Source of the DNA: Weeksellaceae bacterium
GTDB taxonomy: Bacteria > Bacteroidota > Bacteroidia > Flavobacteriales > Weeksellaceae
Assembly (NCBI GenBank): GCA_022013695.1
Contig: JAKLPS010000020.1
Coordinates: 1 to 64,000, forward strand
Direction of reading: 5' to 3'
DNA length: 64,000 bases
Positions 1-64,000 of the stretch are shown piece after piece. The stretch's first letter is position 1. Each line of letters opens with the position of its first letter. The position numbers and the translations under genes are program-made. A model generated the notes under the pieces. The model did no database searches and was not told the origin of the DNA. It worked only from the letters and a program-made list of their open reading frames with translations.

Positions 1-137
1 AAATGATTAATGAAAATTTGATATTTTATCGAAGACATGATAACAACGCCTCTACAACATCCAATAAATCAAAGTTTTCGAGATTTTATCAGATAAAATA
101 TAGATTGCAAATGCTATATTACACACTCTTAAGATAA
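1..137 (+). CDS. C-terminal end of an upstream glycosyltransferase (partial)
   Basis: An open frame runs in from the left edge (codons in phase with base 3) and stops with TAA at 135-137. The visible 45 residues begin MINENLIFYRRHDNNAS and end in a basic, aromatic tail. YRRHxxNAS-like tails are common at the ends of family 2 glycosyltransferases, and the next gene is also one, starting 4 bases after this stop. The catalytic part lies outside the window, so the family is inferred from the tail and the context only. It is probably co-transcribed with the gene at 142. Confidence 0.55.
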   Translation, partial: MINENLIFYRRHDNNASTTSNKSKFSRFYQIKYRLQMLYYTLLR

Positions 138-141
138 TGCC

Positions 142-969
142 ATGAATGATAAAGAAAATAACATTGATATTTCAATTGTTACTGTAGGGATGAATCACAT
201 TGATTACTTGAAACCTCTTTTAAAATCATTATTTGTTGATTATCCTTCAAAATTTTCTGTGGAAATGATTTATGTAGATAATTGTTCAAAAGACGATTCT
301 GTTAAATTTTTAGAAGAAAATTACCCACAAGTAAAAATTATTAAAAACTCAATACCCTTAGGCTTCGGAGAGAATAATAATAGAGGTGCATTATCGGCAC
401 AAGGAAAATATATAGCAATTATAAATCCGGATATCACGTTTTTACAGAATTCATTGGATAATCTTTATATTTATTCAGAAACTTTAAATAAAAATGTAAT
501 ACTTGCACCCAAACTATTAAATCCAGATTTTACCCTACAGCATTCTGTAAGAGGATTCATAACGCCGTGGGTTTTTATAATGAGACTGTTGACGAAAGGT
601 AATGACAAAACTGACAATAAAATTGTACAAAATTATCTTTGTAAAAACATAGATGCGGATAAAATACAATTGATAGATTGGGCAATAGGAGCAGCGCTAT
701 TTTTAAAGTTAGATCATTATAAAGATATGCAAGGCTTTGACTCATCTTATTTTCTTTATGTAGAAGATGTAGATCTATGCCTGAGATCTTGGAAAAATGG
801 AAATCCAGTTCTTTTCTATCCAAAATCTGAACTGGTGCACAATCACCTTAGATCTAGTACAAAACTCAACAAAAGAACTCTGATGCACATAAAATCCTTA
901 TTTACCTATTTTCGAAAACACGGGATTTTTGTAAAATCATTGAAAAATAACTTTCCTTTTACTCTATAA
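142..969 (+). CDS. Glycosyltransferase family 2
   Basis: This 275-residue protein has the GT-A fold layout of family 2 inverting sugar transferases. The N-terminal strand DISIVTVGMNHIDYLKPLL leads to a nucleotide-binding segment (YVDNCSKDDS, near residues 52-61), then NNRGALSAQGKYIAIINPD, whose NPD takes the place of the DxD metal/UDP-sugar motif. Near residues 200-230 the FLYVEDVDLCLR segment supplies the acceptor-side ED acidic pair. No membrane segment is evident, so it should act at the inner face of the cytoplasmic membrane on a lipid-linked glycan. The type resembles rhamnosyltransferase/WcaA-like enzymes, but the sugar cannot be told from sequence. It overlaps the convergent gene at 964 by 6 bases. 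Confidence 0.85.
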   Translation: MNDKENNIDISIVTVGMNHIDYLKPLLKSLFVDYPSKFSVEMIYVDNCSKDDSVKFLEENYPQVKIIKNSIPLGFGENNNRGALSAQGKYIAIINPDITFLQNSLDNLYIYSETLNKNVILAPKLLNPDFTLQHSVRGFITPWVFIMRLLTKGNDKTDNKIVQNYLCKNIDADKIQLIDWAIGAALFLKLDHYKDMQGFDSSYFLYVEDVDLCLRSWKNGNPVLFYPKSELVHNHLRSSTKLNKRTLMHIKSLFTYFRKHGIFVKSLKNNFPFTL

Positions 970-2547
970 AATTTTAAGTTTAGCTGTTTTTTCAATGTTA
1001 TATGCAGCACGAACATTGTAATTTTTAATTTTCACAGACAAGGGATTTTTAGAACTCTTACCCATAACTTTTACACTGGTGTCAGCGTTTGTAGTAGATC
1101 CCTGACAAATACCTTCTATGGAATTTTTGAATAATCTAGAGACACCACTGGCGGTACCATCATCTGTACTTTCATGATTTAAATTTAAATCTGTAATGGT
1201 AAAGGCGTCAGATTCGTTATTTACAAATAGTCCAGCGTAGGCATTTTTAGATGTTATAATATTCAGATTAATATCAGATAAATTATTAGAGGTATTTTTA
1301 TCTAGCCAGATGAGTACACCACACCATGATGCATTGCTGGCAGTTACTTTTCCGGATATATTCCTTGTTGCTACTTCATTAGGCTTGGAACCTTTAATCA
1401 ATACCCCTGTACCATTTACAATATTGGAAGTGGTCCAATTCAATTTTATATTTTGTGAGGAAATAATTACAAGGCTGTTACTGTAATCAAATTCACTTTG
1501 ACCATTGACCGTTATGTCCTTATTCAAAGTTTCAATCTCAACGGTATCATTTAAATTTCTATAACCATTGACATTATTTAAAGTTATAAGAGAGGAGTTT
1601 ATTAATTTTATCCCTCCTCCAAATGCTAAATCATCAGAATGGATTCTGCTACTGGCCTGAGCTGCATATTTTAATGTCAGATTATCAAAATTAATATTTT
1701 TACAATTAGAGACATACACAGGAAATACAGAATTCGTGAATTGACTGTCAGTAATTTTTATGTTAGTACAGTCATTTATCCAAAGACCCATTTCCAGACA
1801 AGTTCCTACAGCGTAATCCTTAACAGATGTTTCTTGTCCTTTAATATCAACTAATTTACCTATTGCAACATTTGAATTAAAATTAGCTTGGTCTATAACG
1901 TAGTTGTTTCCCGTTATGTACAATAATGCTGTATGATCATCAGTGTAGAAAGCCCCTTTATTATAATCACTTTTTGTATTCTTATCATTCCATTCAGGAA
2001 GTCTTCTCGTCAGCTTTGCGCCATTGAAAAGAAATTTTGCAGATTTATGTCTTTGCCAAATATTTCTTTTCAAAGGTAATATCCATACTCCTTTATTATT
2101 AAAAGCATTATAATATATCTTTTTTTTATCAAACCAAAAAGTACAGCCTTCTTCACCCGCATCAAGCATATTCTGAATCGCACGATAATCATCTACTACA
2201 CCATTTCCTTTAGCTCCAAACATTTCAGGCGTCAGATAGGCATATATTCTTTTATAAAAATTATTTTCAGATTTGAAAAATAATATATTATCGACTTGGT
2301 TATTGTTTTTTATTTCATAAGTGATTTTAGCTTTTACAGGCTCGTTTGTAAATTTATCAGCAAAGTATAATGTTTTATGTGCGGATAAATTTTTATTTTT
2401 ATCTGTGCCTGTAAAAGAACGATTAGTTTTTCTACGATCATTTTTTTTATTAAGTATTTGACTCTTATCCTCAAATCGCAAAAATGTAGCCGAAGCAAAG
2501 TTATTTATTAAAAAAAATGATAAAACGACTAAAAAAAAAGGTTTCAT
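964..2547 (-). CDS. Secreted right-handed beta-helix (pectate-lyase-like) protein
   Basis: This 527-residue protein starts with a clear signal peptide (MKPFFLVVLSFFLINNFASA). Around residues 105-130 it has MFGAKGNGVVDDYRAIQNML, the hallmark entry motif of pectate-lyase-3/polygalacturonase-type parallel beta-helix proteins. The following 350 residues are Asn/Ser/Thr-rich with repeated short I-x-I-x-N/D-x strands (for example NIKITDSQF, NINFDNLTL, LITLNNVNG), as expected for stacked helix rungs. No type IX sorting domain is visible at the C-terminus. It sits on the opposite strand inside a polysaccharide cluster, so it may cut or bind the exported glycan; the substrate is unknown. Its 3' end overlaps the glycosyltransferase stop by 6 bases. 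Confidence 0.75.
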   Translation of the reverse strand: MKPFFLVVLSFFLINNFASATFLRFEDKSQILNKKNDRRKTNRSFTGTDKNKNLSAHKTLYFADKFTNEPVKAKITYEIKNNNQVDNILFFKSENNFYKRIYAYLTPEMFGAKGNGVVDDYRAIQNMLDAGEEGCTFWFDKKKIYYNAFNNKGVWILPLKRNIWQRHKSAKFLFNGAKLTRRLPEWNDKNTKSDYNKGAFYTDDHTALLYITGNNYVIDQANFNSNVAIGKLVDIKGQETSVKDYAVGTCLEMGLWINDCTNIKITDSQFTNSVFPVYVSNCKNINFDNLTLKYAAQASSRIHSDDLAFGGGIKLINSSLITLNNVNGYRNLNDTVEIETLNKDITVNGQSEFDYSNSLVIISSQNIKLNWTTSNIVNGTGVLIKGSKPNEVATRNISGKVTASNASWCGVLIWLDKNTSNNLSDINLNIITSKNAYAGLFVNNESDAFTITDLNLNHESTDDGTASGVSRLFKNSIEGICQGSTTNADTSVKVMGKSSKNPLSVKIKNYNVRAAYNIEKTAKLKIL

Positions 2548-2718
2548 AATTCGCTGTTTTGATTGATAAAGTATTTACAGTTAAAATATTAATGCAAAAT
2601 TATTAGCTTACCAAATATAATTTATTTTTATCCATTACAATATAATATAACATAAAAATATAAATTCTAATATCATTAGATTTGGTTATTATTTTTTAAA
2701 TTTGTAAAAATTAATAGA

Positions 2719-3180
2719 ATGAAAACGCAAAAAGTTGGAATCACATTTTCTTCTTTTGATTTGCTTCATGCAGGACATATCAAAATGCTCGAAGAAGCAA
2801 AAACCGTTTGCGACTACCTTATTGTAGGACTCCAGTTAGATCCTACTTTTGATCGTCCAAACAAAAATAAACCTACGCAATCCATTGTAGAACGCTACAT
2901 TCAGCTCAAAGCCTGCAAAGATGTTGATGAGATTATCCCCTACAATACGGAAGAAGATCTTATGGATATTTTGCAATCATTCGTCGTCGATGTTCGTATT
3001 ATTGGCAGTGATTATCGCGACAAAAACTTCACAGGAAAAGAGTACTGTGAAGAGAAGGGCATCGAGATTTTTTATAACAAAAGAGATCACAGGTTTTCAA
3101 GCTCGGCGCTCAAGAAATCTGTTTTTGAGCAAGAACTTAAGAAACTGAACTCCTCTGCTCTTGGAAAAAGAATCGTATGA
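2719..3180 (+). CDS. Cytidylyltransferase-family nucleotidyltransferase (TagD-like)
   Basis: This 153-residue protein carries the HxGH nucleotidyltransferase signature (SSFDLLHAGHIKMLEEAK, residues 11-28) and YLIVGLQLDPTFD, as in glycerol-3-phosphate cytidylyltransferases. RYIQLKACKDVDEIIPY is the family's second conserved block. The usual C-terminal RTxGISTT motif is replaced by RDHRFSSSALKKS, which keeps the SS-A-K pattern. It probably makes a CDP- or ADP-activated small alcohol for the surface polysaccharide; the substrate is uncertain. Its stop overlaps the rfbC start in an ATGA (3177-3180), so the two are translationally coupled. A TAAATTTG -7-like box lies at 2697-2704. Confidence 0.8.
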   Translation: MKTQKVGITFSSFDLLHAGHIKMLEEAKTVCDYLIVGLQLDPTFDRPNKNKPTQSIVERYIQLKACKDVDEIIPYNTEEDLMDILQSFVVDVRIIGSDYRDKNFTGKEYCEEKGIEIFYNKRDHRFSSSALKKSVFEQELKKLNSSALGKRIV

Positions 3181-3722
3181 AAATAAAAGAAACCCCACTT
3201 AAAGATTGTTATATCATTGAAGCCACTGTTTTTGAAGATGACAGAGGTTATTTTTTTGAAAAATATAATGAGAAAAAGTTCGAAGAGATTACAGGACTTA
3301 ACGGTCACTTTGTGCAGGATAATATTTCTAAATCTTCCTACGGCGTTGTGAGGGGCCTTCATTTGCAAAAAGGGGAGCATGCTCAGGCAAAATTGGTTTC
3401 TTGCTTGGAAGGTAAAGTCTTCGATGTGGCTGTAGATCTACGTGCGGATTCTCCAACTTTCGGGAAATGGTTCGGTGTGGAACTGACTCCCGAGAACAAA
3501 CTGCAGCTGTACGTGCCACGGGGATTTGGACACGGTTTTTCGGTTCTAAGTGATACTGCCGTTTTTGCATACAAATGCGATAATTTTTACAACAAAGAAT
3601 CAGAAGGTGGGGTTCTATGGAATGACGAAAATCTAGAAATTGATTGGAAACTTCCTTTGCAAGACGTCGTGTTATCAGATAAGGATAGGATTCTGTCTCC
3701 GTTTTCTCAGCGCCATTTTTAG
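3177..3722 (+). CDS. rfbC: dTDP-4-dehydrorhamnose 3,5-epimerase
   Basis: RfbC/RmlC is a cupin enzyme that epimerises dTDP-4-keto-6-deoxyglucose at C3 and C5 in dTDP-L-rhamnose synthesis. The 181-residue length is normal for the family. Visible hallmarks are FxEKYNEKKF near the N-terminus, FVQDNISKSSYGVVRGLHLQ (residues 46-65, containing the catalytic His of RGLHLQ), KLVSCLEGKVFDVAVDLR, and LYVPRGFGHGFSVLSD with the second His/Gly pair. No other rhamnose-pathway gene (rfbA, B, D) lies in the window; they are presumably to the left. Its start overlaps the preceding stop. Confidence 0.93.
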   Translation: MKIKETPLKDCYIIEATVFEDDRGYFFEKYNEKKFEEITGLNGHFVQDNISKSSYGVVRGLHLQKGEHAQAKLVSCLEGKVFDVAVDLRADSPTFGKWFGVELTPENKLQLYVPRGFGHGFSVLSDTAVFAYKCDNFYNKESEGGVLWNDENLEIDWKLPLQDVVLSDKDRILSPFSQRHF

Positions 3723-3845
3723 CCATTTTTATTTATTAATTCCTTCATTAGATATTTAAATAAATATTATATTTGAATTGACCAATTTTGCGTTTATTTG
3801 CAAGTTGAACTCATGAGATTATAATTATTTTTCATATTTTCGGAT

Positions 3846-5237
3846 ATGCGTCTTTATTTTTTAAAAAAATTACCCAACTTTATCATAATAGGAGATTATA
3901 TTATTATTAATATTTTCTTTTTTATCAGTATTTACTTTTTTATGGATCATCCGGAAAATTCCAATATTCGGGCTGATTATAAGACAGAATTGATCATTCT
4001 GAATTTTTCGTGGTATATCATCACCAAGTTGGTCAAATTGTACATAGATCCCTATTACAAAGATTCTGCAAAGCATTTCAATTCCCTGATCAAAGCACTT
4101 GTACTATTTATAGTCTTTTTCTTTTTCAATTTTAATTTAATATATTCCCAAACGATTGATATTTGGTTTTGTGTTAAGTATCTCTTATTAATAACTTGTG
4201 TAATGGTTCTTGTAAGGGTCATTGTGTTTTTGGTAAGAAAGAAATATCGGATCAAAATTGGGCGGAAGCTCAACACCGTAAATACCGTTTTAATCGGTAA
4301 AAATAACTTCTCCAAAACCATATTGTCCAATGAAGATATCAAAATTTCTATGGGCATTAGAGGATTCTATTCTTTGGAAGGCAAAAATGAACAAGGAAAA
4401 TATTTGGGAGATTTTCAATGCTTTTTTGATGATCTGGAGCAGGGAAAAATCGACAATATTATCCTCTGTGACGATTCCATAGATGAGGAAGTTTACAATA
4501 ACATCGTGCAAGTGGCGGAGCATAAGATGGTTCGGATTTATATCGTGCCAAACTTTAAATATATTAATATGGGACATCATTCTATGGATGTCATTCAGGG
4601 CGTGCCGTTTTTAAAACTGATGCCGGAACCGCTGGCAGGTTCAGAAAATCAGTTTGTGAAAAGATTTTTTGATATCACTTTTTCACTATTTGTCATTATT
4701 TTTATTCTCTCCTGGCTTGTTCCGTTAGTTGCAATCATTATCAAAATAGAAAGTCGGGGATCTGTATTCTTTATTCAAAAGAGATCCGGAATCAAAAATG
4801 AACCTTTTAATTGCATCAAATTTAGAAGTATGGCAGTTAATGGTAATGCTGATTATCTCACAGCAAAAAAAGGCGACAACAGGATCACAAGATTTGGCCG
4901 ATTTATGAGAAAAACTAGTATTGACGAATTGCCCCAATTTTTCAATGTATTAGTTGGAAATATGTCGGTGGTTGGTCCCCGTCCTCACATGCTTTCTCAG
5001 ACTGAACAATATTCAAAAATCACAAAAAAATATATGTTGCGTCACATTGTAAAACCAGGGATTACCGGTTGGGCACAGGTGATGGGATCGCGAGGTGAGA
5101 TTTTCTCTAATAAGGATATGGAAAAAAGAATAGAAAAAGACATCTGGTATATTCAAAACTGGTCCTTCTTTCTGGATCTTAAAATCATTTTTTTAACTTT
5201 TTACAACATCATCAAAGGAGATGAGCAGGCTTATTAA
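3846..5237 (+). CDS. Undecaprenyl-phosphate sugar phosphotransferase (WcaJ-like)
   Basis: This is a 463-residue polyprenyl glycosylphosphotransferase that starts repeat-unit synthesis by moving a sugar-1-phosphate onto undecaprenyl phosphate. The N-terminal half has about four hydrophobic membrane segments (roughly residues 12-32, 45-65, 80-105, 110-130) and a Rossmann-like middle domain (NTVLIGKNNFSKTIL). A fifth hydrophobic stretch near residue 280 precedes the catalytic domain: KRFFDITFSLFV, FNCIKFRSM, RKTSIDELPQFFNVL, MSVVGPRP and KPGITGWAQVMGSRGE. These are the bacterial sugar transferase motifs, with the DELPQ and VGPRP catalytic regions intact. The donor is likely glucose or galactose phosphate but cannot be decided. 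A terminator follows at 5261. Confidence 0.9.
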   Translation: MRLYFLKKLPNFIIIGDYIIINIFFFISIYFFMDHPENSNIRADYKTELIILNFSWYIITKLVKLYIDPYYKDSAKHFNSLIKALVLFIVFFFFNFNLIYSQTIDIWFCVKYLLLITCVMVLVRVIVFLVRKKYRIKIGRKLNTVNTVLIGKNNFSKTILSNEDIKISMGIRGFYSLEGKNEQGKYLGDFQCFFDDLEQGKIDNIILCDDSIDEEVYNNIVQVAEHKMVRIYIVPNFKYINMGHHSMDVIQGVPFLKLMPEPLAGSENQFVKRFFDITFSLFVIIFILSWLVPLVAIIIKIESRGSVFFIQKRSGIKNEPFNCIKFRSMAVNGNADYLTAKKGDNRITRFGRFMRKTSIDELPQFFNVLVGNMSVVGPRPHMLSQTEQYSKITKKYMLRHIVKPGITGWAQVMGSRGEIFSNKDMEKRIEKDIWYIQNWSFFLDLKIIFLTFYNIIKGDEQAY

Positions 5238-5260
5238 GAATAGCAGAAAATAATTATCAT

Positions 5261-5290
5261 AAGGAACCAAAATTTTGATTCCTTTTTTTA
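5261..5290 (+). terminator. Rho-independent terminator after the wcaJ-like gene
   Basis: An 11-base-pair stem (AAGGAA then CAAAA, pairing with TTTTG then TTCCTT, with one internal C/A mismatch) spans 5261-5284 and runs into seven T residues. It closes the polysaccharide cluster. The rimO promoter is interleaved with it. Confidence 0.75.
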
Positions 5291-5302
5291 TTGCTAAATT
5301 TG
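5275..5302 (+). promoter_or_regulatory. Bacteroidetes-type promoter for rimO
   Basis: TTG at 5275-5277 and TAAATTTG at 5295-5302 are separated by 17 bases. This matches the Bacteroidetes sigma-A pattern TTG, 17-23 bases, TAnnTTTG. The box ends 19 bases before the rimO start codon. The -33 element lies inside the upstream terminator stem. Confidence 0.55.
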
Positions 5303-5321
5303 CAACCTCAAAATTTTATTA

Positions 5322-6623
5322 ATGCGCACCAAGTCCACAGGAAAGAAGAAAATAAATATTGTCACGCTGGGATGTTCCAAAAACGTCTATGACTCCGAAG
5401 TGCTGATGGGACAGCTGCAGGCGAACGGCAAACAAGTCGTCCACGAGGAGAAAGGCGACATTGTTGTCATCAATACCTGCGGTTTTATCGATAATGCAAA
5501 GGAAGAAAGCATCAATACCATCTTGGAATATGTTGATCTGAAAAATCAGGGCATGGTGGAGAAAGTGTTTGTAACAGGTTGTCTGTCTGCGAGGTATAAG
5601 CCTGATCTTATTCGCGAAATTCCCGATGTGGATCAATATTTTGGAACGAACGATCTCCCGATTCTATTGAAACATCTAGGTGCCGATTACAAGCACGAAT
5701 TGGTTGGCGAGCGATTGATCACAACCCCCAAACATTACGCCTATCTCAAGATTTCCGAAGGCTGCGACCGACCGTGTTCTTTCTGCGCCATACCGCTGAT
5801 GAGAGGAAGTCATATTTCTACACCCATAGAAAAGCTGGTTATAGAAACTCGGAAATTAGCAAAAAAAGGCGTAAAAGAATTAATTTTGATTGCGCAGGAT
5901 CTCACATTCTACGGACTCGACATTTACAAAAAAAGAGTTCTGGGAGACTTGCTTCAAGAACTCATAAAAGTTGAAGGCATCGAGTGGATTCGACTGCATT
6001 ACGCCTTTCCAACCGGCTTTCCGGAAGATGTTTTGGATATTATCAGAACCGAGCCCAAGATTTGCAACTACATCGATATTCCGCTGCAGCACATCAATAC
6101 AGAGTTGTTGAAAGCGATGAAACGAGGAACAACTTTCGAGAAAACCAACGCGCTTTTGGGTAAATTTCGAGACAAAGTGCCCGATATGGCTATCAGAACA
6201 ACTTTGATTGTTGGATTTCCTGGGGAAACAGAGGCAAAATTTGAAGAGCTGAAACAGTGGTTACGGGATCAGCGCTTTGATCGGTTGGGATGCTTCACCT
6301 ACTCGCACGAAGAAAATACGACCGCTCACGCCTTGGAAGATGATATTTCCGATGAAGTAAAACAGAGTAGAGTAGAGCAGATTATGGAAATCCAGCAACA
6401 GATCTCGTGGGAAAAAAATCAGGAGAAAGTGGGAAAAGTTTTCAAATGTATATTCGACAGGAAAGAGGGTGATTATTTTGTGGGCAGAACCGAGTACGAC
6501 TCGCCTGATGTGGATAACACCGTTTTGGTGCCGGCGAAAGAGGTCTACATTTCAATCGGAGAGTTTGCGCAGGTGAAGATCACGTCAGCAGAAGATTATG
6601 ATTTGATCGGTGAACTGGTCTAA
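5322..6623 (+). CDS. rimO: Ribosomal protein S12 methylthiotransferase RimO
   Basis: RimO is a radical-SAM enzyme that adds a methylthio group to an aspartate of ribosomal protein S12. The 433-residue protein has the three expected domains. The N-terminal UPF0004 domain has three Cys for an auxiliary 4Fe-4S cluster (GCSKNVYDSE, INTCGFIDNAKEES, GCLSARY). The radical-SAM core has CDRPCSFCAIP near residue 148, and a C-terminal TRAM domain (about 370-433) closes the protein. VDQYFGTND and SEGCDRPCSFC favour RimO over the tRNA-modifying MiaB. It starts 85 bases after the previous gene, behind its own promoter. Confidence 0.95.
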   Translation: MRTKSTGKKKINIVTLGCSKNVYDSEVLMGQLQANGKQVVHEEKGDIVVINTCGFIDNAKEESINTILEYVDLKNQGMVEKVFVTGCLSARYKPDLIREIPDVDQYFGTNDLPILLKHLGADYKHELVGERLITTPKHYAYLKISEGCDRPCSFCAIPLMRGSHISTPIEKLVIETRKLAKKGVKELILIAQDLTFYGLDIYKKRVLGDLLQELIKVEGIEWIRLHYAFPTGFPEDVLDIIRTEPKICNYIDIPLQHINTELLKAMKRGTTFEKTNALLGKFRDKVPDMAIRTTLIVGFPGETEAKFEELKQWLRDQRFDRLGCFTYSHEENTTAHALEDDISDEVKQSRVEQIMEIQQQISWEKNQEKVGKVFKCIFDRKEGDYFVGRTEYDSPDVDNTVLVPAKEVYISIGEFAQVKITSAEDYDLIGELV

Positions 6624-7143
6624 AATTGTCGAAGAATAAAAATATAAGCCTTCAAAGTTTTGAACGTTTATTTTTTTTGTGTTAAAATTGAGGTTAATTT
6701 TAATCAAAGTATTGCTATTCAGATAGTTATAATATTAAAAACCTCTGCAATCATAACTTATGATTATATTTTATTTATTTGATATTAAAAAATAAGATTT
6801 AATAATAATGTTAGCACTTATTAATATTAATTATTAAATAATTTTAGCTAAAATATATTTTAGATTGTTAAATATTTAAATTTTCATATATTTATAAAAT
6901 ATTTAATGTCTTTCAATTCAATGACTTAAGTATTTTGTAGCGAAATAGAATAGGTTAATTAATTAACAAAATCATCATTAAATTAACGTTTTTTAACATT
7001 CTCTGTCGTTTACTTGCAGCAAGTGCTTGCAGCGGACTGAAATTTTGATTTTGGAGAGAAAAGCGACTCAATTGGCAGAAAGCATGGATCGTAATAGCAT
7101 TGCCAGTATATTTGCAGAGTCAAAACCCATTAAATATTCAAGT
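6624..7143. other. AT-rich 520-base gap without a recognised gene
   Basis: No convincing coding region was seen between rimO and the rlpA-like start. The stretch 6680-6980 is extremely AT-rich with many TTAATTATTAAATA-like runs. Near its right end are a direct repeat, TTGCAGC at 7014-7020 and 7027-7033, and an overlapping palindrome GCAAGTGCTTGC. A TATATTTG -7-like box lies at 7107-7114, 29 bases before the next ATG. An open frame extends left of 7144 to a TTG at 7027, but its translation lacks a signal peptide. Confidence 0.4.
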
Positions 7144-7512
7144 ATGATCAAAAGAATTTTTCTTGTAATCATAATGATGATTTCAACACTTGGTATTTAT
7201 TCTTTCAAGAATAATGCCACAGATGCTAAAACAAGTTTTGCATCGTTCTACCACGATAAATTTAACGGTAGAAAAACAGCCAGCGGAGAAATTTTTAATA
7301 ACAAAGAATTTACTGCTGCCAACAAAACACTTCCATTTGGGACGCAGGTAAAAATAACAAATTTGATCTCTGGGAAAAGTGTCGTAGTTCGAGTAAACGA
7401 CAGAGGACCTTACCATTCAGCACGGGCCTTTGATCTCTCAAAAGCTGCATTTGATTCGATAGGCGATACCAAAAAAGGCACCATCGCTATTGAATACGAA
7501 ATTATCGACTAA
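7144..7512 (+). CDS. Septal ring lytic transglycosylase RlpA family (DPBB domain)
   Basis: From the ATG at 7144 the protein is 122 residues. It has a hydrophobic signal segment (MIKRIFLVIIMMISTLGIYSF) followed by a double-psi beta-barrel: ASFYHDKFNGRKTASGEIFNN, TAANKTLPFGTQVKITN, VVVRVNDRGPY and ARAFDLSKAAF. These are RlpA motifs, including the NDRGP segment and the aspartate of FDLS. The family cuts or binds denuded peptidoglycan glycan strands in the periplasm. There is no SPOR domain, so this is a minimal version. The start at 7144 is chosen because it gives a signal peptide at the very N-terminus and lies 29 bases after a -7-like box. Confidence 0.82.
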   Translation: MIKRIFLVIIMMISTLGIYSFKNNATDAKTSFASFYHDKFNGRKTASGEIFNNKEFTAANKTLPFGTQVKITNLISGKSVVVRVNDRGPYHSARAFDLSKAAFDSIGDTKKGTIAIEYEIID

Positions 7513-7532
7513 GATTCACCATTTTAAAAGTT

Positions 7533-7567
7533 GAAAAGCCATCCGGATTCGGGTGGCTTTTCTTTTT
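7533..7567 (+). terminator. Strong terminator after the rlpA-like gene
   Basis: GAAAAGCCA at 7533-7541 pairs with TGGCTTTTC at 7554-7562. The stem continues inward through TCCG/CGGG around a GATT loop, giving about 13 base pairs followed by T-rich sequence. It ends the plus-strand rlpA-like transcript before the convergent groEL. Confidence 0.85.
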
Positions 7568-7591
7568 GGCGCCAGGAGCAAAATCTTAGTT

Positions 7592-7621
7592 AAAAAAAAC
7601 CGCTCAGAAAAATCTGAACGG
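7592..7621 (-). terminator. Terminator after groEL
   Basis: On the minus strand CCGTTCAGA (7621-7613) pairs with TCTGAGCGG (7608-7600) around a short T loop, with one mismatch. Eight T residues follow (the A run at 7592-7599 on the plus strand). It lies 32 bases past the groEL stop. Confidence 0.8.
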
Positions 7622-7652
7622 CTAATTTTATTATTGCCCCGATCCCTGATCG

Positions 7653-9323
<1,671 letters not shown>

Positions 9324-9386
9324 TTAATTTGGAGTTGACATTTGCGGAATATGTTGGACTTTGAACATCCTACTTTTTACAAATTC

Positions 9387-9665
9387 TTACCCGATGATGC
9401 CGAGCAAATCTCCTTCTTTTACGATCAGATAATCTTTACCTTCAAACTTAAGTTCTGTTCCCGAATATTTTCCATAAAGAACCTTGTCGCCAACTTTGAC
9501 CGTAGTCGGCTCATCTGTTTTGCCTGGGCCAACTGCCACGACTGTTCCTTCCTGAGGTTTTTCTTTCGCAGTGTCCGGAATGATAATTCCCGATGCTGTT
9601 TTAGTTTCTGCAGGAGTTGGTTCTACCAAAACTCTGTCTGCTAATGGTTTAAAATTTACTGACAT
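9387..9665 (-). CDS. groS: Co-chaperonin GroES (10 kDa)
   Basis: GroES is the heptameric lid of GroEL. The start at 9665 ([16 protein letters not shown]) gives 92 residues, the normal length. An upstream in-frame extension of 12 residues ([12 protein letters not shown]) is not part of the conserved family start and is ignored. Seen are [40 protein letters not shown] in sections, the mobile-loop region, [13 protein letters not shown], and a C-terminal [16 protein letters not shown] heptameric repeat lies about 70 bases upstream. No CIRCE operator was found. Confidence 0.97.
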
Positions 9666-9731
9666 AATAAAAAAAAATTTTAATGTTATTTCTCTTCTCA
9701 TGTCTCCAAGAATGTGCCAAGGTTGTCGACG

Positions 9732-9759
9732 GTTGATAGTTGATGGTTGATTGTTCGAT
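9732..9759. repeat. Heptameric tandem repeat upstream of groES
   Basis: Four consecutive 7-base units read GTTGATA, GTTGATG, GTTGATT, GTTCGAT on the plus strand, that is ATCAAC-type units when read in the groES direction. The same unit in the same orientation relative to the downstream gene occurs before argD (53475-53502). Confidence 0.7.
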
Positions 9760-9796
9760 TTGGCAGATTTTTATTTAGGGACTGAAATTTTGGCAG

Positions 9797-9825
9797 AAAA
9801 AAAGTCATTCGGTTTGAATGACTTT
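9797..9825 (-). terminator. Terminator after the lipoprotein gene
   Basis: AAAGTCATTC (9801-9810) and GAATGACTTT (9816-9825) form a perfect 10-base-pair stem with a 5-base loop. Read on the minus strand it is followed by a T run (the A run at 9797-9803). It lies 22 bases past the stop of the gene at 9848. Confidence 0.85.
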
Positions 9826-9847
9826 ATTTAAAATATGAGGCTTATAA

Positions 9848-10573
9848 TTAATCAATTGTTAATTTGTTTAGATGGAAATCGTAAGTATTCCCAACTTTCA
9901 TCTCTTGGCCTAATACGTTTGTATTCTCTTTACTCATCTTTGTGATTTGTATTTTAAAGAACACATTTGTTATATGGTTTAAATAAAATTTTTCTTTGAC
10001 GATACCAGTTATTTTTAAATCTTTTTTAGGATTAAAAGCCCATGTGCTATTGTCTTCATATATAACAGCATTACTTTCTCCATCAGCTGTATTAACTGGA
10101 TAGTAAATATTTATACTGTCCCCAATTTTGCGCTTATTATAAATTTCAAAAGCTCTTATTTTTGATTTTTTATCTCTTTCAATTATTGGTTTCCAATAAT
10201 CAATAAAATGTTGAGCTTGCTCTTCTAATTTTAAATTTTTATTATTTAATTTCCTATGTAAAGAAGTTAATATAATTGATGAAATATCATCGGGATGATA
10301 AACTCCAATTTTATGAAATTCTTCTGTCAACGCATTGTTATCTTCTGAAATCCAATTATTTCTAATCCACATTCCAACACTCATATGCAATTTGCTAACA
10401 GCAATATTTTCGGGTTGTTTTTTGAAAATATTCTTTTCAGTTTCACTCCAATTTTTCTCAAAATAATTTAATGATTCTTCAATGCTTTTTGGCTTGTTCT
10501 GTCCACAAGAAATCAAAAAGAATAATAGGAAAAAGGTTAAGTGGAAATTTTTATTTATCACTTTATTTACCAT
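9848..10573 (-). CDS. Putative lipoprotein of unknown function (DUF6794-like block)
   Basis: This 241-residue protein has a lipoprotein signal: a basic start, a Phe/Leu-rich core, then LISCGQN with Cys as the predicted lipidated residue (about residue 23). Residues 65-115 (MSVGMWIRNNW, then YHPDDISSIILTSLHRKLN) resemble a small domain of unknown function that I recall as DUF6794; this is from memory. The C-terminal half (YNKRKIGDSINIYYPVN, LKITGIVKEKFYLNHITNVFFKIQI) looks like beta-strands of a small barrel. It is AT-richer than the M1 peptidase gene lying 24 bases upstream of it. Function unknown. Confidence 0.65.
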   Translation of the reverse strand: MVNKVINKNFHLTFFLLFFLISCGQNKPKSIEESLNYFEKNWSETEKNIFKKQPENIAVSKLHMSVGMWIRNNWISEDNNALTEEFHKIGVYHPDDISSIILTSLHRKLNNKNLKLEEQAQHFIDYWKPIIERDKKSKIRAFEIYNKRKIGDSINIYYPVNTADGESNAVIYEDNSTWAFNPKKDLKITGIVKEKFYLNHITNVFFKIQITKMSKENTNVLGQEMKVGNTYDFHLNKLTID

Positions 10574-10597
10574 TAAAATTATAAGAATTTATTTGAA

Positions 10598-12979
10598 TTA
10601 ATTCTTTCCCGCAGCCTGCATCGGATTCACTTTTCCGCTGGCGCCGCCTCTTGCCATTTCTCTTTGAGACTGCTTGAAAACCTGAAATTTGGTAGGCGCT
10701 TCTTTCACAGAACTTGCAGCCCAAAAATTATTCGAAGTATCAATATCCGCCGTTTCTTTCATCGGATCCAGCTGTATAGATTTCAGTTTTTTATCAAGGT
10801 AGTAAGTTTTGGAAACCTTTTGCTCATTAGCTCTCCAGATTTGAACGTTGATTTTATCTGTCAGTTTAGAACCATCTTCAAAAGTAAATTCCAGAATAAT
10901 CGGCATTACTAAGCCGCCTTTGTTCGTAAAATCGATTTGATATGCTGTGATGTTTTTATTGATGCCTTTTGTTTTTTCTTCATTTGACAATTTTTCCGGC
11001 GTTGCAGTCTTCAAAACATATTCTTTAGATGTGTCAACTTTTTCTTGGCCACGGTCATATCGATAATAAAAATCCTGAACTTCTTTGTCGCCTTCAACAT
11101 AGAATTTAATGTTCTTATCTTCTCTGTTCCTGATTTTCGAAATATCTTCAAATTCATTCAGAAGTGGCGCATCAGTTTTATATTTTATGTCTAATGCCTT
11201 TGTTGGGATGACATCAAAAACCGGCGTAGCGACAGTCACTTTGTCAATTGCAATATCCACAGGATCTGTGCCGTAGAACCAGCCTCTCCAGAACCAGTCC
11301 AAATCTTCGCCGCTCGCATCTTCCATCGTTCTGAAAAGATCGGCCGGTTCCGGATGACGGAAAGCCCATCTCTGTGCATAAGTTTTGAAAGCTTTGTCAA
11401 ATAGTTCTCTCCCCATAATGGTTTCACGAAGAATGTTAAGTCCTGTGGACGGCTTGGAATAAGCGTTTGGGCCAAATCGGGCAATATTTTCAGAATTGGT
11501 CATGATCGGTTCCAATTCATCTTTTGGAAGTTTCATGTAATCAACGATGGTCCACGCAGGTCCGCGTTTGGATGGGAATTTATTGTCCCATCTTTCCTCG
11601 GTCAAATATTCTACAAAAGTATTAAGACCTTCATCCATCCAAGTCCATTGTCTTTCGTCGGAATTGATGATCATTGGGAAAAAATTATGCCCTACTTCGT
11701 GAATAATCACGCCCAGCATTCCGTTTTTGATGGCTTCGGAATAGGTTCCATCTTTCTCCGTCCGTCCGTAATTGAAGCAGATCATCGGATACTCCATTCC
11801 GTTGGCCGCTTCCACAGATTGCGCTACAGGATATGGATAAGGAATGGTGAATTCGGAATAAGTTTTGATGGTGTGGGCAACGGCTTTTGTAGAGAATTTA
11901 CGGTAAAGTCCGTAGGCTTCTTTTCCGTAGAAACTCATGGCCATTACTTTGTTGTTATTTTCAGGAATCGTGACGCGCATCCCATCCCAAACAAATTTTC
12001 TGGAAGAGGTCCAAGCAAAATCACGCACATTTTCGGCCTCGAATTTCCAAGTTTTTCTGTCTTTTGATTTGGATTTTTCTGCTTTTTTAGCTTCATCTAA
12101 TGTGACGATTTCGACTGGTTCATTTGAGTTTTGAGCCTGCTTGAATCTTTTTAATTGATCCGAAGTCAAAACCTGCTCATAATTTTTACATTCGCCGGTT
12201 CCGCCGATCACGTGATCTGCCGGAACATTCATAGAAACTTTGAAATTTCCAAAAACCAAAGCAAATTCGCCACGGCCCGTAAACTGATGATTCTGCCAGC
12301 CGTGGAAATCGCTGTAAACGCACATTCTGGGATACCATTGGGTCATCGTGTAAAGATCGTTGCCGTCTTCCGGGAAATTTTCATAACCGCCGCGGCCGCC
12401 CCTTTCCATTCGGTTGGGGATGTTGTAATTCCAATCCACTTTGAAGGTGAATTTCTCTCCGGCCTTCAAAGGTTTGGCAAGATCAATTCTCATCATCGTT
12501 TTATTGACAACGTATTGAAGAGGTGCGCCTTTGGCATCGGTTACTTTTTCGAGGTTGACGCCATAGCCATTGTCTTTTGCGGGTAGTTCGGAAGGTCTTA
12601 ATTTATCAATTGTCGAGGCTTTCCCGAGTGTCGAAGACATCGGATAATCGGCATTTTTGACAGAAGATTGTTGGTTTTCGTCCAGCTGGAGCCAGAGATA
12701 TTCCAACTCATCCGGAGAATTATTATAGTAGGTGATTGTTTCGGAACCTTTCAGATTTCTTTTGTCTTCATCCAGGTATGCAGCGATGTCGTAGTCCGCT
12801 TTTTGCTGCCAGTACTGACTTCCAGGTGCGCCAGAAGCAGTTCTGTAAACATTTGGGGTTGGTAGGATCGTTCCTAATTGTTCAAATTTGTTCCCATGAT
12901 TACTCCCGGGATTGTTTTGAATGTTTTGGGCATTAAGAAAAACACTTGCGAATAAAAGACCTAAAATTTTTGATTTCAT
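10598..12979 (-). CDS. M1-family zinc metallopeptidase (secreted)
   Basis: This 793-residue protein has a short signal peptide (MKSKILGLLFASVFLNAQ) and gluzincin features. HEVGH at residues 427-431 and Glu450 in WMDEG make the HExxH-18-E zinc site. GMEYP at 394-398 stands where aminopeptidase N has GAMEN, a common change in the Bacteroidetes branch. An N-terminal beta domain (residues 45-330) precedes the catalytic domain, and a C-terminal beta region follows from about 560. It probably cleaves peptides in the periplasm or at the outer membrane. The GxMEN change could alter exopeptidase specificity. It appears monocistronic. Confidence 0.88.
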   Translation of the reverse strand: MKSKILGLLFASVFLNAQNIQNNPGSNHGNKFEQLGTILPTPNVYRTASGAPGSQYWQQKADYDIAAYLDEDKRNLKGSETITYYNNSPDELEYLWLQLDENQQSSVKNADYPMSSTLGKASTIDKLRPSELPAKDNGYGVNLEKVTDAKGAPLQYVVNKTMMRIDLAKPLKAGEKFTFKVDWNYNIPNRMERGGRGGYENFPEDGNDLYTMTQWYPRMCVYSDFHGWQNHQFTGRGEFALVFGNFKVSMNVPADHVIGGTGECKNYEQVLTSDQLKRFKQAQNSNEPVEIVTLDEAKKAEKSKSKDRKTWKFEAENVRDFAWTSSRKFVWDGMRVTIPENNNKVMAMSFYGKEAYGLYRKFSTKAVAHTIKTYSEFTIPYPYPVAQSVEAANGMEYPMICFNYGRTEKDGTYSEAIKNGMLGVIIHEVGHNFFPMIINSDERQWTWMDEGLNTFVEYLTEERWDNKFPSKRGPAWTIVDYMKLPKDELEPIMTNSENIARFGPNAYSKPSTGLNILRETIMGRELFDKAFKTYAQRWAFRHPEPADLFRTMEDASGEDLDWFWRGWFYGTDPVDIAIDKVTVATPVFDVIPTKALDIKYKTDAPLLNEFEDISKIRNREDKNIKFYVEGDKEVQDFYYRYDRGQEKVDTSKEYVLKTATPEKLSNEEKTKGINKNITAYQIDFTNKGGLVMPIILEFTFEDGSKLTDKINVQIWRANEQKVSKTYYLDKKLKSIQLDPMKETADIDTSNNFWAASSVKEAPTKFQVFKQSQREMARGGASGKVNPMQAAGKN

Positions 12980-13083
12980 TTTCCGAAAAATTAGTGACTG
13001 ATAAATTATATGTCACCAAATTTAGGAAATAGTTACTTATTACGGTAAAATTAACAACAAATATTTGATTTCCAAATTGAAAA

Positions 13084-14091
13084 CTAATTTTCAAACCAAA
13101 GATTTTCGCCTTTTAACACTAATGGACTCGGAAAATTATTGGTAAACAAACTGCCGGTGCCCAAGCCTTGCGGCATCGGATTTTTTTTGGTGTAAGTGTA
13201 TTGCGCAATGGCATTCAGGCCGATATTGCTTTCCAAAGCAGAAGTAATCCACCACTTGATGTCATTATTTTCTGCCAGCGCAATCCATTCATCACAACCC
13301 GAGAATCCGCCGATCAAGCTGGGTTTCAGGATCAGATATTGAGGTTGGATGACATTCAAGAGCTCTTCTTTCCTTTCCGAATCGAGGATGCCAATCAGCT
13401 CTTCATCCAACGCAATTGGCGTCGGCGTGCTTTTGCAGAGTTCTGCCATCTGTTCCCAATTTCCAGCTTTTGTCGGTTGTTCTATGGAATGAATTTCGAG
13501 TTTGGCCAGTTCTTCCAACACGATTTTTGCTTTTTCTAAGGAAAAAGCGCCGTTGGCATCTACGCGCAACTCCATTTGGTCTTTTGGAAATTTCTTTCTT
13601 AAGGATTTGATGATTTCCCTTTCCGAATCCCAATCTACTCCTATTTTCAGTTTGATGCAACTAAAATTATTTTCTAATTTTTCCTCGATTTGAGATTTCA
13701 TAAAAGCGGCATTTCCCATCCAAATCAAACCATTGATTTTGATGGCATCTTTTCCTTGGGTAAAATCGCTTGGGAAATAGATGTTTTTCTCTTGATCAAG
13801 ATTTGCAAAAGCTTGTTCCAGACCCAAAACGATAGACGGAAAGTGTTTCAATTCGTTTTTTAAAAAATCGAAGTCTTCATCGATGTGATGGCAAAGCCAT
13901 TCTAATTTCGCTTCATAATCGGGAACATCGTCATAGCTCAATCCGCGGAAAACAGAGCATTCTCCTATACCAGTTTTGCCATCTTCAAAAATTTCGAGAA
14001 AATAAGTTTCTTTGATATTCAAGACGCCGCGCGAAGTGCCGCTTGGCCGTTTAAAATTCAAAATATAAGGTTGAAATTTTGCAGTTTTCAT
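13084..14091 (-). CDS. menC: o-Succinylbenzoate synthase (enolase superfamily)
   Basis: MenC dehydrates SHCHC to o-succinylbenzoate in menaquinone synthesis, the only quinone of aerobic Flavobacteriia. The 335-residue protein shows the muconate-lactonising-type catalytic set: KLK at 147-149 (base Lys149), metal ligands D178 (VDANG), E204 (SIEQP) and D229 (ALDEE), and K256 (ILKPSLIGG). The C-terminal GLGTGSLFTNNFPSP is typical of the Bacteroidetes MenC group. Dipeptide epimerases share this scaffold and are the main alternative. It lies 61 bases downstream of fbp on the same strand. Confidence 0.85.
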   Translation of the reverse strand: MKTAKFQPYILNFKRPSGTSRGVLNIKETYFLEIFEDGKTGIGECSVFRGLSYDDVPDYEAKLEWLCHHIDEDFDFLKNELKHFPSIVLGLEQAFANLDQEKNIYFPSDFTQGKDAIKINGLIWMGNAAFMKSQIEEKLENNFSCIKLKIGVDWDSEREIIKSLRKKFPKDQMELRVDANGAFSLEKAKIVLEELAKLEIHSIEQPTKAGNWEQMAELCKSTPTPIALDEELIGILDSERKEELLNVIQPQYLILKPSLIGGFSGCDEWIALAENNDIKWWITSALESNIGLNAIAQYTYTKKNPMPQGLGTGSLFTNNFPSPLVLKGENLWFEN

Positions 14092-14152
14092 TTTGCAAAA
14101 ATAAGAAAAGAGTAATGAAAGCGCTCTTTGTTGCCCGTCAAAAATCTTAATC

Positions 14153-15172
14153 TTAATTTTTATTCACTGCATTGGTCATAAATTCTTCCGCTTTGGTTAC
14201 CATCGCTGCACTTCCACAGAAAAACGGAACACGCTGGTGCAGTTCTGTTGGCTCTATCTCCATAATCCTTTTGAAACCGTCGCTGCATTTTCCGCCGGCT
14301 TGTTCTGCCAAGAAAGCCATCGGATTGGCCTCGTAGAGCAATCTCAATTTTCCGTTGGGCGACTGCGAAGTTTGGGGATAAATGTAGATTCCGCCCTTGA
14401 GCATATTTCGGTGAAAATCCGAAACCAAAGATCCGATGTACCGCGAAGTGTAGGGCCGGTCGCCTTCTTCCTCTTGGCAGTACTTGATGTAATCTTTCAC
14501 GCCTTGCGGAAATTTGATATAATTTCCTTCATTAATAGAATATATTTTTCCCGAAGTGGGAAATTTGATATTTTCGTGAGACAAATAATAAGTTCCGATT
14601 GACGGATCCAAGGTGAATCCGTTCACGCCATTACCCGTGGTGTAAACAATCATTGTGGATGAGCCGTAAACAACGTATCCTGCTGCCACTTGATGGACGC
14701 CTTTTTGCAGAAAATCTCTCAATTCCACAGGGCTTCCCGGATCCGAAACGCGTCTATAAATGGAAAAAATAGTCCCGACGGACACGTTGACATCAATGTT
14801 GGACGAGCCGTCCAAAGGATCGATCAAGACAACATATTTGCTCAGGTGTGCATTTCCGGTGCATTTGACGTCGATGAAATCATCGCTTTCTTCCGATGCA
14901 ATGCCGCAGACCACTTCTCGCTGCGACAAGGCTGCGATGAAAATATCGTTGGCCAACACATCCAGTTTCTGCTGATCTTCGCCTTGGATGTTTGTGTTTC
15001 CCACGTTTCCGATAATGTCGGCGATGCCAGCTTTGTTCACCTCTCGGTTTACAATTTTGGAGGCAATTCTTATCGAGCTGATGAGTCGCGAAAGTTCTCC
15101 CGTGGAATATTTGAAATCATCTTGCTTATCGATGATGAATTCTCCTAAAGTTTGTAAAGCTTGTTTGGGCAT
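14153..15172 (-). CDS. fbp: Fructose-1,6-bisphosphatase, class 1
   Basis: This is the gluconeogenic phosphatase (fructose 1,6-bisphosphate to fructose 6-phosphate, Mg-dependent). Starting at [12 protein letters not shown] (15172) gives 339 residues. A frame extension of 18 residues upstream is unlike the family start and overlaps the promoter region. The landmarks are [23 protein letters not shown], the metal/phosphate loop [20 protein letters not shown] (present in two parts here) and GGIYIYPQ near the C-terminus. It is divergent from the aspartokinase gene across a 238-base gap. Confidence 0.96.
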
Positions 15173-15410
15173 GAGCTTAGTTTTGATATATACAAAACTA
15201 TATTTTTTTTCAGTTCTATGGAACAAAATTTATCAATAGTTGACAAAAATCAGAGCCGTCTTATTAATATGGTTTTATATCTCATTGTGAGGCATTAAAA
15301 AAACTATCGCCAATTTTTATATTTCGTTCATTATTAATATTTTTGAACCTTGAAAAAATTCTATTTCATATTAATACAAAAAAAGCTGGTTCTGAAAAGC
15401 TAAAATCTCG

Positions 15411-16649
15411 ATGAAAGTTTACAAATTTGGTGGGGCATCTGTGAAAGATGCGGAAGGTGTGAAAAATGTGGCTGTTGTTCTGGAAACTCAGGGGTTTGAA
15501 AAATGTTTGCTCGTGGTTTCCGCCATGGGAAAGACAACAAATGCGTTGGAAAAAGTGGTAGAATATTATTTCAAAAAGCAGGATTACCATCCAGAATTAG
15601 AATTGATCAAACAAGATCACATCGGTATTGCAAAGGGTCTATTTTCTGATAATCACCCAGTTTTCGGAGAAATTTCCTTGTTTTTTGATGACATCGATTC
15701 TTTTTTGCGAAAAAACAAATCCCCGAATTATAACTTCGTTTACGATCAAGTGGTCAGTTGTGGCGAGATGATCTCTTCCAAAATATTAAGCGAGTACCTC
15801 AATGATATTCAGTTTTTTAACCATTGGCTGGATGCCAGAGATTACATCAAAACAGATAGCAATTACAGAGAAGGAATCGTCAACTGGCAGCAGACGGAGC
15901 AGAATATAGCTAAACTAGATAAGATTAATTGTTATGTAACTCAAGGCTTCATCGGGTCGGAAACCAATAATTTTACCGTCACATTGGGTCGCGAAGGCTC
16001 CGATTATACGGCTGCGATCTTTGCTTACTGCTTGAATGCGGACGAAATGACGATCTGGAAAGATGTTCCCGGCGTGATGACGGGCGACCCAAGAAAGTTT
16101 GAGAACGTCGAACTTTTATCCTTCATTTCGTACGAAGAGGCGATCGAGATGGCTTATTATGGTGCTTCAGTCATCCATCCCAAAACATTGCAGCCGCTGA
16201 AGCAGAAGAACATCCCTTTTTATGTCAAATCTTTTGTAGAACCCAAAAAACCTGGAACCAAAGTTGGAAATTCGGCAGAAAACGAATCGGTAGAAAGTTA
16301 TATCCTCAAAGAAAATCAAACGTTGCTGAACGTAGAAACGCGCGATTTCTCTTTCATAGCCGAGGATCATATCAGTTTGATCTTTACGTTGCTTGCAAAA
16401 TATAAAATTAAAGTTTCCCTGATGCAGAATTCGGCAATTTCATTAGCTTTATGTTTGGAAGATAAATTTGGAATGGTGAATGATTTTAACGAAGAGCTGC
16501 AGCAGAGTTTCGCAACTCAAATGACGAAAAATGTATCCTTGTTTACCGTCCGAAACGCGGAGCTGGATCAGCTGAACAAATTCTACAAAGACAAAAAAGT
16601 ATTGCTGGAACAGATTTCCCAAAAGACTTTCCAAATGGTAACACTTTAA
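15411..16649 (+). CDS. Aspartate kinase, monofunctional
   Basis: Aspartokinase phosphorylates aspartate at the entry to Lys/Thr/Met synthesis. The 412-residue protein starts with the kinase signature MKVYKFGGASVKDAEGVKNV. It continues with VSAMGKTTNAL, GCVSCGEM-like VVSCGEMISSKI, and TLGREGSDYTAAIFAYCLNA (the amino-acid-kinase aspartate/ATP region), then DVPGVMTGDPR and SYEEAIEMAYYGASVIHPKT. The C-terminal 110 residues are shorter and more divergent than a double-ACT regulatory region, so feedback control may differ. A -7-like TATTTTTG lies at 15337-15344. It ends 5 bases before the acyltransferase gene, so the two are probably one transcript. Confidence 0.92.
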   Translation: MKVYKFGGASVKDAEGVKNVAVVLETQGFEKCLLVVSAMGKTTNALEKVVEYYFKKQDYHPELELIKQDHIGIAKGLFSDNHPVFGEISLFFDDIDSFLRKNKSPNYNFVYDQVVSCGEMISSKILSEYLNDIQFFNHWLDARDYIKTDSNYREGIVNWQQTEQNIAKLDKINCYVTQGFIGSETNNFTVTLGREGSDYTAAIFAYCLNADEMTIWKDVPGVMTGDPRKFENVELLSFISYEEAIEMAYYGASVIHPKTLQPLKQKNIPFYVKSFVEPKKPGTKVGNSAENESVESYILKENQTLLNVETRDFSFIAEDHISLIFTLLAKYKIKVSLMQNSAISLALCLEDKFGMVNDFNEELQQSFATQMTKNVSLFTVRNAELDQLNKFYKDKKVLLEQISQKTFQMVTL

Positions 16650-16654
16650 AAATT

Positions 16655-18505
16655 ATGAGCTTAATTTCTAAGGAAGATTTGATAAGGGCCGCCGGATTGG
16701 ACAAGATTGGTTTTTTAAAAAGACCCGTGGCTTCGGCCATTATGAACCTGACCAAAATAAACGAAGTCAATGCCTTATACAATAAACTGATTCATACAAA
16801 AGGGGTACAATTCTTCGACGAATTTGTTCGAGAACAGGAACTTAGTTACATCGTTTTTGCAGAAGATCTAGCAAAGATTCCCAAAACCGGGGCATTCATC
16901 ATCGTTTCCAACCATCCGTTGGGTGCGTTGGATGGGATTCTGATGTGTAAGATCATTTTGAGCGTGCGTCCGGATTTCAAAGTGATGGGAAACTTTCTGC
17001 TTTCGAAAATAAAACCAATGAAGCCTTTTGTCATTTCGGTGAACCCTTTCGAAGACCGAAGAGAGGCTTACAACAGCTCTGCCGGAATGCGGGAGACGTT
17101 CCGACATCTTAGCGAGGGCGGTTGCCTTGGGATTTTTCCAGCTGGCGAGGTATCCAATAAAAATAATGAATATGGGGAAATTCTGGACAGACCCTGGGGC
17201 AAGACTGCTTTGAAAATCATTAAAAAAGCCAAAGTTCCCGTCGTCCCAATGTATTTCCACGCGACCAACAGTAATATTTTCTACAATATTGCGAAGCTGC
17301 ATCCCAACTTGCAAACCCTAATGTTGCCAACGGAAATGATGCGCAAACGGGATAAACCCATCCGAATTAGAATCGGAAAAGCGATTTCGGTAAAACAAAT
17401 GGAGGAGGAGGAAAGCCTCGAGGAATTGGGCGATTATCTTTATAACAAAGTTTATATGCTGAAGTCTTATTACGAACGAAGAAAAAGCATCACCGAAAAA
17501 CTGAAGTTGCCCAATATGGCACTGAAACTTCCCCTGCAGAAGCAAAATAATATCGTGCAGAATATCATCGAAGCCACACCAACGGAGAATATTGAGAACG
17601 AAATAAAAACGCTCAAAAGTACAGAAAACAAAAAGCTTTTTTCTCACGGCGATTACGATGTATTTTTTACCAAATCGGCTGATATTCCCTTTATAATGAG
17701 GGAAATTGGACGACAAAGAGAGCTGACTTTCCGCGCCATTGGCGAAGGGACTAATTTACCTTTCGATTTAGACGAGTATGACAATCATTATCATCACCTT
17801 TTTCTTTGGGACAATGCCGGCAAAAAGCTTGTAGGAGCCTACAGAATGGCTCTAGGCTCGGAAGTGATGAAGAAATTTGGCATCGAAGGATTCTACACCA
17901 GCTCTCTTTTCGAATATGATCCCGAGTTGCAACCTTTTTTCCGAAAGGTCATAGAAATGGGCAGAGCTTACATATCTTTGGAATATCAGCAGAAGCCATT
18001 TCCTTTATTTTTGCTCTGGCGAGGCATTGTGCACGTTTGTCTTAGAAATCCCGAACACAAATTCCTGATGGGAGGCGTGAGCATCAGCAACAAATTTTCC
18101 GAATTCTCGAAATCATTGATGATCGAGTTTATGCGATCTCACTATTACGACTCTGCCGTGGCGCAGTACATTCATCCCAAAAACGAGTTTAAAGTCGTAA
18201 TGAAAGAGCGCGATAAAGCTTTGTTCTTTGAAGATATCGATGCCGATCTTAATAAGCTGGACAAGATCATTGATGACCTCGAGCCAGAACTGAGATTGCC
18301 AGTTTTGATCAAAAAATATATCAAGCAGAATGCAAAGATGATCGCCTTCAATGTCGATCCCAATTTCAACGATGCCATCGATGGGTTGATGTACATCCGC
18401 ATCAGCGATTTGCCGGAAGATACCATCAAACCCGTTTTGGAGGAGCTTAGTGATTTTTTCAAATTACAGACCGAAAGAAAATCGACTGAAAATCAGCAGG
18501 ATTAA
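16655..18505 (+). CDS. OlsF-like bifunctional acyltransferase (PlsC-like plus OlsB-like domains)
   Basis: This 616-residue protein fuses two acyltransferases. Residues 60-280 are PlsC-like: SNHPLGALDGI takes the place of the NHxxxxD motif, and FPAGEVS of the second block (with RPWGKTALKIIKKAKVPVVPMYFH). Residues 345-560 resemble the GNAT-type N-acyltransferase OlsB (FTKSADIPFIMREIGRQRELTFRAIGEGT in parts, then MGRAYISLEYQ and LWRGIVHVCL). OlsF proteins, described in Serratia and reported in Flavobacterium, make ornithine lipids by N- then O-acylation. Related aminolipids (glycine or flavolipin type) are equally possible here. Cytoplasmic, membrane-associated. It is coupled to aspartokinase by a 5-base gap. 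Confidence 0.8.
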   Translation: MSLISKEDLIRAAGLDKIGFLKRPVASAIMNLTKINEVNALYNKLIHTKGVQFFDEFVREQELSYIVFAEDLAKIPKTGAFIIVSNHPLGALDGILMCKIILSVRPDFKVMGNFLLSKIKPMKPFVISVNPFEDRREAYNSSAGMRETFRHLSEGGCLGIFPAGEVSNKNNEYGEILDRPWGKTALKIIKKAKVPVVPMYFHATNSNIFYNIAKLHPNLQTLMLPTEMMRKRDKPIRIRIGKAISVKQMEEEESLEELGDYLYNKVYMLKSYYERRKSITEKLKLPNMALKLPLQKQNNIVQNIIEATPTENIENEIKTLKSTENKKLFSHGDYDVFFTKSADIPFIMREIGRQRELTFRAIGEGTNLPFDLDEYDNHYHHLFLWDNAGKKLVGAYRMALGSEVMKKFGIEGFYTSSLFEYDPELQPFFRKVIEMGRAYISLEYQQKPFPLFLLWRGIVHVCLRNPEHKFLMGGVSISNKFSEFSKSLMIEFMRSHYYDSAVAQYIHPKNEFKVVMKERDKALFFEDIDADLNKLDKIIDDLEPELRLPVLIKKYIKQNAKMIAFNVDPNFNDAIDGLMYIRISDLPEDTIKPVLEELSDFFKLQTERKSTENQQD

Positions 18506-18535
18506 GGCTTCAGGAGAAAAAAAAATTATAATTGC

Positions 18536-18566
18536 TTGCAAGATATAGATAAACCTCCTATTTTTG
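18536..18566 (+). promoter_or_regulatory. Promoter of tRNA-Phe
   Basis: TTG at 18536-18538 and TATTTTTG at 18559-18566 are 20 bases apart, an exact fit to the Bacteroidetes TTG / TAnnTTTG promoter. The tRNA starts 28 bases after the box. Confidence 0.7.
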
Positions 18567-18594
18567 CACCACTTAAAACAGCAGATTAAGTGAT

Positions 18595-18667
<73 letters not shown>

Positions 18668-18671
18668 CAAC

Positions 18672-18698
18672 AAACCGCCTATTTCCGGCGGTTTTTTT
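18672..18698 (+). terminator. Terminator of the tRNA-Phe transcript
   Basis: AAACCGCC (18672-18679) pairs with GGCGGTTT (18687-18694) around a 7-base loop, followed by a T run. It starts 4 bases after the tRNA. Confidence 0.9.
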
Positions 18699-18766
18699 GT
18701 ACTATTTCCCATAATTCATCAGTTATTGAAGTCTTAAATCCACACCCTTCGCGGGGATTGATATTT

Positions 18767-19252
18767 TTAATCTTTTTTGTGGAAGTCTTTCGGTAACCGA
18801 ACAGCGTCCGGAACCATAATCTCAAAATTGCCACCGTACGAAATGATTTCTCTCACGATACTGCTGCTGATGTACGATTTGCCAGAGGAGGTGAGAAGAA
18901 AGATGGTTTCGATCGTATTATTTCTGGTCAAAGCACGGTTGGTCTGAGCAATCGATTTTTCAAATTCAAAATCGGCAGGATTTCGCAATCCTCTTAAGAT
19001 GAAATTTACATTTTTGCTCTTGCAATAGTCGATGGTGAGACCTTCAAAATCATCCACTTCCACATTCGGAAACTTTTCGAAAGTTTTTCGGATAAATTCC
19101 TTGCGCTGCTCCAAGGAGAACATATATTTTTTTTGAGAATTCTTTCCGATAGCGATAATAATCTTGTCAAAAAGCGGCACAGCACGTTCCACAATATCGT
19201 AATGTCCAAGCGTGATGGGATCAAACGATCCCGGGAAAACAGCAATTTTCAT
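18767..19252 (-). CDS. coaD: Phosphopantetheine adenylyltransferase
   Basis: CoaD makes dephospho-CoA from 4'-phosphopantetheine and ATP, the fourth step of CoA synthesis. The 161-residue protein has the full signature: MKIAVFPGSFDPITLGHYDIV (GSFDP and TxGH nucleotidyltransferase motifs), LRGLRNPADFEFE, and SYISSSIVREIISYGGN for the ATP-binding ISSS region. It is downstream of ddl on the same strand, with an AT-rich heptameric repeat between them. Confidence 0.97.
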   Translation of the reverse strand: MKIAVFPGSFDPITLGHYDIVERAVPLFDKIIIAIGKNSQKKYMFSLEQRKEFIRKTFEKFPNVEVDDFEGLTIDYCKSKNVNFILRGLRNPADFEFEKSIAQTNRALTRNNTIETIFLLTSSGKSYISSSIVREIISYGGNFEIMVPDAVRLPKDFHKKD

Positions 19253-19260
19253 AGAAATTT

Positions 19261-19346
19261 TAAATTTTAGATTAAGAATTTTAGATTTGCTAATAATTTA
19301 AAATCTAAAATTTAGCATTTATAATTAATTTAGTATTTATAATTAT
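19261..19346. repeat. Heptameric and inverted AT-rich repeat upstream of coaD
   Basis: AATTTTAGATT occurs at 19263-19273 and 19277-19287, a 14-base (2 x 7) period. TAAATTTTAGAT (19261-19272) and ATCTAAAATTTA (19303-19314) are perfect 12-base inverted repeats. A second direct repeat of about 18 bases (TTTAGCATTTATAATTA-like) occurs at 19311 and 19329. In the coaD direction the units read TCTAAAAT-like, as in the cphA upstream repeat. Confidence 0.6.
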
Positions 19347-20326
19347 TTTTTTAGAGCTTTCTCAACTTCGCTCCCACAAAGGTCTTGGATGGAAATGCCG
19401 TAGATCTTTGCCTGTTGGGGAAGAATGCTTGCAGGCGAAAACCCCGGATTTGTGTTCATTTCCAAAAGATAAGGAATTCCGTCGACAATAATGAATTCTG
19501 ACCTCGAGAATCCACTCATTCCCAAAGATTTATAAGCTTTGATGGCGGTTTCTTCAACCTTTTTTGTGGTTTCGTCGTCAATTCTTGCAGGCGTTATTTC
19601 TTGTGACGCGCCTTCATATTTCGCCTCGTAATCGAAGAATTCTTTGTCTGGAATGATTTCTGTGATTCCAAGAACAATGACTTCGCCTCTGTAATCCAAA
19701 ACGCCGACGGAAACCTCGATGCCCTTGAGCGCCCTTTCGATGAGGATTTCGTCGTCTTCTTTATAAGCCATTTCGATCGCCATTTGAAGTTCGCTTTTTT
19801 CCTTCACCTTGGAGATTCCGAGAGAAGAACCGCTTTGATTGGGCTTTACGAAAACAGGTAAACCCAATTCTTCCACGATTTTGTCGTCAGAAATTTCTTC
19901 ACCTTTTCTAAGATAAATACTTTTGGCTGATGGGATTCCGTATTTGGAAAGAACCGCCAATGTATCTTTTTTATTGAAGGTCAAAGCACTTTGATAAAAG
20001 CCGCAACCTGTATATTTTTGTCCAACGGCGTCCCAATAAGCCTGCAGAATTCCGTTTTCGCCTGGCGTTCCGTGGATGATATTAAAGCAAGCATCGAATT
20101 TCAGACTTTGACCGTTTTCCAGATTAGCAGAAAAATCAGCTTTGTTGATTGGTTTTTTATTATCGTTTTCGTCTAAAAAATACCATTCATCTTTCAGGAT
20201 GACCACTTTGTAAGCATTATAAATTTCACGATCCAAAGAATCGAAAATCAATTGTCCGCTTTTCAGGGAAACTTTGTATTCATCAGAATATCCGCCCATT
20301 ACGACGGCTACGTTTTTTTTGTGCAT
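19343..20326 (-). CDS. ddl: D-alanine--D-alanine ligase
   Basis: Ddl joins two D-Ala for the peptidoglycan stem peptide. The 327-residue ATP-grasp protein has the N-terminal VAVVMGGYSDEYKVSLKSG (G-x-S-xE region with the catalytic Glu in a DEYKVS variant of the usual EHxVS). HGTPGENGILQAYWDAVGQKYTGCG is seen in sections, then VFVKPNQSGSSLGISKV, and YLLEMNTNPGF for the metal-binding end. The Lys/Tyr/Ser set near YTGCG fits a D-Ala rather than a D-Lac ligase, though this is an inference. It lies upstream of coaD. Confidence 0.94.
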   Translation of the reverse strand: MHKKNVAVVMGGYSDEYKVSLKSGQLIFDSLDREIYNAYKVVILKDEWYFLDENDNKKPINKADFSANLENGQSLKFDACFNIIHGTPGENGILQAYWDAVGQKYTGCGFYQSALTFNKKDTLAVLSKYGIPSAKSIYLRKGEEISDDKIVEELGLPVFVKPNQSGSSLGISKVKEKSELQMAIEMAYKEDDEILIERALKGIEVSVGVLDYRGEVIVLGITEIIPDKEFFDYEAKYEGASQEITPARIDDETTKKVEETAIKAYKSLGMSGFSRSEFIIVDGIPYLLEMNTNPGFSPASILPQQAKIYGISIQDLCGSEVEKALKK

Positions 20327-20413
20327 TCGGGAATTATCTTGGAAACAAATGTAAAAATTTTATGCAAAAAATCTGTGATTAAATCCTTCAAATTTTAGGT
20401 AGTGAATATAAGT

Positions 20414-20528
20414 AAGTGCGTTGAGATGAGCGCACTTTTTAATCTTTGCTGAGTTTTGCGCCTTGGCGAACCTTAAAATTATTTTCAATAAATTAAATAA
20501 ATTTTGGCGGACTTTGCGCTTAAATAAA
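20414..20528 (+). repeat. CTTTGCG-type intergenic repeat (copy A) with flanking hairpin
   Basis: The segment 20441-20528 matches the repeats before argB and argH in order and spacing: an AATCTTTGCTGAG start, GCGAACCTTAAAA, TATTTTCAATAA-like centre, then GGACTTTGCG and an A-rich tail. It is preceded by a hairpin, AAGTGCG (20414-20420) with CGCACTT (20431-20437). Here the element sits just past the dgkA stop rather than before a start codon, which argues for a dispersed repeat rather than an arginine-specific element. Confidence 0.75.
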
Positions 20529-20531
20529 TTT

Positions 20532-20897
20532 TTAATAAAAATACAACATCAAATAAGGCCAATAAACCAAAACTCCAACACAAATTGCAGAAATCGTCGC
20601 TAGTAATACCGCTCCGCCAGCCAAATCTTTGATAAGGCCAATTCTCGAATCAAATTCCGGTTCAATGTAATCTCCGATTTTTTCGATACAAGTGTTCAAA
20701 ATTTCGGTAATCAAAACTGAAAAACAGCAGAGCACGATCAATGCCGACTCCAAACTGCTAATATGAAGAAAAACAATCAGAAAAAGATTGACCAGCAATC
20801 CCAAAATGTGAATCTGGAAATTGCGCTCGTTTCTCAAAATCCACAAGATCCCACGAACCGTGAACTGAAAGCTTGAATGAAAGGGCGGTTTTTTCAT
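20532..20897 (-). CDS. Diacylglycerol kinase family membrane protein (DgkA-like)
   Basis: This 121-residue inner-membrane protein has three hydrophobic segments (about 35-55, 58-75, 95-118). The catalytic signature ITEILNTCIEKIGDYIEPEF is visible, with the Glu and Asn expected of the DgkA family, followed by IKDLAGGAVLLATI. Gram-positive homologues phosphorylate undecaprenol and E. coli DgkA phosphorylates diacylglycerol; the substrate cannot be told here. It is upstream of ddl and coaD on the same strand. Confidence 0.88.
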   Translation of the reverse strand: MKKPPFHSSFQFTVRGILWILRNERNFQIHILGLLVNLFLIVFLHISSLESALIVLCCFSVLITEILNTCIEKIGDYIEPEFDSRIGLIKDLAGGAVLLATISAICVGVLVYWPYLMLYFY

Positions 20898-20981
20898 CGT
20901 AATAATATCGACAAAGATAGATAAATATCAAAATTGTTAATAACTAAATAAATCCGGTTTTTAAAATAGCAGCAAAATCAT

Positions 20982-20989
20982 TATCTTTG
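20982..20989 (+). promoter_or_regulatory. -7 box of the dnaN promoter
   Basis: TATCTTTG fits TAnnTTTG and ends 23 bases before the dnaN ATG. No clean TTG was seen at the proper distance upstream, only T-rich sequence. Confidence 0.45.
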
Positions 20990-21012
20990 TGGAATTGAAA
21001 TAAATACAGTTT

Positions 21013-22143
21013 ATGAGATTTATAGTTGCCAGTGGCGATTTGCAGAAAGCTTTACAAACAGTTAGCGGCGTCATTTCCGGATCGCAGTCCAGGCCGATTT
21101 TGGAAAATTTCCTCTTCGAATTGGATCAGAACCTTTTGGCCGTTACGGCCTCAGACGGCGAAACTACTTTGGTCACTTCCCTGGAAGTGAAATCCGATGA
21201 CAAGGGGAAAATAGCAGTTCCCGCCAAGACTTTTCAGGACTTTCTGAAGACCTATGGCGAGCAACCTTTGATTTTGGTCGTCAAAGATTCCGAAGACGGG
21301 AACGGAAGCATTCTGGATATTTTGGACGAGAAAGATAACTTTTCCGTAGCCCTCGACAATGCAGACGATTACCCGGAATTGCCGGAATTCGACGCCTCTC
21401 AAAAAGTGACCATCTCCGGTGGCATTTTGGCAGAAGCTTTGGCCAACACGCTGTTCGCAACCAGCAACGATTCGCTTCGTCCGGTTATGACCGGCGTTTT
21501 GTTCCAATTCAAAGAAGATGAGACCAATTTTGTTTCCACAGATTCTCACCGATTGGTGGTTTACAAAAGAACAGATGTCACAAATCCCGAACCGTTGGAA
21601 TTCATCATGCCGAAAAAACCTTTGGCGATTTTCAAAAACATCCTTAGCAACTCCAGCGATGATGTCGTGATCGAGTTTAGCGATAATATGGCAAAATTCA
21701 CTTTTGGAAACAATATCTGGATCTGCCGCCTGATCGACGGGAAATATCCAAATTACAACGCCGTAATCCCCAAAGAAAATCCAAACGTCTTGACCATCAA
21801 CAGAAGTTTGCTTTTGAGTTCTATCAGGAGAGCATCCATTATGTCCAACAAATCTACCAATCAGGTAAGGTTCAAATTGTCCGGGAACGTGCTTCACCTT
21901 CACGCAGAAGATACCGAGTATGCGAACAAGGCAGATATGCAGATTCCGTGCGATTACAATGGCGAGGATATCAACATCGGTTTCAGTTCCAGATTCCTGA
22001 CCGAGATGCTATCTGTATTGACGTCTGAAGATGTAAGGATGAAGATGTCGCAGCCCAACAGACCAGGAATCGTGGAACCCGTGGACGGACTGGAGGAGCA
22101 CGAAAGTATCCTGATGCTGTCAATGCCTGTAATTGGTTTATAA
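21013..22143 (+). CDS. dnaN: DNA polymerase III sliding clamp, beta subunit
   Basis: DnaN is the dimeric ring clamp that tethers the replicative polymerase. The 376-residue protein starts MRFIVASGDLQKALQTVSGVISGSQSRPILENFLFE and shows the three repeated clamp domains (about 1-120, 130-250, 255-376). Landmarks are SDGETTLVTSL, FATSNDSLRPVMTGVLFQ, STDSHRLVVYK and the C-terminal ILMLSMPVIGL, which contributes to the protein-binding pocket. It stands alone, not next to dnaA. Confidence 0.97.
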   Translation: MRFIVASGDLQKALQTVSGVISGSQSRPILENFLFELDQNLLAVTASDGETTLVTSLEVKSDDKGKIAVPAKTFQDFLKTYGEQPLILVVKDSEDGNGSILDILDEKDNFSVALDNADDYPELPEFDASQKVTISGGILAEALANTLFATSNDSLRPVMTGVLFQFKEDETNFVSTDSHRLVVYKRTDVTNPEPLEFIMPKKPLAIFKNILSNSSDDVVIEFSDNMAKFTFGNNIWICRLIDGKYPNYNAVIPKENPNVLTINRSLLLSSIRRASIMSNKSTNQVRFKLSGNVLHLHAEDTEYANKADMQIPCDYNGEDINIGFSSRFLTEMLSVLTSEDVRMKMSQPNRPGIVEPVDGLEEHESILMLSMPVIGL

Positions 22144-22144
22144 G

Positions 22145-22172
22145 TGATGAATGATAATTGATGAATGATTGT
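22145..22172. repeat. Heptameric tandem repeat upstream of pheT
   Basis: Four 7-base units follow one another: TGATGAA, TGATAAT, TGATGAA, TGATTGT. They begin just after the dnaN stop. The same unit type, in the same orientation relative to the downstream gene, is found at 46571-46598. Confidence 0.7.
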
Positions 22173-22284
22173 TTACAATTTATAAATAATTTACGATTTG
22201 AGATTTGATGATTCAAGTCTCAAATTTTGTTTAATAAAAACCTCGGACATCGGTCTTCCGGCTGCCGACAATCAAATATTAAAA

Positions 22285-24684
22285 ATGAAAATCTCAAATA
22301 ATTGGCTTAAGGATTATATCAAAACTGAACTTTCGTCGGAGAAAATCAGCGCTTATCTTACAGACATAGGTCTGGAAGTAGAAGGCGTAGATCAATTCGA
22401 AAGCGTAAAAGGCAGCCTGGGAGGCATCGTAGTCGGTAAAATCTTGACTTGCGAAAAACATCCAAATGCAGATAAACTCAGCAAAACAACCGTTGACGTT
22501 GGAGCCGGCAAGGTGTTGGAAATCGTCTGTGGCGCGCCAAATGTTGCTGCCGGACAAACCGTTCCCGTCGCATTGGTCGGAACCAAGATGTATGCAAAAG
22601 ACGGAACGTCTTTCGATATCAAAAAAGCTAAAATCCGTGACGAAGTTTCAGAAGGAATGATCTGCGCCGAAGACGAACTGGGCTTGAGCAACGATCACAG
22701 CGGAATTATGGTCTTGGATCCCGAAAAATTTGAAATTGGGAAAAATTTTGCCGATTATTTTGAATTGTCGAACGATGAGGTTTACGAAATCGGATTGACA
22801 CCAAACAGAACCGACGCGATGTCGCATTACGGCGTTGCCAGAGACTTGCACGCTTTCTTGGTTTCTAATAACTTAAAATCAGAATTTACAAAAATAGAAT
22901 CCAAAATTCTGAACATCGAGGGATCACACGATTTCAAATTGGAAGTCGAAGACTCGGAACTCACGCCAAGATATCTGGGAGCCGTCATCGAAAACGTACA
23001 AGTGAAACCCTCTCCGGATTGGTTGAAAGCAAGATTAAAAGCAATAGGACTTTCGCCAATTAATAATGTTGTAGATATTACCAATTACATCCTTCACGGC
23101 CTTGGGCAGCCGCTTCACGCTTTTGACGCCGACAAAATCTTGGGTAAAAAAGTGAAAGTCGGAACCGTAAAAGAAGGTACGAAATTCAAAACCTTAGACG
23201 GCGCCGAAAGAACTTTGAACGGTTCCGAGATCATCATCAAAGACGGCAAGGGCAATCCAATGTGCATCGCCGGCGTTTTTGGCGGCCTCGAAAGCGGCGT
23301 TTCTTCGGAAACCAAAACCATATTTCTGGAAAGCGCTTATTTCAATCCGGTGGCGATCAGAAAAGCGTCCAAATATCACGGATTGAACACCGATGCCTCG
23401 TTCCGTTTCGAAAGAGGCGTAGATCCGAACAACGCCAGAACCGCTTTGACGCACGCCATCAGCTTCCTACAGGAATTGGCCGGAGGAAAACTGGTAGGCG
23501 AGATTGTGGAAAGCTATCCCGAAAAAATAAAAGACCATTATGTGGTTCTCAGATATTCGAAAATTGATCAAATTATCGGCACAAAAATCCATCGCGAAAA
23601 GATCAAAGAAATCCTGAAATCTTTGGAAATTACGATTCTTAACGAGATCCAAAACGGATTGGAACTCTCAGTCCCTGTTTACAGAGCGGATGTGACAAGA
23701 GAAATCGATGTGATCGAAGAAATTCTGAGAATCTACGGTTATAACAAAATTGAAGCACCAAAGAAAATTTCGTTCACGCCGGTAAAACTGGATTTTGAAG
23801 ATCAGGACGCGCTGGAAAACGCTTGGGCAAGGACTTTGCAAGCCAACGGTTTCCACGAAGTGATGAACAATTCCTTGACTTCTGTGAAAGACGAAGCCGA
23901 CGCCGTGAAACTGCTCAATCCACTGAGCAACGATTTGGCATTTATGAGAAAGTCTTTGTTAGAAGGCCTTCTGGGGAATGCCATCTTCAACATCAACCGA
24001 AAATCTCCCGACCTTAAGTTTTTTGAACTTGGAAAAGTTTATCATAAAAAAACAAAGTACCAAGAAAGAAAACAAATGGCTATTTTGACGACCGGCAGAG
24101 ACGTTGCTGAAAATTGGCTTCAGCCCAAAAGCGCCACCGATTTCTACCATTTGAAAGCTTACGTCAAAATTCTTTTGGACAAACTGAATCTCGATCTCCA
24201 CGAATCCGCTTTGGAAGACGACCGTTTTTCCGACGCTCTCCAAATCACGGCAGAAGGCAAAACGCTGGCAATACTTGGCAAAGTTTCCCCACAATTGTTG
24301 AAGGATTTCGACATCAGTCAGGAGGTTTTCTACGCAGAAATCGAAGTGGAAAATTGCCAAGCTCTCCGAACCAGCGACAACCTGAAATTCGTGGATATTC
24401 CGAAATTCAACAAAATAAGAAGAGACCTTGCATTGTTGGTTGACAAGACGATTTCCTACTCAGAATTATACGAATTGGCGAAGAAAAACAAATCCCCTTT
24501 CCTCAAAAAAATCAACCTTTTTGATGTTTACGAAGGCAAAAATCTCCCCGAAGGCAAGAAATCTTACGCCCTAAGTTTCGAACTCCTGAACGAAGAAAAA
24601 ACTCTGGAAGAAAAAGAGATTTCCGAAGTGATGACCTCGCTCATCAAATCCTTCGAAAAAGAACTGAAAGCCGAGCTGAGATAG
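22285..24684 (+). CDS. pheT: Phenylalanine--tRNA ligase beta subunit
   Basis: PheT is the large subunit of the alpha2-beta2 phenylalanyl-tRNA synthetase. Starting at MKISNNWLKDYI (22285) gives 799 residues, the normal length; the frame extension further left has no family counterpart. Domains in order are an N-terminal tRNA-binding EMAP-like fold (residues 40-150, GKILTCEKHPNADKLS), the B3/B4 editing domain (210-390, NNVVDITNYILHGLGQPLHAFD in parts), the B5 domain (400-475), the pseudo-catalytic core, and a C-terminal anticodon-binding FDX-ACB domain (705-799). pheS is not in the window. Confidence 0.97.
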   Translation: MKISNNWLKDYIKTELSSEKISAYLTDIGLEVEGVDQFESVKGSLGGIVVGKILTCEKHPNADKLSKTTVDVGAGKVLEIVCGAPNVAAGQTVPVALVGTKMYAKDGTSFDIKKAKIRDEVSEGMICAEDELGLSNDHSGIMVLDPEKFEIGKNFADYFELSNDEVYEIGLTPNRTDAMSHYGVARDLHAFLVSNNLKSEFTKIESKILNIEGSHDFKLEVEDSELTPRYLGAVIENVQVKPSPDWLKARLKAIGLSPINNVVDITNYILHGLGQPLHAFDADKILGKKVKVGTVKEGTKFKTLDGAERTLNGSEIIIKDGKGNPMCIAGVFGGLESGVSSETKTIFLESAYFNPVAIRKASKYHGLNTDASFRFERGVDPNNARTALTHAISFLQELAGGKLVGEIVESYPEKIKDHYVVLRYSKIDQIIGTKIHREKIKEILKSLEITILNEIQNGLELSVPVYRADVTREIDVIEEILRIYGYNKIEAPKKISFTPVKLDFEDQDALENAWARTLQANGFHEVMNNSLTSVKDEADAVKLLNPLSNDLAFMRKSLLEGLLGNAIFNINRKSPDLKFFELGKVYHKKTKYQERKQMAILTTGRDVAENWLQPKSATDFYHLKAYVKILLDKLNLDLHESALEDDRFSDALQITAEGKTLAILGKVSPQLLKDFDISQEVFYAEIEVENCQALRTSDNLKFVDIPKFNKIRRDLALLVDKTISYSELYELAKKNKSPFLKKINLFDVYEGKNLPEGKKSYALSFELLNEEKTLEEKEISEVMTSLIKSFEKELKAELR

Positions 24685-24729
24685 CATCGCACACGCTCAC
24701 CAATTATTTTTTGAGGAGCTATTTCCCGC

Positions 24730-24790
24730 TTTCCGTTGCAATCTTTTTCTTTTTTTTGCAAAAAAAAGAAAAAGGATTTCCACTGCAATC
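24730..24790. repeat. Long perfect hairpin flanked by direct repeats
   Basis: A 32-base perfect palindrome spans 24743-24774: C, five T, C, eight T, G, and its mirror. It is bracketed by near-identical direct repeats, TTTCCGTTGCAATC at 24730-24743 and TTTCCACTGCAATC at 24777-24790. AGCTATTTCCCGC on the left and GGGGCTATGGG on the right extend the element to about 24705-24800. It resembles a REP- or MITE-like mobile hairpin between pheT and hemN. Confidence 0.75.
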
Positions 24791-24902
24791 GGGGCTATGG
24801 GTTTGGTCATTTTATAGAAGTTGAATCCATAATTATAGAAACTACCAATCAAAAGTCATTTCAAGTCGAGTGCAATCCCAACTCAATTTTTGTAACTTTG
24901 CA

Positions 24903-26285
24903 ATGATGAATTCTTTAATTGACAAATACAATATTCCCGGCCCGCGATACACATCCTATCCCACCGTTCCGTACTGGAGCGAGGCAGATTTTTCGTCGGA
25001 TCTTTGGAAGCAATCCGTCATCCGATCTTTCGCCGAAAGCAATGCGGAAGAAGGCATTTCCATCTACATTCATCTGCCGTTTTGCGAAGCACTTTGCACA
25101 TTTTGCGCCTGTCACAAGCGGATTACAAAGCAACATTCTGTAGAAATTCCTTATCTGGAAAGCGTCTTGAAAGAATGGAAGTTGTACTTAGACTTGATCA
25201 ACCAGCAAGCAGCAAACCTCAATGGTAAACCCATTTTAAAAGAACTTCATTTGGGCGGCGGAACCCCAACTTTTTTCTCGCCCCAAAACCTTAAAACACT
25301 ATTACAAGGGATTTTCGATACAGTAGAAATCGCAGATCATCCGGAATTCAGTTTTGAAGGCCATCCGAATAATACCAGCAGAGATCATTTGCAAACCCTG
25401 TTCGATTTGGGCTTTACAAGAGTGAGTTTCGGCGTTCAGGATTATGATCCCAAAGTCCAGAAAGCCATCAACAGGATTCAGCCGTTCGAAAATGTGAAGA
25501 AGGTCACCGAATGGGCGCGGGAAATCGGTTACAAAGGCGTGAGCCACGATTTGGTTTTTGGCCTGCCACACCAGACTTGGGACGCGATGGAATTCACCAT
25601 CCGAAAAACATTGGAACTGAAGCCAGACCGATTGGCATTTTATTCTTATGCGCACGTTCCCTGGGTGAAAGGCGTTGGACAGCGCGGCTTTGATGAGAAC
25701 GATCTGCCCACCGGCGACGAAAAAAGACGACTTTACGAAGACGGAAAAAAATTGCTTCAGGAGCTCGGTTACATAGAAATCGGGATGGATCATTTTGCGT
25801 TGGAGCACGATGATCTCTACCAAGCGCTCATTCACAAAAGACTGCACCGCAATTTTATGGGCTATACCTCCAGCAAGACTCACCTCATGATCGGTTTGGG
25901 AATGTCTGCCATTTCGGATTCGTGGTATGCCTTTGCTCAAAATGTAAAAACGGTGGAGGAATATCAGAAATTGGTAGAGCAGGGCGAGATTCCGGTTTTT
26001 AAAGGTCACCTTTTGGACGATGAAGATCTGAAAATCCGCCAGCACATTCTCAATCTGATGTGCCAGTTGGAGACGAGTTGGGATCTTCAAAATTCCTTCC
26101 CCGAAATCGAAGATTCACTTGAAAAACTGAGAGAGATGGAAGCCGACGGGCTTGTAGAAATCTCCCGCAATCACATAAAGATCACAGAAAAAGGACGCGC
26201 GTTTACCAGAAATGTAGCGATGGTTTTTGACCTCAGAATGCTGAGAAACAAACCGGAGACCCGCATTTTTTCCATGACTGTCTGA
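24903..26285 (+). CDS. hemN: Oxygen-independent coproporphyrinogen III oxidase
   Basis: HemN oxidatively decarboxylates coproporphyrinogen III to protoporphyrinogen IX with radical SAM chemistry. The start at 24903 (MMNSLIDKYNIPGPRYTSYPT) gives 460 residues; the frame extends 11 codons left without family support. Seen are GPRYTSYPTVPYW, the CEALCTFCACHKRIT cluster motif (CxxxCxxCxC of true HemN rather than HemW), HLGGGTPTF, SFGVQDYDPKVQKAINRIQ, and YAHVPW. A TAACTTTG -7 box ends 2 bases before the ATG, so the mRNA may be nearly leaderless. Confidence 0.94.
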   Translation: MMNSLIDKYNIPGPRYTSYPTVPYWSEADFSSDLWKQSVIRSFAESNAEEGISIYIHLPFCEALCTFCACHKRITKQHSVEIPYLESVLKEWKLYLDLINQQAANLNGKPILKELHLGGGTPTFFSPQNLKTLLQGIFDTVEIADHPEFSFEGHPNNTSRDHLQTLFDLGFTRVSFGVQDYDPKVQKAINRIQPFENVKKVTEWAREIGYKGVSHDLVFGLPHQTWDAMEFTIRKTLELKPDRLAFYSYAHVPWVKGVGQRGFDENDLPTGDEKRRLYEDGKKLLQELGYIEIGMDHFALEHDDLYQALIHKRLHRNFMGYTSSKTHLMIGLGMSAISDSWYAFAQNVKTVEEYQKLVEQGEIPVFKGHLLDDEDLKIRQHILNLMCQLETSWDLQNSFPEIEDSLEKLREMEADGLVEISRNHIKITEKGRAFTRNVAMVFDLRMLRNKPETRIFSMTV

Positions 26286-26319
26286 TTTTTTTCCCTGCTC
26301 AGGCCAGTCTTCTGCATTT

Positions 26320-27312
26320 TCACTCGAGGATTTTATCCCAAAGTTCTCTATGGAATTTGACGGTATTTTCCACAGCAGTAGGACTCGCTCCCATTCGGAC
26401 GATGATCAGGTTCTCGCTTGGAACGATGTCCAAAAATTGTCCGTTTTTGCCCAATGCACAAAACATATCTTTCGGCGCGTTGGGTACCAATGATTGGTTA
26501 AGCGCCGTTTCTACACCAGGAACTTTGATTTTTTCTTTGCCGTTCAGCCACCAAAGATAGCCGTAGGAAGGATTCAGGTCTTGAGAAGATTGCAACATAT
26601 TTTGGAAGTAGAGATCATTTTTATAATAGATTTTACCGTCTAGTGTGCCTTTGTTTAAGACTAATTTTCCGAACTGTAAGAAGCTTTTTGCGGGGCTGAA
26701 GAATACGAGTCCACCCTTGTATTTATGCCATTTTCCTGTGATTCCCGCTCCGGACAATTTTTCGGTTGTATAATCATCGATGTTTTTTTTCGATACTTTT
26801 TCGATTATTTTTGCCAGCTGCGAGTAGGCCGCTGTATCATAATACCAAAATGTTCCGGGTGGATTTTTGAAGACCAGACAGTTCTTGGAGCTGCATAAAA
26901 GATCTTTTTTGTAATCGAGTCCAGAGGTCATCGTAAGGAGATGTTTGATTGTGATTTTATCTTCTTCTTCGCTGGGCATGGAAGTCCATTTTCCCAGATA
27001 TTTGGAAACAGGATCATCGATATTTAAAAGATTCTCTTGCTGCGCGATCCCGATGAGGACAGCCGTCAAAGATTTTCCTGCCGAGGCCCAGTACCAATTG
27101 GTCTCCTGGTCGAAGGCTTGTCTTCCAATCAGTTTTTTTCCAAAATATTTTTCATTGATGATTTTTCCGTCCTGATAGATGATGAATGCGCGGCTTTTAT
27201 GCTCTTCGTTATAAGTGTTGAGCCCGTCGATTTTTGCTTTGTCGAAGCGGATGTTCTGAGAAAAAAACGCAATGCTGAGCAAACAAGACAATAAAAGGAG
27301 TATTTTTTTCAC
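26320..27312 (-). CDS. Secreted serine hydrolase (beta-lactamase/penicillin-binding family)
   Basis: This 330-residue protein starts at a GTG with a signal peptide (MKKILLLLSCLLSIAFFS). The catalytic motif is SAGK (Ser77, Lys80) in WYWASAGKSLTAVLIG. The second motif appears as YDTAAYSQL, with Tyr in the YxN/YSQ position. GLDYKKDLLCSSKNC carries extra Cys that could form a disulfide. This fits the class C beta-lactamase-like group (PF00144), which includes D-aminopeptidases and esterases. The real substrate, whether cell wall peptide, ester or antibiotic, cannot be told. It is convergent with hemN and divergent from the alpha/beta hydrolase at 27356. Confidence 0.82.
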   Translation of the reverse strand: MKKILLLLSCLLSIAFFSQNIRFDKAKIDGLNTYNEEHKSRAFIIYQDGKIINEKYFGKKLIGRQAFDQETNWYWASAGKSLTAVLIGIAQQENLLNIDDPVSKYLGKWTSMPSEEEDKITIKHLLTMTSGLDYKKDLLCSSKNCLVFKNPPGTFWYYDTAAYSQLAKIIEKVSKKNIDDYTTEKLSGAGITGKWHKYKGGLVFFSPAKSFLQFGKLVLNKGTLDGKIYYKNDLYFQNMLQSSQDLNPSYGYLWWLNGKEKIKVPGVETALNQSLVPNAPKDMFCALGKNGQFLDIVPSENLIIVRMGASPTAVENTVKFHRELWDKILE

Positions 27313-27355
27313 GGTGTATTTTTTTATTTCAGTAAATTTGATACCACTAAGATAG

Positions 27356-28189
27356 ATGAACTTGATTAAAGTTGAAAATATTGTTTTAAAAGGAAAGAAA
27401 GATTTTCTGGCCGACGCTTTTTATCCGGATATTGCCGGCAAAGCTTTTCCGTTGCTGATTTTTATTCATGGCTACAAAGGCTACAAAGATTGGGGCGCTT
27501 GGGAACTGATGGGCGAAGCATTTGCGAATGCCGGTTTTTATTTTGTGAAATTCAATTTTTCCCACAACGGAACCACGATAGACGACCCGAATAATTTTAG
27601 CGATCTCGAAGCATTTGGTCAAAATAATTACACCAAAGAATTGGAAGATTTGGAAGTGGTGATAGACTATTTCCAAAATCAAAAAGAAGTAGATTCTCAG
27701 AATGTGATGTTGCTCGGTCACAGCCGAGGTGGCGGAATCGCCGTCATCGAGGCTTCTGAAAACATAAATATTCGCAAATTGGCAACTTTAGCTTCCGTTT
27801 CCACGCTGGATCGTTTCCCAACAGGAGAGGCCTTAGAAAACTGGAAAAATCACGTCGTCTTTTACGTGGAAAATGCACGCACCAAGCAAAAAATGCCACA
27901 TTATTATCAGTTTTATCTGGATTTTATTACACACAGTGAACGATTTGATGTTGAAAAAGCGTGTGAAAATTTGGCGATTCCTGCTTTGTTCATTCACGGT
28001 TCCAATGACGAGTCGGCGGATAGAGAACATTGCGACAAACTTCACAATTGGACGAAGAATTCTGTGCAGAGCATCATAGAAAATGCCAATCATACATTTG
28101 GTGCAAAGGAACCTTGGCCTCACGACTTTTTGCCAAAAGAATTAGATGAAGCCGTGAGGAATTGTATAGAATTTTTAACCACTAAATAG
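27356..28189 (+). CDS. Alpha/beta hydrolase (dienelactone-hydrolase-like)
   Basis: This 277-residue cytoplasmic hydrolase has FPLLIFIHGYKGYKDWG for the oxyanion region (residues 31-47). The nucleophile elbow is GHSRGG, with Ser123. The acid probably lies in HGSNDESADREHC, and the terminal His in NHTFGAKEPWP. No signal peptide is present. The family includes acyl esterases and peptidases; substrate unknown. It is divergent from the serine hydrolase with 43 bases between the starts. Confidence 0.82.
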   Translation: MNLIKVENIVLKGKKDFLADAFYPDIAGKAFPLLIFIHGYKGYKDWGAWELMGEAFANAGFYFVKFNFSHNGTTIDDPNNFSDLEAFGQNNYTKELEDLEVVIDYFQNQKEVDSQNVMLLGHSRGGGIAVIEASENINIRKLATLASVSTLDRFPTGEALENWKNHVVFYVENARTKQKMPHYYQFYLDFITHSERFDVEKACENLAIPALFIHGSNDESADREHCDKLHNWTKNSVQSIIENANHTFGAKEPWPHDFLPKELDEAVRNCIEFLTTK

Positions 28190-28228
28190 AATTTAATTTA
28201 GCGGATAAAACCTCGGAAAGAATAGTGT

Positions 28229-28696
28229 TTACTTCTTCTTTTTTGTCAGATTGTTATTCTCAATCCACCGTTTGCTGCTGTTGATATCTTTCAAATACCA
28301 AATATCTCCGGCGTTCATAATGTAGAGATTATAAGAAATGGGGATGGAGATTTGCTTGCCTTCAAGATAACCGGCTCGGGCAGAGATGGCGTTTTTGTTT
28401 CGGATATAATCGCCGCTGAAGATATTGGAAAAGCTCTGCCCGCTGGCTTTGTCGTCAATCAGTTCCACAAGCGTCAAAGTACCGTCCTCATTGAATTGTA
28501 AGACGTGCCGCTCTCCGTGATCTTCAAAATCTTCTATCAGCACAAATTTTTTTCCCTTGATATTGTAGTGGGTTGCATCCGTCATTTTTTTGCTTTTTTT
28601 CTCGATCTTTTCCAATATTTTGTTAATCTCTCCAAAATCTTGAGAATAGAAGTAAACGCCGGAAATTAAGCTCAGTAGCAGTAGGATTCTTTTCAT
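28229..28696 (-). CDS. Small secreted protein of unknown function
   Basis: This 155-residue protein has a signal peptide (MKRILLLLSLISGVYFYSQ) and then a Lys/Glu-rich helix (EINKILEKIEKKSKKM). A beta-rich part follows (KFVLIEDFEDHGERHVLQFNED, TLTLVELIDD), ending in a Lys-rich tail KKKK. I do not recognise a family. It probably resides in the periplasm. It is convergent with the alpha/beta hydrolase (39 bases apart). Confidence 0.6.
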   Translation of the reverse strand: MKRILLLLSLISGVYFYSQDFGEINKILEKIEKKSKKMTDATHYNIKGKKFVLIEDFEDHGERHVLQFNEDGTLTLVELIDDKASGQSFSNIFSGDYIRNKNAISARAGYLEGKQISIPISYNLYIMNAGDIWYLKDINSSKRWIENNNLTKKKK

Positions 28697-28795
28697 TTTA
28701 AGGTATGTGTTTTCGGTACAAAATTAGGCATTTTGAAAAGACGGCCACTGTCTTTTGCAAAAATTATCAACAGGATTTTTGATTATATTTGCAAG

Positions 28796-29239
28796 ATGAT
28801 AAGGATAACCAAGATTTTTACTTTCGAGACGGCTCACGTGCTTTACAACTATGATGGCAAATGCAAGAATATGCACGGCCATTCCTACAAATTATTCGTC
28901 ACAATAAAAGGAAATCCCATCAACGATCTGGACAATCACAAAAACGGAATGGTGGTGGATTTTCGTGATATTAAAAGCATTGTGAAAGAGGAAATCACAG
29001 ACATTTGGGATCATTCGGTTTTGGTAAATGCCGCTTCTCCGCACAAAAACTTGGGCAAAAGTCTTGAGGATCAAGGTCATAAGGTTATTTTCTGCGACTA
29101 TCAGCCGACTTGCGAAAATATGTTGTACGACATCGCTGCGAAGATAAAGTCAAAACTACCTGCCGAAGTTCAACTGGCTTACCTCAAACTCCACGAAACC
29201 GAAAATTCGTATGGCGAATGGCTGGCAGATGAGAATTGA
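28796..29239 (+). CDS. queD: 6-Carboxytetrahydropterin synthase (QueD/PTPS family)
   Basis: QueD converts dihydroneopterin triphosphate to 6-carboxytetrahydropterin on the way to queuosine. Starting at MIRITKIFTFETAHVL (28796) gives 147 residues. Zinc ligands are visible as His in FETAHVL and the HGHSYKL pair. NGMVVDFRDIKSIVKE and WDHSVLVN are typical, and LHETENSYGEW gives the C-terminal Glu. The longer frame to the left (21 more codons) overlaps the promoter. A TATATTTG -7 box at 28784-28791 ends 4 bases before the ATG, again suggesting a very short leader. 6-Pyruvoyl-tetrahydropterin synthase is the alternative. Confidence 0.9.
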   Translation: MIRITKIFTFETAHVLYNYDGKCKNMHGHSYKLFVTIKGNPINDLDNHKNGMVVDFRDIKSIVKEEITDIWDHSVLVNAASPHKNLGKSLEDQGHKVIFCDYQPTCENMLYDIAAKIKSKLPAEVQLAYLKLHETENSYGEWLADEN

Positions 29240-29289
29240 TGCTATTTTTTTATCCTTAGATGATAATGAAACCTTGCTGAAGTTGGTTT

Positions 29290-30495
29290 TTAGTTGGGAT
29301 AAATCACATATTTTTGCCTAATTTTTTCAAAGTTTTCTAGATCTTTTTTCCAGCTTGCCTTGATTTCTTTTTCAGATTTCCCGGCGATGATCTGTTTCCG
29401 AAGTTCGTCGCTTCCCGCTAATTTATCAATCCAGATCTCTCCCGAATTTTTTGTGAAGAAAGCCTGTTGTGGATTATTATAATTTTTGTAAGATTTCAAA
29501 AGCCATTCCAGATTCAAACTTCGCAAATCGTTGGAATAATTACTCAGATTCTCGCCATAGCATAGTTTTCCGTTTAGAAAGGGATCTTTTGCACCAGAAG
29601 TGGGTTTCGGCTTGAACTGATAACTGTAGTTTTTCGTCCACGGACTTCCATAGATTTGGAAAGGCAAATCGGTTCCTCGTCCTACCGAAACCTGCGTGCC
29701 TTCAAAGAAACAGAGGCTGGGATAGAGGTTGATGGCTTTGTCATTCGGGAGATTGGGCGACGGTTTTTCGGAAACGCCATATCGCTTTTGCTTGTGATAA
29801 TTGAGCATCGGGATCAAAGTATATTTGGCCTGAATCCCATTTTTCAGCCATTTTTCACCGTTGACCATTTTTCCATATTCGCCGATGGTGAGACCATAAA
29901 CAACCGGAACATTATGAAGTCCTACAAAACTTTTCCATTGGTCACGCATCACGGGACCGTCGGTGTAGCCGTCGTGTGGATTGGGTCTGTCGAGCACGAT
30001 CACTTCGACGTTATTTTCAGCTGCGGCTTCCATAATATAAGACAAAGTCGAAATGTAAGTATAAAATCTGATGCCAACATCCTGAATATCAAACAGAATC
30101 ACATCCACACCTTTCAGATATTCGGCTTTTGGTTTTTTGTTATCGCCATAGAGGGAGACAATTGGCAGACCGGTTTTCGTATCGACGCCACTTTTCACGT
30201 GTTCGCCCGCATCGGCGGTTCCTCGGAAACCGTGTTCCGGAGCGAAAATAGATTGGATTTTGATATGATTTTCCACCAAAAAATCTACTAGATGTTTTTT
30301 ATCTTTCAGAAGACTGGTTTGGTTGGCCGCTACGATTACATTTTTATTCTTCAAAAGCGGAAGATAAAGTTCCGGTCTGTCGGTAGCCGTAGCAAAGCAT
30401 TCTTTTTCAGATTTTTGAGCTTTGACGAAGGGGATTGAACTAAAATAAATTAGCAGGATAAAAACTAAAGTTTTATTTTTGAGGCTTAAAATCAT
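29290..30495 (-). CDS. DUF1343 / NamZ-like exo-beta-N-acetylmuramidase
   Basis: From 30495 the protein is 401 residues and begins with a signal peptide (MILSLKNKTLVFILLIYFSSIPFVKA). A longer frame to 30573 would bury this signal, so the inner start is preferred. DUF1343 motifs are present: NVIVAANQTSLL, IFAPEHGFRGTADAG, PIVSLYGDNKKP, DVILFDIQDVGIRFYTYIS, LDRPNPHDG and SVGRGTDLPFQIYGSPW. Bacillus NamZ of this family removes terminal MurNAc from muropeptides, so a periplasmic cell-wall recycling role is likely. Its ATG overlaps the divergent permease ATG in one CATG (30493-30496). Confidence 0.87.
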   Translation of the reverse strand: MILSLKNKTLVFILLIYFSSIPFVKAQKSEKECFATATDRPELYLPLLKNKNVIVAANQTSLLKDKKHLVDFLVENHIKIQSIFAPEHGFRGTADAGEHVKSGVDTKTGLPIVSLYGDNKKPKAEYLKGVDVILFDIQDVGIRFYTYISTLSYIMEAAAENNVEVIVLDRPNPHDGYTDGPVMRDQWKSFVGLHNVPVVYGLTIGEYGKMVNGEKWLKNGIQAKYTLIPMLNYHKQKRYGVSEKPSPNLPNDKAINLYPSLCFFEGTQVSVGRGTDLPFQIYGSPWTKNYSYQFKPKPTSGAKDPFLNGKLCYGENLSNYSNDLRSLNLEWLLKSYKNYNNPQQAFFTKNSGEIWIDKLAGSDELRKQIIAGKSEKEIKASWKKDLENFEKIRQKYVIYPN

Positions 30496-31729
30496 GGATT
30501 TGAATTTTCCGTTATATTTCTCGAAAAAGATAGCGTTTTCCAAAGATAATAAAAATAATCTCTCGAAGGTCATTGTCTATATTGGCAGGCTTTCGGTGGC
30601 ATTGGGCATCATTGTTTCCTTGATTACGATCTCCACCGGGCTTGGTTCCAAAAAAGCCATCGAGAATCGTATTTCCAACTTCAGTGGCGATATTTCGGTC
30701 AAATCTACCCGATCCAACTCGTCCTACAATTCCTCCGTTTTGGAAACCAAAGGTTTGGACATCAATGCTATAAAAAAGATCCCGGGTGTTGCCGGTTTGC
30801 AGTCGTACGCCTCCGTGAGCGGAATCCTGAGGACCGAAACTAACTTTGCGGGAATCATTCTGAAAGGCGTGGGCAAAGACTTTGACAAAGCCAGATTCCA
30901 GCCGTTTATGATCGCAGGCTCGATTCCAGATTTCCGAGAATTAGGTTATAATAATGAGATCATTTTGTCCGAAAAAATTGCAAACGACCTCGCTCTGAAA
31001 CCTAATGACAGCATTGTCACGATTTTCTCAAAAGAAGATCAGCAACCCATTTACAGAAAATTTGTGGTCAAAGGCATTTATAAAACAGACATCAAACTCG
31101 TGGATGATCTTTATATCATTGGCGATATCAATCACGTGCGAAAGGTGATGAATATGGGCGACCAGGAAGTCGGCGGACTGGATGTGTTCCTAAATGATAC
31201 AGACAAAATTGATCAAGTTTTCCCGAAAATCGAACAATACATCGGCTACAAAAATTACGCGGAAAAAGTGACAGAAAAATATCCGCAGATTCTGGATTGG
31301 ATTAATATTTTCAATCAAAATATATCTTTGATTATTACGATAATGCTTTTGGTTGTTGTGATTAATATCGTTATGGTCTTATTGATTTTGATTATCGAAA
31401 GAACAAATTCTATCGGAATTTTGAAAACATTAGGCGCTTCCAACGGGCAGATCCGCTCTATCTTTATTAATTATACATTACTTATTATGATTCCCGGGCT
31501 CTTGGCAGGAAATGTGATAGGAATAGGATTATTGTTAATTCAAAAATATACGGGTATTATCAAGCTGGATCCCGAAAATTACTTTATCAGCACAGTTCCT
31601 GTAGATCTCAATCCGGCTTATATTATTGCAATCTCGGTCAGTATTTTCATTGTTTCGGGAATTGCGATGATCCTGCCGAGCTATTTGATCAGCAAAATTT
31701 CGCCCGTAAGAGCAATCAAATACAGTTAA
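30494..31729 (+). CDS. ABC transporter permease, FtsX/LolC-E family
   Basis: Starting at MDLNFPLYFSKKIAF (30494) gives 411 residues; an in-frame start 5 codons earlier is possible. An N-terminal membrane segment (about 30-50: VIVYIGRLSVALGIIVSLITIS) is followed by a large periplasmic MacB-PCD-like domain (55-265). Three further membrane helices (about 275-300, 325-350, 375-400) end in KISPVRAIKYS. This matches LolC/LolE-like permeases that extract lipoproteins from the inner membrane. The ATPase is not in the window. The start codon overlaps that of the divergent NamZ-like gene. Confidence 0.88.
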   Translation: MDLNFPLYFSKKIAFSKDNKNNLSKVIVYIGRLSVALGIIVSLITISTGLGSKKAIENRISNFSGDISVKSTRSNSSYNSSVLETKGLDINAIKKIPGVAGLQSYASVSGILRTETNFAGIILKGVGKDFDKARFQPFMIAGSIPDFRELGYNNEIILSEKIANDLALKPNDSIVTIFSKEDQQPIYRKFVVKGIYKTDIKLVDDLYIIGDINHVRKVMNMGDQEVGGLDVFLNDTDKIDQVFPKIEQYIGYKNYAEKVTEKYPQILDWINIFNQNISLIITIMLLVVVINIVMVLLILIIERTNSIGILKTLGASNGQIRSIFINYTLLIMIPGLLAGNVIGIGLLLIQKYTGIIKLDPENYFISTVPVDLNPAYIIAISVSIFIVSGIAMILPSYLISKISPVRAIKYS

Positions 31730-31751
31730 ATATTAGATAAAACATACCCAA

Positions 31752-32357
31752 ATGATATTAAAAAATCTTAACTACCCGCTTAATTTTAAATTTAAAATAA
31801 CCACGCTTTCCAGCGATTTTAATATTACGGACAGAAACGGAAATTATGTCGCATACGTTCGCGAAAAAATTTTCAAACTCAAAGACGATGTCATTGTTTA
31901 TAATAACGAATCGAAATCTCAGGAAATTTTCCGGATCAAGGCCAATCAATGGATCGATTTCAATGCCTCTTTTTCTATAACAGATCTTGTGACTGGCCAA
32001 AATTTTGGGAAACTTGCCCGCCGAGGAATGCGCTCTATCTGGAAATCTCACTATGATATTTTTGATGAAAATGATCAAAACAAATATCAAATCAACGAAG
32101 ACAACGGCTGGATCAAGGTTTTTGACGGAATCGTTGGCGAAATCCCAATCGTAGGAATGTTCACCGGATATTTCCTCAATCCATCCTACACCGTAAAAGA
32201 CAGCGCAGGCAAGGAATATTTCCGTTTGAAGAAGATGCCTTCACTTATTGGCCGACGATTTAAGCTGGAAAGATTGATCGATATTGATGATGAAGACGAA
32301 ACTTTGGTTGTTTTGAGTTTTCTCATGATGGTTCTTCTGGAAAGATCACGGGGCTAA
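31752..32357 (+). CDS. LURP-one/Tubby-fold-like cytoplasmic protein
   Basis: This 201-residue protein lacks a signal peptide or membrane segment. It has a repeated beta-hairpin pattern (FNITDRNGNYVAYVREKIF, EIFRIKANQWIDFNASFSITD, YDIFDENDQNKYQINEDNG, YTVKDSAGKEYFRLKKMPS). This resembles the LURP-one/phospholipid scramblase Tubby-like barrel. The assignment rests on pattern recall, not alignment. It follows the permease gene by 22 bases and is probably in the same transcript. Function unknown. Confidence 0.55.
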   Translation: MILKNLNYPLNFKFKITTLSSDFNITDRNGNYVAYVREKIFKLKDDVIVYNNESKSQEIFRIKANQWIDFNASFSITDLVTGQNFGKLARRGMRSIWKSHYDIFDENDQNKYQINEDNGWIKVFDGIVGEIPIVGMFTGYFLNPSYTVKDSAGKEYFRLKKMPSLIGRRFKLERLIDIDDEDETLVVLSFLMMVLLERSRG

Positions 32358-32431
32358 AATCTGCGGCAGAGGCCTATTTGAACAACTGGTAAAGGCTTGG
32401 CTCACAAACTTTGCGTTGAGAAAAAATAATT

Positions 32432-33412
32432 ATGAAATATTATAATAACATAGTAGAAACCATTGGCAACACGCCTTTAGTCAAAATCAACAAGGTGTTA
32501 GGGGATGATTTTCCAGCTCTGGTTTTGGCAAAAGTGGAAACTACAAATCCAGGAAATTCCGTGAAAGACAGAATGGCTTTAAAAATGATCAACGATGCCG
32601 AAAAAGACGGACGTCTAAAACCTGGTGGAACCATCATCGAAGGAACTTCTGGAAACACAGGAATGGGTTTGGCTTTGGTAGCCATCCAGCGAGGGTACAA
32701 ATGTATCTTCGTCACGAACTCCAAACAGTCAAAAGAGAAATGTGATATTCTACGAGCCGTCGGTGCCGAAGTGATCGTCTGCCCAACGGATGTGAAACCT
32801 ACCGATCCGCGATCCTATTATTCGGTTTCCAAGCGCTTGGCCGCCGAAACAGAAAACGGCTGGTACGTGAATCAGTACGACAATCTTTCCAACAGGCAGG
32901 CGCATTACGAAGGCACCGCTCCGGAAATTTGGGAACAGACAGACGGAAAACTGACGCATTTTGTGGCCGGCGCAGGCACTGGTGGTACGATTACAGGCTG
33001 CGGCACCTTCTTCAAGGAGAAAAATCCGGACATTAAAATTATCGCGGTTGACACGTACGGTTCGATACTGAAAGAGATCCACGATACAGGAGAAATTCAT
33101 TTGGATCACGCTTACAATTACGTAACAGAGGGCATCGGCGAAGATATTCTGCCAGAAAATTACGATATGAGCGTCATCGATCATTTCGAGAAAGTGACGG
33201 ACAAAGACGGCGCCATCTATGCGAGACGGCTGGCGAAAGAAGAAGGCATCTTCTGTGGTTATTCTGCCGGAAGTGCAATGTCGGCCTTGGTTCAGTTGAA
33301 AGATCAGTTTACGAAAGATGATATCATTGTCGTTTTGCTTCACGACCACGGCAGTCGCTACGTCGCGAAAATCTATAATGATGACTGGATGCGTGAAATG
33401 GGCTGGCTATAA
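32432..33412 (+). CDS. PLP-dependent cysteine synthase / CBS-type catalytic core
   Basis: This 326-residue PLP enzyme of the beta family has the cofactor lysine in NPGNSVKDRMA and the substrate loop EGTSGNTGMGLA. The PLP-phosphate glycine loop is GAGTGGTITG. Several stretches resemble cystathionine beta-synthase more than CysK/CysM: DPRSYYSVSKRLAAE, NQYDNLSNRQAHYEGTAPEIW, VDTYGSILKE and HDHGSRYVAKIYNDDWM. It has no C-terminal CBS regulatory pair or haem domain. It could make cysteine from O-acetylserine and sulfide or cystathionine from serine and homocysteine. A partial CTTTGCG motif lies at 32409-32415 before the start. Confidence 0.85.
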   Translation: MKYYNNIVETIGNTPLVKINKVLGDDFPALVLAKVETTNPGNSVKDRMALKMINDAEKDGRLKPGGTIIEGTSGNTGMGLALVAIQRGYKCIFVTNSKQSKEKCDILRAVGAEVIVCPTDVKPTDPRSYYSVSKRLAAETENGWYVNQYDNLSNRQAHYEGTAPEIWEQTDGKLTHFVAGAGTGGTITGCGTFFKEKNPDIKIIAVDTYGSILKEIHDTGEIHLDHAYNYVTEGIGEDILPENYDMSVIDHFEKVTDKDGAIYARRLAKEEGIFCGYSAGSAMSALVQLKDQFTKDDIIVVLLHDHGSRYVAKIYNDDWMREMGWL

Positions 33413-33612
33413 TTTTTAAAAAAAAAATAATTTCTTGTGTATTGTACTTCCATAAATGTCGGGTTTTTATTTTAGAACAAAAAATAGCTTTGGAATATTA
33501 TAGCTAAAAAAATAATAATTTTTAACTAAATCTGCAGAAAATTAATTTAATATGTTTATTTATGCATAATGTTTAATTGCATTTTTAATTATAACACCCT
33601 AAAAAAATATTT

Positions 33613-34479
33613 ATGAAAAATTTTTACTTGTCAATTATTTTTGTTTTCTGTGCGAATTTATTATCAGCTCAGATTGTTTTTCAGGAAGATTTTGATAATA
33701 TTTCAGGTCCAACAGCTGGCGGACCAGGTACGTATAAATTTCCTTCCGGATGGCTAACTTAGAAATGTTGATAATCGTACGCCTGATGCTAATGTTGCGT
33801 ACGTGAATGAGGCTTGGGAACGTAGAGAAGATTTTAAGTTTAGTGTTATCGATTCAGCAGCTGTCAGCACTTCTTGGTACAGCCCTGCTGGTTCAGCAGA
33901 CGACTGGATGTGGACTCCGGAAATTACTTTGCCATCAACAGGTGATTATATTTTAAAATGGAATGCTGTGGCTTATGATCCTCCTATAGAGATGGCTATG
34001 AGGTAAGAATCATGCAATCGCCAAACACTCCGACAGGAGGAGCAGGTGCTTTGGGTAATCAGATTACAAATTCTATTTTATTATACAGTAATACTGCAGA
34101 AAATTCTAGTTGGACATCGAGAAATGTTACCTTAAATTCTTATCGGGGAGCTACCTTTAGGATTGCTTTCAGGAATAATTCAAATGATCAATTTTTATTG
34201 TGGATAGATGATATCATTGTTGGCGAAACGTCAACACTCAATAACATAGATTTACCAGGAAAAAAGAACTTTTTTATATCACAAAATCCTGTAAAGAATA
34301 ATACTTTAATTATTCATAGTTTAGAAAGTACAAATGCCGTTGTGTATGATATTTCAGGAAAAAAAATCAAATCTTTTGATCTGGTAAAAGGAAAAAATGT
34401 GATTGATATTAAAATGTCCAAAGGAGTGTATGTTTTGAAAGCTCAAGATGGTTCTTCTTCAAAATTGATTGTAGAATAA
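33613..34479 (+). pseudogene. T9SS cargo with choice-of-anchor J domain, two compensating frameshifts
   Basis: The gene starts with a signal peptide (MKNFYLSIIFVFCANLLSAQ) and an anchor-J/cleaved-adhesin domain (FQEDFDNISGP, then SWYSPAGSADDWMWTPEI, then LWIDDIIVGE). It ends in a type A sorting domain (ISQNPVKNNTLIIHS, VYDISGKKIKSFDL, KGVYVLKAQDG). The frame shifts by +1 near 33760-33766 (TAG stop at 33761-33763) and returns near 33985-34000. The protein would otherwise be about 288 residues, exported through the type IX system. As written it is cut into three frames. It may be a true pseudogene or two sequencing errors, though neither site is a homopolymer. Confidence 0.8.
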
Positions 34480-34504
34480 CTAATTTAAAAAAAATTATGA
34501 AAAG

Positions 34505-34527
34505 CTATCAATTTGATAGTTTTTTTG
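34505..34527 (+). terminator. Terminator after the T9SS cargo gene
   Basis: CTATCA (34505-34510) pairs with TGATAG (34514-34519) around ATT, followed by a run of eight T. It lies 26 bases past the stop. An A-rich run just upstream may let it work weakly on the other strand for the isoaspartyl peptidase transcript. Confidence 0.7.
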
Positions 34528-34536
34528 TCTTTTAAA

Positions 34537-35379
34537 TTACCCAAAAACCTCAAAATCAACCCCGTCAAAACTCGCAAAAACCATCGTTGGATGAGAATCC
34601 TGATGGAAAATGATTCCTTGTGAGTCAATACCAATCGCGCCTGCAAAACCGCCAATTGCTTTCAATTCTTCAAAGGTTCTGTCAAAGGCATTTTCGATGT
34701 TTAATCCGTCCGTGACTCTCGTTACGATTTTCGCGGCAGTTGCATTGCTTACGATATCTTCGCCCACACCGGTACAGCTGACGGCGCAGAATCTGTTGGC
34801 AAAATTTCCCGCAACCGTGGCCGAATCCGATATTCTTCCCGGGATTTCAAAACCTTTTCCGCCGGTGGAAGTGGCAACTGCCAGTTTTCCATTTTTATCG
34901 ATTGCAACAGCGCCCACAGTTCCTTTTCCGTGCGATTGCAACTTTTCTTCATATTCTTTTCTTCTTTGAGGAATCTCGGTCGAGAAATCTTCGAAGCCTT
35001 GTTCTGTTGCGTAAATTTTTGCACCGTTTCCGCCAAGAATGCGGTCATCTTCTTTCATTAATTCCTTAGCGACGAAAATCGGGTTTTTTACATCTTGAAT
35101 ATTAATAACACCGCTCATTTTCTGCGTTTCTCCATCCATAATAGCGGCACTCATCCGGATCACGCCGTCGCTTTGAATCTGCGAACCGATGCCCGCATTG
35201 TACATTTCATCATCTTCCAGAAGCGAAACCGCATAAGCAACCGTCTCAAAAGCTGAATTGCTCTGGAGAAATTCATAAGATTTTTTTACAGTGGCTTTCA
35301 GTGAATTTTGTTTGGCCACTTTCACTTCATTGCTTTGGCTGCTTTCGGAGAAGAAACCGCCGTGGATGATTATTTTCAT
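34537..35379 (-). CDS. Isoaspartyl peptidase / type 2 L-asparaginase
   Basis: This 280-residue Ntn hydrolase precursor is split by autocleavage before a threonine. GTVGAVAIDKNGKLAVATST places the nucleophile at Thr154. GGKGFEIPGRISDSATVAGN and FCAVSCTGVGEDIVS are the substrate and glycine-loop regions, and HGGFF at the N-terminus is the alpha-subunit start. It cleaves beta-Asp dipeptides, including beta-Asp-Arg released from cyanophycin. It begins 3 bases after the cphB stop on the same strand, so the two genes form a breakdown operon. This context makes a cyanophycin dipeptidase role likely. Confidence 0.92.
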   Translation of the reverse strand: MKIIIHGGFFSESSQSNEVKVAKQNSLKATVKKSYEFLQSNSAFETVAYAVSLLEDDEMYNAGIGSQIQSDGVIRMSAAIMDGETQKMSGVINIQDVKNPIFVAKELMKEDDRILGGNGAKIYATEQGFEDFSTEIPQRRKEYEEKLQSHGKGTVGAVAIDKNGKLAVATSTGGKGFEIPGRISDSATVAGNFANRFCAVSCTGVGEDIVSNATAAKIVTRVTDGLNIENAFDRTFEELKAIGGFAGAIGIDSQGIIFHQDSHPTMVFASFDGVDFEVFG

Positions 35380-35382
35380 AAT

Positions 35383-36279
35383 TTACGAGTTCGGGATCAC
35401 TTGCGGAATCGGGTTGTAGTGAGAATTGACGATCGTCATTTCTCTAGATTTCAAATCAAAAGTATCGTTCATAGAAAGGACATCAACGATCAGATTTTTG
35501 ATGGAAATTGGCTGCCCCAGATCAATGTTTGTCAGATTGGTATCCTTTATATGAAGCCCATCCACGATGATCACCAATCCGGAGCCGATCGCCGTCATCG
35601 TATCGTTTTCTATGAAAAGTCCTGTATCCTCTCCCAGACCGATTCCCAAGGTTCGGGGATTGTTGACAACCGCCTGAAATAGTCGGCCAATCCGGCCGCG
35701 CTGGACGAAATGCGTATCGATAATCACATTTTCTATAAAGCCGAGACCTTGCGTGGTCTTGATTTCGCCTTTCAGCAGCGCTTCGGAGCTGGATCCTTGA
35801 TAAATCATATTTTCAGAAGCCGCGGCAGCGCCGGCTGAAGTACCTGCGTAGATGAAATCTTCGTTTTGATATTTGGTAAGAATCGCATCGTGGAAGCTCG
35901 TTCCGCCAAGGATGGAGGTGAGTCGAAGCTGGTCACCACCTGTGAACATCACGACATCGGCGGCGTTTGCACGTGCAACGATCTCGTCGCTATTGGCTTG
36001 CTCGCGGGTTTGAATATTGAGGATATTGCAGGTTTTTGTCCCCAGAAATTCGAAGGCCTTTTTGTATTCTGGCCCAACGATGTCGGGGATCTGAGACGCC
36101 GTTGTGATGATTTCTATCACGGAATCGTCCTTTAATTTAGATTCATTAATGATTTTTCTGAGGATGCCTCGTTCAAAAAAATTGAGGTTTTTTTCTACGT
36201 TTTGATCAAAATCGGTTTCCGTAAAACTTCCTTTGTTGACAGCACCTCCAATGATGACCAGTTTTCCTTTTGACTTCAT
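35383..36279 (-). CDS. cphB: Cyanophycinase
   Basis: Cyanophycinase is a serine exopeptidase that cuts the cyanophycin polymer into beta-Asp-Arg dipeptides. The ATG at 36279 (MKSKGKLVIIGG) gives 298 residues; a TTG three codons earlier is less likely. The catalytic serine lies in YAGTSAGAAAASENMI (Ser148). FTGGDQLRLTSILGGT and GLGFIENVIIDTHFVQRGRIGRL are typical of CphB, with a QRGRxGRL Arg/Gln/His pocket. There is no signal peptide, so it is intracellular. It is divergent from cphA and followed by the isoaspartyl peptidase gene. Confidence 0.94.
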   Translation of the reverse strand: MKSKGKLVIIGGAVNKGSFTETDFDQNVEKNLNFFERGILRKIINESKLKDDSVIEIITTASQIPDIVGPEYKKAFEFLGTKTCNILNIQTREQANSDEIVARANAADVVMFTGGDQLRLTSILGGTSFHDAILTKYQNEDFIYAGTSAGAAAASENMIYQGSSSEALLKGEIKTTQGLGFIENVIIDTHFVQRGRIGRLFQAVVNNPRTLGIGLGEDTGLFIENDTMTAIGSGLVIIVDGLHIKDTNLTNIDLGQPISIKNLIVDVLSMNDTFDLKSREMTIVNSHYNPIPQVIPNS

Positions 36280-36606
36280 AATTAACAAAAATAATAAATC
36301 AAAACAGAATATGCCGCATATTTTGAGGGTAAAAATAGGGATGCCTAATGTAAAGTATTAATTTTAAACCATTTGTTGGGCAGAAAATGTCATCTAAATT
36401 CAATAAATTCTTAATTGTTTTGAATTTAAGGTTAATAATGTGGCTCATATTGAAATATTTGATGCTCATTTTCTTTAATTAAAAGCTTTTCGATTATCTT
36501 TGATAAAGTTGAACTTATTAATGATTCTAGGCAAAAGGTTTATCAATTCTTAACCTATTGATTTCAAGTCTAATATCTAAATTCGAATATCTAACTACTA
36601 TTAAAA
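36280..36606. promoter_or_regulatory. Divergent cphB / cphA control region
   Basis: This 327-base gap has no gene. For cphA, a TATCTTTG -7 box lies at 36495-36502. The last 40 bases before cphA form a heptameric repeat. No inverted repeat resembling an operator was obvious. The cphB side is AT-rich with no clear box. Confidence 0.5.
36564..36598. repeat. Heptameric tandem repeat before cphA
   Basis: Five 7-base units in strict register: TCAAGTC, TAATATC, TAAATTC, GAATATC, TAACTAC. The last unit ends 8 bases before the cphA start codon. The unit type and orientation match the repeat before coaD. Confidence 0.7.
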
Positions 36607-39234
36607 ATGAAAATAGAGAAAATACAGGTTCTGAGAGGTCCAAACATTTGGAGTATTACAAGAAAAAAACTGATACAGATGCGGCTGGATTTGGAAGAAA
36701 CTGAGCATTTCCCCACCAATAAGATAGATGGTTTCCGCGAAAGGATTGAAAAGTTGCTGCCATCGTTAATTTCGCACCGCTGTTCCGAAGGTTGCGAAGG
36801 CGGATTTTTCAAACGCGTCGAGATGGGAACTTGGATGGGGCACGTCATCGAACATATTGCCTTAGAAATTCAGACTTTAGCGGGGATGGATGTGGGTTTT
36901 GGAAGAACTCGCGAGACCAAAACACCGGGCGTTTATAATGTGGTTTTTAATTACAAAGAGGAGCAGGCCGGAATTTTTGCCGCCGAAGAGTCCGTGAAAA
37001 TTGCAGAAGCCCTGATGGCCGCCACAGAATATGATATTGAAAAATGCATTCACAGCCTCAAAGAACTTCGTGAAAGTGAAAGATTAGGACCTTCAACTGG
37101 AAGTATTGTCGAAGAAGCGGCTTCTAGAAAAATCCCTTGGATCCGACTTGGCAAAAACTCCCTTGTGCAGCTTGGGTATGGGATCAATCAGCAAAGATTT
37201 CAGGCAACAATAACTGGAAATACCAGCAGTATCGCTGTGGATATTGCCTGCAACAAAGAACTTACAAAAAAGATGCTGGAGGATGCAGCGATTCCTGTGC
37301 CATCCGGAACTCTTGTTGTAGATGAGGGAGGTTTGGACTACGCCGTTAAAAAATTTGGTTATCCACTGGTCATCAAGCCTTTGGACGGCAATCACGGCAA
37401 GGGAGCTTCCATTAATGTTAATGATTTTGAAACGGCACGCATAGGACTGGAGCACGCCCAGCAATTTTCGAAAAAAGTGATTGTAGAAAAGTATATCACA
37501 GGTTTTGATTTCAGGGTTTTGGTGATCAATCACAAGATGGTTGCTGCTGCCAGACGTGTTCCCGCTCACGTTGTAGGAGATGGAGAGATGACCATCCAAG
37601 AGCTAATAGATAAAGAAAATACAGACCCGAGACGCGGCTACGGACACGAAAATGTGCTGACCGAAATCGATGTTGATAAAGACACCAACGAACTGCTGGA
37701 AAAACTTAATTATACCCTGGAAACTATTCCCCAAAAAGGGGAAATTGTTTATTTAAAATCTACTGCCAATCTATCCACTGGCGGAACCTCTATCGACGTT
37801 ACCGATATGATCCATCCGGAAAACGTGCAGATGGCAGAACGTGTTTCCAGAATCATTGGATTGGATGTTTGCGGCATCGATATTATGGCTGAAAATCTTA
37901 CCCAACCTCTTAAAGAAAGTGGCGGTGCCATCTTGGAAGTGAATGCTGCTCCGGGTTTCCGAATGCACCTTGCGCCCAGCGAGGGCTTGCCAAGAAATGT
38001 TGCTGCTCCAGTAGTAGATATGCTTTATCCTGCCGGCAAGGAATTCAGAATTCCAATTATTGCAGTAACAGGTACTAACGGAAAAACGACGACCACCAGA
38101 ATCTTGGCTCACATTGTCAAAAATAATGGAAAACGAGTGGGCTTTACAACCTCGGACGGAATTTATATTCAAAACACATTGCTGCAAAAAGGAGATACAA
38201 CGGGTCCGCAATCAGCGGAATTTATCCTGAAAGACCCAACCGTAGAATTTGCTGTTTTGGAAACGGCCAGAGGCGGCATTTTGAGAGCCGGACTCGGTTT
38301 CGGAACTTGTGACATAGGCGTTTTGACCAATATTAAAGAAGATCATTTGGGCATCAGCGATATTCATAATCTAAAAGATCTGACGAAGGTAAAACGCGTA
38401 GTGCTCGACAGCGTAAAAAAAGATGGCTGGTGCATTCTGAATGCCGACGACGATTATTCTATGAGACTAGCGGATGATTTGCGTTCTAAAGTAGCATTGT
38501 TCAGCTTAGATGAGAACAATCCGCACATCAAAAGATTTGCAAAAGAGGGTAGGATCACTTGTGTTTACGAGGAAGGATTTGTCACCCTCAAAAAAGGTGA
38601 ATGGAAAATCAGAATCGAACGGGTAAAAAACATTCCCATCACGATGGAAGGAAAGGCTAAGTTTATGATTGCCAATGTTTTGGCGGCTTCATTGGCAGCC
38701 TACGTGTACGGTTTCGAGATTCCGAATATTGCCTTAGCTCTAACGACATTTATTCCAAGTGCCCAATTGACTCCGGGAAGGCTGAATATCTTCAACTTCA
38801 AAAACTTCAAAGTGATGATTGATTTTGCGCACAATCCTGCAGGCTATGAAGCCATTGAAGATTTTCTGAAAAGTGTGGAAGCCAACAAGAAAATCGGGAT
38901 TATCTCCGGAGTGGGCGACAGGAGGGATCAGGACATCCGCGAGATCGGAAAAATAGCCGGAAGAATGTTTGATCATATCATCATCAGAAACGAGAAGCAT
39001 CTGCGTGGAAGAACCGAAGATGAGATCAACAGTCTAATCATAGAAGGTATCCGCGAAGCGGGCCGAGACATCAGCTACGAATGCATCCCTCAAGAAATTG
39101 ATGCACTGAAGCACGCGATGAGTTTAGCAGAGGAGGGAACCTTCATTATCGCACTTAGCGACGTGATTTCCAATGCGATAGAGCTGGTGCAAGAATATCA
39201 GAACAAAGAAATGCAGGACGAAAGAAAATTCTAA
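36607..39234 (+). CDS. cphA: Cyanophycin synthetase
   Basis: CphA polymerises aspartate and arginine into multi-L-arginyl-poly-L-aspartate using ATP. The 875-residue length is normal. The N-terminal domain (MKIEKIQVLRGPNIWS, CSEGCEGGFFKRVEMGTWMGHV in parts) is followed by an ATP-grasp domain (about 215-480: YPLVIKPLDGNHGKGASINV, ILEVNAAPGFRMH). The C-terminal Mur-ligase-like domain has P-loop GTNGKTTTTRILAHI near residue 487 and DFAHNPAGYEAIEDF. Both catalytic halves look intact. It faces the breakdown genes cphB and isoaspartyl peptidase, and a terminator follows at 39260. Confidence 0.97.
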   Translation: MKIEKIQVLRGPNIWSITRKKLIQMRLDLEETEHFPTNKIDGFRERIEKLLPSLISHRCSEGCEGGFFKRVEMGTWMGHVIEHIALEIQTLAGMDVGFGRTRETKTPGVYNVVFNYKEEQAGIFAAEESVKIAEALMAATEYDIEKCIHSLKELRESERLGPSTGSIVEEAASRKIPWIRLGKNSLVQLGYGINQQRFQATITGNTSSIAVDIACNKELTKKMLEDAAIPVPSGTLVVDEGGLDYAVKKFGYPLVIKPLDGNHGKGASINVNDFETARIGLEHAQQFSKKVIVEKYITGFDFRVLVINHKMVAAARRVPAHVVGDGEMTIQELIDKENTDPRRGYGHENVLTEIDVDKDTNELLEKLNYTLETIPQKGEIVYLKSTANLSTGGTSIDVTDMIHPENVQMAERVSRIIGLDVCGIDIMAENLTQPLKESGGAILEVNAAPGFRMHLAPSEGLPRNVAAPVVDMLYPAGKEFRIPIIAVTGTNGKTTTTRILAHIVKNNGKRVGFTTSDGIYIQNTLLQKGDTTGPQSAEFILKDPTVEFAVLETARGGILRAGLGFGTCDIGVLTNIKEDHLGISDIHNLKDLTKVKRVVLDSVKKDGWCILNADDDYSMRLADDLRSKVALFSLDENNPHIKRFAKEGRITCVYEEGFVTLKKGEWKIRIERVKNIPITMEGKAKFMIANVLAASLAAYVYGFEIPNIALALTTFIPSAQLTPGRLNIFNFKNFKVMIDFAHNPAGYEAIEDFLKSVEANKKIGIISGVGDRRDQDIREIGKIAGRMFDHIIIRNEKHLRGRTEDEINSLIIEGIREAGRDISYECIPQEIDALKHAMSLAEEGTFIIALSDVISNAIELVQEYQNKEMQDERKF

Positions 39235-39259
39235 ACTTTTGAAAGTTTCAAAACAAAAA

Positions 39260-39294
39260 AAACCGCCTTTATTTGAGAGGGCGGTTTCATTTTA
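39260..39294 (+). terminator. Terminator after cphA
   Basis: AAACCGCC (39260-39267) pairs with GGCGGTTT (39280-39287) around a 12-base loop. It is followed by a T-rich stretch and preceded by an A run. It lies 25 bases past the cphA stop. Confidence 0.8.
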
Positions 39295-39340
39295 TAATTC
39301 CGTAACTTATTTCTAAAATTTGAAAAATCTCTTTGTTTTT

Positions 39341-39415
39341 ATAGGATTTCATCCTATTTTTAATTAGGTTTGATCGGATTTCATCCTATCCTTTAGTAAG
39401 TCACCACTTCGTGGC
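39341..39415. repeat. Palindromic repeats between cphA and acs
   Basis: ATAGGATTTCATCCTAT (39341-39356) is a palindrome with a 3-base centre. GGATTTCATCCTAT recurs at 39376-39389. CCACTTCGTGG follows near 39404-39414. The three small hairpins in 75 bases resemble a degenerate REP-type element. It lies 40 bases past the acs stop and might add to termination. Confidence 0.55.
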
Positions 39416-39454
39416 TCGGCGTGAATTCAAATTTGAGATTTCAGTACATTTTTT

Positions 39455-41362
39455 CTAAACTCTTCCTTTCGTAATTTCATCCACAATTTCGGGATTCAGC
39501 AAAGTAGAAGTGTCGCCGAAACTGTCAAAATCGCCTTCGGCAATTTTTCGAAGGATTCTACGCATGATTTTGCCGGATCTCGTTTTGGGAAGTCCGGATA
39601 CAAATTGGATTTTATCCAACTTAGCGATAGGGCCTATTTGTTCCGAAATTAATTGGTTGATTTCCCTCGCCAGATTCTCCCGGTTTCGTTCTTCGCCGGA
39701 TTCTTTCAGAGTCACAAAGCCGTACAAGGCGTTCCCTTTGATCTCGTGCGGATAGCCAACTATCGCCGACTCGGCTACTGCCGGATGTTGGTTGATGCTG
39801 TCTTCGATTGGGGCAGTGCCAAGATTGTGACCGGAAACGATGATGACGTCATCTACGCGACCAGTAATTCTGTAGTAACCAACTTCGTCTCTCAAGGCGC
39901 CATCTCCGGTAAAATATTTGCCCGGAAAAGCTGAGAAATAAGTTTCCTTGTAACGCTGATGATCGCCCCAAATCGTTCGGGCAATTCCGGGCCAAGGGAA
40001 GCGGATGCAGAGGTTGCCATCGACTTGGTTTCCGGCGATTTCGTTTCTTTTGTCGTCCATAAGAACTGGCTGAATGCCTGGCAGTGGTAGCGTGGCGTAG
40101 GTGGGCTTGGTAGGGGTCACAAATGGAATGGGGGAGATCATAATGCCGCCCGTTTCCGTCTGCCACCAAGTATCTACGATCGGGCATTTTTTCTTACCAA
40201 CATGATCATTGTACCAATGCCAAGCCTCGTCATTGATAGGCTCGCCCACAGATCCAATGACTTTCAGTGAATCCAGGTTGTGCTTCTGAACCCAATCGAT
40301 GTTTTCTTTGGCTAAGGATCGAATGGCAGTCGGCGCTGTGTAAAATTGAGTCACTTTATGCTTTTCAATCACTTCCCAGAATCGTCCCGGATCCGGGAAC
40401 GTTGGTATTCCTTCGAAAATTACGGTTGTAGCGCCGTTTAGAAGGGGGCCGTAAACGATATAAGAATGTCCTGTGATCCAGCCGATGTCGGCTGTACACC
40501 AGTAGATGTCATTTTCTTTATAGTTAAAAACATTTTTGAAAGTGTATGCCGTATAAACCATATATCCTGCGCTAGTATGAAGCATCCCTTTTGGCTTACC
40601 TGTGGACCCCGAGGTGTAGAGGATAAACAATGGATCTTCAGCATCCATAATGACCGTCACGAAGTCAGGAGATGCTTTGTCGAGATATTCGTCCATCCAG
40701 TGGTCTCTGCCTTCCTTCATCTGGACATCGTTGTGCGTTCTTTTCACCACCAAAACATTTTCTACTGTTGGCGTTTTCTCGAGCGCCTCATCCACAATGC
40801 TTTTTAGATCCAAGACTTTGTTTCCTCTATAGCTTCCGTCCGATGTGATCACCATTTTCGCGCCGCAGTCATTGATTCGTGAGGCTACCGCAGCGGCTGA
40901 AAATCCTGCAAATATCACAGAATGTACAGCGCCTAATTTGGCGCAAGCAAGCATTGAAACCGCCAGTTCGGGAATCATCGGCAAGTAGATGCAAACCCGG
41001 TCTCCTTTTTGGATTCCCATTTCGCGGAGGATGTTGGCCACTTTGTTGACCCTGGTGTATAGTTCGTTGTAAGAAATGTGTTGCGTTTCTTCTTTCGGAT
41101 CATTGGGTTCCCAGATGATTGCCGTTTTGTCTCCACGCAGAGCAAGATGCCGATCTAGGCAGTTTTTTGTGATGTTTAGTTTTGCATTTTTGAACCATTT
41201 GATGTTAGCTTCCTGCATATCGTAGTCCACAACTTTGGACCACCGCTGGTACCACACGAAGTTTTCATCGGCAATCTTGTCCCAAAATTTTTTCGGGTTT
41301 TTAATGGATTTTTTGTACTCTTTGAAATAATCCTGTAAATTCTGAATGTGATAATTTTTCAT
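39455..41362 (-). CDS. acs: Acetate--CoA ligase (AMP-forming)
   Basis: Acs turns acetate, ATP and CoA into acetyl-CoA in the cytoplasm. The ATG at 41362 gives 635 residues; a TTG two codons earlier is also in frame. Signature blocks are present: FILYTSGSTGKPKGMLHT (P-loop-like AMP-binding motif), YWCTADIGWITGHSYIVYGPL, DTWWQTETGG, YFTGDGALRDEVGYYRITGRVDD in parts, and the regulated Lys in LPKTRSGKIMRR. It is the last gene of the array beginning at 49854, 18 bases after the PrpE-like gene. Confidence 0.96.
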   Translation of the reverse strand: MKNYHIQNLQDYFKEYKKSIKNPKKFWDKIADENFVWYQRWSKVVDYDMQEANIKWFKNAKLNITKNCLDRHLALRGDKTAIIWEPNDPKEETQHISYNELYTRVNKVANILREMGIQKGDRVCIYLPMIPELAVSMLACAKLGAVHSVIFAGFSAAAVASRINDCGAKMVITSDGSYRGNKVLDLKSIVDEALEKTPTVENVLVVKRTHNDVQMKEGRDHWMDEYLDKASPDFVTVIMDAEDPLFILYTSGSTGKPKGMLHTSAGYMVYTAYTFKNVFNYKENDIYWCTADIGWITGHSYIVYGPLLNGATTVIFEGIPTFPDPGRFWEVIEKHKVTQFYTAPTAIRSLAKENIDWVQKHNLDSLKVIGSVGEPINDEAWHWYNDHVGKKKCPIVDTWWQTETGGIMISPIPFVTPTKPTYATLPLPGIQPVLMDDKRNEIAGNQVDGNLCIRFPWPGIARTIWGDHQRYKETYFSAFPGKYFTGDGALRDEVGYYRITGRVDDVIIVSGHNLGTAPIEDSINQHPAVAESAIVGYPHEIKGNALYGFVTLKESGEERNRENLAREINQLISEQIGPIAKLDKIQFVSGLPKTRSGKIMRRILRKIAEGDFDSFGDTSTLLNPEIVDEITKGRV

Positions 41363-41380
41363 TTTCAATTTATTTTATGT

Positions 41381-43279
41381 TTACGCTTGATGAATTTTCC
41401 AGTATTCATCTACTTTGCTGTTTATTTCTTCAACGATGAGTTCGTCATCAATGGTAGATGGGATTTGGAAGTCTTTTTTGTCGAGTATGGTTCTTATCAA
41501 TTTTCTCAGGATTTTTCCCGATCGGGTTTTTGGCAATCGTTTGACGACCATTACATTTTTAAAAGAGGCAACGGCACCTATTTTTTCTCTTACACTTTCC
41601 ACGATTTGTTTTTCAATATCTTTTTCGGAAATGGTGATACCGCTTTTTAACACTACACAAGCAAATGGAATTTGACCTTTTAATTCATCTTCTTTTCCCA
41701 CCACTGCACATTCTGCAACGTTAGGATTTGAGGAGACAATTTCCTCCATTTCGGAAGTAGAAAGTCTGTGTCCTGCCACGTTGATCACATCATCTACCCG
41801 CCCCGTCACGAAAACATAGCCGTCTTCGTCTTTGATGGCGCCGTCTCCGGAAAAATAGTAGCCCTCGAACTGAGAAAGATAACTGCTTCTGAACCTGGGG
41901 AAATCATTCCAGATGCCCAGCAAAGCACCTGGAGCTAATGGTAATTTGATGACTAAATAGCCCTCGTGATGAGGATCGAGTTCAAAGCCATTTTCATCAA
42001 ATACCTTAATGTCGTAGCCCGGGATGGGTTTTCCGGCAGCGGCTCTTTTTATTTTATAATTTTCATCGGCGGTCAGCAATCCCAGCATTGGTGATCCAGA
42101 TTCTGTCTGCCACCAGTGGTCTATTGCGGGTACGCCGATGTGCTCTGCAAACCAATCCAGAGTGGCCACATCGCAACGCTCGCCCGCCAGAAACTGTTTC
42201 TTGAAGTGGGATAGATCATATTTTTTTATGAATTCTCCGTTGGGATCTTCCTTTTTGATGGCGCGAATCGCCGTTGGTGCGGTGAACATGACCGAAACTT
42301 TATATTCCGAGATGATGCGCCAATAGGTTCCTGCATCTGGGGTGAAAACCGGTTTCCCTTCAAAAATGACCGTTGTATTTCTATTAATCAATGGTCCATA
42401 AACCGAGTAGCTATGGCCAACGGCCCATCCGAAATCCGATGCCGTCCACATTATTTCGCCTGCTGCCATGGCATAATGATATTTCATGGTGAATTTCATC
42501 GCTGTGGCATATCCGCCGGTGTCTCGAACGATGCCTTTTGGCTTCCCTGTGGTTCCCGATGTATAAAGCAAATACAGCGGATGGGTAGATTCTACAGAAA
42601 CGCAATCTGCAGGCTCCGATTGCGCAACCAATTCATCATAGTCCACAATGCCATCAAACATTTCGTGCTTGTTGTCTATCAATTTCCTATTGTAAACGAT
42701 GATGTTTTCTACTCTGTCTTGGGCGAGTTCTATGGCTTGTTTTACAAGGGGCAGATAAGGAATTCTTTTACTGATCTCGACTCCGGCTGTGGCGGTGATC
42801 ATAGCTTTGGGTTTGCAGTCGTTTATTCTTACCACCAATTCTGTGGGTGCAAACCCTCCAAACACCACATTGTGAATCACACCAATTCTTGCGCAAGCCA
42901 GCATTGCAAAAAGGGTTTGGGGGATCATCGGCATATAGATTACGGCGGTATCTCCTTTGGTCAATCCTAAAGATTTTAGTCCGCCTGCCAATTTGGAAAC
43001 TTCATCTTTGAGCTGGTAAAAAGTGTATTTCTGCTTCTGATTCGTCACGGGAGAATCGTAGATGACGGCAACTTGATCGCCATAGCCATCGTTGATGTGC
43101 TTATCGATGCAGAGGTAACACATATTGAGTTCTCCGTCGGCAAACCATTGGTTGTAGCCGTTTTCATCCAAGGAAGTAATGGTAGTGGGAAACCGAAACC
43201 AGTCTATTTCTCTGGCCTGCGTTTTCCAAAATTCGTCTCTGCTTTCAATACTTTCTTTAAATAATGTATCGTAGTTCAT
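41381..43279 (-). CDS. Propionyl-CoA synthetase-like acyl-CoA ligase
   Basis: This 632-residue AMP-forming ligase is a paralogue of the next gene. It has LYLLYTSGTTGKPKGIVRD, WTASDFGWAVGHSYSVYGPL, DHWWQTESGSPM, FSGDGAIKDEDGYVFVTGRVDD (in parts) and LPKTRSGKILRK. The IVRDTGGYA and ESGSP variants are PrpE-like rather than Acs-like, so propionate or another short acyl acid is the likely substrate. It lies 30 bases after the response regulator gene and directly before acs, so both acids can be activated from one transcript. Confidence 0.88.
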   Translation of the reverse strand: MNYDTLFKESIESRDEFWKTQAREIDWFRFPTTITSLDENGYNQWFADGELNMCYLCIDKHINDGYGDQVAVIYDSPVTNQKQKYTFYQLKDEVSKLAGGLKSLGLTKGDTAVIYMPMIPQTLFAMLACARIGVIHNVVFGGFAPTELVVRINDCKPKAMITATAGVEISKRIPYLPLVKQAIELAQDRVENIIVYNRKLIDNKHEMFDGIVDYDELVAQSEPADCVSVESTHPLYLLYTSGTTGKPKGIVRDTGGYATAMKFTMKYHYAMAAGEIMWTASDFGWAVGHSYSVYGPLINRNTTVIFEGKPVFTPDAGTYWRIISEYKVSVMFTAPTAIRAIKKEDPNGEFIKKYDLSHFKKQFLAGERCDVATLDWFAEHIGVPAIDHWWQTESGSPMLGLLTADENYKIKRAAAGKPIPGYDIKVFDENGFELDPHHEGYLVIKLPLAPGALLGIWNDFPRFRSSYLSQFEGYYFSGDGAIKDEDGYVFVTGRVDDVINVAGHRLSTSEMEEIVSSNPNVAECAVVGKEDELKGQIPFACVVLKSGITISEKDIEKQIVESVREKIGAVASFKNVMVVKRLPKTRSGKILRKLIRTILDKKDFQIPSTIDDELIVEEINSKVDEYWKIHQA

Positions 43280-43309
43280 GGATATGATATTACAAGGTTT
43301 ATATTCATT

Positions 43310-43669
43310 CTAAAACATTTCTTCTATCTGTTGTATCAATTTTTTGATGGAGTAGGGCTTGGTGACGTAGGCGTCGGCGCCAAGCTCCAAGCCTTTTTCG
43401 ATGTCTTTTGGGTTAGATTTTGCACTTAGGAAAATGATTTTGGTGTCTTTCATTTTCCCCATCTGTTTGATTTCTTCCAATGTGCTGTAGCCGTCTAAGT
43501 TTGGCATCATAATATCCAAAAGGATGGCTTGCGGCGTGATGGTTTTTAGCAAATCCAAAACCTCCGTTCCGTCTCGTGCGATGTAAACATCATAACCTGT
43601 CTTCTTGAAACTGTATTCCAAAGACATCAGAATCTTGTGCTCGTCATCCGCTATTAATATCGTTTTCAT
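43310..43669 (-). CDS. Receiver-only response regulator (CheY-like)
   Basis: This 119-residue protein is a single receiver domain with no output domain. The acidic pair is in IADDE (Asp8, Asp9), the phospho-acceptor is Asp52 in ILLDIMMPNLDG, and Ser82 and Lys104 (VTKPYS) complete the active site. Its start lies inside the end of the symporter-kinase gene (26-base overlap), so the two are coupled and form a cognate pair. How a lone receiver changes gene expression here is unclear; it may act by protein contact or by phosphorelay to a regulator elsewhere. Confidence 0.93.
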   Translation of the reverse strand: MKTILIADDEHKILMSLEYSFKKTGYDVYIARDGTEVLDLLKTITPQAILLDIMMPNLDGYSTLEEIKQMGKMKDTKIIFLSAKSNPKDIEKGLELGADAYVTKPYSIKKLIQQIEEMF

Positions 43670-46346
43670 TGTTCTTGCTGGTTTGAGTTCTTAGTTGTAA
43701 GGTAAAAGTGACGCCCAATTCATTGTTTTCGGCGCCGATAGTTCCATTTTGCGCCTCCATTATTTTTTTGCAGATGGCCAGTCCCAATCCGCTACCGGAA
43801 GGCTTTCTTAGGTTTTGATTTTTTGATTGGTAAAACTTGTCGAATATCAACTCGAGATCTTCCTCCGGGATTTTTCTCCCGGTATTGAATATGTTGATCA
43901 CTAAGTTAGCATTTTTTTCCTGAAATTTAGCCTGGATGCTTCCCTGTTCATCGGCAAACTTCAAGGCATTTCCTAAGATATTCTGAAAAACCTGAATCAG
44001 TCTGGCTTCGTCGTATTCGAAAATCGGATGGGTCAAAAGATCAACTTCACTGAGGTGAATTTTTTTCTGATGAATCAGGGGACTGATGGGATTTAGGGCT
44101 TTTTGATAGGTTTCGATGATGTTGTTTGGACGGATATTCAAAGCGATTTCGCCGTGCTCCAACTTGTCGAGATACAAAATATCGTTGATGATTTCGTTCA
44201 GCCGGTCCGATTCTGTGACGATATTATTCAGGAATTCTTTTTTGAGTTCGGGCGGCATTTCATCGTCTTCTGCAAGGATTTCGCCCACAGATCTTATGGC
44301 TGTTATGGGCGTCCGGAGCTCGTGGGCAACGGCATCCAAGAAGTCGTCCTTCTGCCTGTCTTTGATGATGAGATTTTCATTGGCGGATCTCAATTCGTCC
44401 GACAGCTGGCGAAGTTCTCGACTTTGCTCGGTCAGTTTTTTGTTAAGGCTGATATTTTCTTTAGATTCTTCCAAGATTTTGAGGACTTCGGTGAGAGAGA
44501 TCTTGTCTTCCTGCGTCACCCCTTCGATCAGAATTTTTGCTGAAGCGGTTCCAATTCTTCCCGAAAGTAAGTTTTCCGAAAATTTGATGAATCTCGCATC
44601 GGCGGTTTCGGTGCGCGTATCGATGTTGTATTTGAGGTTGAAAATCCGCAATGCCTGTTCGGTCTTTTTTTCGCCCAGAAAGTTGACCAAGATATTACGA
44701 ATGTCGGAAACATAGGCACGGCCGCGCCAGACAAAGGCGTTCTCATGATTTTGGATATATTTATCAATATCGATGTATATTTCGGCAAAGTTGCGTTCCC
44801 GATAATCGCCTTTTCGACTTAATGAAATTATCGAAAATAAGCTGATATTCAATAAAATAGACCAAAAAAAGACTTCCGAAATATTACTCAAATAAGGAAT
44901 GTCGAAAAAGCTGAACCAATCATAAACATTCCTTATCAAGCCTTTAATTTCCTGATTGTAAGAGAAATAATATTGCGGAATTATCAGGCCGAAGTAGCAG
45001 ACAATCAATCCCGCGATTAAGCCAGCAACAGCACCTCTGTAACTGCCTCTCCGCCAAAATATGGCGCCGAAAAATGAGGGACCCAATTGCGAAATGATGA
45101 CAAAAGAAACCAACCCAACAGAGTACAAACTGTTCTTTAAAATGAAGAATTTGTAAAAAATAAATGCCGTAACAATCAGAATGAAAATGCTGACTTTTCG
45201 AATGTTCATAATGGTTTTCGTATTCTTTTCTTCGTGATCAGATTTCAACCGATCCAGCCAGCCGTAGGGAATGATGAGGTTGTTGGACAGCATTATGGAA
45301 AGCGTGATGCTCGAGATAATGACCATCGATATGGAGGAACTCAGCCCGCCGAGAAACACCAAAACGGTAATCAGCTGATTGTCAAAATATTGAGGAATTA
45401 ATATCGAGTAGAATTCGGGATTCACATCTTGCCCATTAAACAAAATGCGGCCGCCCCACGCAATTGGAAATACAAATAGGGTGAAAATCAGCATGTAAAG
45501 CGGAAAAAACCAGATCGCGGTTTTCAGATGTTTTTCCTGCCGGTTTTCGACTATGGTTGTATGGAATTGTCTTGGTAGTAGAAAAATCGCGGAGGCCGAA
45601 ATCAGGCAGAGAATCATCCAGTTGAAACTGCCCTCCAAGCCATTAAACGTATTTTTCTCCTTGAAATCCAGAAAACTGCTTGCCTTGGCATAAATATCGG
45701 AAATACCATCAAATGCAAAATAGGTAACAAAAATACCCAAAACCACAAAGAAGATTAATTTCAAGAGACTTTCCAAAGCTACTGTCGAGATGATTCCCAA
45801 TCTTTTTTCCGAAGCATCCACATATCTGGTGCCGTAATAGGAGGAAAACAATGCCAAAAGTAAGACGACCACCGTGGCGTTATCTGAGAAGATATTCTTC
45901 GAAATGGGCGTCTGCGTCACCAGATGGAAGGTCTCGGAAATAGCTTTGATCTGCAGCCCAATATAGGGGATAATTCCAAAAATACAAACCAATGTGATAA
46001 TGGCGCCAAAAAACCTACTGTTCCCATACCTCAATGAAATAAAATCTGCAATACTGCTCACTTTATTGACTCTCGAGATTCGAAGAATTTTTTTGTTGAT
46101 GTAAATCCACGCCGGGATCACGATGACCGGACCGATGTAAATGGGAAGATAATCCAAGCCTTCATTCGCCGCAACGCCGATGCTGCCGTAGTAGGTCCAG
46201 GCGGTGCAATAGACCGCTAAGGACAAGGCATAGATGTACGGATTGTTGACCCATATCTTGCTCTTCTTTTTCTCCGCGGTGTGAGCCACAAAAAAAAGAA
46301 GGGCGAGATAAAGAATCACCACCGCATATAAAGCAACGCTACTCAT
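43644..46346 (-). CDS. Sodium/solute symporter-histidine kinase fusion (CrbS/CbrA-like)
   Basis: This 900-residue protein joins a transporter to a sensor kinase. Residues 1-510 are an SLC5-like symporter with about 13 membrane helices (for example YALSLAVYCTAWTYYGSIGVAAN, LVCIFGIIPYIGLQIKAIS). Residues about 555-640 form a STAC-like linker (VSDIRNILVNFLGEKKTEQALRI in parts). The kinase part has the H-box VAHELRTPITAIRS with His675, the N-box NILGNALKFAD and the G-box SGSGLGLAICKK. CrbS of Vibrio and Pseudomonas has this build and controls acs, which is in the same array here. Acetate or a similar acid is the inferred signal. It overlaps both neighbouring genes. Confidence 0.92.
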   Translation of the reverse strand: MSSVALYAVVILYLALLFFVAHTAEKKKSKIWVNNPYIYALSLAVYCTAWTYYGSIGVAANEGLDYLPIYIGPVIVIPAWIYINKKILRISRVNKVSSIADFISLRYGNSRFFGAIITLVCIFGIIPYIGLQIKAISETFHLVTQTPISKNIFSDNATVVVLLLALFSSYYGTRYVDASEKRLGIISTVALESLLKLIFFVVLGIFVTYFAFDGISDIYAKASSFLDFKEKNTFNGLEGSFNWMILCLISASAIFLLPRQFHTTIVENRQEKHLKTAIWFFPLYMLIFTLFVFPIAWGGRILFNGQDVNPEFYSILIPQYFDNQLITVLVFLGGLSSSISMVIISSITLSIMLSNNLIIPYGWLDRLKSDHEEKNTKTIMNIRKVSIFILIVTAFIFYKFFILKNSLYSVGLVSFVIISQLGPSFFGAIFWRRGSYRGAVAGLIAGLIVCYFGLIIPQYYFSYNQEIKGLIRNVYDWFSFFDIPYLSNISEVFFWSILLNISLFSIISLSRKGDYRERNFAEIYIDIDKYIQNHENAFVWRGRAYVSDIRNILVNFLGEKKTEQALRIFNLKYNIDTRTETADARFIKFSENLLSGRIGTASAKILIEGVTQEDKISLTEVLKILEESKENISLNKKLTEQSRELRQLSDELRSANENLIIKDRQKDDFLDAVAHELRTPITAIRSVGEILAEDDEMPPELKKEFLNNIVTESDRLNEIINDILYLDKLEHGEIALNIRPNNIIETYQKALNPISPLIHQKKIHLSEVDLLTHPIFEYDEARLIQVFQNILGNALKFADEQGSIQAKFQEKNANLVINIFNTGRKIPEEDLELIFDKFYQSKNQNLRKPSGSGLGLAICKKIMEAQNGTIGAENNELGVTFTLQLRTQTSKNNENDINSG

Positions 46347-46533
46347 CGTATTTTTTGAGGATTACAAAAGAAGCTACGACGGAGAAAAGCCAAACGCTGA
46401 AGATGTACACATACACCACAGGCCATCCGAAAAGCTCTTTTTCGCTATTGAACAAAAGAATAATCGGCGCACTGAACAATATCATGAGTCCAAAACTCAG
46501 GAGGATCAATTTTTGTTCGTGTCTTTTTTTCAT
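46339..46533 (-). CDS. Small two-helix membrane protein, probable symporter small subunit
   Basis: This 64-residue protein has two hydrophobic helices (about 8-27 and 36-57) separated by NSEKELFGWPVVYVY, and a charged end KKYDE. Tiny proteins of this type (DUF485, DUF3311 or DUF4212-like) accompany SLC5 symporters such as ActP. Its end overlaps the kinase start by 8 bases, which supports a partner role. The exact family was not established. A heptameric repeat lies upstream. Confidence 0.7.
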   Translation of the reverse strand: MKKRHEQKLILLSFGLMILFSAPIILLFNSEKELFGWPVVYVYIFSVWLFSVVASFVILKKYDE

Positions 46534-46570
46534 AGATGATTATCGAAAAAAGATAATTGATGAACGATAT

Positions 46571-46598
46571 TTATCATCCATCAATTATCAAATTATAA
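46571..46598. repeat. Heptameric tandem repeat before the symporter small subunit
   Basis: Four 7-base units are seen on the plus strand: TTATCAT, CCATCAA, TTATCAA, ATTATAA. Read toward the minus-strand gene they give TTGATAA, TTGATGG and ATGATAA, like the pheT upstream repeat. Confidence 0.6.
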
Positions 46599-46608
46599 TT
46601 TAGTTTCT

Positions 46609-46836
46609 TTATATTTTTTCGTCAGAATATTCACCTTTCAGCGCATAGTAGCCGAAGATTCCCAATCCGCCGCAGACGATGGGCAGGAGGATGAATACAA
46701 TGATGATCCCGAATACCAGATCTTCCTGCTTGCCAGAGGCCAGCTTGGGAATCCCCATCACAGTCAGTCCGAAGTACAGAACCACGAGTGCCAATGCAAT
46801 CCAGACGATGCCTAATATTTTTTTGATGCTATCCAT
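46609..46836 (-). CDS. Small two-helix membrane protein (DUF6814-like)
   Basis: This 75-residue protein has two membrane helices (about 8-28 and 42-66). The conserved-looking core is GIPKLASGKQEDLVFGIIIVFILLP, ending in GYYALKGEY. I recall this as DUF6814, a family found next to carboxylate transporters in Bacteroidetes; the name is from memory. It lies between the MFS permease and the symporter-kinase genes, on the same strand. Function unknown, perhaps a transporter accessory. Confidence 0.7.
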   Translation of the reverse strand: MDSIKKILGIVWIALALVVLYFGLTVMGIPKLASGKQEDLVFGIIIVFILLPIVCGGLGIFGYYALKGEYSDEKI

Positions 46837-46931
46837 TTTGTTGATTTAAAGTTAATTAATAATTGTGAATACTTCCAAGAATACCTAATAATTTTATTTC
46901 TTAGAAGTGTAATGCGTTGCCAAAAGTCTTT

Positions 46932-48512
46932 TTAATCGTGAATGTTGTTGTTCTTCGTTTTCAGATAGAACAATCCAATCACGAGACAGACCGTCGCAAC
47001 GCCGATAGGGTACCAGAGACCTTCCAGATACCAAGCCGGGTGACCCGCGTCTTTCGCCGTCGTCACCAGATAGGTTGCCACGGCAGGTAGTAATCCTCCA
47101 AATATGCCGTTTCCGATATGATAGGGTAAAGACATAGAGGTATATCGGATTTTGACAGGGAACATCTCGACTAAGAATGCCGCAATGGGGCCGTAAACCA
47201 TCGTCACAAAGATGACCTGGATGAAGACCAATAAAACCAGATGCCACCTTGTATCATCATTGACCTTGATAGATACTGTCACTTTGGGTTCTTCTGCTTT
47301 ACCATCTTTTATCACTGGTCCGGCTGTAGACCAATGAACTACGCTGTCTTTTTTAGACATAGTGCCGTCTGTGAAAGCAATTTCTTTATGAAAAGTAATC
47401 AAACTGTCGGTTGCTATTTTGGGATGTATTTTTGCAGTTCGGGATTCGGTAATGCCGCCGGCGGCCACTTCTTTTTTCGCCGTATCTACCGAGTTGAACA
47501 TTGCACTGTAAATTGGTCGATAAGCCAATATTGCGACGAGCATCCCCGTCATCATCACGGCTTTTCTGCCAATCTTATCCGATAACCATCCAAAGAAAAC
47601 AAAGAATGGCGTTCCGAGGAACAGGGCCAATGCCATCAAAGAATCGACCTGAGTGGTATCTACGTTCATCACTTTCTGCATAAAGCTCATGGCATAGAAC
47701 TGTCCCGTGTACCAGATGACTCCTTGCCCCATTGCCGCTCCGAAAAGCGCTAAAAGTACAAATTTGAAATTAAATTTATTTCCAAAGCTTTCTTTTAGCG
47801 GATTGGTAGATGTTTTTCCCTCGCTTTTCGCTTTGGCAAAAAGTGGAGATTCCTTCATATTTCTTCTGATAAAATATGAAACAATGACCATTAAAATAGA
47901 AATCCAGAACGGCACTCTCCAACCCCAGCTGTCAAATTCCTCAGGAGAAAGTGATGTTTTGGTGACTAGGATGACAATCAAGGAAATGAACAGACCTGCT
48001 GTCGCCGTAGTTTGGATCCACGAAGTCCAGTAGCCGCGCCTATTGGGCTGCGAATATTCTGCCACGTAGGTTGCGGCGCCTCCATATTCGCCTCCAAGGG
48101 CTAAACCTTGTAAAAGTCTTAAAATTAAAACTAAAACCGGTGCCATAAATCCTATTGTTTCATAACTTGGGATACACCCGATCAGGAATGTAGAAAATCC
48201 CATGATGAGAAGGGTGACCAGGAATGTATATTTTCTTCCGATAAGATCGCCCAGTCTTCCGAAGAAGAGAGCTCCAAAAGGTCTAACCACAAATCCAGCT
48301 GCAAAAGTAGCAAGCGTGGATAAGAATGCTGCGGTGGGGTTATCTGAAGGGAAAAATTTGGTGGACAAGACCACTGCCAAGCTTCCGAAGATATAGAAAT
48401 CGTACCATTCGATAAGGGTTCCGAGAGACGAAGCCATAATCACACTCCAAATGGTGCGGTTCTTTTGCCTCTCGCTCAGGTTGTTGTAGTTTTCGTGATG
48501 TGAATCGCTCAT
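46932..48512 (-). CDS. MFS transporter, metabolite:H+ symporter (MHS) family
   Basis: This 526-residue permease has 12 membrane helices with the MHS start SSLGTLIEWYDFYIFGSLA and the first cytoplasmic signature GRLGDLIGRKYTF. RLLQGLALGGEYGGAATYVAEY and the second-half GWLSDKIGRKAVM are the other typical blocks. Between helices 8 and 9 lies a soluble insert of about 90 residues (roughly 345-430, Lys/Thr/Asp-rich), which a subset of this family carries. MHS proteins import dicarboxylates, betaine, proline or other small acids with protons. With acs and prpE downstream, a small carboxylate is the likely cargo. It follows the porin gene by 25 bases. Confidence 0.9.
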   Translation of the reverse strand: MSDSHHENYNNLSERQKNRTIWSVIMASSLGTLIEWYDFYIFGSLAVVLSTKFFPSDNPTAAFLSTLATFAAGFVVRPFGALFFGRLGDLIGRKYTFLVTLLIMGFSTFLIGCIPSYETIGFMAPVLVLILRLLQGLALGGEYGGAATYVAEYSQPNRRGYWTSWIQTTATAGLFISLIVILVTKTSLSPEEFDSWGWRVPFWISILMVIVSYFIRRNMKESPLFAKAKSEGKTSTNPLKESFGNKFNFKFVLLALFGAAMGQGVIWYTGQFYAMSFMQKVMNVDTTQVDSLMALALFLGTPFFVFFGWLSDKIGRKAVMMTGMLVAILAYRPIYSAMFNSVDTAKKEVAAGGITESRTAKIHPKIATDSLITFHKEIAFTDGTMSKKDSVVHWSTAGPVIKDGKAEEPKVTVSIKVNDDTRWHLVLLVFIQVIFVTMVYGPIAAFLVEMFPVKIRYTSMSLPYHIGNGIFGGLLPAVATYLVTTAKDAGHPAWYLEGLWYPIGVATVCLVIGLFYLKTKNNNIHD

Positions 48513-48537
48513 ATTATTTGTTTTTAAGTTGTTTTTT

Positions 48538-49854
48538 TTAGAAAGAATACATTACTCGTACAAGACCTCGTACGTTACCGACGGTTGTCAAATGATTTTC
48601 AGCTTTCCCCTCCGGATTGGTGTCACCCCACCGTGCAGCGGTATATTCCACTTCTGGCGTAATGCTGAATTTATTCTGTTTGAATTCTACTCTGCCGGAA
48701 GCCCTCCAGACATTGTCCAAGATTCTTGTTCCAGAATTGCAACGGATGTACAAATTCTTGTAACCCGAATCGGTTCCGTTATTTTGCGTATATCCAAAGA
48801 AGACGCCTGGCGCTATTTTGGGGCTTGCACTGGCAAGATCTACCCAGAAAGCACTCGTTTTTGTAGGCTTGTAAGATTCCTGTCCATTGGCTTCGATATA
48901 CCCTGCAAAACCACCCAACATCACGTAATGATTAAGATTGCCTCCCGTGATGCCGTATGCTTTCGCAATAATCTTGTCGTTGGTATAGGAAAAGTAAGCT
49001 AAAAAATCCGACGAATTTACTTTTTCGTCAGAGGCCAGATTGTTGGACTCGATGACGGGTTTCAACGATTGATATTCTGCCGCAACACCCACCATTATAT
49101 TTCTGGTTTTGTATTGCAGTCTCCCGTGCAAGGAGGGCGTGCTGGAGTTGAAGGTGGCGCTGTTTGCAGAAGCTCCTGTGGCATTAGCGGTCTGGAATTC
49201 GCGATCCTTGAACGCCACCGCCGTTACAGATAGCTCAGGTGTTATCTTTTGAGTCACTTTGATCTGTCCGGCCCAACCAAACGGATTGAATAGAATGCCG
49301 GCATTGAAATTGGCTACGCCCGGGTACACTTCAGGGATAAAAGCCGGATACCAAGTTTGCCCAAAGGTGACCGCCGTTTTTCCCCAATCCAAAGTTGCAA
49401 AGGCATGCCTCAATCTTAATAGCCCGGTGCTTCCAGTTCCTGCAGCACTTTTGTTCAGTTCCGTATTACCAAAAAAATCACCTTCGATTTGTCCTGTGGC
49501 TTTCGCACCCCAGACGTCTGGACCTTTTATTTTGATACCAACACGCGTGGTGACCGATAAGAAATTACTGGCACCCGCATCATTAATGTCTTTTCCGTTG
49601 GCATCCAGTTTTTCATCCAGTGGATAAAGATTAAGATTGTACTCTCTCACATAGGCGGATTGCCGGGAGTCGAAGATGTAATCGGTTCTTACCCAGCCAT
49701 AAAGAGAGACATCCCACTCTTTCTTCTTGTTCTTTTCTGCCTCCAAAGCTTCTATTCGCTTGAGGAGTTCTTCTTTTGTCACTTCCTGACCGTACAACTT
49801 ATCAACGTGTGCAGTCAAAAAAACAATTATTAATAAATAAAAAATTTTCTTCAT
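48538..49854 (-). CDS. Outer-membrane porin-like beta-barrel
   Basis: This 438-residue protein has a signal peptide (MKKIFYLLIIVFLTAHVDKLYGQ) and a short coiled coil (TKEELLKRIEALEAEKNKKK). A barrel of alternating strands follows (WDVSLYGWVRTDYIF, TAVTFGQTWYPAF, KFSITPEVEYTAARWG), ending in RVMYSF with the terminal Phe typical of outer-membrane proteins. It is first in the minus-strand array and probably lets the permease substrate cross the outer membrane. The lineage of the pore (porin_O/P or similar) was not established. Confidence 0.85.
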   Translation of the reverse strand: MKKIFYLLIIVFLTAHVDKLYGQEVTKEELLKRIEALEAEKNKKKEWDVSLYGWVRTDYIFDSRQSAYVREYNLNLYPLDEKLDANGKDINDAGASNFLSVTTRVGIKIKGPDVWGAKATGQIEGDFFGNTELNKSAAGTGSTGLLRLRHAFATLDWGKTAVTFGQTWYPAFIPEVYPGVANFNAGILFNPFGWAGQIKVTQKITPELSVTAVAFKDREFQTANATGASANSATFNSSTPSLHGRLQYKTRNIMVGVAAEYQSLKPVIESNNLASDEKVNSSDFLAYFSYTNDKIIAKAYGITGGNLNHYVMLGGFAGYIEANGQESYKPTKTSAFWVDLASASPKIAPGVFFGYTQNNGTDSGYKNLYIRCNSGTRILDNVWRASGRVEFKQNKFSITPEVEYTAARWGDTNPEGKAENHLTTVGNVRGLVRVMYSF

Positions 49855-49979
49855 AGATTAATAAAAATTTGGTGGTTATTTTGTGGATGCCAAATTGTTA
49901 TTAATATTTTACTTGGAAAAATTTAATATATATTAATGCTAAAAGTATAGCTTTATATATTAGGGAGGATTTATTAATC

Positions 49980-50396
49980 TTATTTCTTAAAGCGTTCCCA
50001 TTTGATCAGCATATATTTATCAGCAAATTGAGTGATGATTAATCCCGAATTGTTCAGGTTGTTTGCTTTGGAAATGTATTCTATTAATTCATTTTGCTTC
50101 AGTATTTTATAGACGGGGTGAAATTCAGAATGTGGCGGCCTCGTAATATTATATTTTTTGATCCAGGCGCTTATGCTGACGTGCGAAACACCGATTATTC
50201 TTTCGATTTCCCGATAGCTTAAGCCTTCCAGATAAAGTTGCAACGCCTTGGTGACGTAATAATCGTCAATTTGTTTCCCCATTTTTTTAACGGTGAAATT
50301 ATAGTTGCAATTTTTGCAGTAGAACCGTTGTTTTCCGTTGATAATTCCGCTTTTTGTAACATTCTGGTTGTTGCATTTCGGACATTGATTTTCCAT
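49980..50396 (-). CDS. IS1-InsA-like zinc-ribbon/HTH protein, probably a domesticated regulator
   Basis: This 138-residue protein has a zinc ribbon with Cys5, Cys8, Cys27 and Cys30 (CPKC...CKNC). A helix-turn-helix follows (YLEGLSYREIERIIGVSHVS, about residues 54-73, then ISAWIKKY). This is the N-terminal DNA-binding module of IS1-family InsA proteins. No DDE nuclease gene or terminal inverted repeats are seen, so it is not an intact insertion sequence. The C-terminal 50 residues (EYISKANNLNNSGLIITQFADKYMLIKW) look like a small separate domain. It is divergent from the arginine cluster with 161 bases between starts. A regulatory role is inferred. Confidence 0.8.
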   Translation of the reverse strand: MENQCPKCNNQNVTKSGIINGKQRFYCKNCNYNFTVKKMGKQIDDYYVTKALQLYLEGLSYREIERIIGVSHVSISAWIKKYNITRPPHSEFHPVYKILKQNELIEYISKANNLNNSGLIITQFADKYMLIKWERFKK

Positions 50397-50412
50397 ATCT
50401 ATACCTTTTTAG

Positions 50413-50420
50413 CAAAGATA
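50413..50420 (-). promoter_or_regulatory. -7 box for the IS1-InsA-like gene
   Basis: Read on the minus strand, CAAAGATA gives TATCTTTG, matching TAnnTTTG. It is 17 bases upstream of the gene start. No proper -33 TTG was seen. Confidence 0.4.
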
Positions 50421-50452
50421 TAATAACTTAGCAATATTTGAATTTTAGCACC

Positions 50453-50536
50453 AAGATAAAATTGTGGATAAAGCTTATTTTTAAGATAAAATTATCTTTT
50501 TTATTTGTTTAATAAAGATAAATATTCTTAGTTTTG
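50453..50536 (+). promoter_or_regulatory. Arginine-cluster promoter with AAGATAAA operator-like array
   Basis: AAGATAAA occurs exactly at 50453-50460, 50483-50490 and 50515-50522, spaced 30 and 32 bases, about three helical turns. The middle copy is half of a 7-base inverted repeat, AAGATAA with TTATCTT (50483-50498). The promoter is TTG at 50505-50507, 21 bases, then TAGTTTTG at 50529-50536. The third copy therefore lies in the promoter spacer, as expected for repression. The transcribed unit begins with the GNAT gene at 50558. Confidence 0.6.
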
Positions 50537-50557
50537 CAACTTAATTAGATAAAAAAG

Positions 50558-51136
50558 ATGAAAATAGAGGTTTCGTCAGAGAAACATTTGATCTACGTAG
50601 AAGAAATCCGACAGGAAATGGAAGACTCTGCAAAAAAGCGCGGAACGGGCATCGCAAAACGGTCCGCTGCCTATCTTGGTCAGAAGATTGCAGAAGGCAA
50701 TTCTGTGATTGCAATGGACGACAATGCAACCTGGGCGGGCTTCTGCTACATAGAAACCTGGACAAACGGGGAATATGTCGCCAATTCCGGGTTAATCGTT
50801 TCTCCTCCGTTCAGGAATGTCGGTTTGGCAACTCAGATCAAGAAAAGAATTTTCCAGCTGTCCCAAGAGAAATACCCCAAAGCCAAGATTTTTGGCTTGA
50901 CCACCGGAATGGCCGTGATGAAAATCAATAGCAGCTTGGGCTACAAACCGGTGATATATTCTGAACTTACTCCAGACGAACAGTTCTGGAACGGTTGCAA
51001 AAATTGTGTAAACTACGATATTCTGATGATGAAGAACCGCAAAAATTGCCTATGCACCGCCATGCTTTTTGTCCCAGAAAATCTGAATATAGGAAAAAAG
51101 AAGAATTTGGAATCCATAAACAGCAACAATGAGTAA
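50558..51136 (+). CDS. GNAT N-acyltransferase, candidate N-acylglutamate synthase
   Basis: This 192-residue GNAT protein has the acyl-CoA pyrophosphate-binding motif RNVGLATQIKKRIF (Arg86 to Ala91). GLTTGMAVMKINSSLGYKPV is the motif B region. The C-terminal third has a cysteine pattern C147-x2-C150 and C164-x-C166, unusual for GNAT enzymes and possibly a metal site. It overlaps argG by 8 bases and is first in the arginine cluster, while no ArgA or ArgJ is present. It is therefore a good candidate to acylate glutamate at the first step, with acetyl- or succinyl-CoA. The reaction is inferred from context. Confidence 0.75.
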   Translation: MKIEVSSEKHLIYVEEIRQEMEDSAKKRGTGIAKRSAAYLGQKIAEGNSVIAMDDNATWAGFCYIETWTNGEYVANSGLIVSPPFRNVGLATQIKKRIFQLSQEKYPKAKIFGLTTGMAVMKINSSLGYKPVIYSELTPDEQFWNGCKNCVNYDILMMKNRKNCLCTAMLFVPENLNIGKKKNLESINSNNE

Positions 51137-52322
51137 GAAAGTGCTTTTGGCGTTCAGCGGCGGTCTGGACACGTCTTACTGCGCCAAATATCTGAGCCAA
51201 ACTCTGGGTTACGAAGTTCACGCCGTCACAGTCAATACCGGCGGTTTTGGTGAGAATGACAAAATTTCTTTAGAAGAAAAAGCAGAAAAATTAGGCGTTG
51301 CTTCCTATAGATTTGTAGATGCCTCGGAAAAATATTATAACGATTGCGTGAAATATTTGATTTTCGGTAATGTGCTGAAAAACAATACATATCCGCTCTC
51401 TGTCAGCGCAGAAAGAACCATTCAGGCACAGACGATTGCGCAAGTTGCTCTGGAAATCGGAGCAGATGCCATTGCGCACGGAAGCACGGGCGCAGGAAAT
51501 GACCAAGTTCGTTTCGATTTGATTTTCAGCGTAATATGCCCCAAAATCGAAATCATAACACCCATTCGGGATTTGAGTTTGTCGCGCGAAGACGAAATTC
51601 AGTTTCTCAAAGATCACCATTACGAAATGGATTTTGACAAGGCAAAATATTCCATCAACAAAGGACTTTGGGGAACTTCCGTCGGCGGAAAAGAAACTTT
51701 GACGTCTAGATTTTCTCTTCCAGAAGATGCCTATCCTTCAAAAGTTGAGAAAACCGAACCATCAAATCTTGAAATCGAATTCAGAAATGGAGAACTAATT
51801 TCCGTCAACGGCGAGGCGATTTCTCATCCCGTTTTAGCCATTCAGAAGATTGAACAATTGGCCTCGCCATACGGAATTGGCCGCGATATTCACGTTGGAG
51901 ACACCATTGTTGGCATCAAAGGCCGTGTCGGTTTCGAAGCTGCTGCCGCTGCAATTATCATCAAAGCGCATCATCTTTTGGAGAAGCACACCCTTTCCAA
52001 ATACCAGCAGACCATCAAAGCACAATTGTCCGATTGGTACGGAAACTGGCTGCACGAAGCACTTTTTCTCGATCCTGTGATGCGGAATATTGAATCTTTT
52101 TTGCAGGATTCTCAGAAGATGGTCAATGGAAAAGTCTTTGTCACGCTTCATCCCTATCGTTTTGTTTTGAATGGAATTGAATCTGAAAATGATTTAATGT
52201 CTTCAAAATTCGCAAGCTACGGCGAAGAAAATCTCGCTTGGACGGGCGACGATGTCAAAGGTTTTACCAAAATCCTTAGCAACGCGCTCAATATTTATCA
52301 TCAGGTCAATAAATTAAATTAA
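51129..52322 (+). CDS. argG: Argininosuccinate synthase
   Basis: ArgG ligates citrulline and aspartate with ATP. The 397-residue protein has the N-type ATP pyrophosphatase P-loop AFSGGLDTSYCAKYL, AHGSTGAGNDQVRFD, TPIRDLSLSREDE, and SINKGLWGTSVGG, all family landmarks. It overlaps the GNAT gene by 8 bases and is followed by a 183-base gap to argC. That gap holds a small GGGC/GCCC hairpin (52437-52448) and a half-copy of the CTTTGCG repeat. Confidence 0.97.
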   Translation: MSKKVLLAFSGGLDTSYCAKYLSQTLGYEVHAVTVNTGGFGENDKISLEEKAEKLGVASYRFVDASEKYYNDCVKYLIFGNVLKNNTYPLSVSAERTIQAQTIAQVALEIGADAIAHGSTGAGNDQVRFDLIFSVICPKIEIITPIRDLSLSREDEIQFLKDHHYEMDFDKAKYSINKGLWGTSVGGKETLTSRFSLPEDAYPSKVEKTEPSNLEIEFRNGELISVNGEAISHPVLAIQKIEQLASPYGIGRDIHVGDTIVGIKGRVGFEAAAAAIIIKAHHLLEKHTLSKYQQTIKAQLSDWYGNWLHEALFLDPVMRNIESFLQDSQKMVNGKVFVTLHPYRFVLNGIESENDLMSSKFASYGEENLAWTGDDVKGFTKILSNALNIYHQVNKLN

Positions 52323-52474
52323 AATAATTGGACGAAGTCAATCTTTTTTGCTCACGATTTCACTTAGAAGGAACATGAAGACAAGCAAATAAGGATTTCC
52401 GCTACTTTAGATTTGCATCAATAAAAACTGGACAAAGGGCTTTTGCCCAAATAAAAACATTAAGATTAAAATAA

Positions 52475-52504
52475 AACTTTGCGCTCTTTGCGTCTAAAAT
52501 AAAA
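52475..52504 (+). repeat. CTTTGCG repeat (half copy B) before argC
   Basis: ACTTTGCGCTCTTTGCG followed by TCTAAAATAAAA matches only the 3' half of the longer repeat. It ends 1 base before the argC start codon. Confidence 0.6.
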
Positions 52505-52505
52505 A

Positions 52506-53471
52506 ATGAAAGAATCAGTCGGAATCATCGGAGCCAACGGATATACAGGCAGCGAACTCGTTCGTTTACTCGCATTCCACCCGAAGGTAGAAATCAAATT
52601 TCTGTTCAGCCGTTCCAATTCCGGCCGGAAGATTTCCGATTTATATCCAGATTTGGATTCGATTTGTGATTTGACTTTGACTAACGAAGTTGATGAGGCA
52701 GACATCCTTTTCCTTTGCCTTCCCCATAAAGAAAGTCAAAACTGGCTGAGGGAAAATCCGGTTCCAGATGGAACTTTGATCATTGATTTAGGAAATGATT
52801 TCCGTCTCGATGGCAAATTTGAAAATAGAAATTTCGTTTACGGTTTGCCCGAGATTTATTTTGATGAAATCCAGAACTCCAAAAGCATTGCTAATCCCGG
52901 CTGTTTTGCGACCGCAATTCAGCTGGCGTTATTGCCTTTGGCCCAGGAAAATGTGCTGAAAGATGTTTACACCACCGGAATTACCGGTTCGACCGGCGCG
53001 GGACAATCTTTGCAAGCTACCACGCATTTCACGTGGCGAAATGACAATATTTCCGCTTACAAAACTTTGAATCATCAGCACGTCGATGAGATTATTAAGC
53101 AAATTAATAGGCTTAATGAAGAAAAAGTCGAACTCCATTTTGTGCCTTGGCGTGGCGATTTTGCCAGGGGGATTTTTACAAGTTCAATTATTGGATGTGA
53201 TTTGGAATTAGAAAAAATTTATTCCTTATATAAAAACTTCTACAAAGATTCGCCTTTTGTAAAAATTTCAGCGAAACCGATTGATATGAAACAAGTTGTG
53301 AATACTAATTTCTGCGTCATCCAAATCGAAAAACAAGGAAATAAAATCGCCGTTCATTCCGCCATCGATAATCTGCTGAAAGGCGCATCTGGACAAGCAA
53401 TTCAAAATATGAACATCGCAAATGGCTGGAAGCAAAATCTTGGATTAAACTTAAAATCATTGGCGTTTTAG
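52506..53471 (+). CDS. argC: N-acetyl-gamma-glutamyl-phosphate reductase (N-acyl type)
   Basis: ArgC reduces N-acylglutamyl phosphate to the semialdehyde with NADPH. The 321-residue protein has the Rossmann start VGIIGANGYTGSELVRLL and the catalytic cysteine Cys133 in ANPGCFATAIQLAL. TTGITGSTGAGQSL and HQHVDEI supply the substrate loop and catalytic His. The acyl group in this phylum may be acetyl or succinyl. It precedes argD by 35 bases. Confidence 0.96.
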   Translation: MKESVGIIGANGYTGSELVRLLAFHPKVEIKFLFSRSNSGRKISDLYPDLDSICDLTLTNEVDEADILFLCLPHKESQNWLRENPVPDGTLIIDLGNDFRLDGKFENRNFVYGLPEIYFDEIQNSKSIANPGCFATAIQLALLPLAQENVLKDVYTTGITGSTGAGQSLQATTHFTWRNDNISAYKTLNHQHVDEIIKQINRLNEEKVELHFVPWRGDFARGIFTSSIIGCDLELEKIYSLYKNFYKDSPFVKISAKPIDMKQVVNTNFCVIQIEKQGNKIAVHSAIDNLLKGASGQAIQNMNIANGWKQNLGLNLKSLAF

Positions 53472-53474
53472 ATC

Positions 53475-53502
53475 AATCAACCCTCAACAGACAACCATCA
53501 AC
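53475..53502. repeat. Heptameric tandem repeat before argD
   Basis: Four 7-base units end in CAAC: AATCAAC, CCTCAAC, AGACAAC, CATCAAC. They fill the argC-argD gap and end 4 bases before the argD ATG. The groES upstream repeat has the same unit in the same relative orientation. Confidence 0.7.
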
Positions 53503-53506
53503 CAAA

Positions 53507-54679
53507 ATGAATTTATTCAACGTATATCCACTTTTCAATATCAATCCTGTGAAGGCTGAAGCTTCTTTCCTTTGGGATGAAAACGGACAAAAATACCTCG
53601 ATTTTTATGGCGGCCACGCCGTGATTTCCATAGGTCACAACCATCCACATTACGTTGAAAAACTGAAAAATCAATTGGATAAAATCAGCTTTTATTCCAA
53701 TTCGGTTCAGAATAATTTGCAAATTCAGCTGGCCGAAAAATTGGGAAAATTATCAGGTTACGAAGATTATTCCCTTTTTCTCTGCAACTCGGGAGCGGAA
53801 GCCAACGAAAATGCATTGAAATTGGCTTCATTTCATAACGGAAAAAAGAAAGTGATTTATTTTTCGGATGCCTTCCACGGGCGAACTTCGGCTGCAGTTT
53901 CCGCGACGGACAATCCAAAAATCGTAGCGCCAATCAACAAATCTGAGAATTTTATCAAATGCGAATTCAATAATTCTGAAGAGCTGGAAAAGATTTTTTT
54001 GGAAAATCGAGACGAAGTTTCTGCGGTCATTGTAGAAGGAATTCAAGGCGTTGGCGGCATCAATTTGTTGGAAAAAGAATTCATTTTAACAGTTGAAAAA
54101 TTATGCCGCGAAAATGATGCAGTTTTGATTTTGGACGAGGTGCAGTCGGGTTATGGCCGTTCCGGGAAATTCTTTGCCCATCAGGAATTCTACATTCAGC
54201 CGGATTTGATTACCGTTGCAAAAGGAATGGGAAATGGTTTCCCGATGGGCGGTGTTCTGATTCATCCAAAATTCGAAGCGAGTTACGGATTGCTCGGGAC
54301 CACTTTTGGAGGCAATCATCTCGCTTGCGCTGCTGGAATAGCCGTTTTGGACGTGATTGAAAATGAAAATTTAATTCAAAATTCAGAGAAAATCGGAGCT
54401 TATATCGAAGAAAAAATTAAAGATTTTCCTCACATCAAAAGCATCAAAAGACGCGGTCTTATGATTGGAATCGAGCTGGATCAGGCTTGTGCCGATGTCA
54501 GGAAAGCATTGCTGTTTGAACATTTTATTTTCACCGGAAATGCCAATGACAAAAATGTTTTGCGGATTTTACCGGCGCTCAATATTTCGGAAGAAGAATC
54601 CGATTTGTTCATCACTGCTTTGGAAAGTGTCTTAAAAATAATGAACCACAAAATTGACAAAAATCTTATTGAAAACTAA
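53507..54679 (+). CDS. argD: Acetylornithine/succinylornithine aminotransferase
   Basis: ArgD is a class III PLP aminotransferase that makes N-acylornithine from the semialdehyde with glutamate. The 390-residue protein shows FYGGHAVISIGHNHP, FLCNSGAEANENALKLA, FHGRTSAAVSAT, LILDEVQSGYGRSG and the PLP lysine Lys239 in DLITVAKGMGNG. TTFGGNHLACAAGIAVLD is also typical. The gap to argF' (183 bases) contains a divergent CTTTGCG repeat. Confidence 0.95.
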   Translation: MNLFNVYPLFNINPVKAEASFLWDENGQKYLDFYGGHAVISIGHNHPHYVEKLKNQLDKISFYSNSVQNNLQIQLAEKLGKLSGYEDYSLFLCNSGAEANENALKLASFHNGKKKVIYFSDAFHGRTSAAVSATDNPKIVAPINKSENFIKCEFNNSEELEKIFLENRDEVSAVIVEGIQGVGGINLLEKEFILTVEKLCRENDAVLILDEVQSGYGRSGKFFAHQEFYIQPDLITVAKGMGNGFPMGGVLIHPKFEASYGLLGTTFGGNHLACAAGIAVLDVIENENLIQNSEKIGAYIEEKIKDFPHIKSIKRRGLMIGIELDQACADVRKALLFEHFIFTGNANDKNVLRILPALNISEEESDLFITALESVLKIMNHKIDKNLIEN

Positions 54680-54770
54680 TTTAATCGCATCCAAATTAAT
54701 TTTCTGGATTAAGATTAAAAGTAAAATATAGATTTTTCTGGTTAAAATCTTTGATGAGTTTGTACTTTAT

Positions 54771-54855
54771 ACTGAGTTTGTCGAAGTGTCTTTGCGAACA
54801 AAAAAAACATCGAATCACATAAAAAAATCATTGCGCGCTTTGCGTTCAAAATAAT
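54771..54855 (+). repeat. CTTTGCG repeat (copy C) before argF'
   Basis: This diverged copy keeps ACTGAG, CTTTGCGAAC and the 3' half TTGCGCGCTTTGCGTTCAAAA. It ends 7 bases before the argF' start codon. Confidence 0.6.
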
Positions 54856-54862
54856 AATCAAC

Positions 54863-55831
54863 ATGAAAAATTTCACTTCGGTTTACGATATAAATCATTT
54901 GCAGGACCTCATTGCAAAAGCCTTAAAAATAAAGAAAAATCCATTAGGAAATCCGACTAAAGGCAATGGAAAAACGATTGGTTTGGTGTTCCTCAATTCC
55001 AGCTTGCGAACCAGATTGAGTTCTCAAATTGCCGCTCAAAATTTAGGATTAAATGTCCTAACGCTCAACGCACCACAAGAAGCCTGGAATCTAGAATTTG
55101 CAGACGGAACGGTGATGAACGGCGATACCGTAGAACATATCAAAGACGCCATCGAGGTTCTGAATCAGTATTGCGATATCATTGCCGTAAGATGTTTCGC
55201 CGGACTGAAAAGTAAAGAAGACGATGTGAAGGAAAGCATCTTGAGCCAGTTTTTGAAACACACCAAAGTTCCCGTTATTTCTTTGGAATCTGCGACGCGT
55301 CATCCGTTGCAAAGTCTGGCAGATTGCCTCACAATCACAGAAAATTGGCCTTTCGACAAGTTCGGAATTAACAGAAAACCTAAAGTCGTTTTGACTTGGG
55401 CGCCGCACATCAAACCGATTGCGCAAGCTGTTGGGAACTCGTTTGCAGAATGGATGCAACAAATGGACGTCGATTTTTTGATTGCAAATCCAGAAGCTTA
55501 CGATTTGGATAAAAATTTCACAAAAGACACAAAAGTAGTTCATAATCAGGACGAGGCGTTGAAAAATGCCGATTTCGTTTATGTGAAGAACTGGTCGTCT
55601 TTTGAGGATTATGCCGCGATGCCGAAAGTTGAAGAAAACTGGATGTTGACCACCGAAAAATTAAAATCGACCAACAATGCAAAGGTGATGCATTGCCTTC
55701 CTGTACGTAGAAATCTGGAATTGAGCGATGAAGTGATCGATGGCGAAAACTCAATCATCTATCAGCAGGCGAAAAACAGAATCTTCTCTGCACAAGCGGT
55801 TTTTTCTGAAATCTTAGATGAATTAAAATAA
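54863..55831 (+). CDS. N-succinylornithine/N-acetylornithine carbamoyltransferase (ArgF')
   Basis: ArgF' carbamoylates an N-acylated ornithine instead of free ornithine. The 322-residue protein has the carbamoyl-phosphate motif as NSSLRTRLSSQ, WAPHIKPIAQAVGNSF, and MHCLPVRRNLELSDEVID, all ArgF'-type. The specificity position after VMNGDT is Val90 (DTVEHI). The acetyl enzyme of Xanthomonas has Glu and the succinyl enzyme of Bacteroides has Pro at the equivalent place, so a non-Glu residue favours N-succinylornithine. The substrate is an inference. The order with argD and argB fits an all-N-acyl pathway. Confidence 0.9.
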   Translation: MKNFTSVYDINHLQDLIAKALKIKKNPLGNPTKGNGKTIGLVFLNSSLRTRLSSQIAAQNLGLNVLTLNAPQEAWNLEFADGTVMNGDTVEHIKDAIEVLNQYCDIIAVRCFAGLKSKEDDVKESILSQFLKHTKVPVISLESATRHPLQSLADCLTITENWPFDKFGINRKPKVVLTWAPHIKPIAQAVGNSFAEWMQQMDVDFLIANPEAYDLDKNFTKDTKVVHNQDEALKNADFVYVKNWSSFEDYAAMPKVEENWMLTTEKLKSTNNAKVMHCLPVRRNLELSDEVIDGENSIIYQQAKNRIFSAQAVFSEILDELK

Positions 55832-55841
55832 AAGCAGGATT

Positions 55842-55930
55842 TAATCTTTGCTGAGCGTAAGCACCTTTGCGAACCTTAAAATATTTTCAATAATAGATAA
55901 AAAATCTTAGCGCACTTTGCGTTCAAAACA
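55842..55930 (+). repeat. CTTTGCG repeat (full copy D) before argB
   Basis: A full 88-base copy: TAATCTTTGCTGAG, CACCTTTGCGAACC, TTAAAATATTTTCAATAA, then CTTAGCGCACTTTGCG and TTCAAAAC. It ends 2 bases before the argB start codon. Confidence 0.8.
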
Positions 55931-55932
55931 AA

Positions 55933-56724
55933 ATGCTAAAACTAAAAATCATAAAAATCGGAGGCTCATTAATCGATGACGAAAAAGCATTGAACGTTTT
56001 TCTTCAGCAATTTTCAAACATTCAGGGGGCTAAAATTTTGATTCACGGTGGCGGAAAATTAGCCAGTAAGCTGGCCGAAAAACTGGATGTCCCGCAACAA
56101 ATGATAGAGGGCAGAAGGATTACCGACAAAGCCACTTTGGATATAGTGACAATGGTTTACGCTGGAAATATTAACAAAAATCTGGTGGCAAGACTGCAGA
56201 GTTTTGGTTGCAATGCGATGGGATTTTCCGGAGCCGATGGCAATTTAATTCAAGCGGAAAAAAGACAACATCCAAGCATCGATTTTGGATTTGTTGGCGA
56301 TATTACTGAAAAAAGTATCAATAAGGAATTGATGGTCAATATGATGAATCTGGGTTTGGTTCCGGTGTTTTCTGCAATAACCCACGATAAAAAAGGAAAT
56401 CTGCTAAACACCAATGCCGACACGATTGCCGGAACGATTGCGATGGCTTTATCAAAGATATTTGAGACCGAATTGCTGTTCTGCTTCGATAAAAATGGGG
56501 TTTTGGAAACTATAGACGATGAAGATTCAAATCTTAAAACCATCAATAAAAAAGAATTTTCCAAGCTTAAAAATGAGGAAAAACTTAGCAAAGGAATCCT
56601 TCCGAAACTCGAAAATGCTTTCCAAGCCAAAGAAAATGGCGTTCAGAAAGTAGTTCTCATCAATGAAAAAAAACTGTCAGACCAAATCAAGAAAGGAAAT
56701 GAAGGAACTGAAATCTGTCTTTAG
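55933..56724 (+). CDS. argB: N-acetylglutamate kinase (N-acylglutamate kinase)
   Basis: ArgB phosphorylates N-acylglutamate. The 263-residue amino-acid-kinase protein has IIKIGGSLIDDEKAL, ILIHGGGKLASKLAEKL, GRRITDKATLDIV, AMGFSGADGNLI, and NTNADTIAGTIAMALS. Its last 26 bases overlap argE, so translation is coupled. It uses the same N-acyl form as argC, argD and argF'. Whether it is feedback-inhibited by arginine cannot be told; the N-terminal helix typical of the arginine-sensitive form is absent. Confidence 0.95.
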   Translation: MLKLKIIKIGGSLIDDEKALNVFLQQFSNIQGAKILIHGGGKLASKLAEKLDVPQQMIEGRRITDKATLDIVTMVYAGNINKNLVARLQSFGCNAMGFSGADGNLIQAEKRQHPSIDFGFVGDITEKSINKELMVNMMNLGLVPVFSAITHDKKGNLLNTNADTIAGTIAMALSKIFETELLFCFDKNGVLETIDDEDSNLKTINKKEFSKLKNEEKLSKGILPKLENAFQAKENGVQKVVLINEKKLSDQIKKGNEGTEICL

Positions 56725-57781
56725 CAGAGAGGAATTGACGGAAAACGCCGTCAAATTGTTGAAAAAAATCATTGCAACCCCATCTATGAGTCGCGATGAA
56801 TACAACGTTTCGCTCATTATTGAAGGCTTTTTCACTGAAAATCAACTGAAGGTGAACCGATTCAAAAATAACATTTGGGCCGCCAACAAATATTTTGATC
56901 CTGCCAAACCATCGATTCTTCTCAATACGCATCACGACACGGTAAAACCTAACAAAGCTTACACTTTGGACCCTTTTATTCCGGTCGAAAAAGATGGAAA
57001 AATATTTGGTTTGGGAAGCAACGATGCAGGCGCCTCTTTGGTGGCGATGGCGCAGACTTTTCTTTATTTTTATGAAGCGCAAGACTTGTCGCATAATCTC
57101 GTCATTGCTTTGACGGCGGAGGAAGAAATCTCAGGTTTTGACGGCATCGAAGCCTTGTTTCCGCAACTTCCAAACGTAGAATTAGCCATCGTGGGCGAAC
57201 CGACCAAAATGAATTTGGCCATCGCTGAAAAAGGTTTGCTCGTCATCGATGGTGAAATGTTGGGAACGCCTTCTCACGCCGCGCATCCGAATGATGATAA
57301 TGCGATTGTGAAATGTATGCTAGACTTGCAAAATATCCTCGATTTCAAATTTCCAAAAGTTTCGGAATATTTGGGAGAAGTGAAAACCACGTTGTCCGTA
57401 ATCAACGCTGGAACGCAGCACAACGTGGTTCCGGAAAAATGTAATTTCACCCTGGACGTTCGGGTAACAGACGAATACACGAATCGGGAAGTTTTCGAAA
57501 TCATCCAATCGCAGATGAAATCGAAGCTGACGCCGCGGTCATTCCGCCTCAATTCCTCAAAAATCGACCTAAATCATACATTGGTTCAGGCTGGTTTGGC
57601 GTTGGGCAGGACAACTTACGGTTCGCCGACATCCTCGGATCAAGCGATTATTCCGTGCACATCGGTCAAGTTGGGGCCTGGCGACAGCTTACGTTCGCAC
57701 ACCGCTGACGAATTTGTCGGGATCAGCGAAATCCGCGAAGGCATCGATGTTTATATTAAAATATTAGAAAAAATATTATAA
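56699..57781 (+). CDS. argE: N-acetylornithine/N-succinylcitrulline deacylase (M20 family)
   Basis: This 360-residue M20 metallopeptidase removes the acyl group at the end of the pathway; in the ArgF' route the substrate is N-acylcitrulline. The ATG at 56699 (MKELKSVFSREEL) is chosen; an in-frame start 12 codons earlier overlaps argB further. Zinc and catalytic regions are LLNTHHDTVKPN, GLGSNDAGASLVAM, ALTAEEEISGFDGI (catalytic Glu) and GEPTKMNLAIAEKG. The dimerisation domain spans about 175-280. It overlaps argB by 26 bases and is followed by a repeat before argH. Confidence 0.92.
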   Translation: MKELKSVFSREELTENAVKLLKKIIATPSMSRDEYNVSLIIEGFFTENQLKVNRFKNNIWAANKYFDPAKPSILLNTHHDTVKPNKAYTLDPFIPVEKDGKIFGLGSNDAGASLVAMAQTFLYFYEAQDLSHNLVIALTAEEEISGFDGIEALFPQLPNVELAIVGEPTKMNLAIAEKGLLVIDGEMLGTPSHAAHPNDDNAIVKCMLDLQNILDFKFPKVSEYLGEVKTTLSVINAGTQHNVVPEKCNFTLDVRVTDEYTNREVFEIIQSQMKSKLTPRSFRLNSSKIDLNHTLVQAGLALGRTTYGSPTSSDQAIIPCTSVKLGPGDSLRSHTADEFVGISEIREGIDVYIKILEKIL

Positions 57782-57849
57782 TACTTTAAGGATTTGGGCA
57801 GTTTTATCCGCCTTCCGTTCCCAAGCCTAACAAACAGCTTTAAGATAGC

Positions 57850-57938
57850 TTCCTCGCTGAGCACCAGCGCCTTTGCGAACCTTAAAAATATTTTCAATAA
57901 AAGCAAAAAAAATCTTAGCGCACCTTGCGTTCAAATAT
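57850..57938 (+). repeat. CTTTGCG repeat (full copy E) before argH
   Basis: A full copy: CTCGCTGAGCACCAGCGC, CTTTGCGAACCTTAAAA, TATTTTCAATAA, then CTTAGCGCACCTTGCG and TTCAAAT. It ends 6 bases before the argH start codon. The last part lies in a longer open frame of argH, which is therefore unlikely to be the true N-terminus. Confidence 0.8.
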
Positions 57939-57944
57939 TACAAA

Positions 57945-59249
57945 ATGAAAAAAATCTGGCAAAAAGACAATTCAACAACCAATGATTTGGTTACAAAATT
58001 CACCGTCGGAAAAGACCTGGATTTTGACGACAGATTAGCAAAATATGATGTGGTGGGTTCTATCGCGCACGCAAAAATGCTGGCGGAAGTTGGATTGATC
58101 CGTCTTGATGAAGAGCAGGCAATCGTGGCAGTTTTGGAAGAAATTCTATCAGAAATCGATAAAGAAAGTTTCGAAATCGATAAAACTGCAGAAGACATCC
58201 ATTCTCAAATCGAAAATATCCTCATCGAAAAATTGGGCGAAACCGGAAAGAAAATCCACACGGCAAGATCCAGAAACGACCAGGTTTTGACCGATATAAA
58301 ACTTTATCTAATTGATGAAATCCGAGAAATCACGGAACTCACCGATTCCTTTTTTCAGATATTAAAGGACAAAGCCAACCTTCATAAAGAGGTATTGGTG
58401 CCTGGATACACGCATTTTCAGATTGCGATGCCGTCGTCTTTCGGCTTGTGGTTTGGAGCGTATGCAGAATCTCTGGTTGACGATTTGGAATTGCTGTTTG
58501 CGACTAAGAATATTATTAATAAAAATCCCCTCGGTTCGGCCGCCGGCTATGGATCATCTTTCCCGATTGACAGAGAAAGTACGTCGTACAAACTCGGCTT
58601 CAGAACCCTGAATTACAACGCAGTTTATGCGCAAATGACGCGTGGTAAATCGGAAAAATTACTGGCCAGTTCGTTGTCGGTTTTAGCAGGAACTCTAAGC
58701 AAATTTTCTTATGATGTTTGTCTTTATTTAAGCCAAAACTATGATTTCATCAGCTTTCCTAAAGAATTTACGACAGGAAGTAGCATTATGCCACACAAGA
58801 AAAATCCGGATATTTTCGAGTTGGTTAGAGCAAGATGCAACCGGATTCAGGCTTTGCCAAACGAGTTGATTTTGGTAACGAATAATCTTCCGTCGGGCTA
58901 TCACAGAGATTTACAAATGACAAAAGAAATCCTTTTTCCAGCCATCGATTCTTTGAAAGAATGTCTGGAAATCCTGATTTATACACTTCCGAATATCGAA
59001 GTGAAAGAAAATATTCTCGACGACGAAAAGTATAAGTACATTTTCAGCGTCGAGAAAATCAATGAAGAAGTGCAGAACGGGAAATCATTCCGGGAGGCCT
59101 ATGTGCAAGTCGGTCAGGAAATAGAAAATGGGGTATTTGAGTATGATTACAAAGAACTCACTCACACCCATCAAGGCAGTTTGGGAAACCTTTGCCTCGA
59201 CGAAATCGAATATCAATTCAATAAAGTGAGAGATAAATTGTTGGGTTAA
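57945..59249 (+). CDS. argH: Argininosuccinate lyase
   Basis: ArgH cleaves argininosuccinate to arginine and fumarate. The start at 57945 (MKKIWQKDNSTTND) gives 434 residues; the frame extends 24 codons left, but these come from the repeat element. Landmarks are TAEDIHSQIENIL, KIHTARSRNDQVLTDIKLYL, YTHFQIAMPSSFGLW, and the fumarase/ASL signature GSSIMPHKKNPD near residue 280. It is the last arginine gene before the convergent Lrp-type regulator. Confidence 0.95.
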   Translation: MKKIWQKDNSTTNDLVTKFTVGKDLDFDDRLAKYDVVGSIAHAKMLAEVGLIRLDEEQAIVAVLEEILSEIDKESFEIDKTAEDIHSQIENILIEKLGETGKKIHTARSRNDQVLTDIKLYLIDEIREITELTDSFFQILKDKANLHKEVLVPGYTHFQIAMPSSFGLWFGAYAESLVDDLELLFATKNIINKNPLGSAAGYGSSFPIDRESTSYKLGFRTLNYNAVYAQMTRGKSEKLLASSLSVLAGTLSKFSYDVCLYLSQNYDFISFPKEFTTGSSIMPHKKNPDIFELVRARCNRIQALPNELILVTNNLPSGYHRDLQMTKEILFPAIDSLKECLEILIYTLPNIEVKENILDDEKYKYIFSVEKINEEVQNGKSFREAYVQVGQEIENGVFEYDYKELTHTHQGSLGNLCLDEIEYQFNKVRDKLLG

Positions 59250-59279
59250 AATCACTTCCTTTAGGGTCGGTAAATGATT

Positions 59280-59741
59280 TTAATCTAATTTAAACTTAGT
59301 CGTCTTTTTAACTTCAGCCAAAACGATAGAACTGTGATATTGCCCGATGTGTGGGCTGTTTGAGATCACATTGACGGCAAAATGGTTATAGGAATTAATA
59401 TCTGTTGCCAGGATTTTTAGCTGATAGTCATATTCACCAGAAAGGCTGATGATTTCCTGCACTTCATCATATTTTGAGATATAATTTTCAAAATCTTTTA
59501 ATGTGGTTTGAGATTGCTCTTTGAGCCGCACGTTGCAATAGACCACGATGTTGATTCCGAGTTTTTCTCGGTTGAGGAGCGCAACATATTTCTCTACAAC
59601 GCCATTTTTTTCAAGATTTTTGATGCGCTCATAAGTCGGCGTGAAAGTAAGACCGATTTTTTCGGAGATTTCCTTCACAGAGAGCGTAGAATCGTCCTGA
59701 AGAAGGGAAAGTATCAATTTGTCTTTTTTGTCCAAACTCAT
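59280..59741 (-). CDS. Lrp/AsnC-family transcriptional regulator
   Basis: This 153-residue protein has an N-terminal HTH (LILSLLQDDSTLSVKEISEKIGLTFTPTYERI in sections, residues 9-40). A RAM effector domain (about 70-153) follows, with VVYCNVRLKEQSQ and VQEIISLSGEYDYQLKIL typical of the AsnC fold. It is convergent with argH and its start is divergent from pyrB with 254 bases between. It may sense an amino acid and control neighbouring genes, but no target is shown. An inverted repeat TTAAAATCA/TGATTTTAA (59247-59284) spans the argH-lrp junction and may be a weak two-way terminator. Confidence 0.92.
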   Translation of the reverse strand: MSLDKKDKLILSLLQDDSTLSVKEISEKIGLTFTPTYERIKNLEKNGVVEKYVALLNREKLGINIVVYCNVRLKEQSQTTLKDFENYISKYDEVQEIISLSGEYDYQLKILATDINSYNHFAVNVISNSPHIGQYHSSIVLAEVKKTTKFKLD

Positions 59742-59860
59742 AGTAAGATCATTCTTTCAAATGTAAAGAAAATATTTGATTGACAAAATTATACACGCAG
59801 AAGTTGATTGATTTTACATAAAAAATGATTGATAAGATTTCGTAATCTCAAAAATATTGG

Positions 59861-59868
59861 TACATTTG
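59861..59868 (+). promoter_or_regulatory. -7 box of the pyrB leader promoter
   Basis: TACATTTG fits TAnnTTTG and ends 6 bases before the leader-peptide ATG at 59875. The transcript would start almost at that ATG. There is only a weak TTT, no TTG, at the -33 position. Confidence 0.5.
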
Positions 59869-59874
59869 CAGCTA

Positions 59875-59949
59875 ATGAATCTGGAACAGAATTTAGCGAC
59901 AAAAACATTTGGCAGTCTTGCCGACAACAACAATATTTTTTATATTTAA
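59875..59949 (+). CDS. Putative pyrB leader peptide (24 residues)
   Basis: A short open frame begins MNLEQNLATKTF and ends NNNIFYI before TAA at 59947-59949. The last eight codons pass through a U-rich tract (AATATTTTTTATATTT). The stop codon overlaps the start of a terminator hairpin, and pyrB follows 46 bases later. This is the geometry of the E. coli pyrBI leader, in which ribosome position relative to RNA polymerase at U-rich pauses decides termination. No homologue is known to me, so expression is inferred. Confidence 0.5.
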   Translation: MNLEQNLATKTFGSLADNNNIFYI

Positions 59950-59976
59950 CGAAGTCTTTTAGGCTTCGTTTTTTTT
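59948..59976 (+). terminator. Attenuator hairpin before pyrB
   Basis: AACGAAG (59948-59954) pairs with CTTCGTT (59964-59970). The stem can extend by T-G and C-G pairs around a TTTTA loop, giving nine pairs, followed by eight T. The next plus-strand gene upstream (argH) ended about 700 bases earlier, so this terminator most likely regulates pyrB. It ends 19 bases before the pyrB ATG. Confidence 0.75.
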
Positions 59977-59995
59977 ATTAAAAAAAATTTGAGAT

Positions 59996-60898
59996 ATGAT
60001 CAAACTTGCCCGCGTTTCTACAGAAAGTGTAGAGAAAATTTTAGAGGAAGCCCAGCAATTTGCAGACGGTAAAGTCAGCAAAATAAAAGGCGATGTTTTC
60101 GCTGCCAATTTGTTTTTTGAGAATAGCACCAGAACCAAAATTAGCTTCGAAGTGGCAGAGAAGAAACTCGGACTTCAAGTGATTGATTTCGAAGCCGATA
60201 AAAGCTCCATCACCAAGGGGGAAACACTCTCAGATACCATAAAAACCTTGGAAGCCATCGGCGTAGAGCTGGCCGTCATCAGGCATCCAGAAAAAAGATA
60301 TTACGATCAGCTTCAGGATGCGAAATTAAGTATCGTCAATGCAGGAGACGGCGTTGGAAGTCACCCAACACAGGCTATTTTGGATGCTTTGACGATCATT
60401 CAGGAATTTGGCAAGATCGAAGGTCTCAACATCGGAATCGTGGGCGATGTCAAGCATAGCCGTGTTGCGAACTCGGCTTCCGGACTTTTCCGGAGATTGG
60501 GCGCCAAAGTCTATTTCTCGGGACCGGAATTCTGGTTTGACGAAGGAATGCTGGTCAACGGAACGTATATGCAGTTCGATAGCCTCGTGAAAGGCGTCGA
60601 TGTTTTGATGTTATTAAGAATCCAACACGAGCGTCACGAGCGGCATTTCAACTTCAAACCCGAAGATTATCTCAAAAAATTCGGTTTGACGAAAGAAAGA
60701 GAAAAGAAAATGAAACCAGGCGCTATCATTATGCATCCAGCACCGATCAATAGAGGTGTTGAGATAGATTCCGATTTGGTAGAATGCGAAAGGTCAAGAA
60801 TCTTCAAACAAATGCAAAACGGCGTTTTTGCAAGAATGGCGATTCTTAAATTTGACCTTGAGAATAAAGGATTCGAGTTTGTCGACTCCCAAAATTAA
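59996..60898 (+). CDS. pyrB: Aspartate carbamoyltransferase catalytic subunit
   Basis: PyrB commits carbamoyl phosphate and aspartate to pyrimidines. The 300-residue protein has the carbamoyl-phosphate loop FFENSTRTKISFEVAEKKLG and the SSITKGETLSDTIKTLE loop. DGVGSHPTQAILDALTI (the HPTQ block), GDVKHSRVANSASGL and MHPAPINRGVEID are all present. No pyrI regulatory subunit or pyrR is adjacent. It is preceded by an attenuator and followed by a terminator at 60908, so it may be controlled as a single gene. Confidence 0.97.
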   Translation: MIKLARVSTESVEKILEEAQQFADGKVSKIKGDVFAANLFFENSTRTKISFEVAEKKLGLQVIDFEADKSSITKGETLSDTIKTLEAIGVELAVIRHPEKRYYDQLQDAKLSIVNAGDGVGSHPTQAILDALTIIQEFGKIEGLNIGIVGDVKHSRVANSASGLFRRLGAKVYFSGPEFWFDEGMLVNGTYMQFDSLVKGVDVLMLLRIQHERHERHFNFKPEDYLKKFGLTKEREKKMKPGAIIMHPAPINRGVEIDSDLVECERSRIFKQMQNGVFARMAILKFDLENKGFEFVDSQN

Positions 60899-60907
60899 AA
60901 ATTAATT

Positions 60908-60932
60908 CACGCTTTTCGGGCGTGTTTTTTTT
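60908..60932 (+). terminator. Terminator between pyrB and carA
   Basis: CACGC (60908-60912) pairs with GCGTG (60920-60924) around TTTTCGG, followed by eight T. It starts 10 bases past the pyrB stop. Confidence 0.8.
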
Positions 60933-60967
60933 GAGTAAAAATTGAAAAAATAGAAGGAAGACAGAAG

Positions 60968-60999
60968 ACTTCCAACATCCATTTTCAAACTTCCAACAT
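60968..60999. repeat. 21-base-spaced direct repeat before carA
   Basis: ACTTCCAACAT occurs at 60968-60978 and 60989-60999, exactly 21 bases (3 x 7) apart. In a 7-base register the units CCAACAT, CCATTTT and CCAACAT share a leading CCA, so this may be another degenerate heptameric repeat. It ends 11 bases before the carA ATG. Confidence 0.5.
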
Positions 61000-61010
61000 A
61001 AAAAGTAAAA

Positions 61011-62093
61011 ATGAAAAAGAAAGTAATATTAGAATCTGGAGAAGTATTCGATGGGATAGGATTTGGCGCAGAACAGGATACTGCCGGCGAAGTGGTTTTC
61101 AACACAGGGATGACGGGTTATCAGGAACTGATTTCTGACCCAAGCTATTGCGGACAAATCGTTTGTATGACCTATCCTTTGATCGGAAATTACGGAATCA
61201 ACAGAGACGATTACGAAAGCATTGAACCGGCAATCAAAGGTTTAATCGTCAAAGAATTGTGCGATTTGCCTTCCAATTTCCGAACTCAAATGACTTTGGA
61301 CGAGTTTTTCATCAAGAAAAATCTATCCGGAATTTCAGGCATTGACACCAGAAGATTGACCAGAATTCTTCGTAACAAAGGTGTTGTAAAAGGAAAAATA
61401 GTAAATGCTGAAACGGACGAGAATTCAGTTGTTGAAGAATTGAAAGTGATTAATTTCCCAACAAATCAAGTAGAACAGGTTTCCACAAAAACAGCTTACG
61501 CAAGTCCAGGAAGAGGCTTCAAAGTGGTGCTGGTAGATTTCGGTTCCAAATTAGGAATCATCCGTGAATTGTCTCAAAGAAATTGCGACATCATCGTGGT
61601 TTCTCAGGATACAACAGCAGAAGAGATTTTATTGATGGACCCAGACGGAATAATGCTTTCCAACGGTCCCGGCGACCCGGAAGATGTGATAGGTGCTTCA
61701 GAATTGATTAATGGTTTGCTTGGAAAAGTGCCGATTTTTGGAATTTGTTTGGGTCATCAATTGATTGGTCTGGCTTGTGGCGCAAAAACTTACAAACTGA
61801 AATTCGGTCACAGAGGTGGAAATCATCCGGTTTTGGATTTAGAAAAAAATAAAGTGGCGATCACTTCTCAGAATCACGGTTACGCAATTGATCAGGAATC
61901 TTTGAAAGACACAGACTTAATCGAAACACACATCGCCTTGAACGACAGAACCAACGAAGGTGTGAAACACAAAATCCATCCTTGTTTCTCAGTTCAATAT
62001 CACCCGGAAGCAAGTCCAGGTCCGGAAGATGCGAATTATTTGTTTGATGATTTTATTGAATTAATGTATCAATTTAAGAATGTAACAGTCTAA
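61011..62093 (+). CDS. carA: Carbamoyl-phosphate synthase small subunit
   Basis: CarA hydrolyses glutamine and passes ammonia to CarB. The 360-residue protein has the N-terminal VILESGEVFDGIGFGAE and FNTGMTGYQELISDPSYCGQIV (in parts). The class I amidotransferase triad includes the nucleophile Cys in FGICLGHQLIGLA, with the His and Glu in QYHPEASPGPED. Residues 1-140 are the CarA-specific domain. The product feeds both pyrB and ArgF' nearby. carB is separated from it by the four-helix-bundle gene. Confidence 0.97.
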   Translation: MKKKVILESGEVFDGIGFGAEQDTAGEVVFNTGMTGYQELISDPSYCGQIVCMTYPLIGNYGINRDDYESIEPAIKGLIVKELCDLPSNFRTQMTLDEFFIKKNLSGISGIDTRRLTRILRNKGVVKGKIVNAETDENSVVEELKVINFPTNQVEQVSTKTAYASPGRGFKVVLVDFGSKLGIIRELSQRNCDIIVVSQDTTAEEILLMDPDGIMLSNGPGDPEDVIGASELINGLLGKVPIFGICLGHQLIGLACGAKTYKLKFGHRGGNHPVLDLEKNKVAITSQNHGYAIDQESLKDTDLIETHIALNDRTNEGVKHKIHPCFSVQYHPEASPGPEDANYLFDDFIELMYQFKNVTV

Positions 62094-62112
62094 CAATTCA
62101 TCAAATAATCCA

Positions 62113-62475
62113 ATGATAAATTTTGAGAATAATCCTTTAATCACAAAAACAGTAAAATTTTCATTAGATATTATTGATTATTGTGAACTTTTGGAAGAGA
62201 AAAAGAAATACGTGATTGCCAAACAATTGTTACGTTCAGGAACTAGTATTGGTGCTAATTCATTTGAAGCACAAAATCCGCACAGCAAAAAAGATTTTAT
62301 TCATAAAATAAAAATTGCTGCGAAAGAACTTGAAGAAACGAAATATTGGCTGTATCTCTGTAAACATTCTCCTAATTATCCTTTTGATGAAAATTTGGAA
62401 TTACAGATAATAGAAATAGGAAAAATAATTTATAAAATATTAAGTACAAGTCTATCAAAAGAAAACGGCTCGTAA
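62113..62475 (+). CDS. Four-helix-bundle protein (23S rRNA-intervening-sequence family)
   Basis: This 120-residue protein belongs to the S23/four-helix-bundle group first noticed in ribosomal intervening sequences. Typical blocks are [61 protein letters not shown] and a C-terminal [13 protein letters not shown]. It is small, AT-rich and cytoplasmic; function unknown for the family. It lies 19 bases after carA and 43 bases before carB on the same strand, as if inserted into the carAB operon. The carB gap carries an 8-base tandem repeat. Confidence 0.87.
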
Positions 62476-62515
62476 CATTGTTACACTGTTAAATTTATAC
62501 ATTGTTATATTAGTT
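62475..62515. repeat. Octameric tandem repeat before carB
   Basis: Five imperfect 8-base units: ACATTGTT, ACACTGTT, AAATTTAT, ACATTGTT, ATATTAGT. They start at the last base of the four-helix-bundle stop and end 4 bases before the carB ATG. The period is 8, unlike the 7 of the other repeats here. Confidence 0.6.
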
Positions 62516-62518
62516 AAA

Positions 62519-64000
62519 ATGAAAAGAACAGACATAAAAACAATTTTAGTAATCGGCTCAGGTCCCATCATCATTGGCCAAGCTGCGGAATTTGATTATT
62601 CGGGAACACAGGCTTGCCTTTCTTTGAGAGAGGAAGGTTACAGCGTGATTCTTATCAATTCCAATCCGGCAACGATAATGACGGACAAAGAGATTGCCGA
62701 CAAAGTTTATATCGAACCGATCTCTCTGGAATTTGTTTCCAGAATCATCAGAAAAGAACGCCCGGATGCATTGTTGCCAACGTTAGGCGGACAAACCGGA
62801 CTTAATATGGCGGTGGAATTACAGAAATCCGGAATACTGGAAGAATGTAAAGTGGAAGTTTTAGGAACCAAATTAGACGCCATCAACCAAGCAGAAGACA
62901 GAGACCTTTTCCGTGAATTGATGCATCAACTGAACGAGCCCGTTCCGGATTCCGACATCGTGACAACGGTGGAAGGCGCGATTAACTTTGCCAATAGAAT
63001 CGGTTATCCGGTCATCGTTCGGCCCGCTTTTACAATGGGCGGAACTGGTGGCGGAATTGCTGCCACAGAACCTGAACTTCGTGAAATTGCAGAACTTGGA
63101 TTGAAATATTCTCCCGTAACGCAATGTCTGATTGAGAAATCTATCGCAGGTTTCAAAGAGATTGAATACGAAGTGATGCGTGATAAAAACGACAACGCCA
63201 TCGTGGTTTGCAATATGGAAAACATCGACCCGGTTGGTGTTCACACAGGAGATTCCATTGTTGTGGCGCCTTCGCAAACACTTTCTGACAGAGAATATCA
63301 GATGCTGAGAAATGCATCTCTCAAAATCATCCGAGCTTTAGGAATCGAAGGCGGTTGCAACGTTCAGTTGGCTCTCGACCCAAATTCTTTTGATTATTAT
63401 ATCATTGAAGTGAATCCAAGAGTTTCGCGTTCATCGGCTTTGGCGAGTAAAGCAACCGGTTATCCGATTGCGAAGATTGCCGCAAAAATTGCCGTCGGAT
63501 TGACGCTTGACGAAATCAAAAATCCTGTAACCGGAACTTCCTACGCTTGTTTCGAGCCTGCTTTGGATTATGTCGTGACCAAGTTTCCAAGATTCCCTTT
63601 CGATAAGTTTGAAACGGCTGACAGAAGACTTTCTACTCAGATGAAAGCAACCGGAGAAGTAATGGCCATCGGAAGAAACTTCGAGGAGTCTTTGCACAAG
63701 GCGATCCGTTCTTTGGAAACCGGACTTCGTCATTTGGGATTGAAAACAAAACAGGCTTTAGCACTTACGGACGAGGAAATCGAAAGAAGAATCCGCGTTT
63801 GTGATGACGAAAGATTGTTCATCATCGGCGATGCTTTGAGAAGAGGTTACGACTGGGAACAAATCGTTGAATGGAGCAAAATTGATAAATTCTTCATCTG
63901 GAAAATCAAGAAATTAATTGATTTCGAGAAAATAATTGCAGCCAACAAATTCGATAAAGAAACTCTTCTCGAAGCCAAGAAGTTAGGTTTTGCAGACCTT
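62519..64000 (+). CDS. carB: Carbamoyl-phosphate synthase large subunit (partial, N-terminal 494 residues)
   Basis: CarB makes carbamoyl phosphate from bicarbonate, ammonia and two ATP. The frame is open from [20 protein letters not shown] to the window edge: 494 codons of an expected 1,050 to 1,080. The visible part covers the carboxyphosphate ATP-grasp domain (about 1-400), with [48 protein letters not shown] and [21 protein letters not shown]. It then runs into the oligomerisation domain. The second ATP-grasp and the allosteric domain lie outside the window. Confidence 0.97.

Follow-up and report, generated by a model that had tools for sequence, protein, structure and literature searches.

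A Candidate Ribosome-Gated Attenuator with a Predicted Leaderless Start Upstream of pyrB in Weeksellaceae

Organization of the pyrB Leader

In the window, by which we mean the whole stretch of 64,000 nucleotides analyzed, a compact leader precedes pyrB on the forward strand. Its parts, with the evidence for each, are as follows.

59861-59868, + strand: Bacteroidota sigma-A -7 box TACATTTG (TAnnTTTG type), by direct reading and family comparison
59873-59875, + strand: predicted transcription start, 0-2 nt 5' of the leader ATG, from the position of the box and the -12 to -5 rule
59875-59949, + strand: leader ORF of 24 codons, MNLEQNLATKTFGSLADNNNIFYI, plus TAA, by direct reading and frame conservation
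59909-59924, + strand: pause-type hairpin UUGGCA-GUCU-UGCCGA, by folding here and of the same stretch across genera, and by covariation
59934-59947, + strand: U-rich tract, proposed UTP-sensitive pause region, by direct reading and the U fraction across the family
59948-59976, + strand: intrinsic terminator (attenuator) with stem 59948-59970 and T-run 59969-59976, by scan, folding, and covariation
59996-60898, + strand: pyrB, Bacillota-like aspartate carbamoyltransferase catalytic subunit, by NCBIfam, identities, and tree

The leader ATG (59875-59877) lies 6 nt 3' of the box, its TAA occupies 59947-59949, and the T-run of the terminator has eight T ahead of the pyrB ATG at 59996. An earlier, sequence-only reading of this DNA described the same order of box, 6-nt gap, ATG, 24 codons, U-rich tract, terminator, and pyrB; all of these parts are where it placed them, and the arrangement is kept family-wide. 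It was also right about the gene downstream, which is above the cut-offs of both NCBIfam NF002032 and TIGR00670. It counted nine pairs in the terminator, where a terminator scan gives a stem of 10 pairs with a 3-nt loop, a matter of counting that leaves the terminator and its eight T in place. Missing from that reading is the pause-type hairpin, which sits 11 nt before the U-run. Against dinucleotide shuffles of the window locus, the terminator folds at -11.1 kcal/mol (z -5.5) and the pause-type hairpin at -6.6 kcal/mol (z -1.9), and, taken over its full 75 nt, the leader frame shows no folding advantage over the shuffles (z -0.6).

Within the window, neither type of signal is enriched. Terminator-like sites between 57000 and 63000 number 5 against an expected 5.4, and the string of box, six nucleotides, and ATG occurs three times against an expected 1.15, which is within chance (11 of 100 shuffles reach three). 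The layout stands above chance because of comparison, as it recurs at 23 of 23 pyrB loci of the genus and in 64 leaders from 25 genera.

Distribution of the Leader

The layout is present in 64 of 67 pyrB upstream regions and in 25 of the 26 pyrB-bearing genera of the family sample. The 67 regions comprise 23 from the genus, 7 that came with the family search, 20 picked across genera from the matches listed, and 17 from further genomes, these last coming from a search of 25 chosen genomes of which 8 had no match. We take the genus of the window to be Epilithonimonas, and the family Weeksellaceae, from its named relatives, among which are Kaistella, Chryseobacterium, Cloacibacterium, Halpernia, and Cruoricaptor. 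The three regions without such a leader (L224-L226, outside the 64) all belong to genus g16, despite having a relative of the window's pyrB; the PyrB of this genus is the most distant, at 52-54% identity. One further leader, L211, is unusual in lying more than 100 nt further from pyrB than is typical and in having its frame stop 19 nt before the terminator core. In genome G033, pyrB is present twice, at 74% and 65% identity to the window's gene, and each copy has a leader of its own (L026 and L052).

A pyrB of the window's type occurs in 211 of 246 family genomes at a cut-off of 1e-50. Of the 35 genomes lacking one at that cut-off, eight were searched again at 1e-25, still with no match. Native Bacteroidia PyrB, in a small search of proteins, scored 1e-39 or better against the window query. 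Family genomes without pyrB may be pyrimidine auxotrophs.

A covariance model built from 30 leaders (R1) matches all 27 named pyrB loci titled as flavobacteria, several of which are genomes already counted, and none of the other 53 named pyrB loci, titled as Bacillota except for one labelled Pseudomonas. In the family sample, 214 of 246 genomes match at E up to 1; subtracting 14 matches weaker than 1e-3 leaves 200 of 246 at 1e-3 or better among the matches listed. In the order sample 51 of 296 genomes match, four of them outside the family and not at pyrB, and in the phylum sample 4 of 247 match, all family members. Across the order and phylum samples, a set of genomes that does not include E. 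coli, model matches to pyrB leaders are thus confined to the family. Four weak matches from outside the family (L171-L174) have a terminator and no pyrB after it in the DNA fetched, and were rejected. In the window's own genome, a sequence-based search, which differing leaders of other pyr genes would escape, returned nothing besides pyrB better than E 4.9. The literature searched, which leaves out most subscription journals, contains no report of a pyrB attenuator in Bacteroidota among the matches listed.

Conservation of Hairpins and Reading Frame

The best conserved letters of the leader are those of the box, start codon, U tract, and terminator. Mean U fraction over the 25 genera is 0.61 at 4-17 nt before the terminator core versus 0.23-0.36 further upstream. 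Upstream of this tract, a fixed 36-nt stretch (54 to 18 nt before the core; one leader per genus) folds better than dinucleotide shuffles, with a mean z of -1.56 over 25 genera and a combined p of 5e-9 when genera are taken as independent. The upstream hairpin is weak in single genera, with a shuffle fraction below 0.1 in only 14 of 25. In most genera the stretch folds to a simple hairpin, with very different stems, and there is no neat hairpin in L212 and L222. The first UUU follows the stem end at a median of 11 nt (range 0-19; 5 nt or less in L036, L214, and L217), a position set in part by design through the fixed folding window.

The sequence-only reading proposed that covariation of the hairpin and codon-like substitution in the leader peptide be looked for, and the two fared differently. 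In a model-fitted alignment of 36 rows (A4, at a stricter threshold than A3, which had four rows away from pyrB), 95.9% of structure cells are paired versus 27.7-54.6% for slid-partner controls, and 8 of 13 pairs change on both sides. Both hairpins covary: the terminator helix is 99.1% paired, and in the upstream helix 88.4% of cells are paired and three of four modelled pairs change on both sides. An alignment fitted to a structure leans toward that structure; the folding test is independent of the alignment. Codon-like substitution was not seen. Within the genus, codon variants include 3 synonymous and 21 nonsynonymous changes where chance gives ~20% synonymous; an excess of synonymous change was looked for at the genus level and not found. 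Judged from these substitutions, the leader peptide is under no purifying selection.

The frame itself is conserved alongside the hairpin. Its start is set by the position of the box and was not picked for openness. When each genus is represented by a single leader, 24 of the 25 leaders have no stop in frame 0 between codon 2 and a point 12 nt short of the terminator core; the other two frames are open in 6 and 5. From shuffled sequence, 0.31 is expected per leader, and the probability of 24 or more open frames is 2.7e-12 when measured against dinucleotide shuffles with genera counted as independent. In the full set of 64, the three frames are open in 63, 8, and 33 leaders, the last count being swollen by 23 near-alike leaders from one genus. 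The exact motif ATATTT is found in the U tract of 17 of the 25 genus representatives, and 3 of these have it in a different reading frame. Occurrence of the motif in other frames and variability of the peptide indicate that what is kept is an open frame and a U-rich tract, not a peptide, as would suit a mechanism that depends on translation taking place and not on its product.

Where the frame ends is also constrained. Of the 64 leaders, 57 have their stop 1-19 nt short of the terminator core and 7 have a frame that runs through the core. All frames but that of L211, which stops at -19, are open to 12 nt or less from the core or past it. This refines the pyrBI comparison of the sequence-only reading: the 7 leaders run through as in E. 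coli pyrBI, and the 57 resemble E. coli rph-pyrE more closely.

PyrR, PyrI, and the Origin of pyrB

PyrR, which the sequence-only reading had not seen, is above the NF003549 cut-off in 0 of 246 family genomes. Matches far below threshold in 223 of the 246, the best at 37 bits against a cut-off of 138, are presumably other phosphoribosyltransferases. The same model is above cut-off in 6 of 14 control genomes and in 170 of 292 genomes of the order, with no family member among the matches listed. Across the class, 25 of 30 pyrB loci have a PyrR-like frame, identified from its motif, on their upstream side; the 30 are the best-scoring of 114 genomes with a match and not a random draw. Coordinates from the PyrR model show that pyrR adjoins pyrB in two genomes of the sister family f3 (G247 and G262). 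None of 236 family genomes yielded PyrI, and feedback through a PyrI subunit therefore seems unavailable in the family.

The PyrB of the window is 56-61% identical to PyrB of Bacillota versus 38-43% to the PyrR-linked PyrB of other Bacteroidia, and 32-36% identical to four others (L178-L181). An unrooted tree unites 32 rows of leader-bearing family PyrB, with some genomes represented twice, at 99/100 and sets 26 PyrB native to Bacteroidia apart at 100/100. PyrB of the family is not one clade in this tree, with g16 falling outside and long branches warned of; in an AU test a single clade that includes g16 is not rejected (p 0.58). On these relationships, the simplest account is that a pyrR-pyrB pair was replaced by a laterally acquired pyrB, and the leader attenuator appears to stand in for the PyrR used by related bacteria.

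Prediction of a Leaderless Start

The gap between box and ATG is 6 nt in 59 of 64 leaders, 5 in four, and 7 in one, and the letters in between vary. Constancy of this kind is what one would expect of an AUG that has to stand at the 5' end. According to an excerpt of PMC9723704, the TAnnTTTG box of F. psychrophilum occupies -12 to -5, a rule that would place the transcription start 0-2 nt before the leader AUG. As all 64 leaders have their start codon 5-7 nt past the box, the leader mRNA is predicted to be leaderless, and the suggestion of a leaderless start in the sequence-only reading is borne out as a prediction. Such a start would be a minority case in Bacteroidota. The leaderless share is put at 5.5% for F. 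psychrophilum in an excerpt of PMC9723704; for B. thetaiotaomicron, an excerpt of PMC7366714 has ~3.7% of 5' UTRs shorter than 10 nt, and for F. johnsoniae, one of PMC6847099 has 87% of predicted leaders longer than 10 nt.

Proposed Mechanism and Alternatives

With parts whose order and spacing are conserved, hairpins that covary, a frame that is kept open, and PyrR and PyrI absent at the cut-offs used, the element is quite probably an attenuator of the pyrBI/pyrE type, which relies on coupling of transcription and translation. The RNA would begin 0-2 nt ahead of the leader AUG, and a ribosome would load at this 5' end without a Shine-Dalgarno sequence. A hairpin made behind RNA polymerase would act as a pause signal, and the polymerase would enter the U-rich tract ~11 nt later. 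At low UTP the polymerase would dwell in the tract, a slowing that we infer by analogy with the E. coli systems, and the leading ribosome would then catch up to the end of the frame and cover the 5' arm of the terminator. The terminator hairpin would be blocked and pyrB transcribed. When UTP is plentiful, the polymerase would outrun the ribosome, leading to termination.

Occlusion by the ribosome is the natural reading because no shared antiterminator was seen: when the terminator is folded with its 3' arm removed, 2.4 of the 10 nt in its 5' arm pair on average, with no shared pattern and up to 8 of 10 in two genera. According to an excerpt of PMC4824070, moving a stop in E. coli from 28 to 5 bp before a terminator reduces termination from ~90% to under 10%. 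The same excerpt places the E. coli pyrBI terminator inside its leader gene and gives a stop-terminator distance of more than 20 bp for amino-acid attenuators. In L211, with its distant stop, occlusion would be partial.

The mechanism needs a ribosome close behind the polymerase, making the leader a natural reporter for coupling in Bacteroidota. The gene pyrB has its own terminator (60908-60924, + strand), 9 nt after its stop codon and before carA at 61011, and pyrB may therefore be transcribed alone. Tight coupling would tend to block a terminator so placed, which is a point against the mechanism. In B. subtilis, which is reported to be mostly uncoupled, stops and terminators lying this close were taken to indicate uncoupling (PMC7858274, in excerpt). 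No report on coupling in Weeksellaceae was found in the literature searched.

A leader of the same anatomy could report another signal, such as translation rate or supply of aminoacyl-tRNA, rather than UTP. The position of the ribosome would be the proximate switch either way, and the last codons of many leaders are for Ile, Phe, Tyr, or Asn. We consider this unlikely, as no single-codon run is common to the genera, the motif of the U tract occurs also in other reading frames, the gene downstream is a pyrimidine gene, and a ribosome stalled before the terminator would lower expression, not raise it. A leader peptide and a terminator would equally suit an amino-acid attenuator of the trp or his type with alternative antiterminator folds, and an excerpt of PMC9723704 gives clues to such elements in amino-acid operons of F. 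psychrophilum. Lack of a shared antiterminator pairing or run of regulatory codons, a stop nearer to the terminator than in that class, and the wrong type of gene make it highly improbable. PyrR-dependent attenuation has next to no chance of being correct: PyrR is common in the order and a PyrR-like frame precedes most of the class pyrB loci surveyed, but the family has no PyrR above cut-off and the leader no match at the gathering score in Rfam, which includes a PyrR family. In this last respect, the failure of the sequence-only reading to see a PyrR-binding pattern is upheld.

The remaining alternatives dispense with the ribosome as switch. A plain promoter-proximal terminator that yields a small RNA or damps expression, with the frame a by-product or the gene for a functional small protein, agrees with box, start codon, U tract, and terminator being the most conserved letters. 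It is very unlikely given that the frame is open across genera, its stop is tied to the terminator, its amino acids are not conserved, and the hairpin is spaced from the U tract. Likewise, conservation and covariation of the upstream hairpin are what a protein or ligand of unknown identity that binds there to control termination would require; that stem and loop letters differ widely between genera, and that binding gives no reason for a conserved frame, leave this with little probability. Returning to UTP-sensed attenuation, we lean slightly toward a history in which a ribosome-gated attenuator of this kind arose independently in the family with a Bacillota-like pyrB, from a leaderless AUG, and displaced the PyrR control that sister families still have. 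If so, coupling would be tight enough for a leaderless ribosome to reach the polymerase within ~70 nt.

Comparison with Known Attenuators

UTP attenuation of pyrBI and pyrE is textbook knowledge in enterobacteria, and in Bacillus PyrR-based attenuation controls pyr genes in response to pyrimidines. The pyrBI leader of E. coli (pyrL; K-12 MG1655 sequence) likewise has a leader frame, a hairpin, ~10 nt, a U-run, and an intrinsic terminator just before pyrB; by eye, its stem is GCGUCU/AGACGC followed after 10 nt by UUUUU. Its frame passes through the terminator, as do those of 7 of 64 flavobacterial leaders. Unlike the window's leader, it has 44 codons, a GGAGG before the AUG, a stop 44 nt beyond the start of the terminator, and pyrI after pyrB, whereas the former is predicted to be leaderless and has 24 codons, a stop at the terminator, no PyrI found, and a Bacillota-like pyrB. 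In E. coli rph-pyrE, too, the stop of a frame must be near the terminator for regulation (PMC2784333, in excerpt), but what is translated there is a full gene, rph, and not a short leader serving this purpose alone. The pyr genes under PyrR control in Bacillus and in other Bacteroidota also use attenuation that responds to pyrimidines and need PyrR, which was not found in the family. Amino-acid attenuators share a leader peptide and terminator with the flavobacterial element, which lacks their shared run of regulatory codons and their antiterminator and has its stop much nearer to the terminator.

The best reading of these likenesses is that the flavobacterial element would be an independently evolved counterpart of the E. 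coli pyrBI and pyrE attenuators, and it is probably not descended from the enterobacterial element. By analogy the anatomy would work alike, and the predicted leaderless start, the type of pyrB, and its history set the flavobacterial element apart. If true, control resembling that of pyrBI and pyrE in another phylum, and there without PyrR, would suggest two separate origins of one solution, and that a gene can exchange one regulatory principle for another.

Other Features of the Window

Immediately 5' of the pyrB promoter is a divergent gene for an Lrp/AsnC-type regulator (59280-59741, - strand). Stop-to-terminator distances surveyed across the window gave 6 terminators among 48 ORFs at 20-75 nt, too small a number to conclude from; the score threshold used missed the terminator of pyrB itself. 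After carA, there is a 120-aa ORF (62113-62475, + strand), the product of which we take to resemble four-helix-bundle proteins. Elsewhere, the window has a Flavo-1 RNA (RF01705) at 24718-24800 on the - strand, with a score of 81.8 bits.
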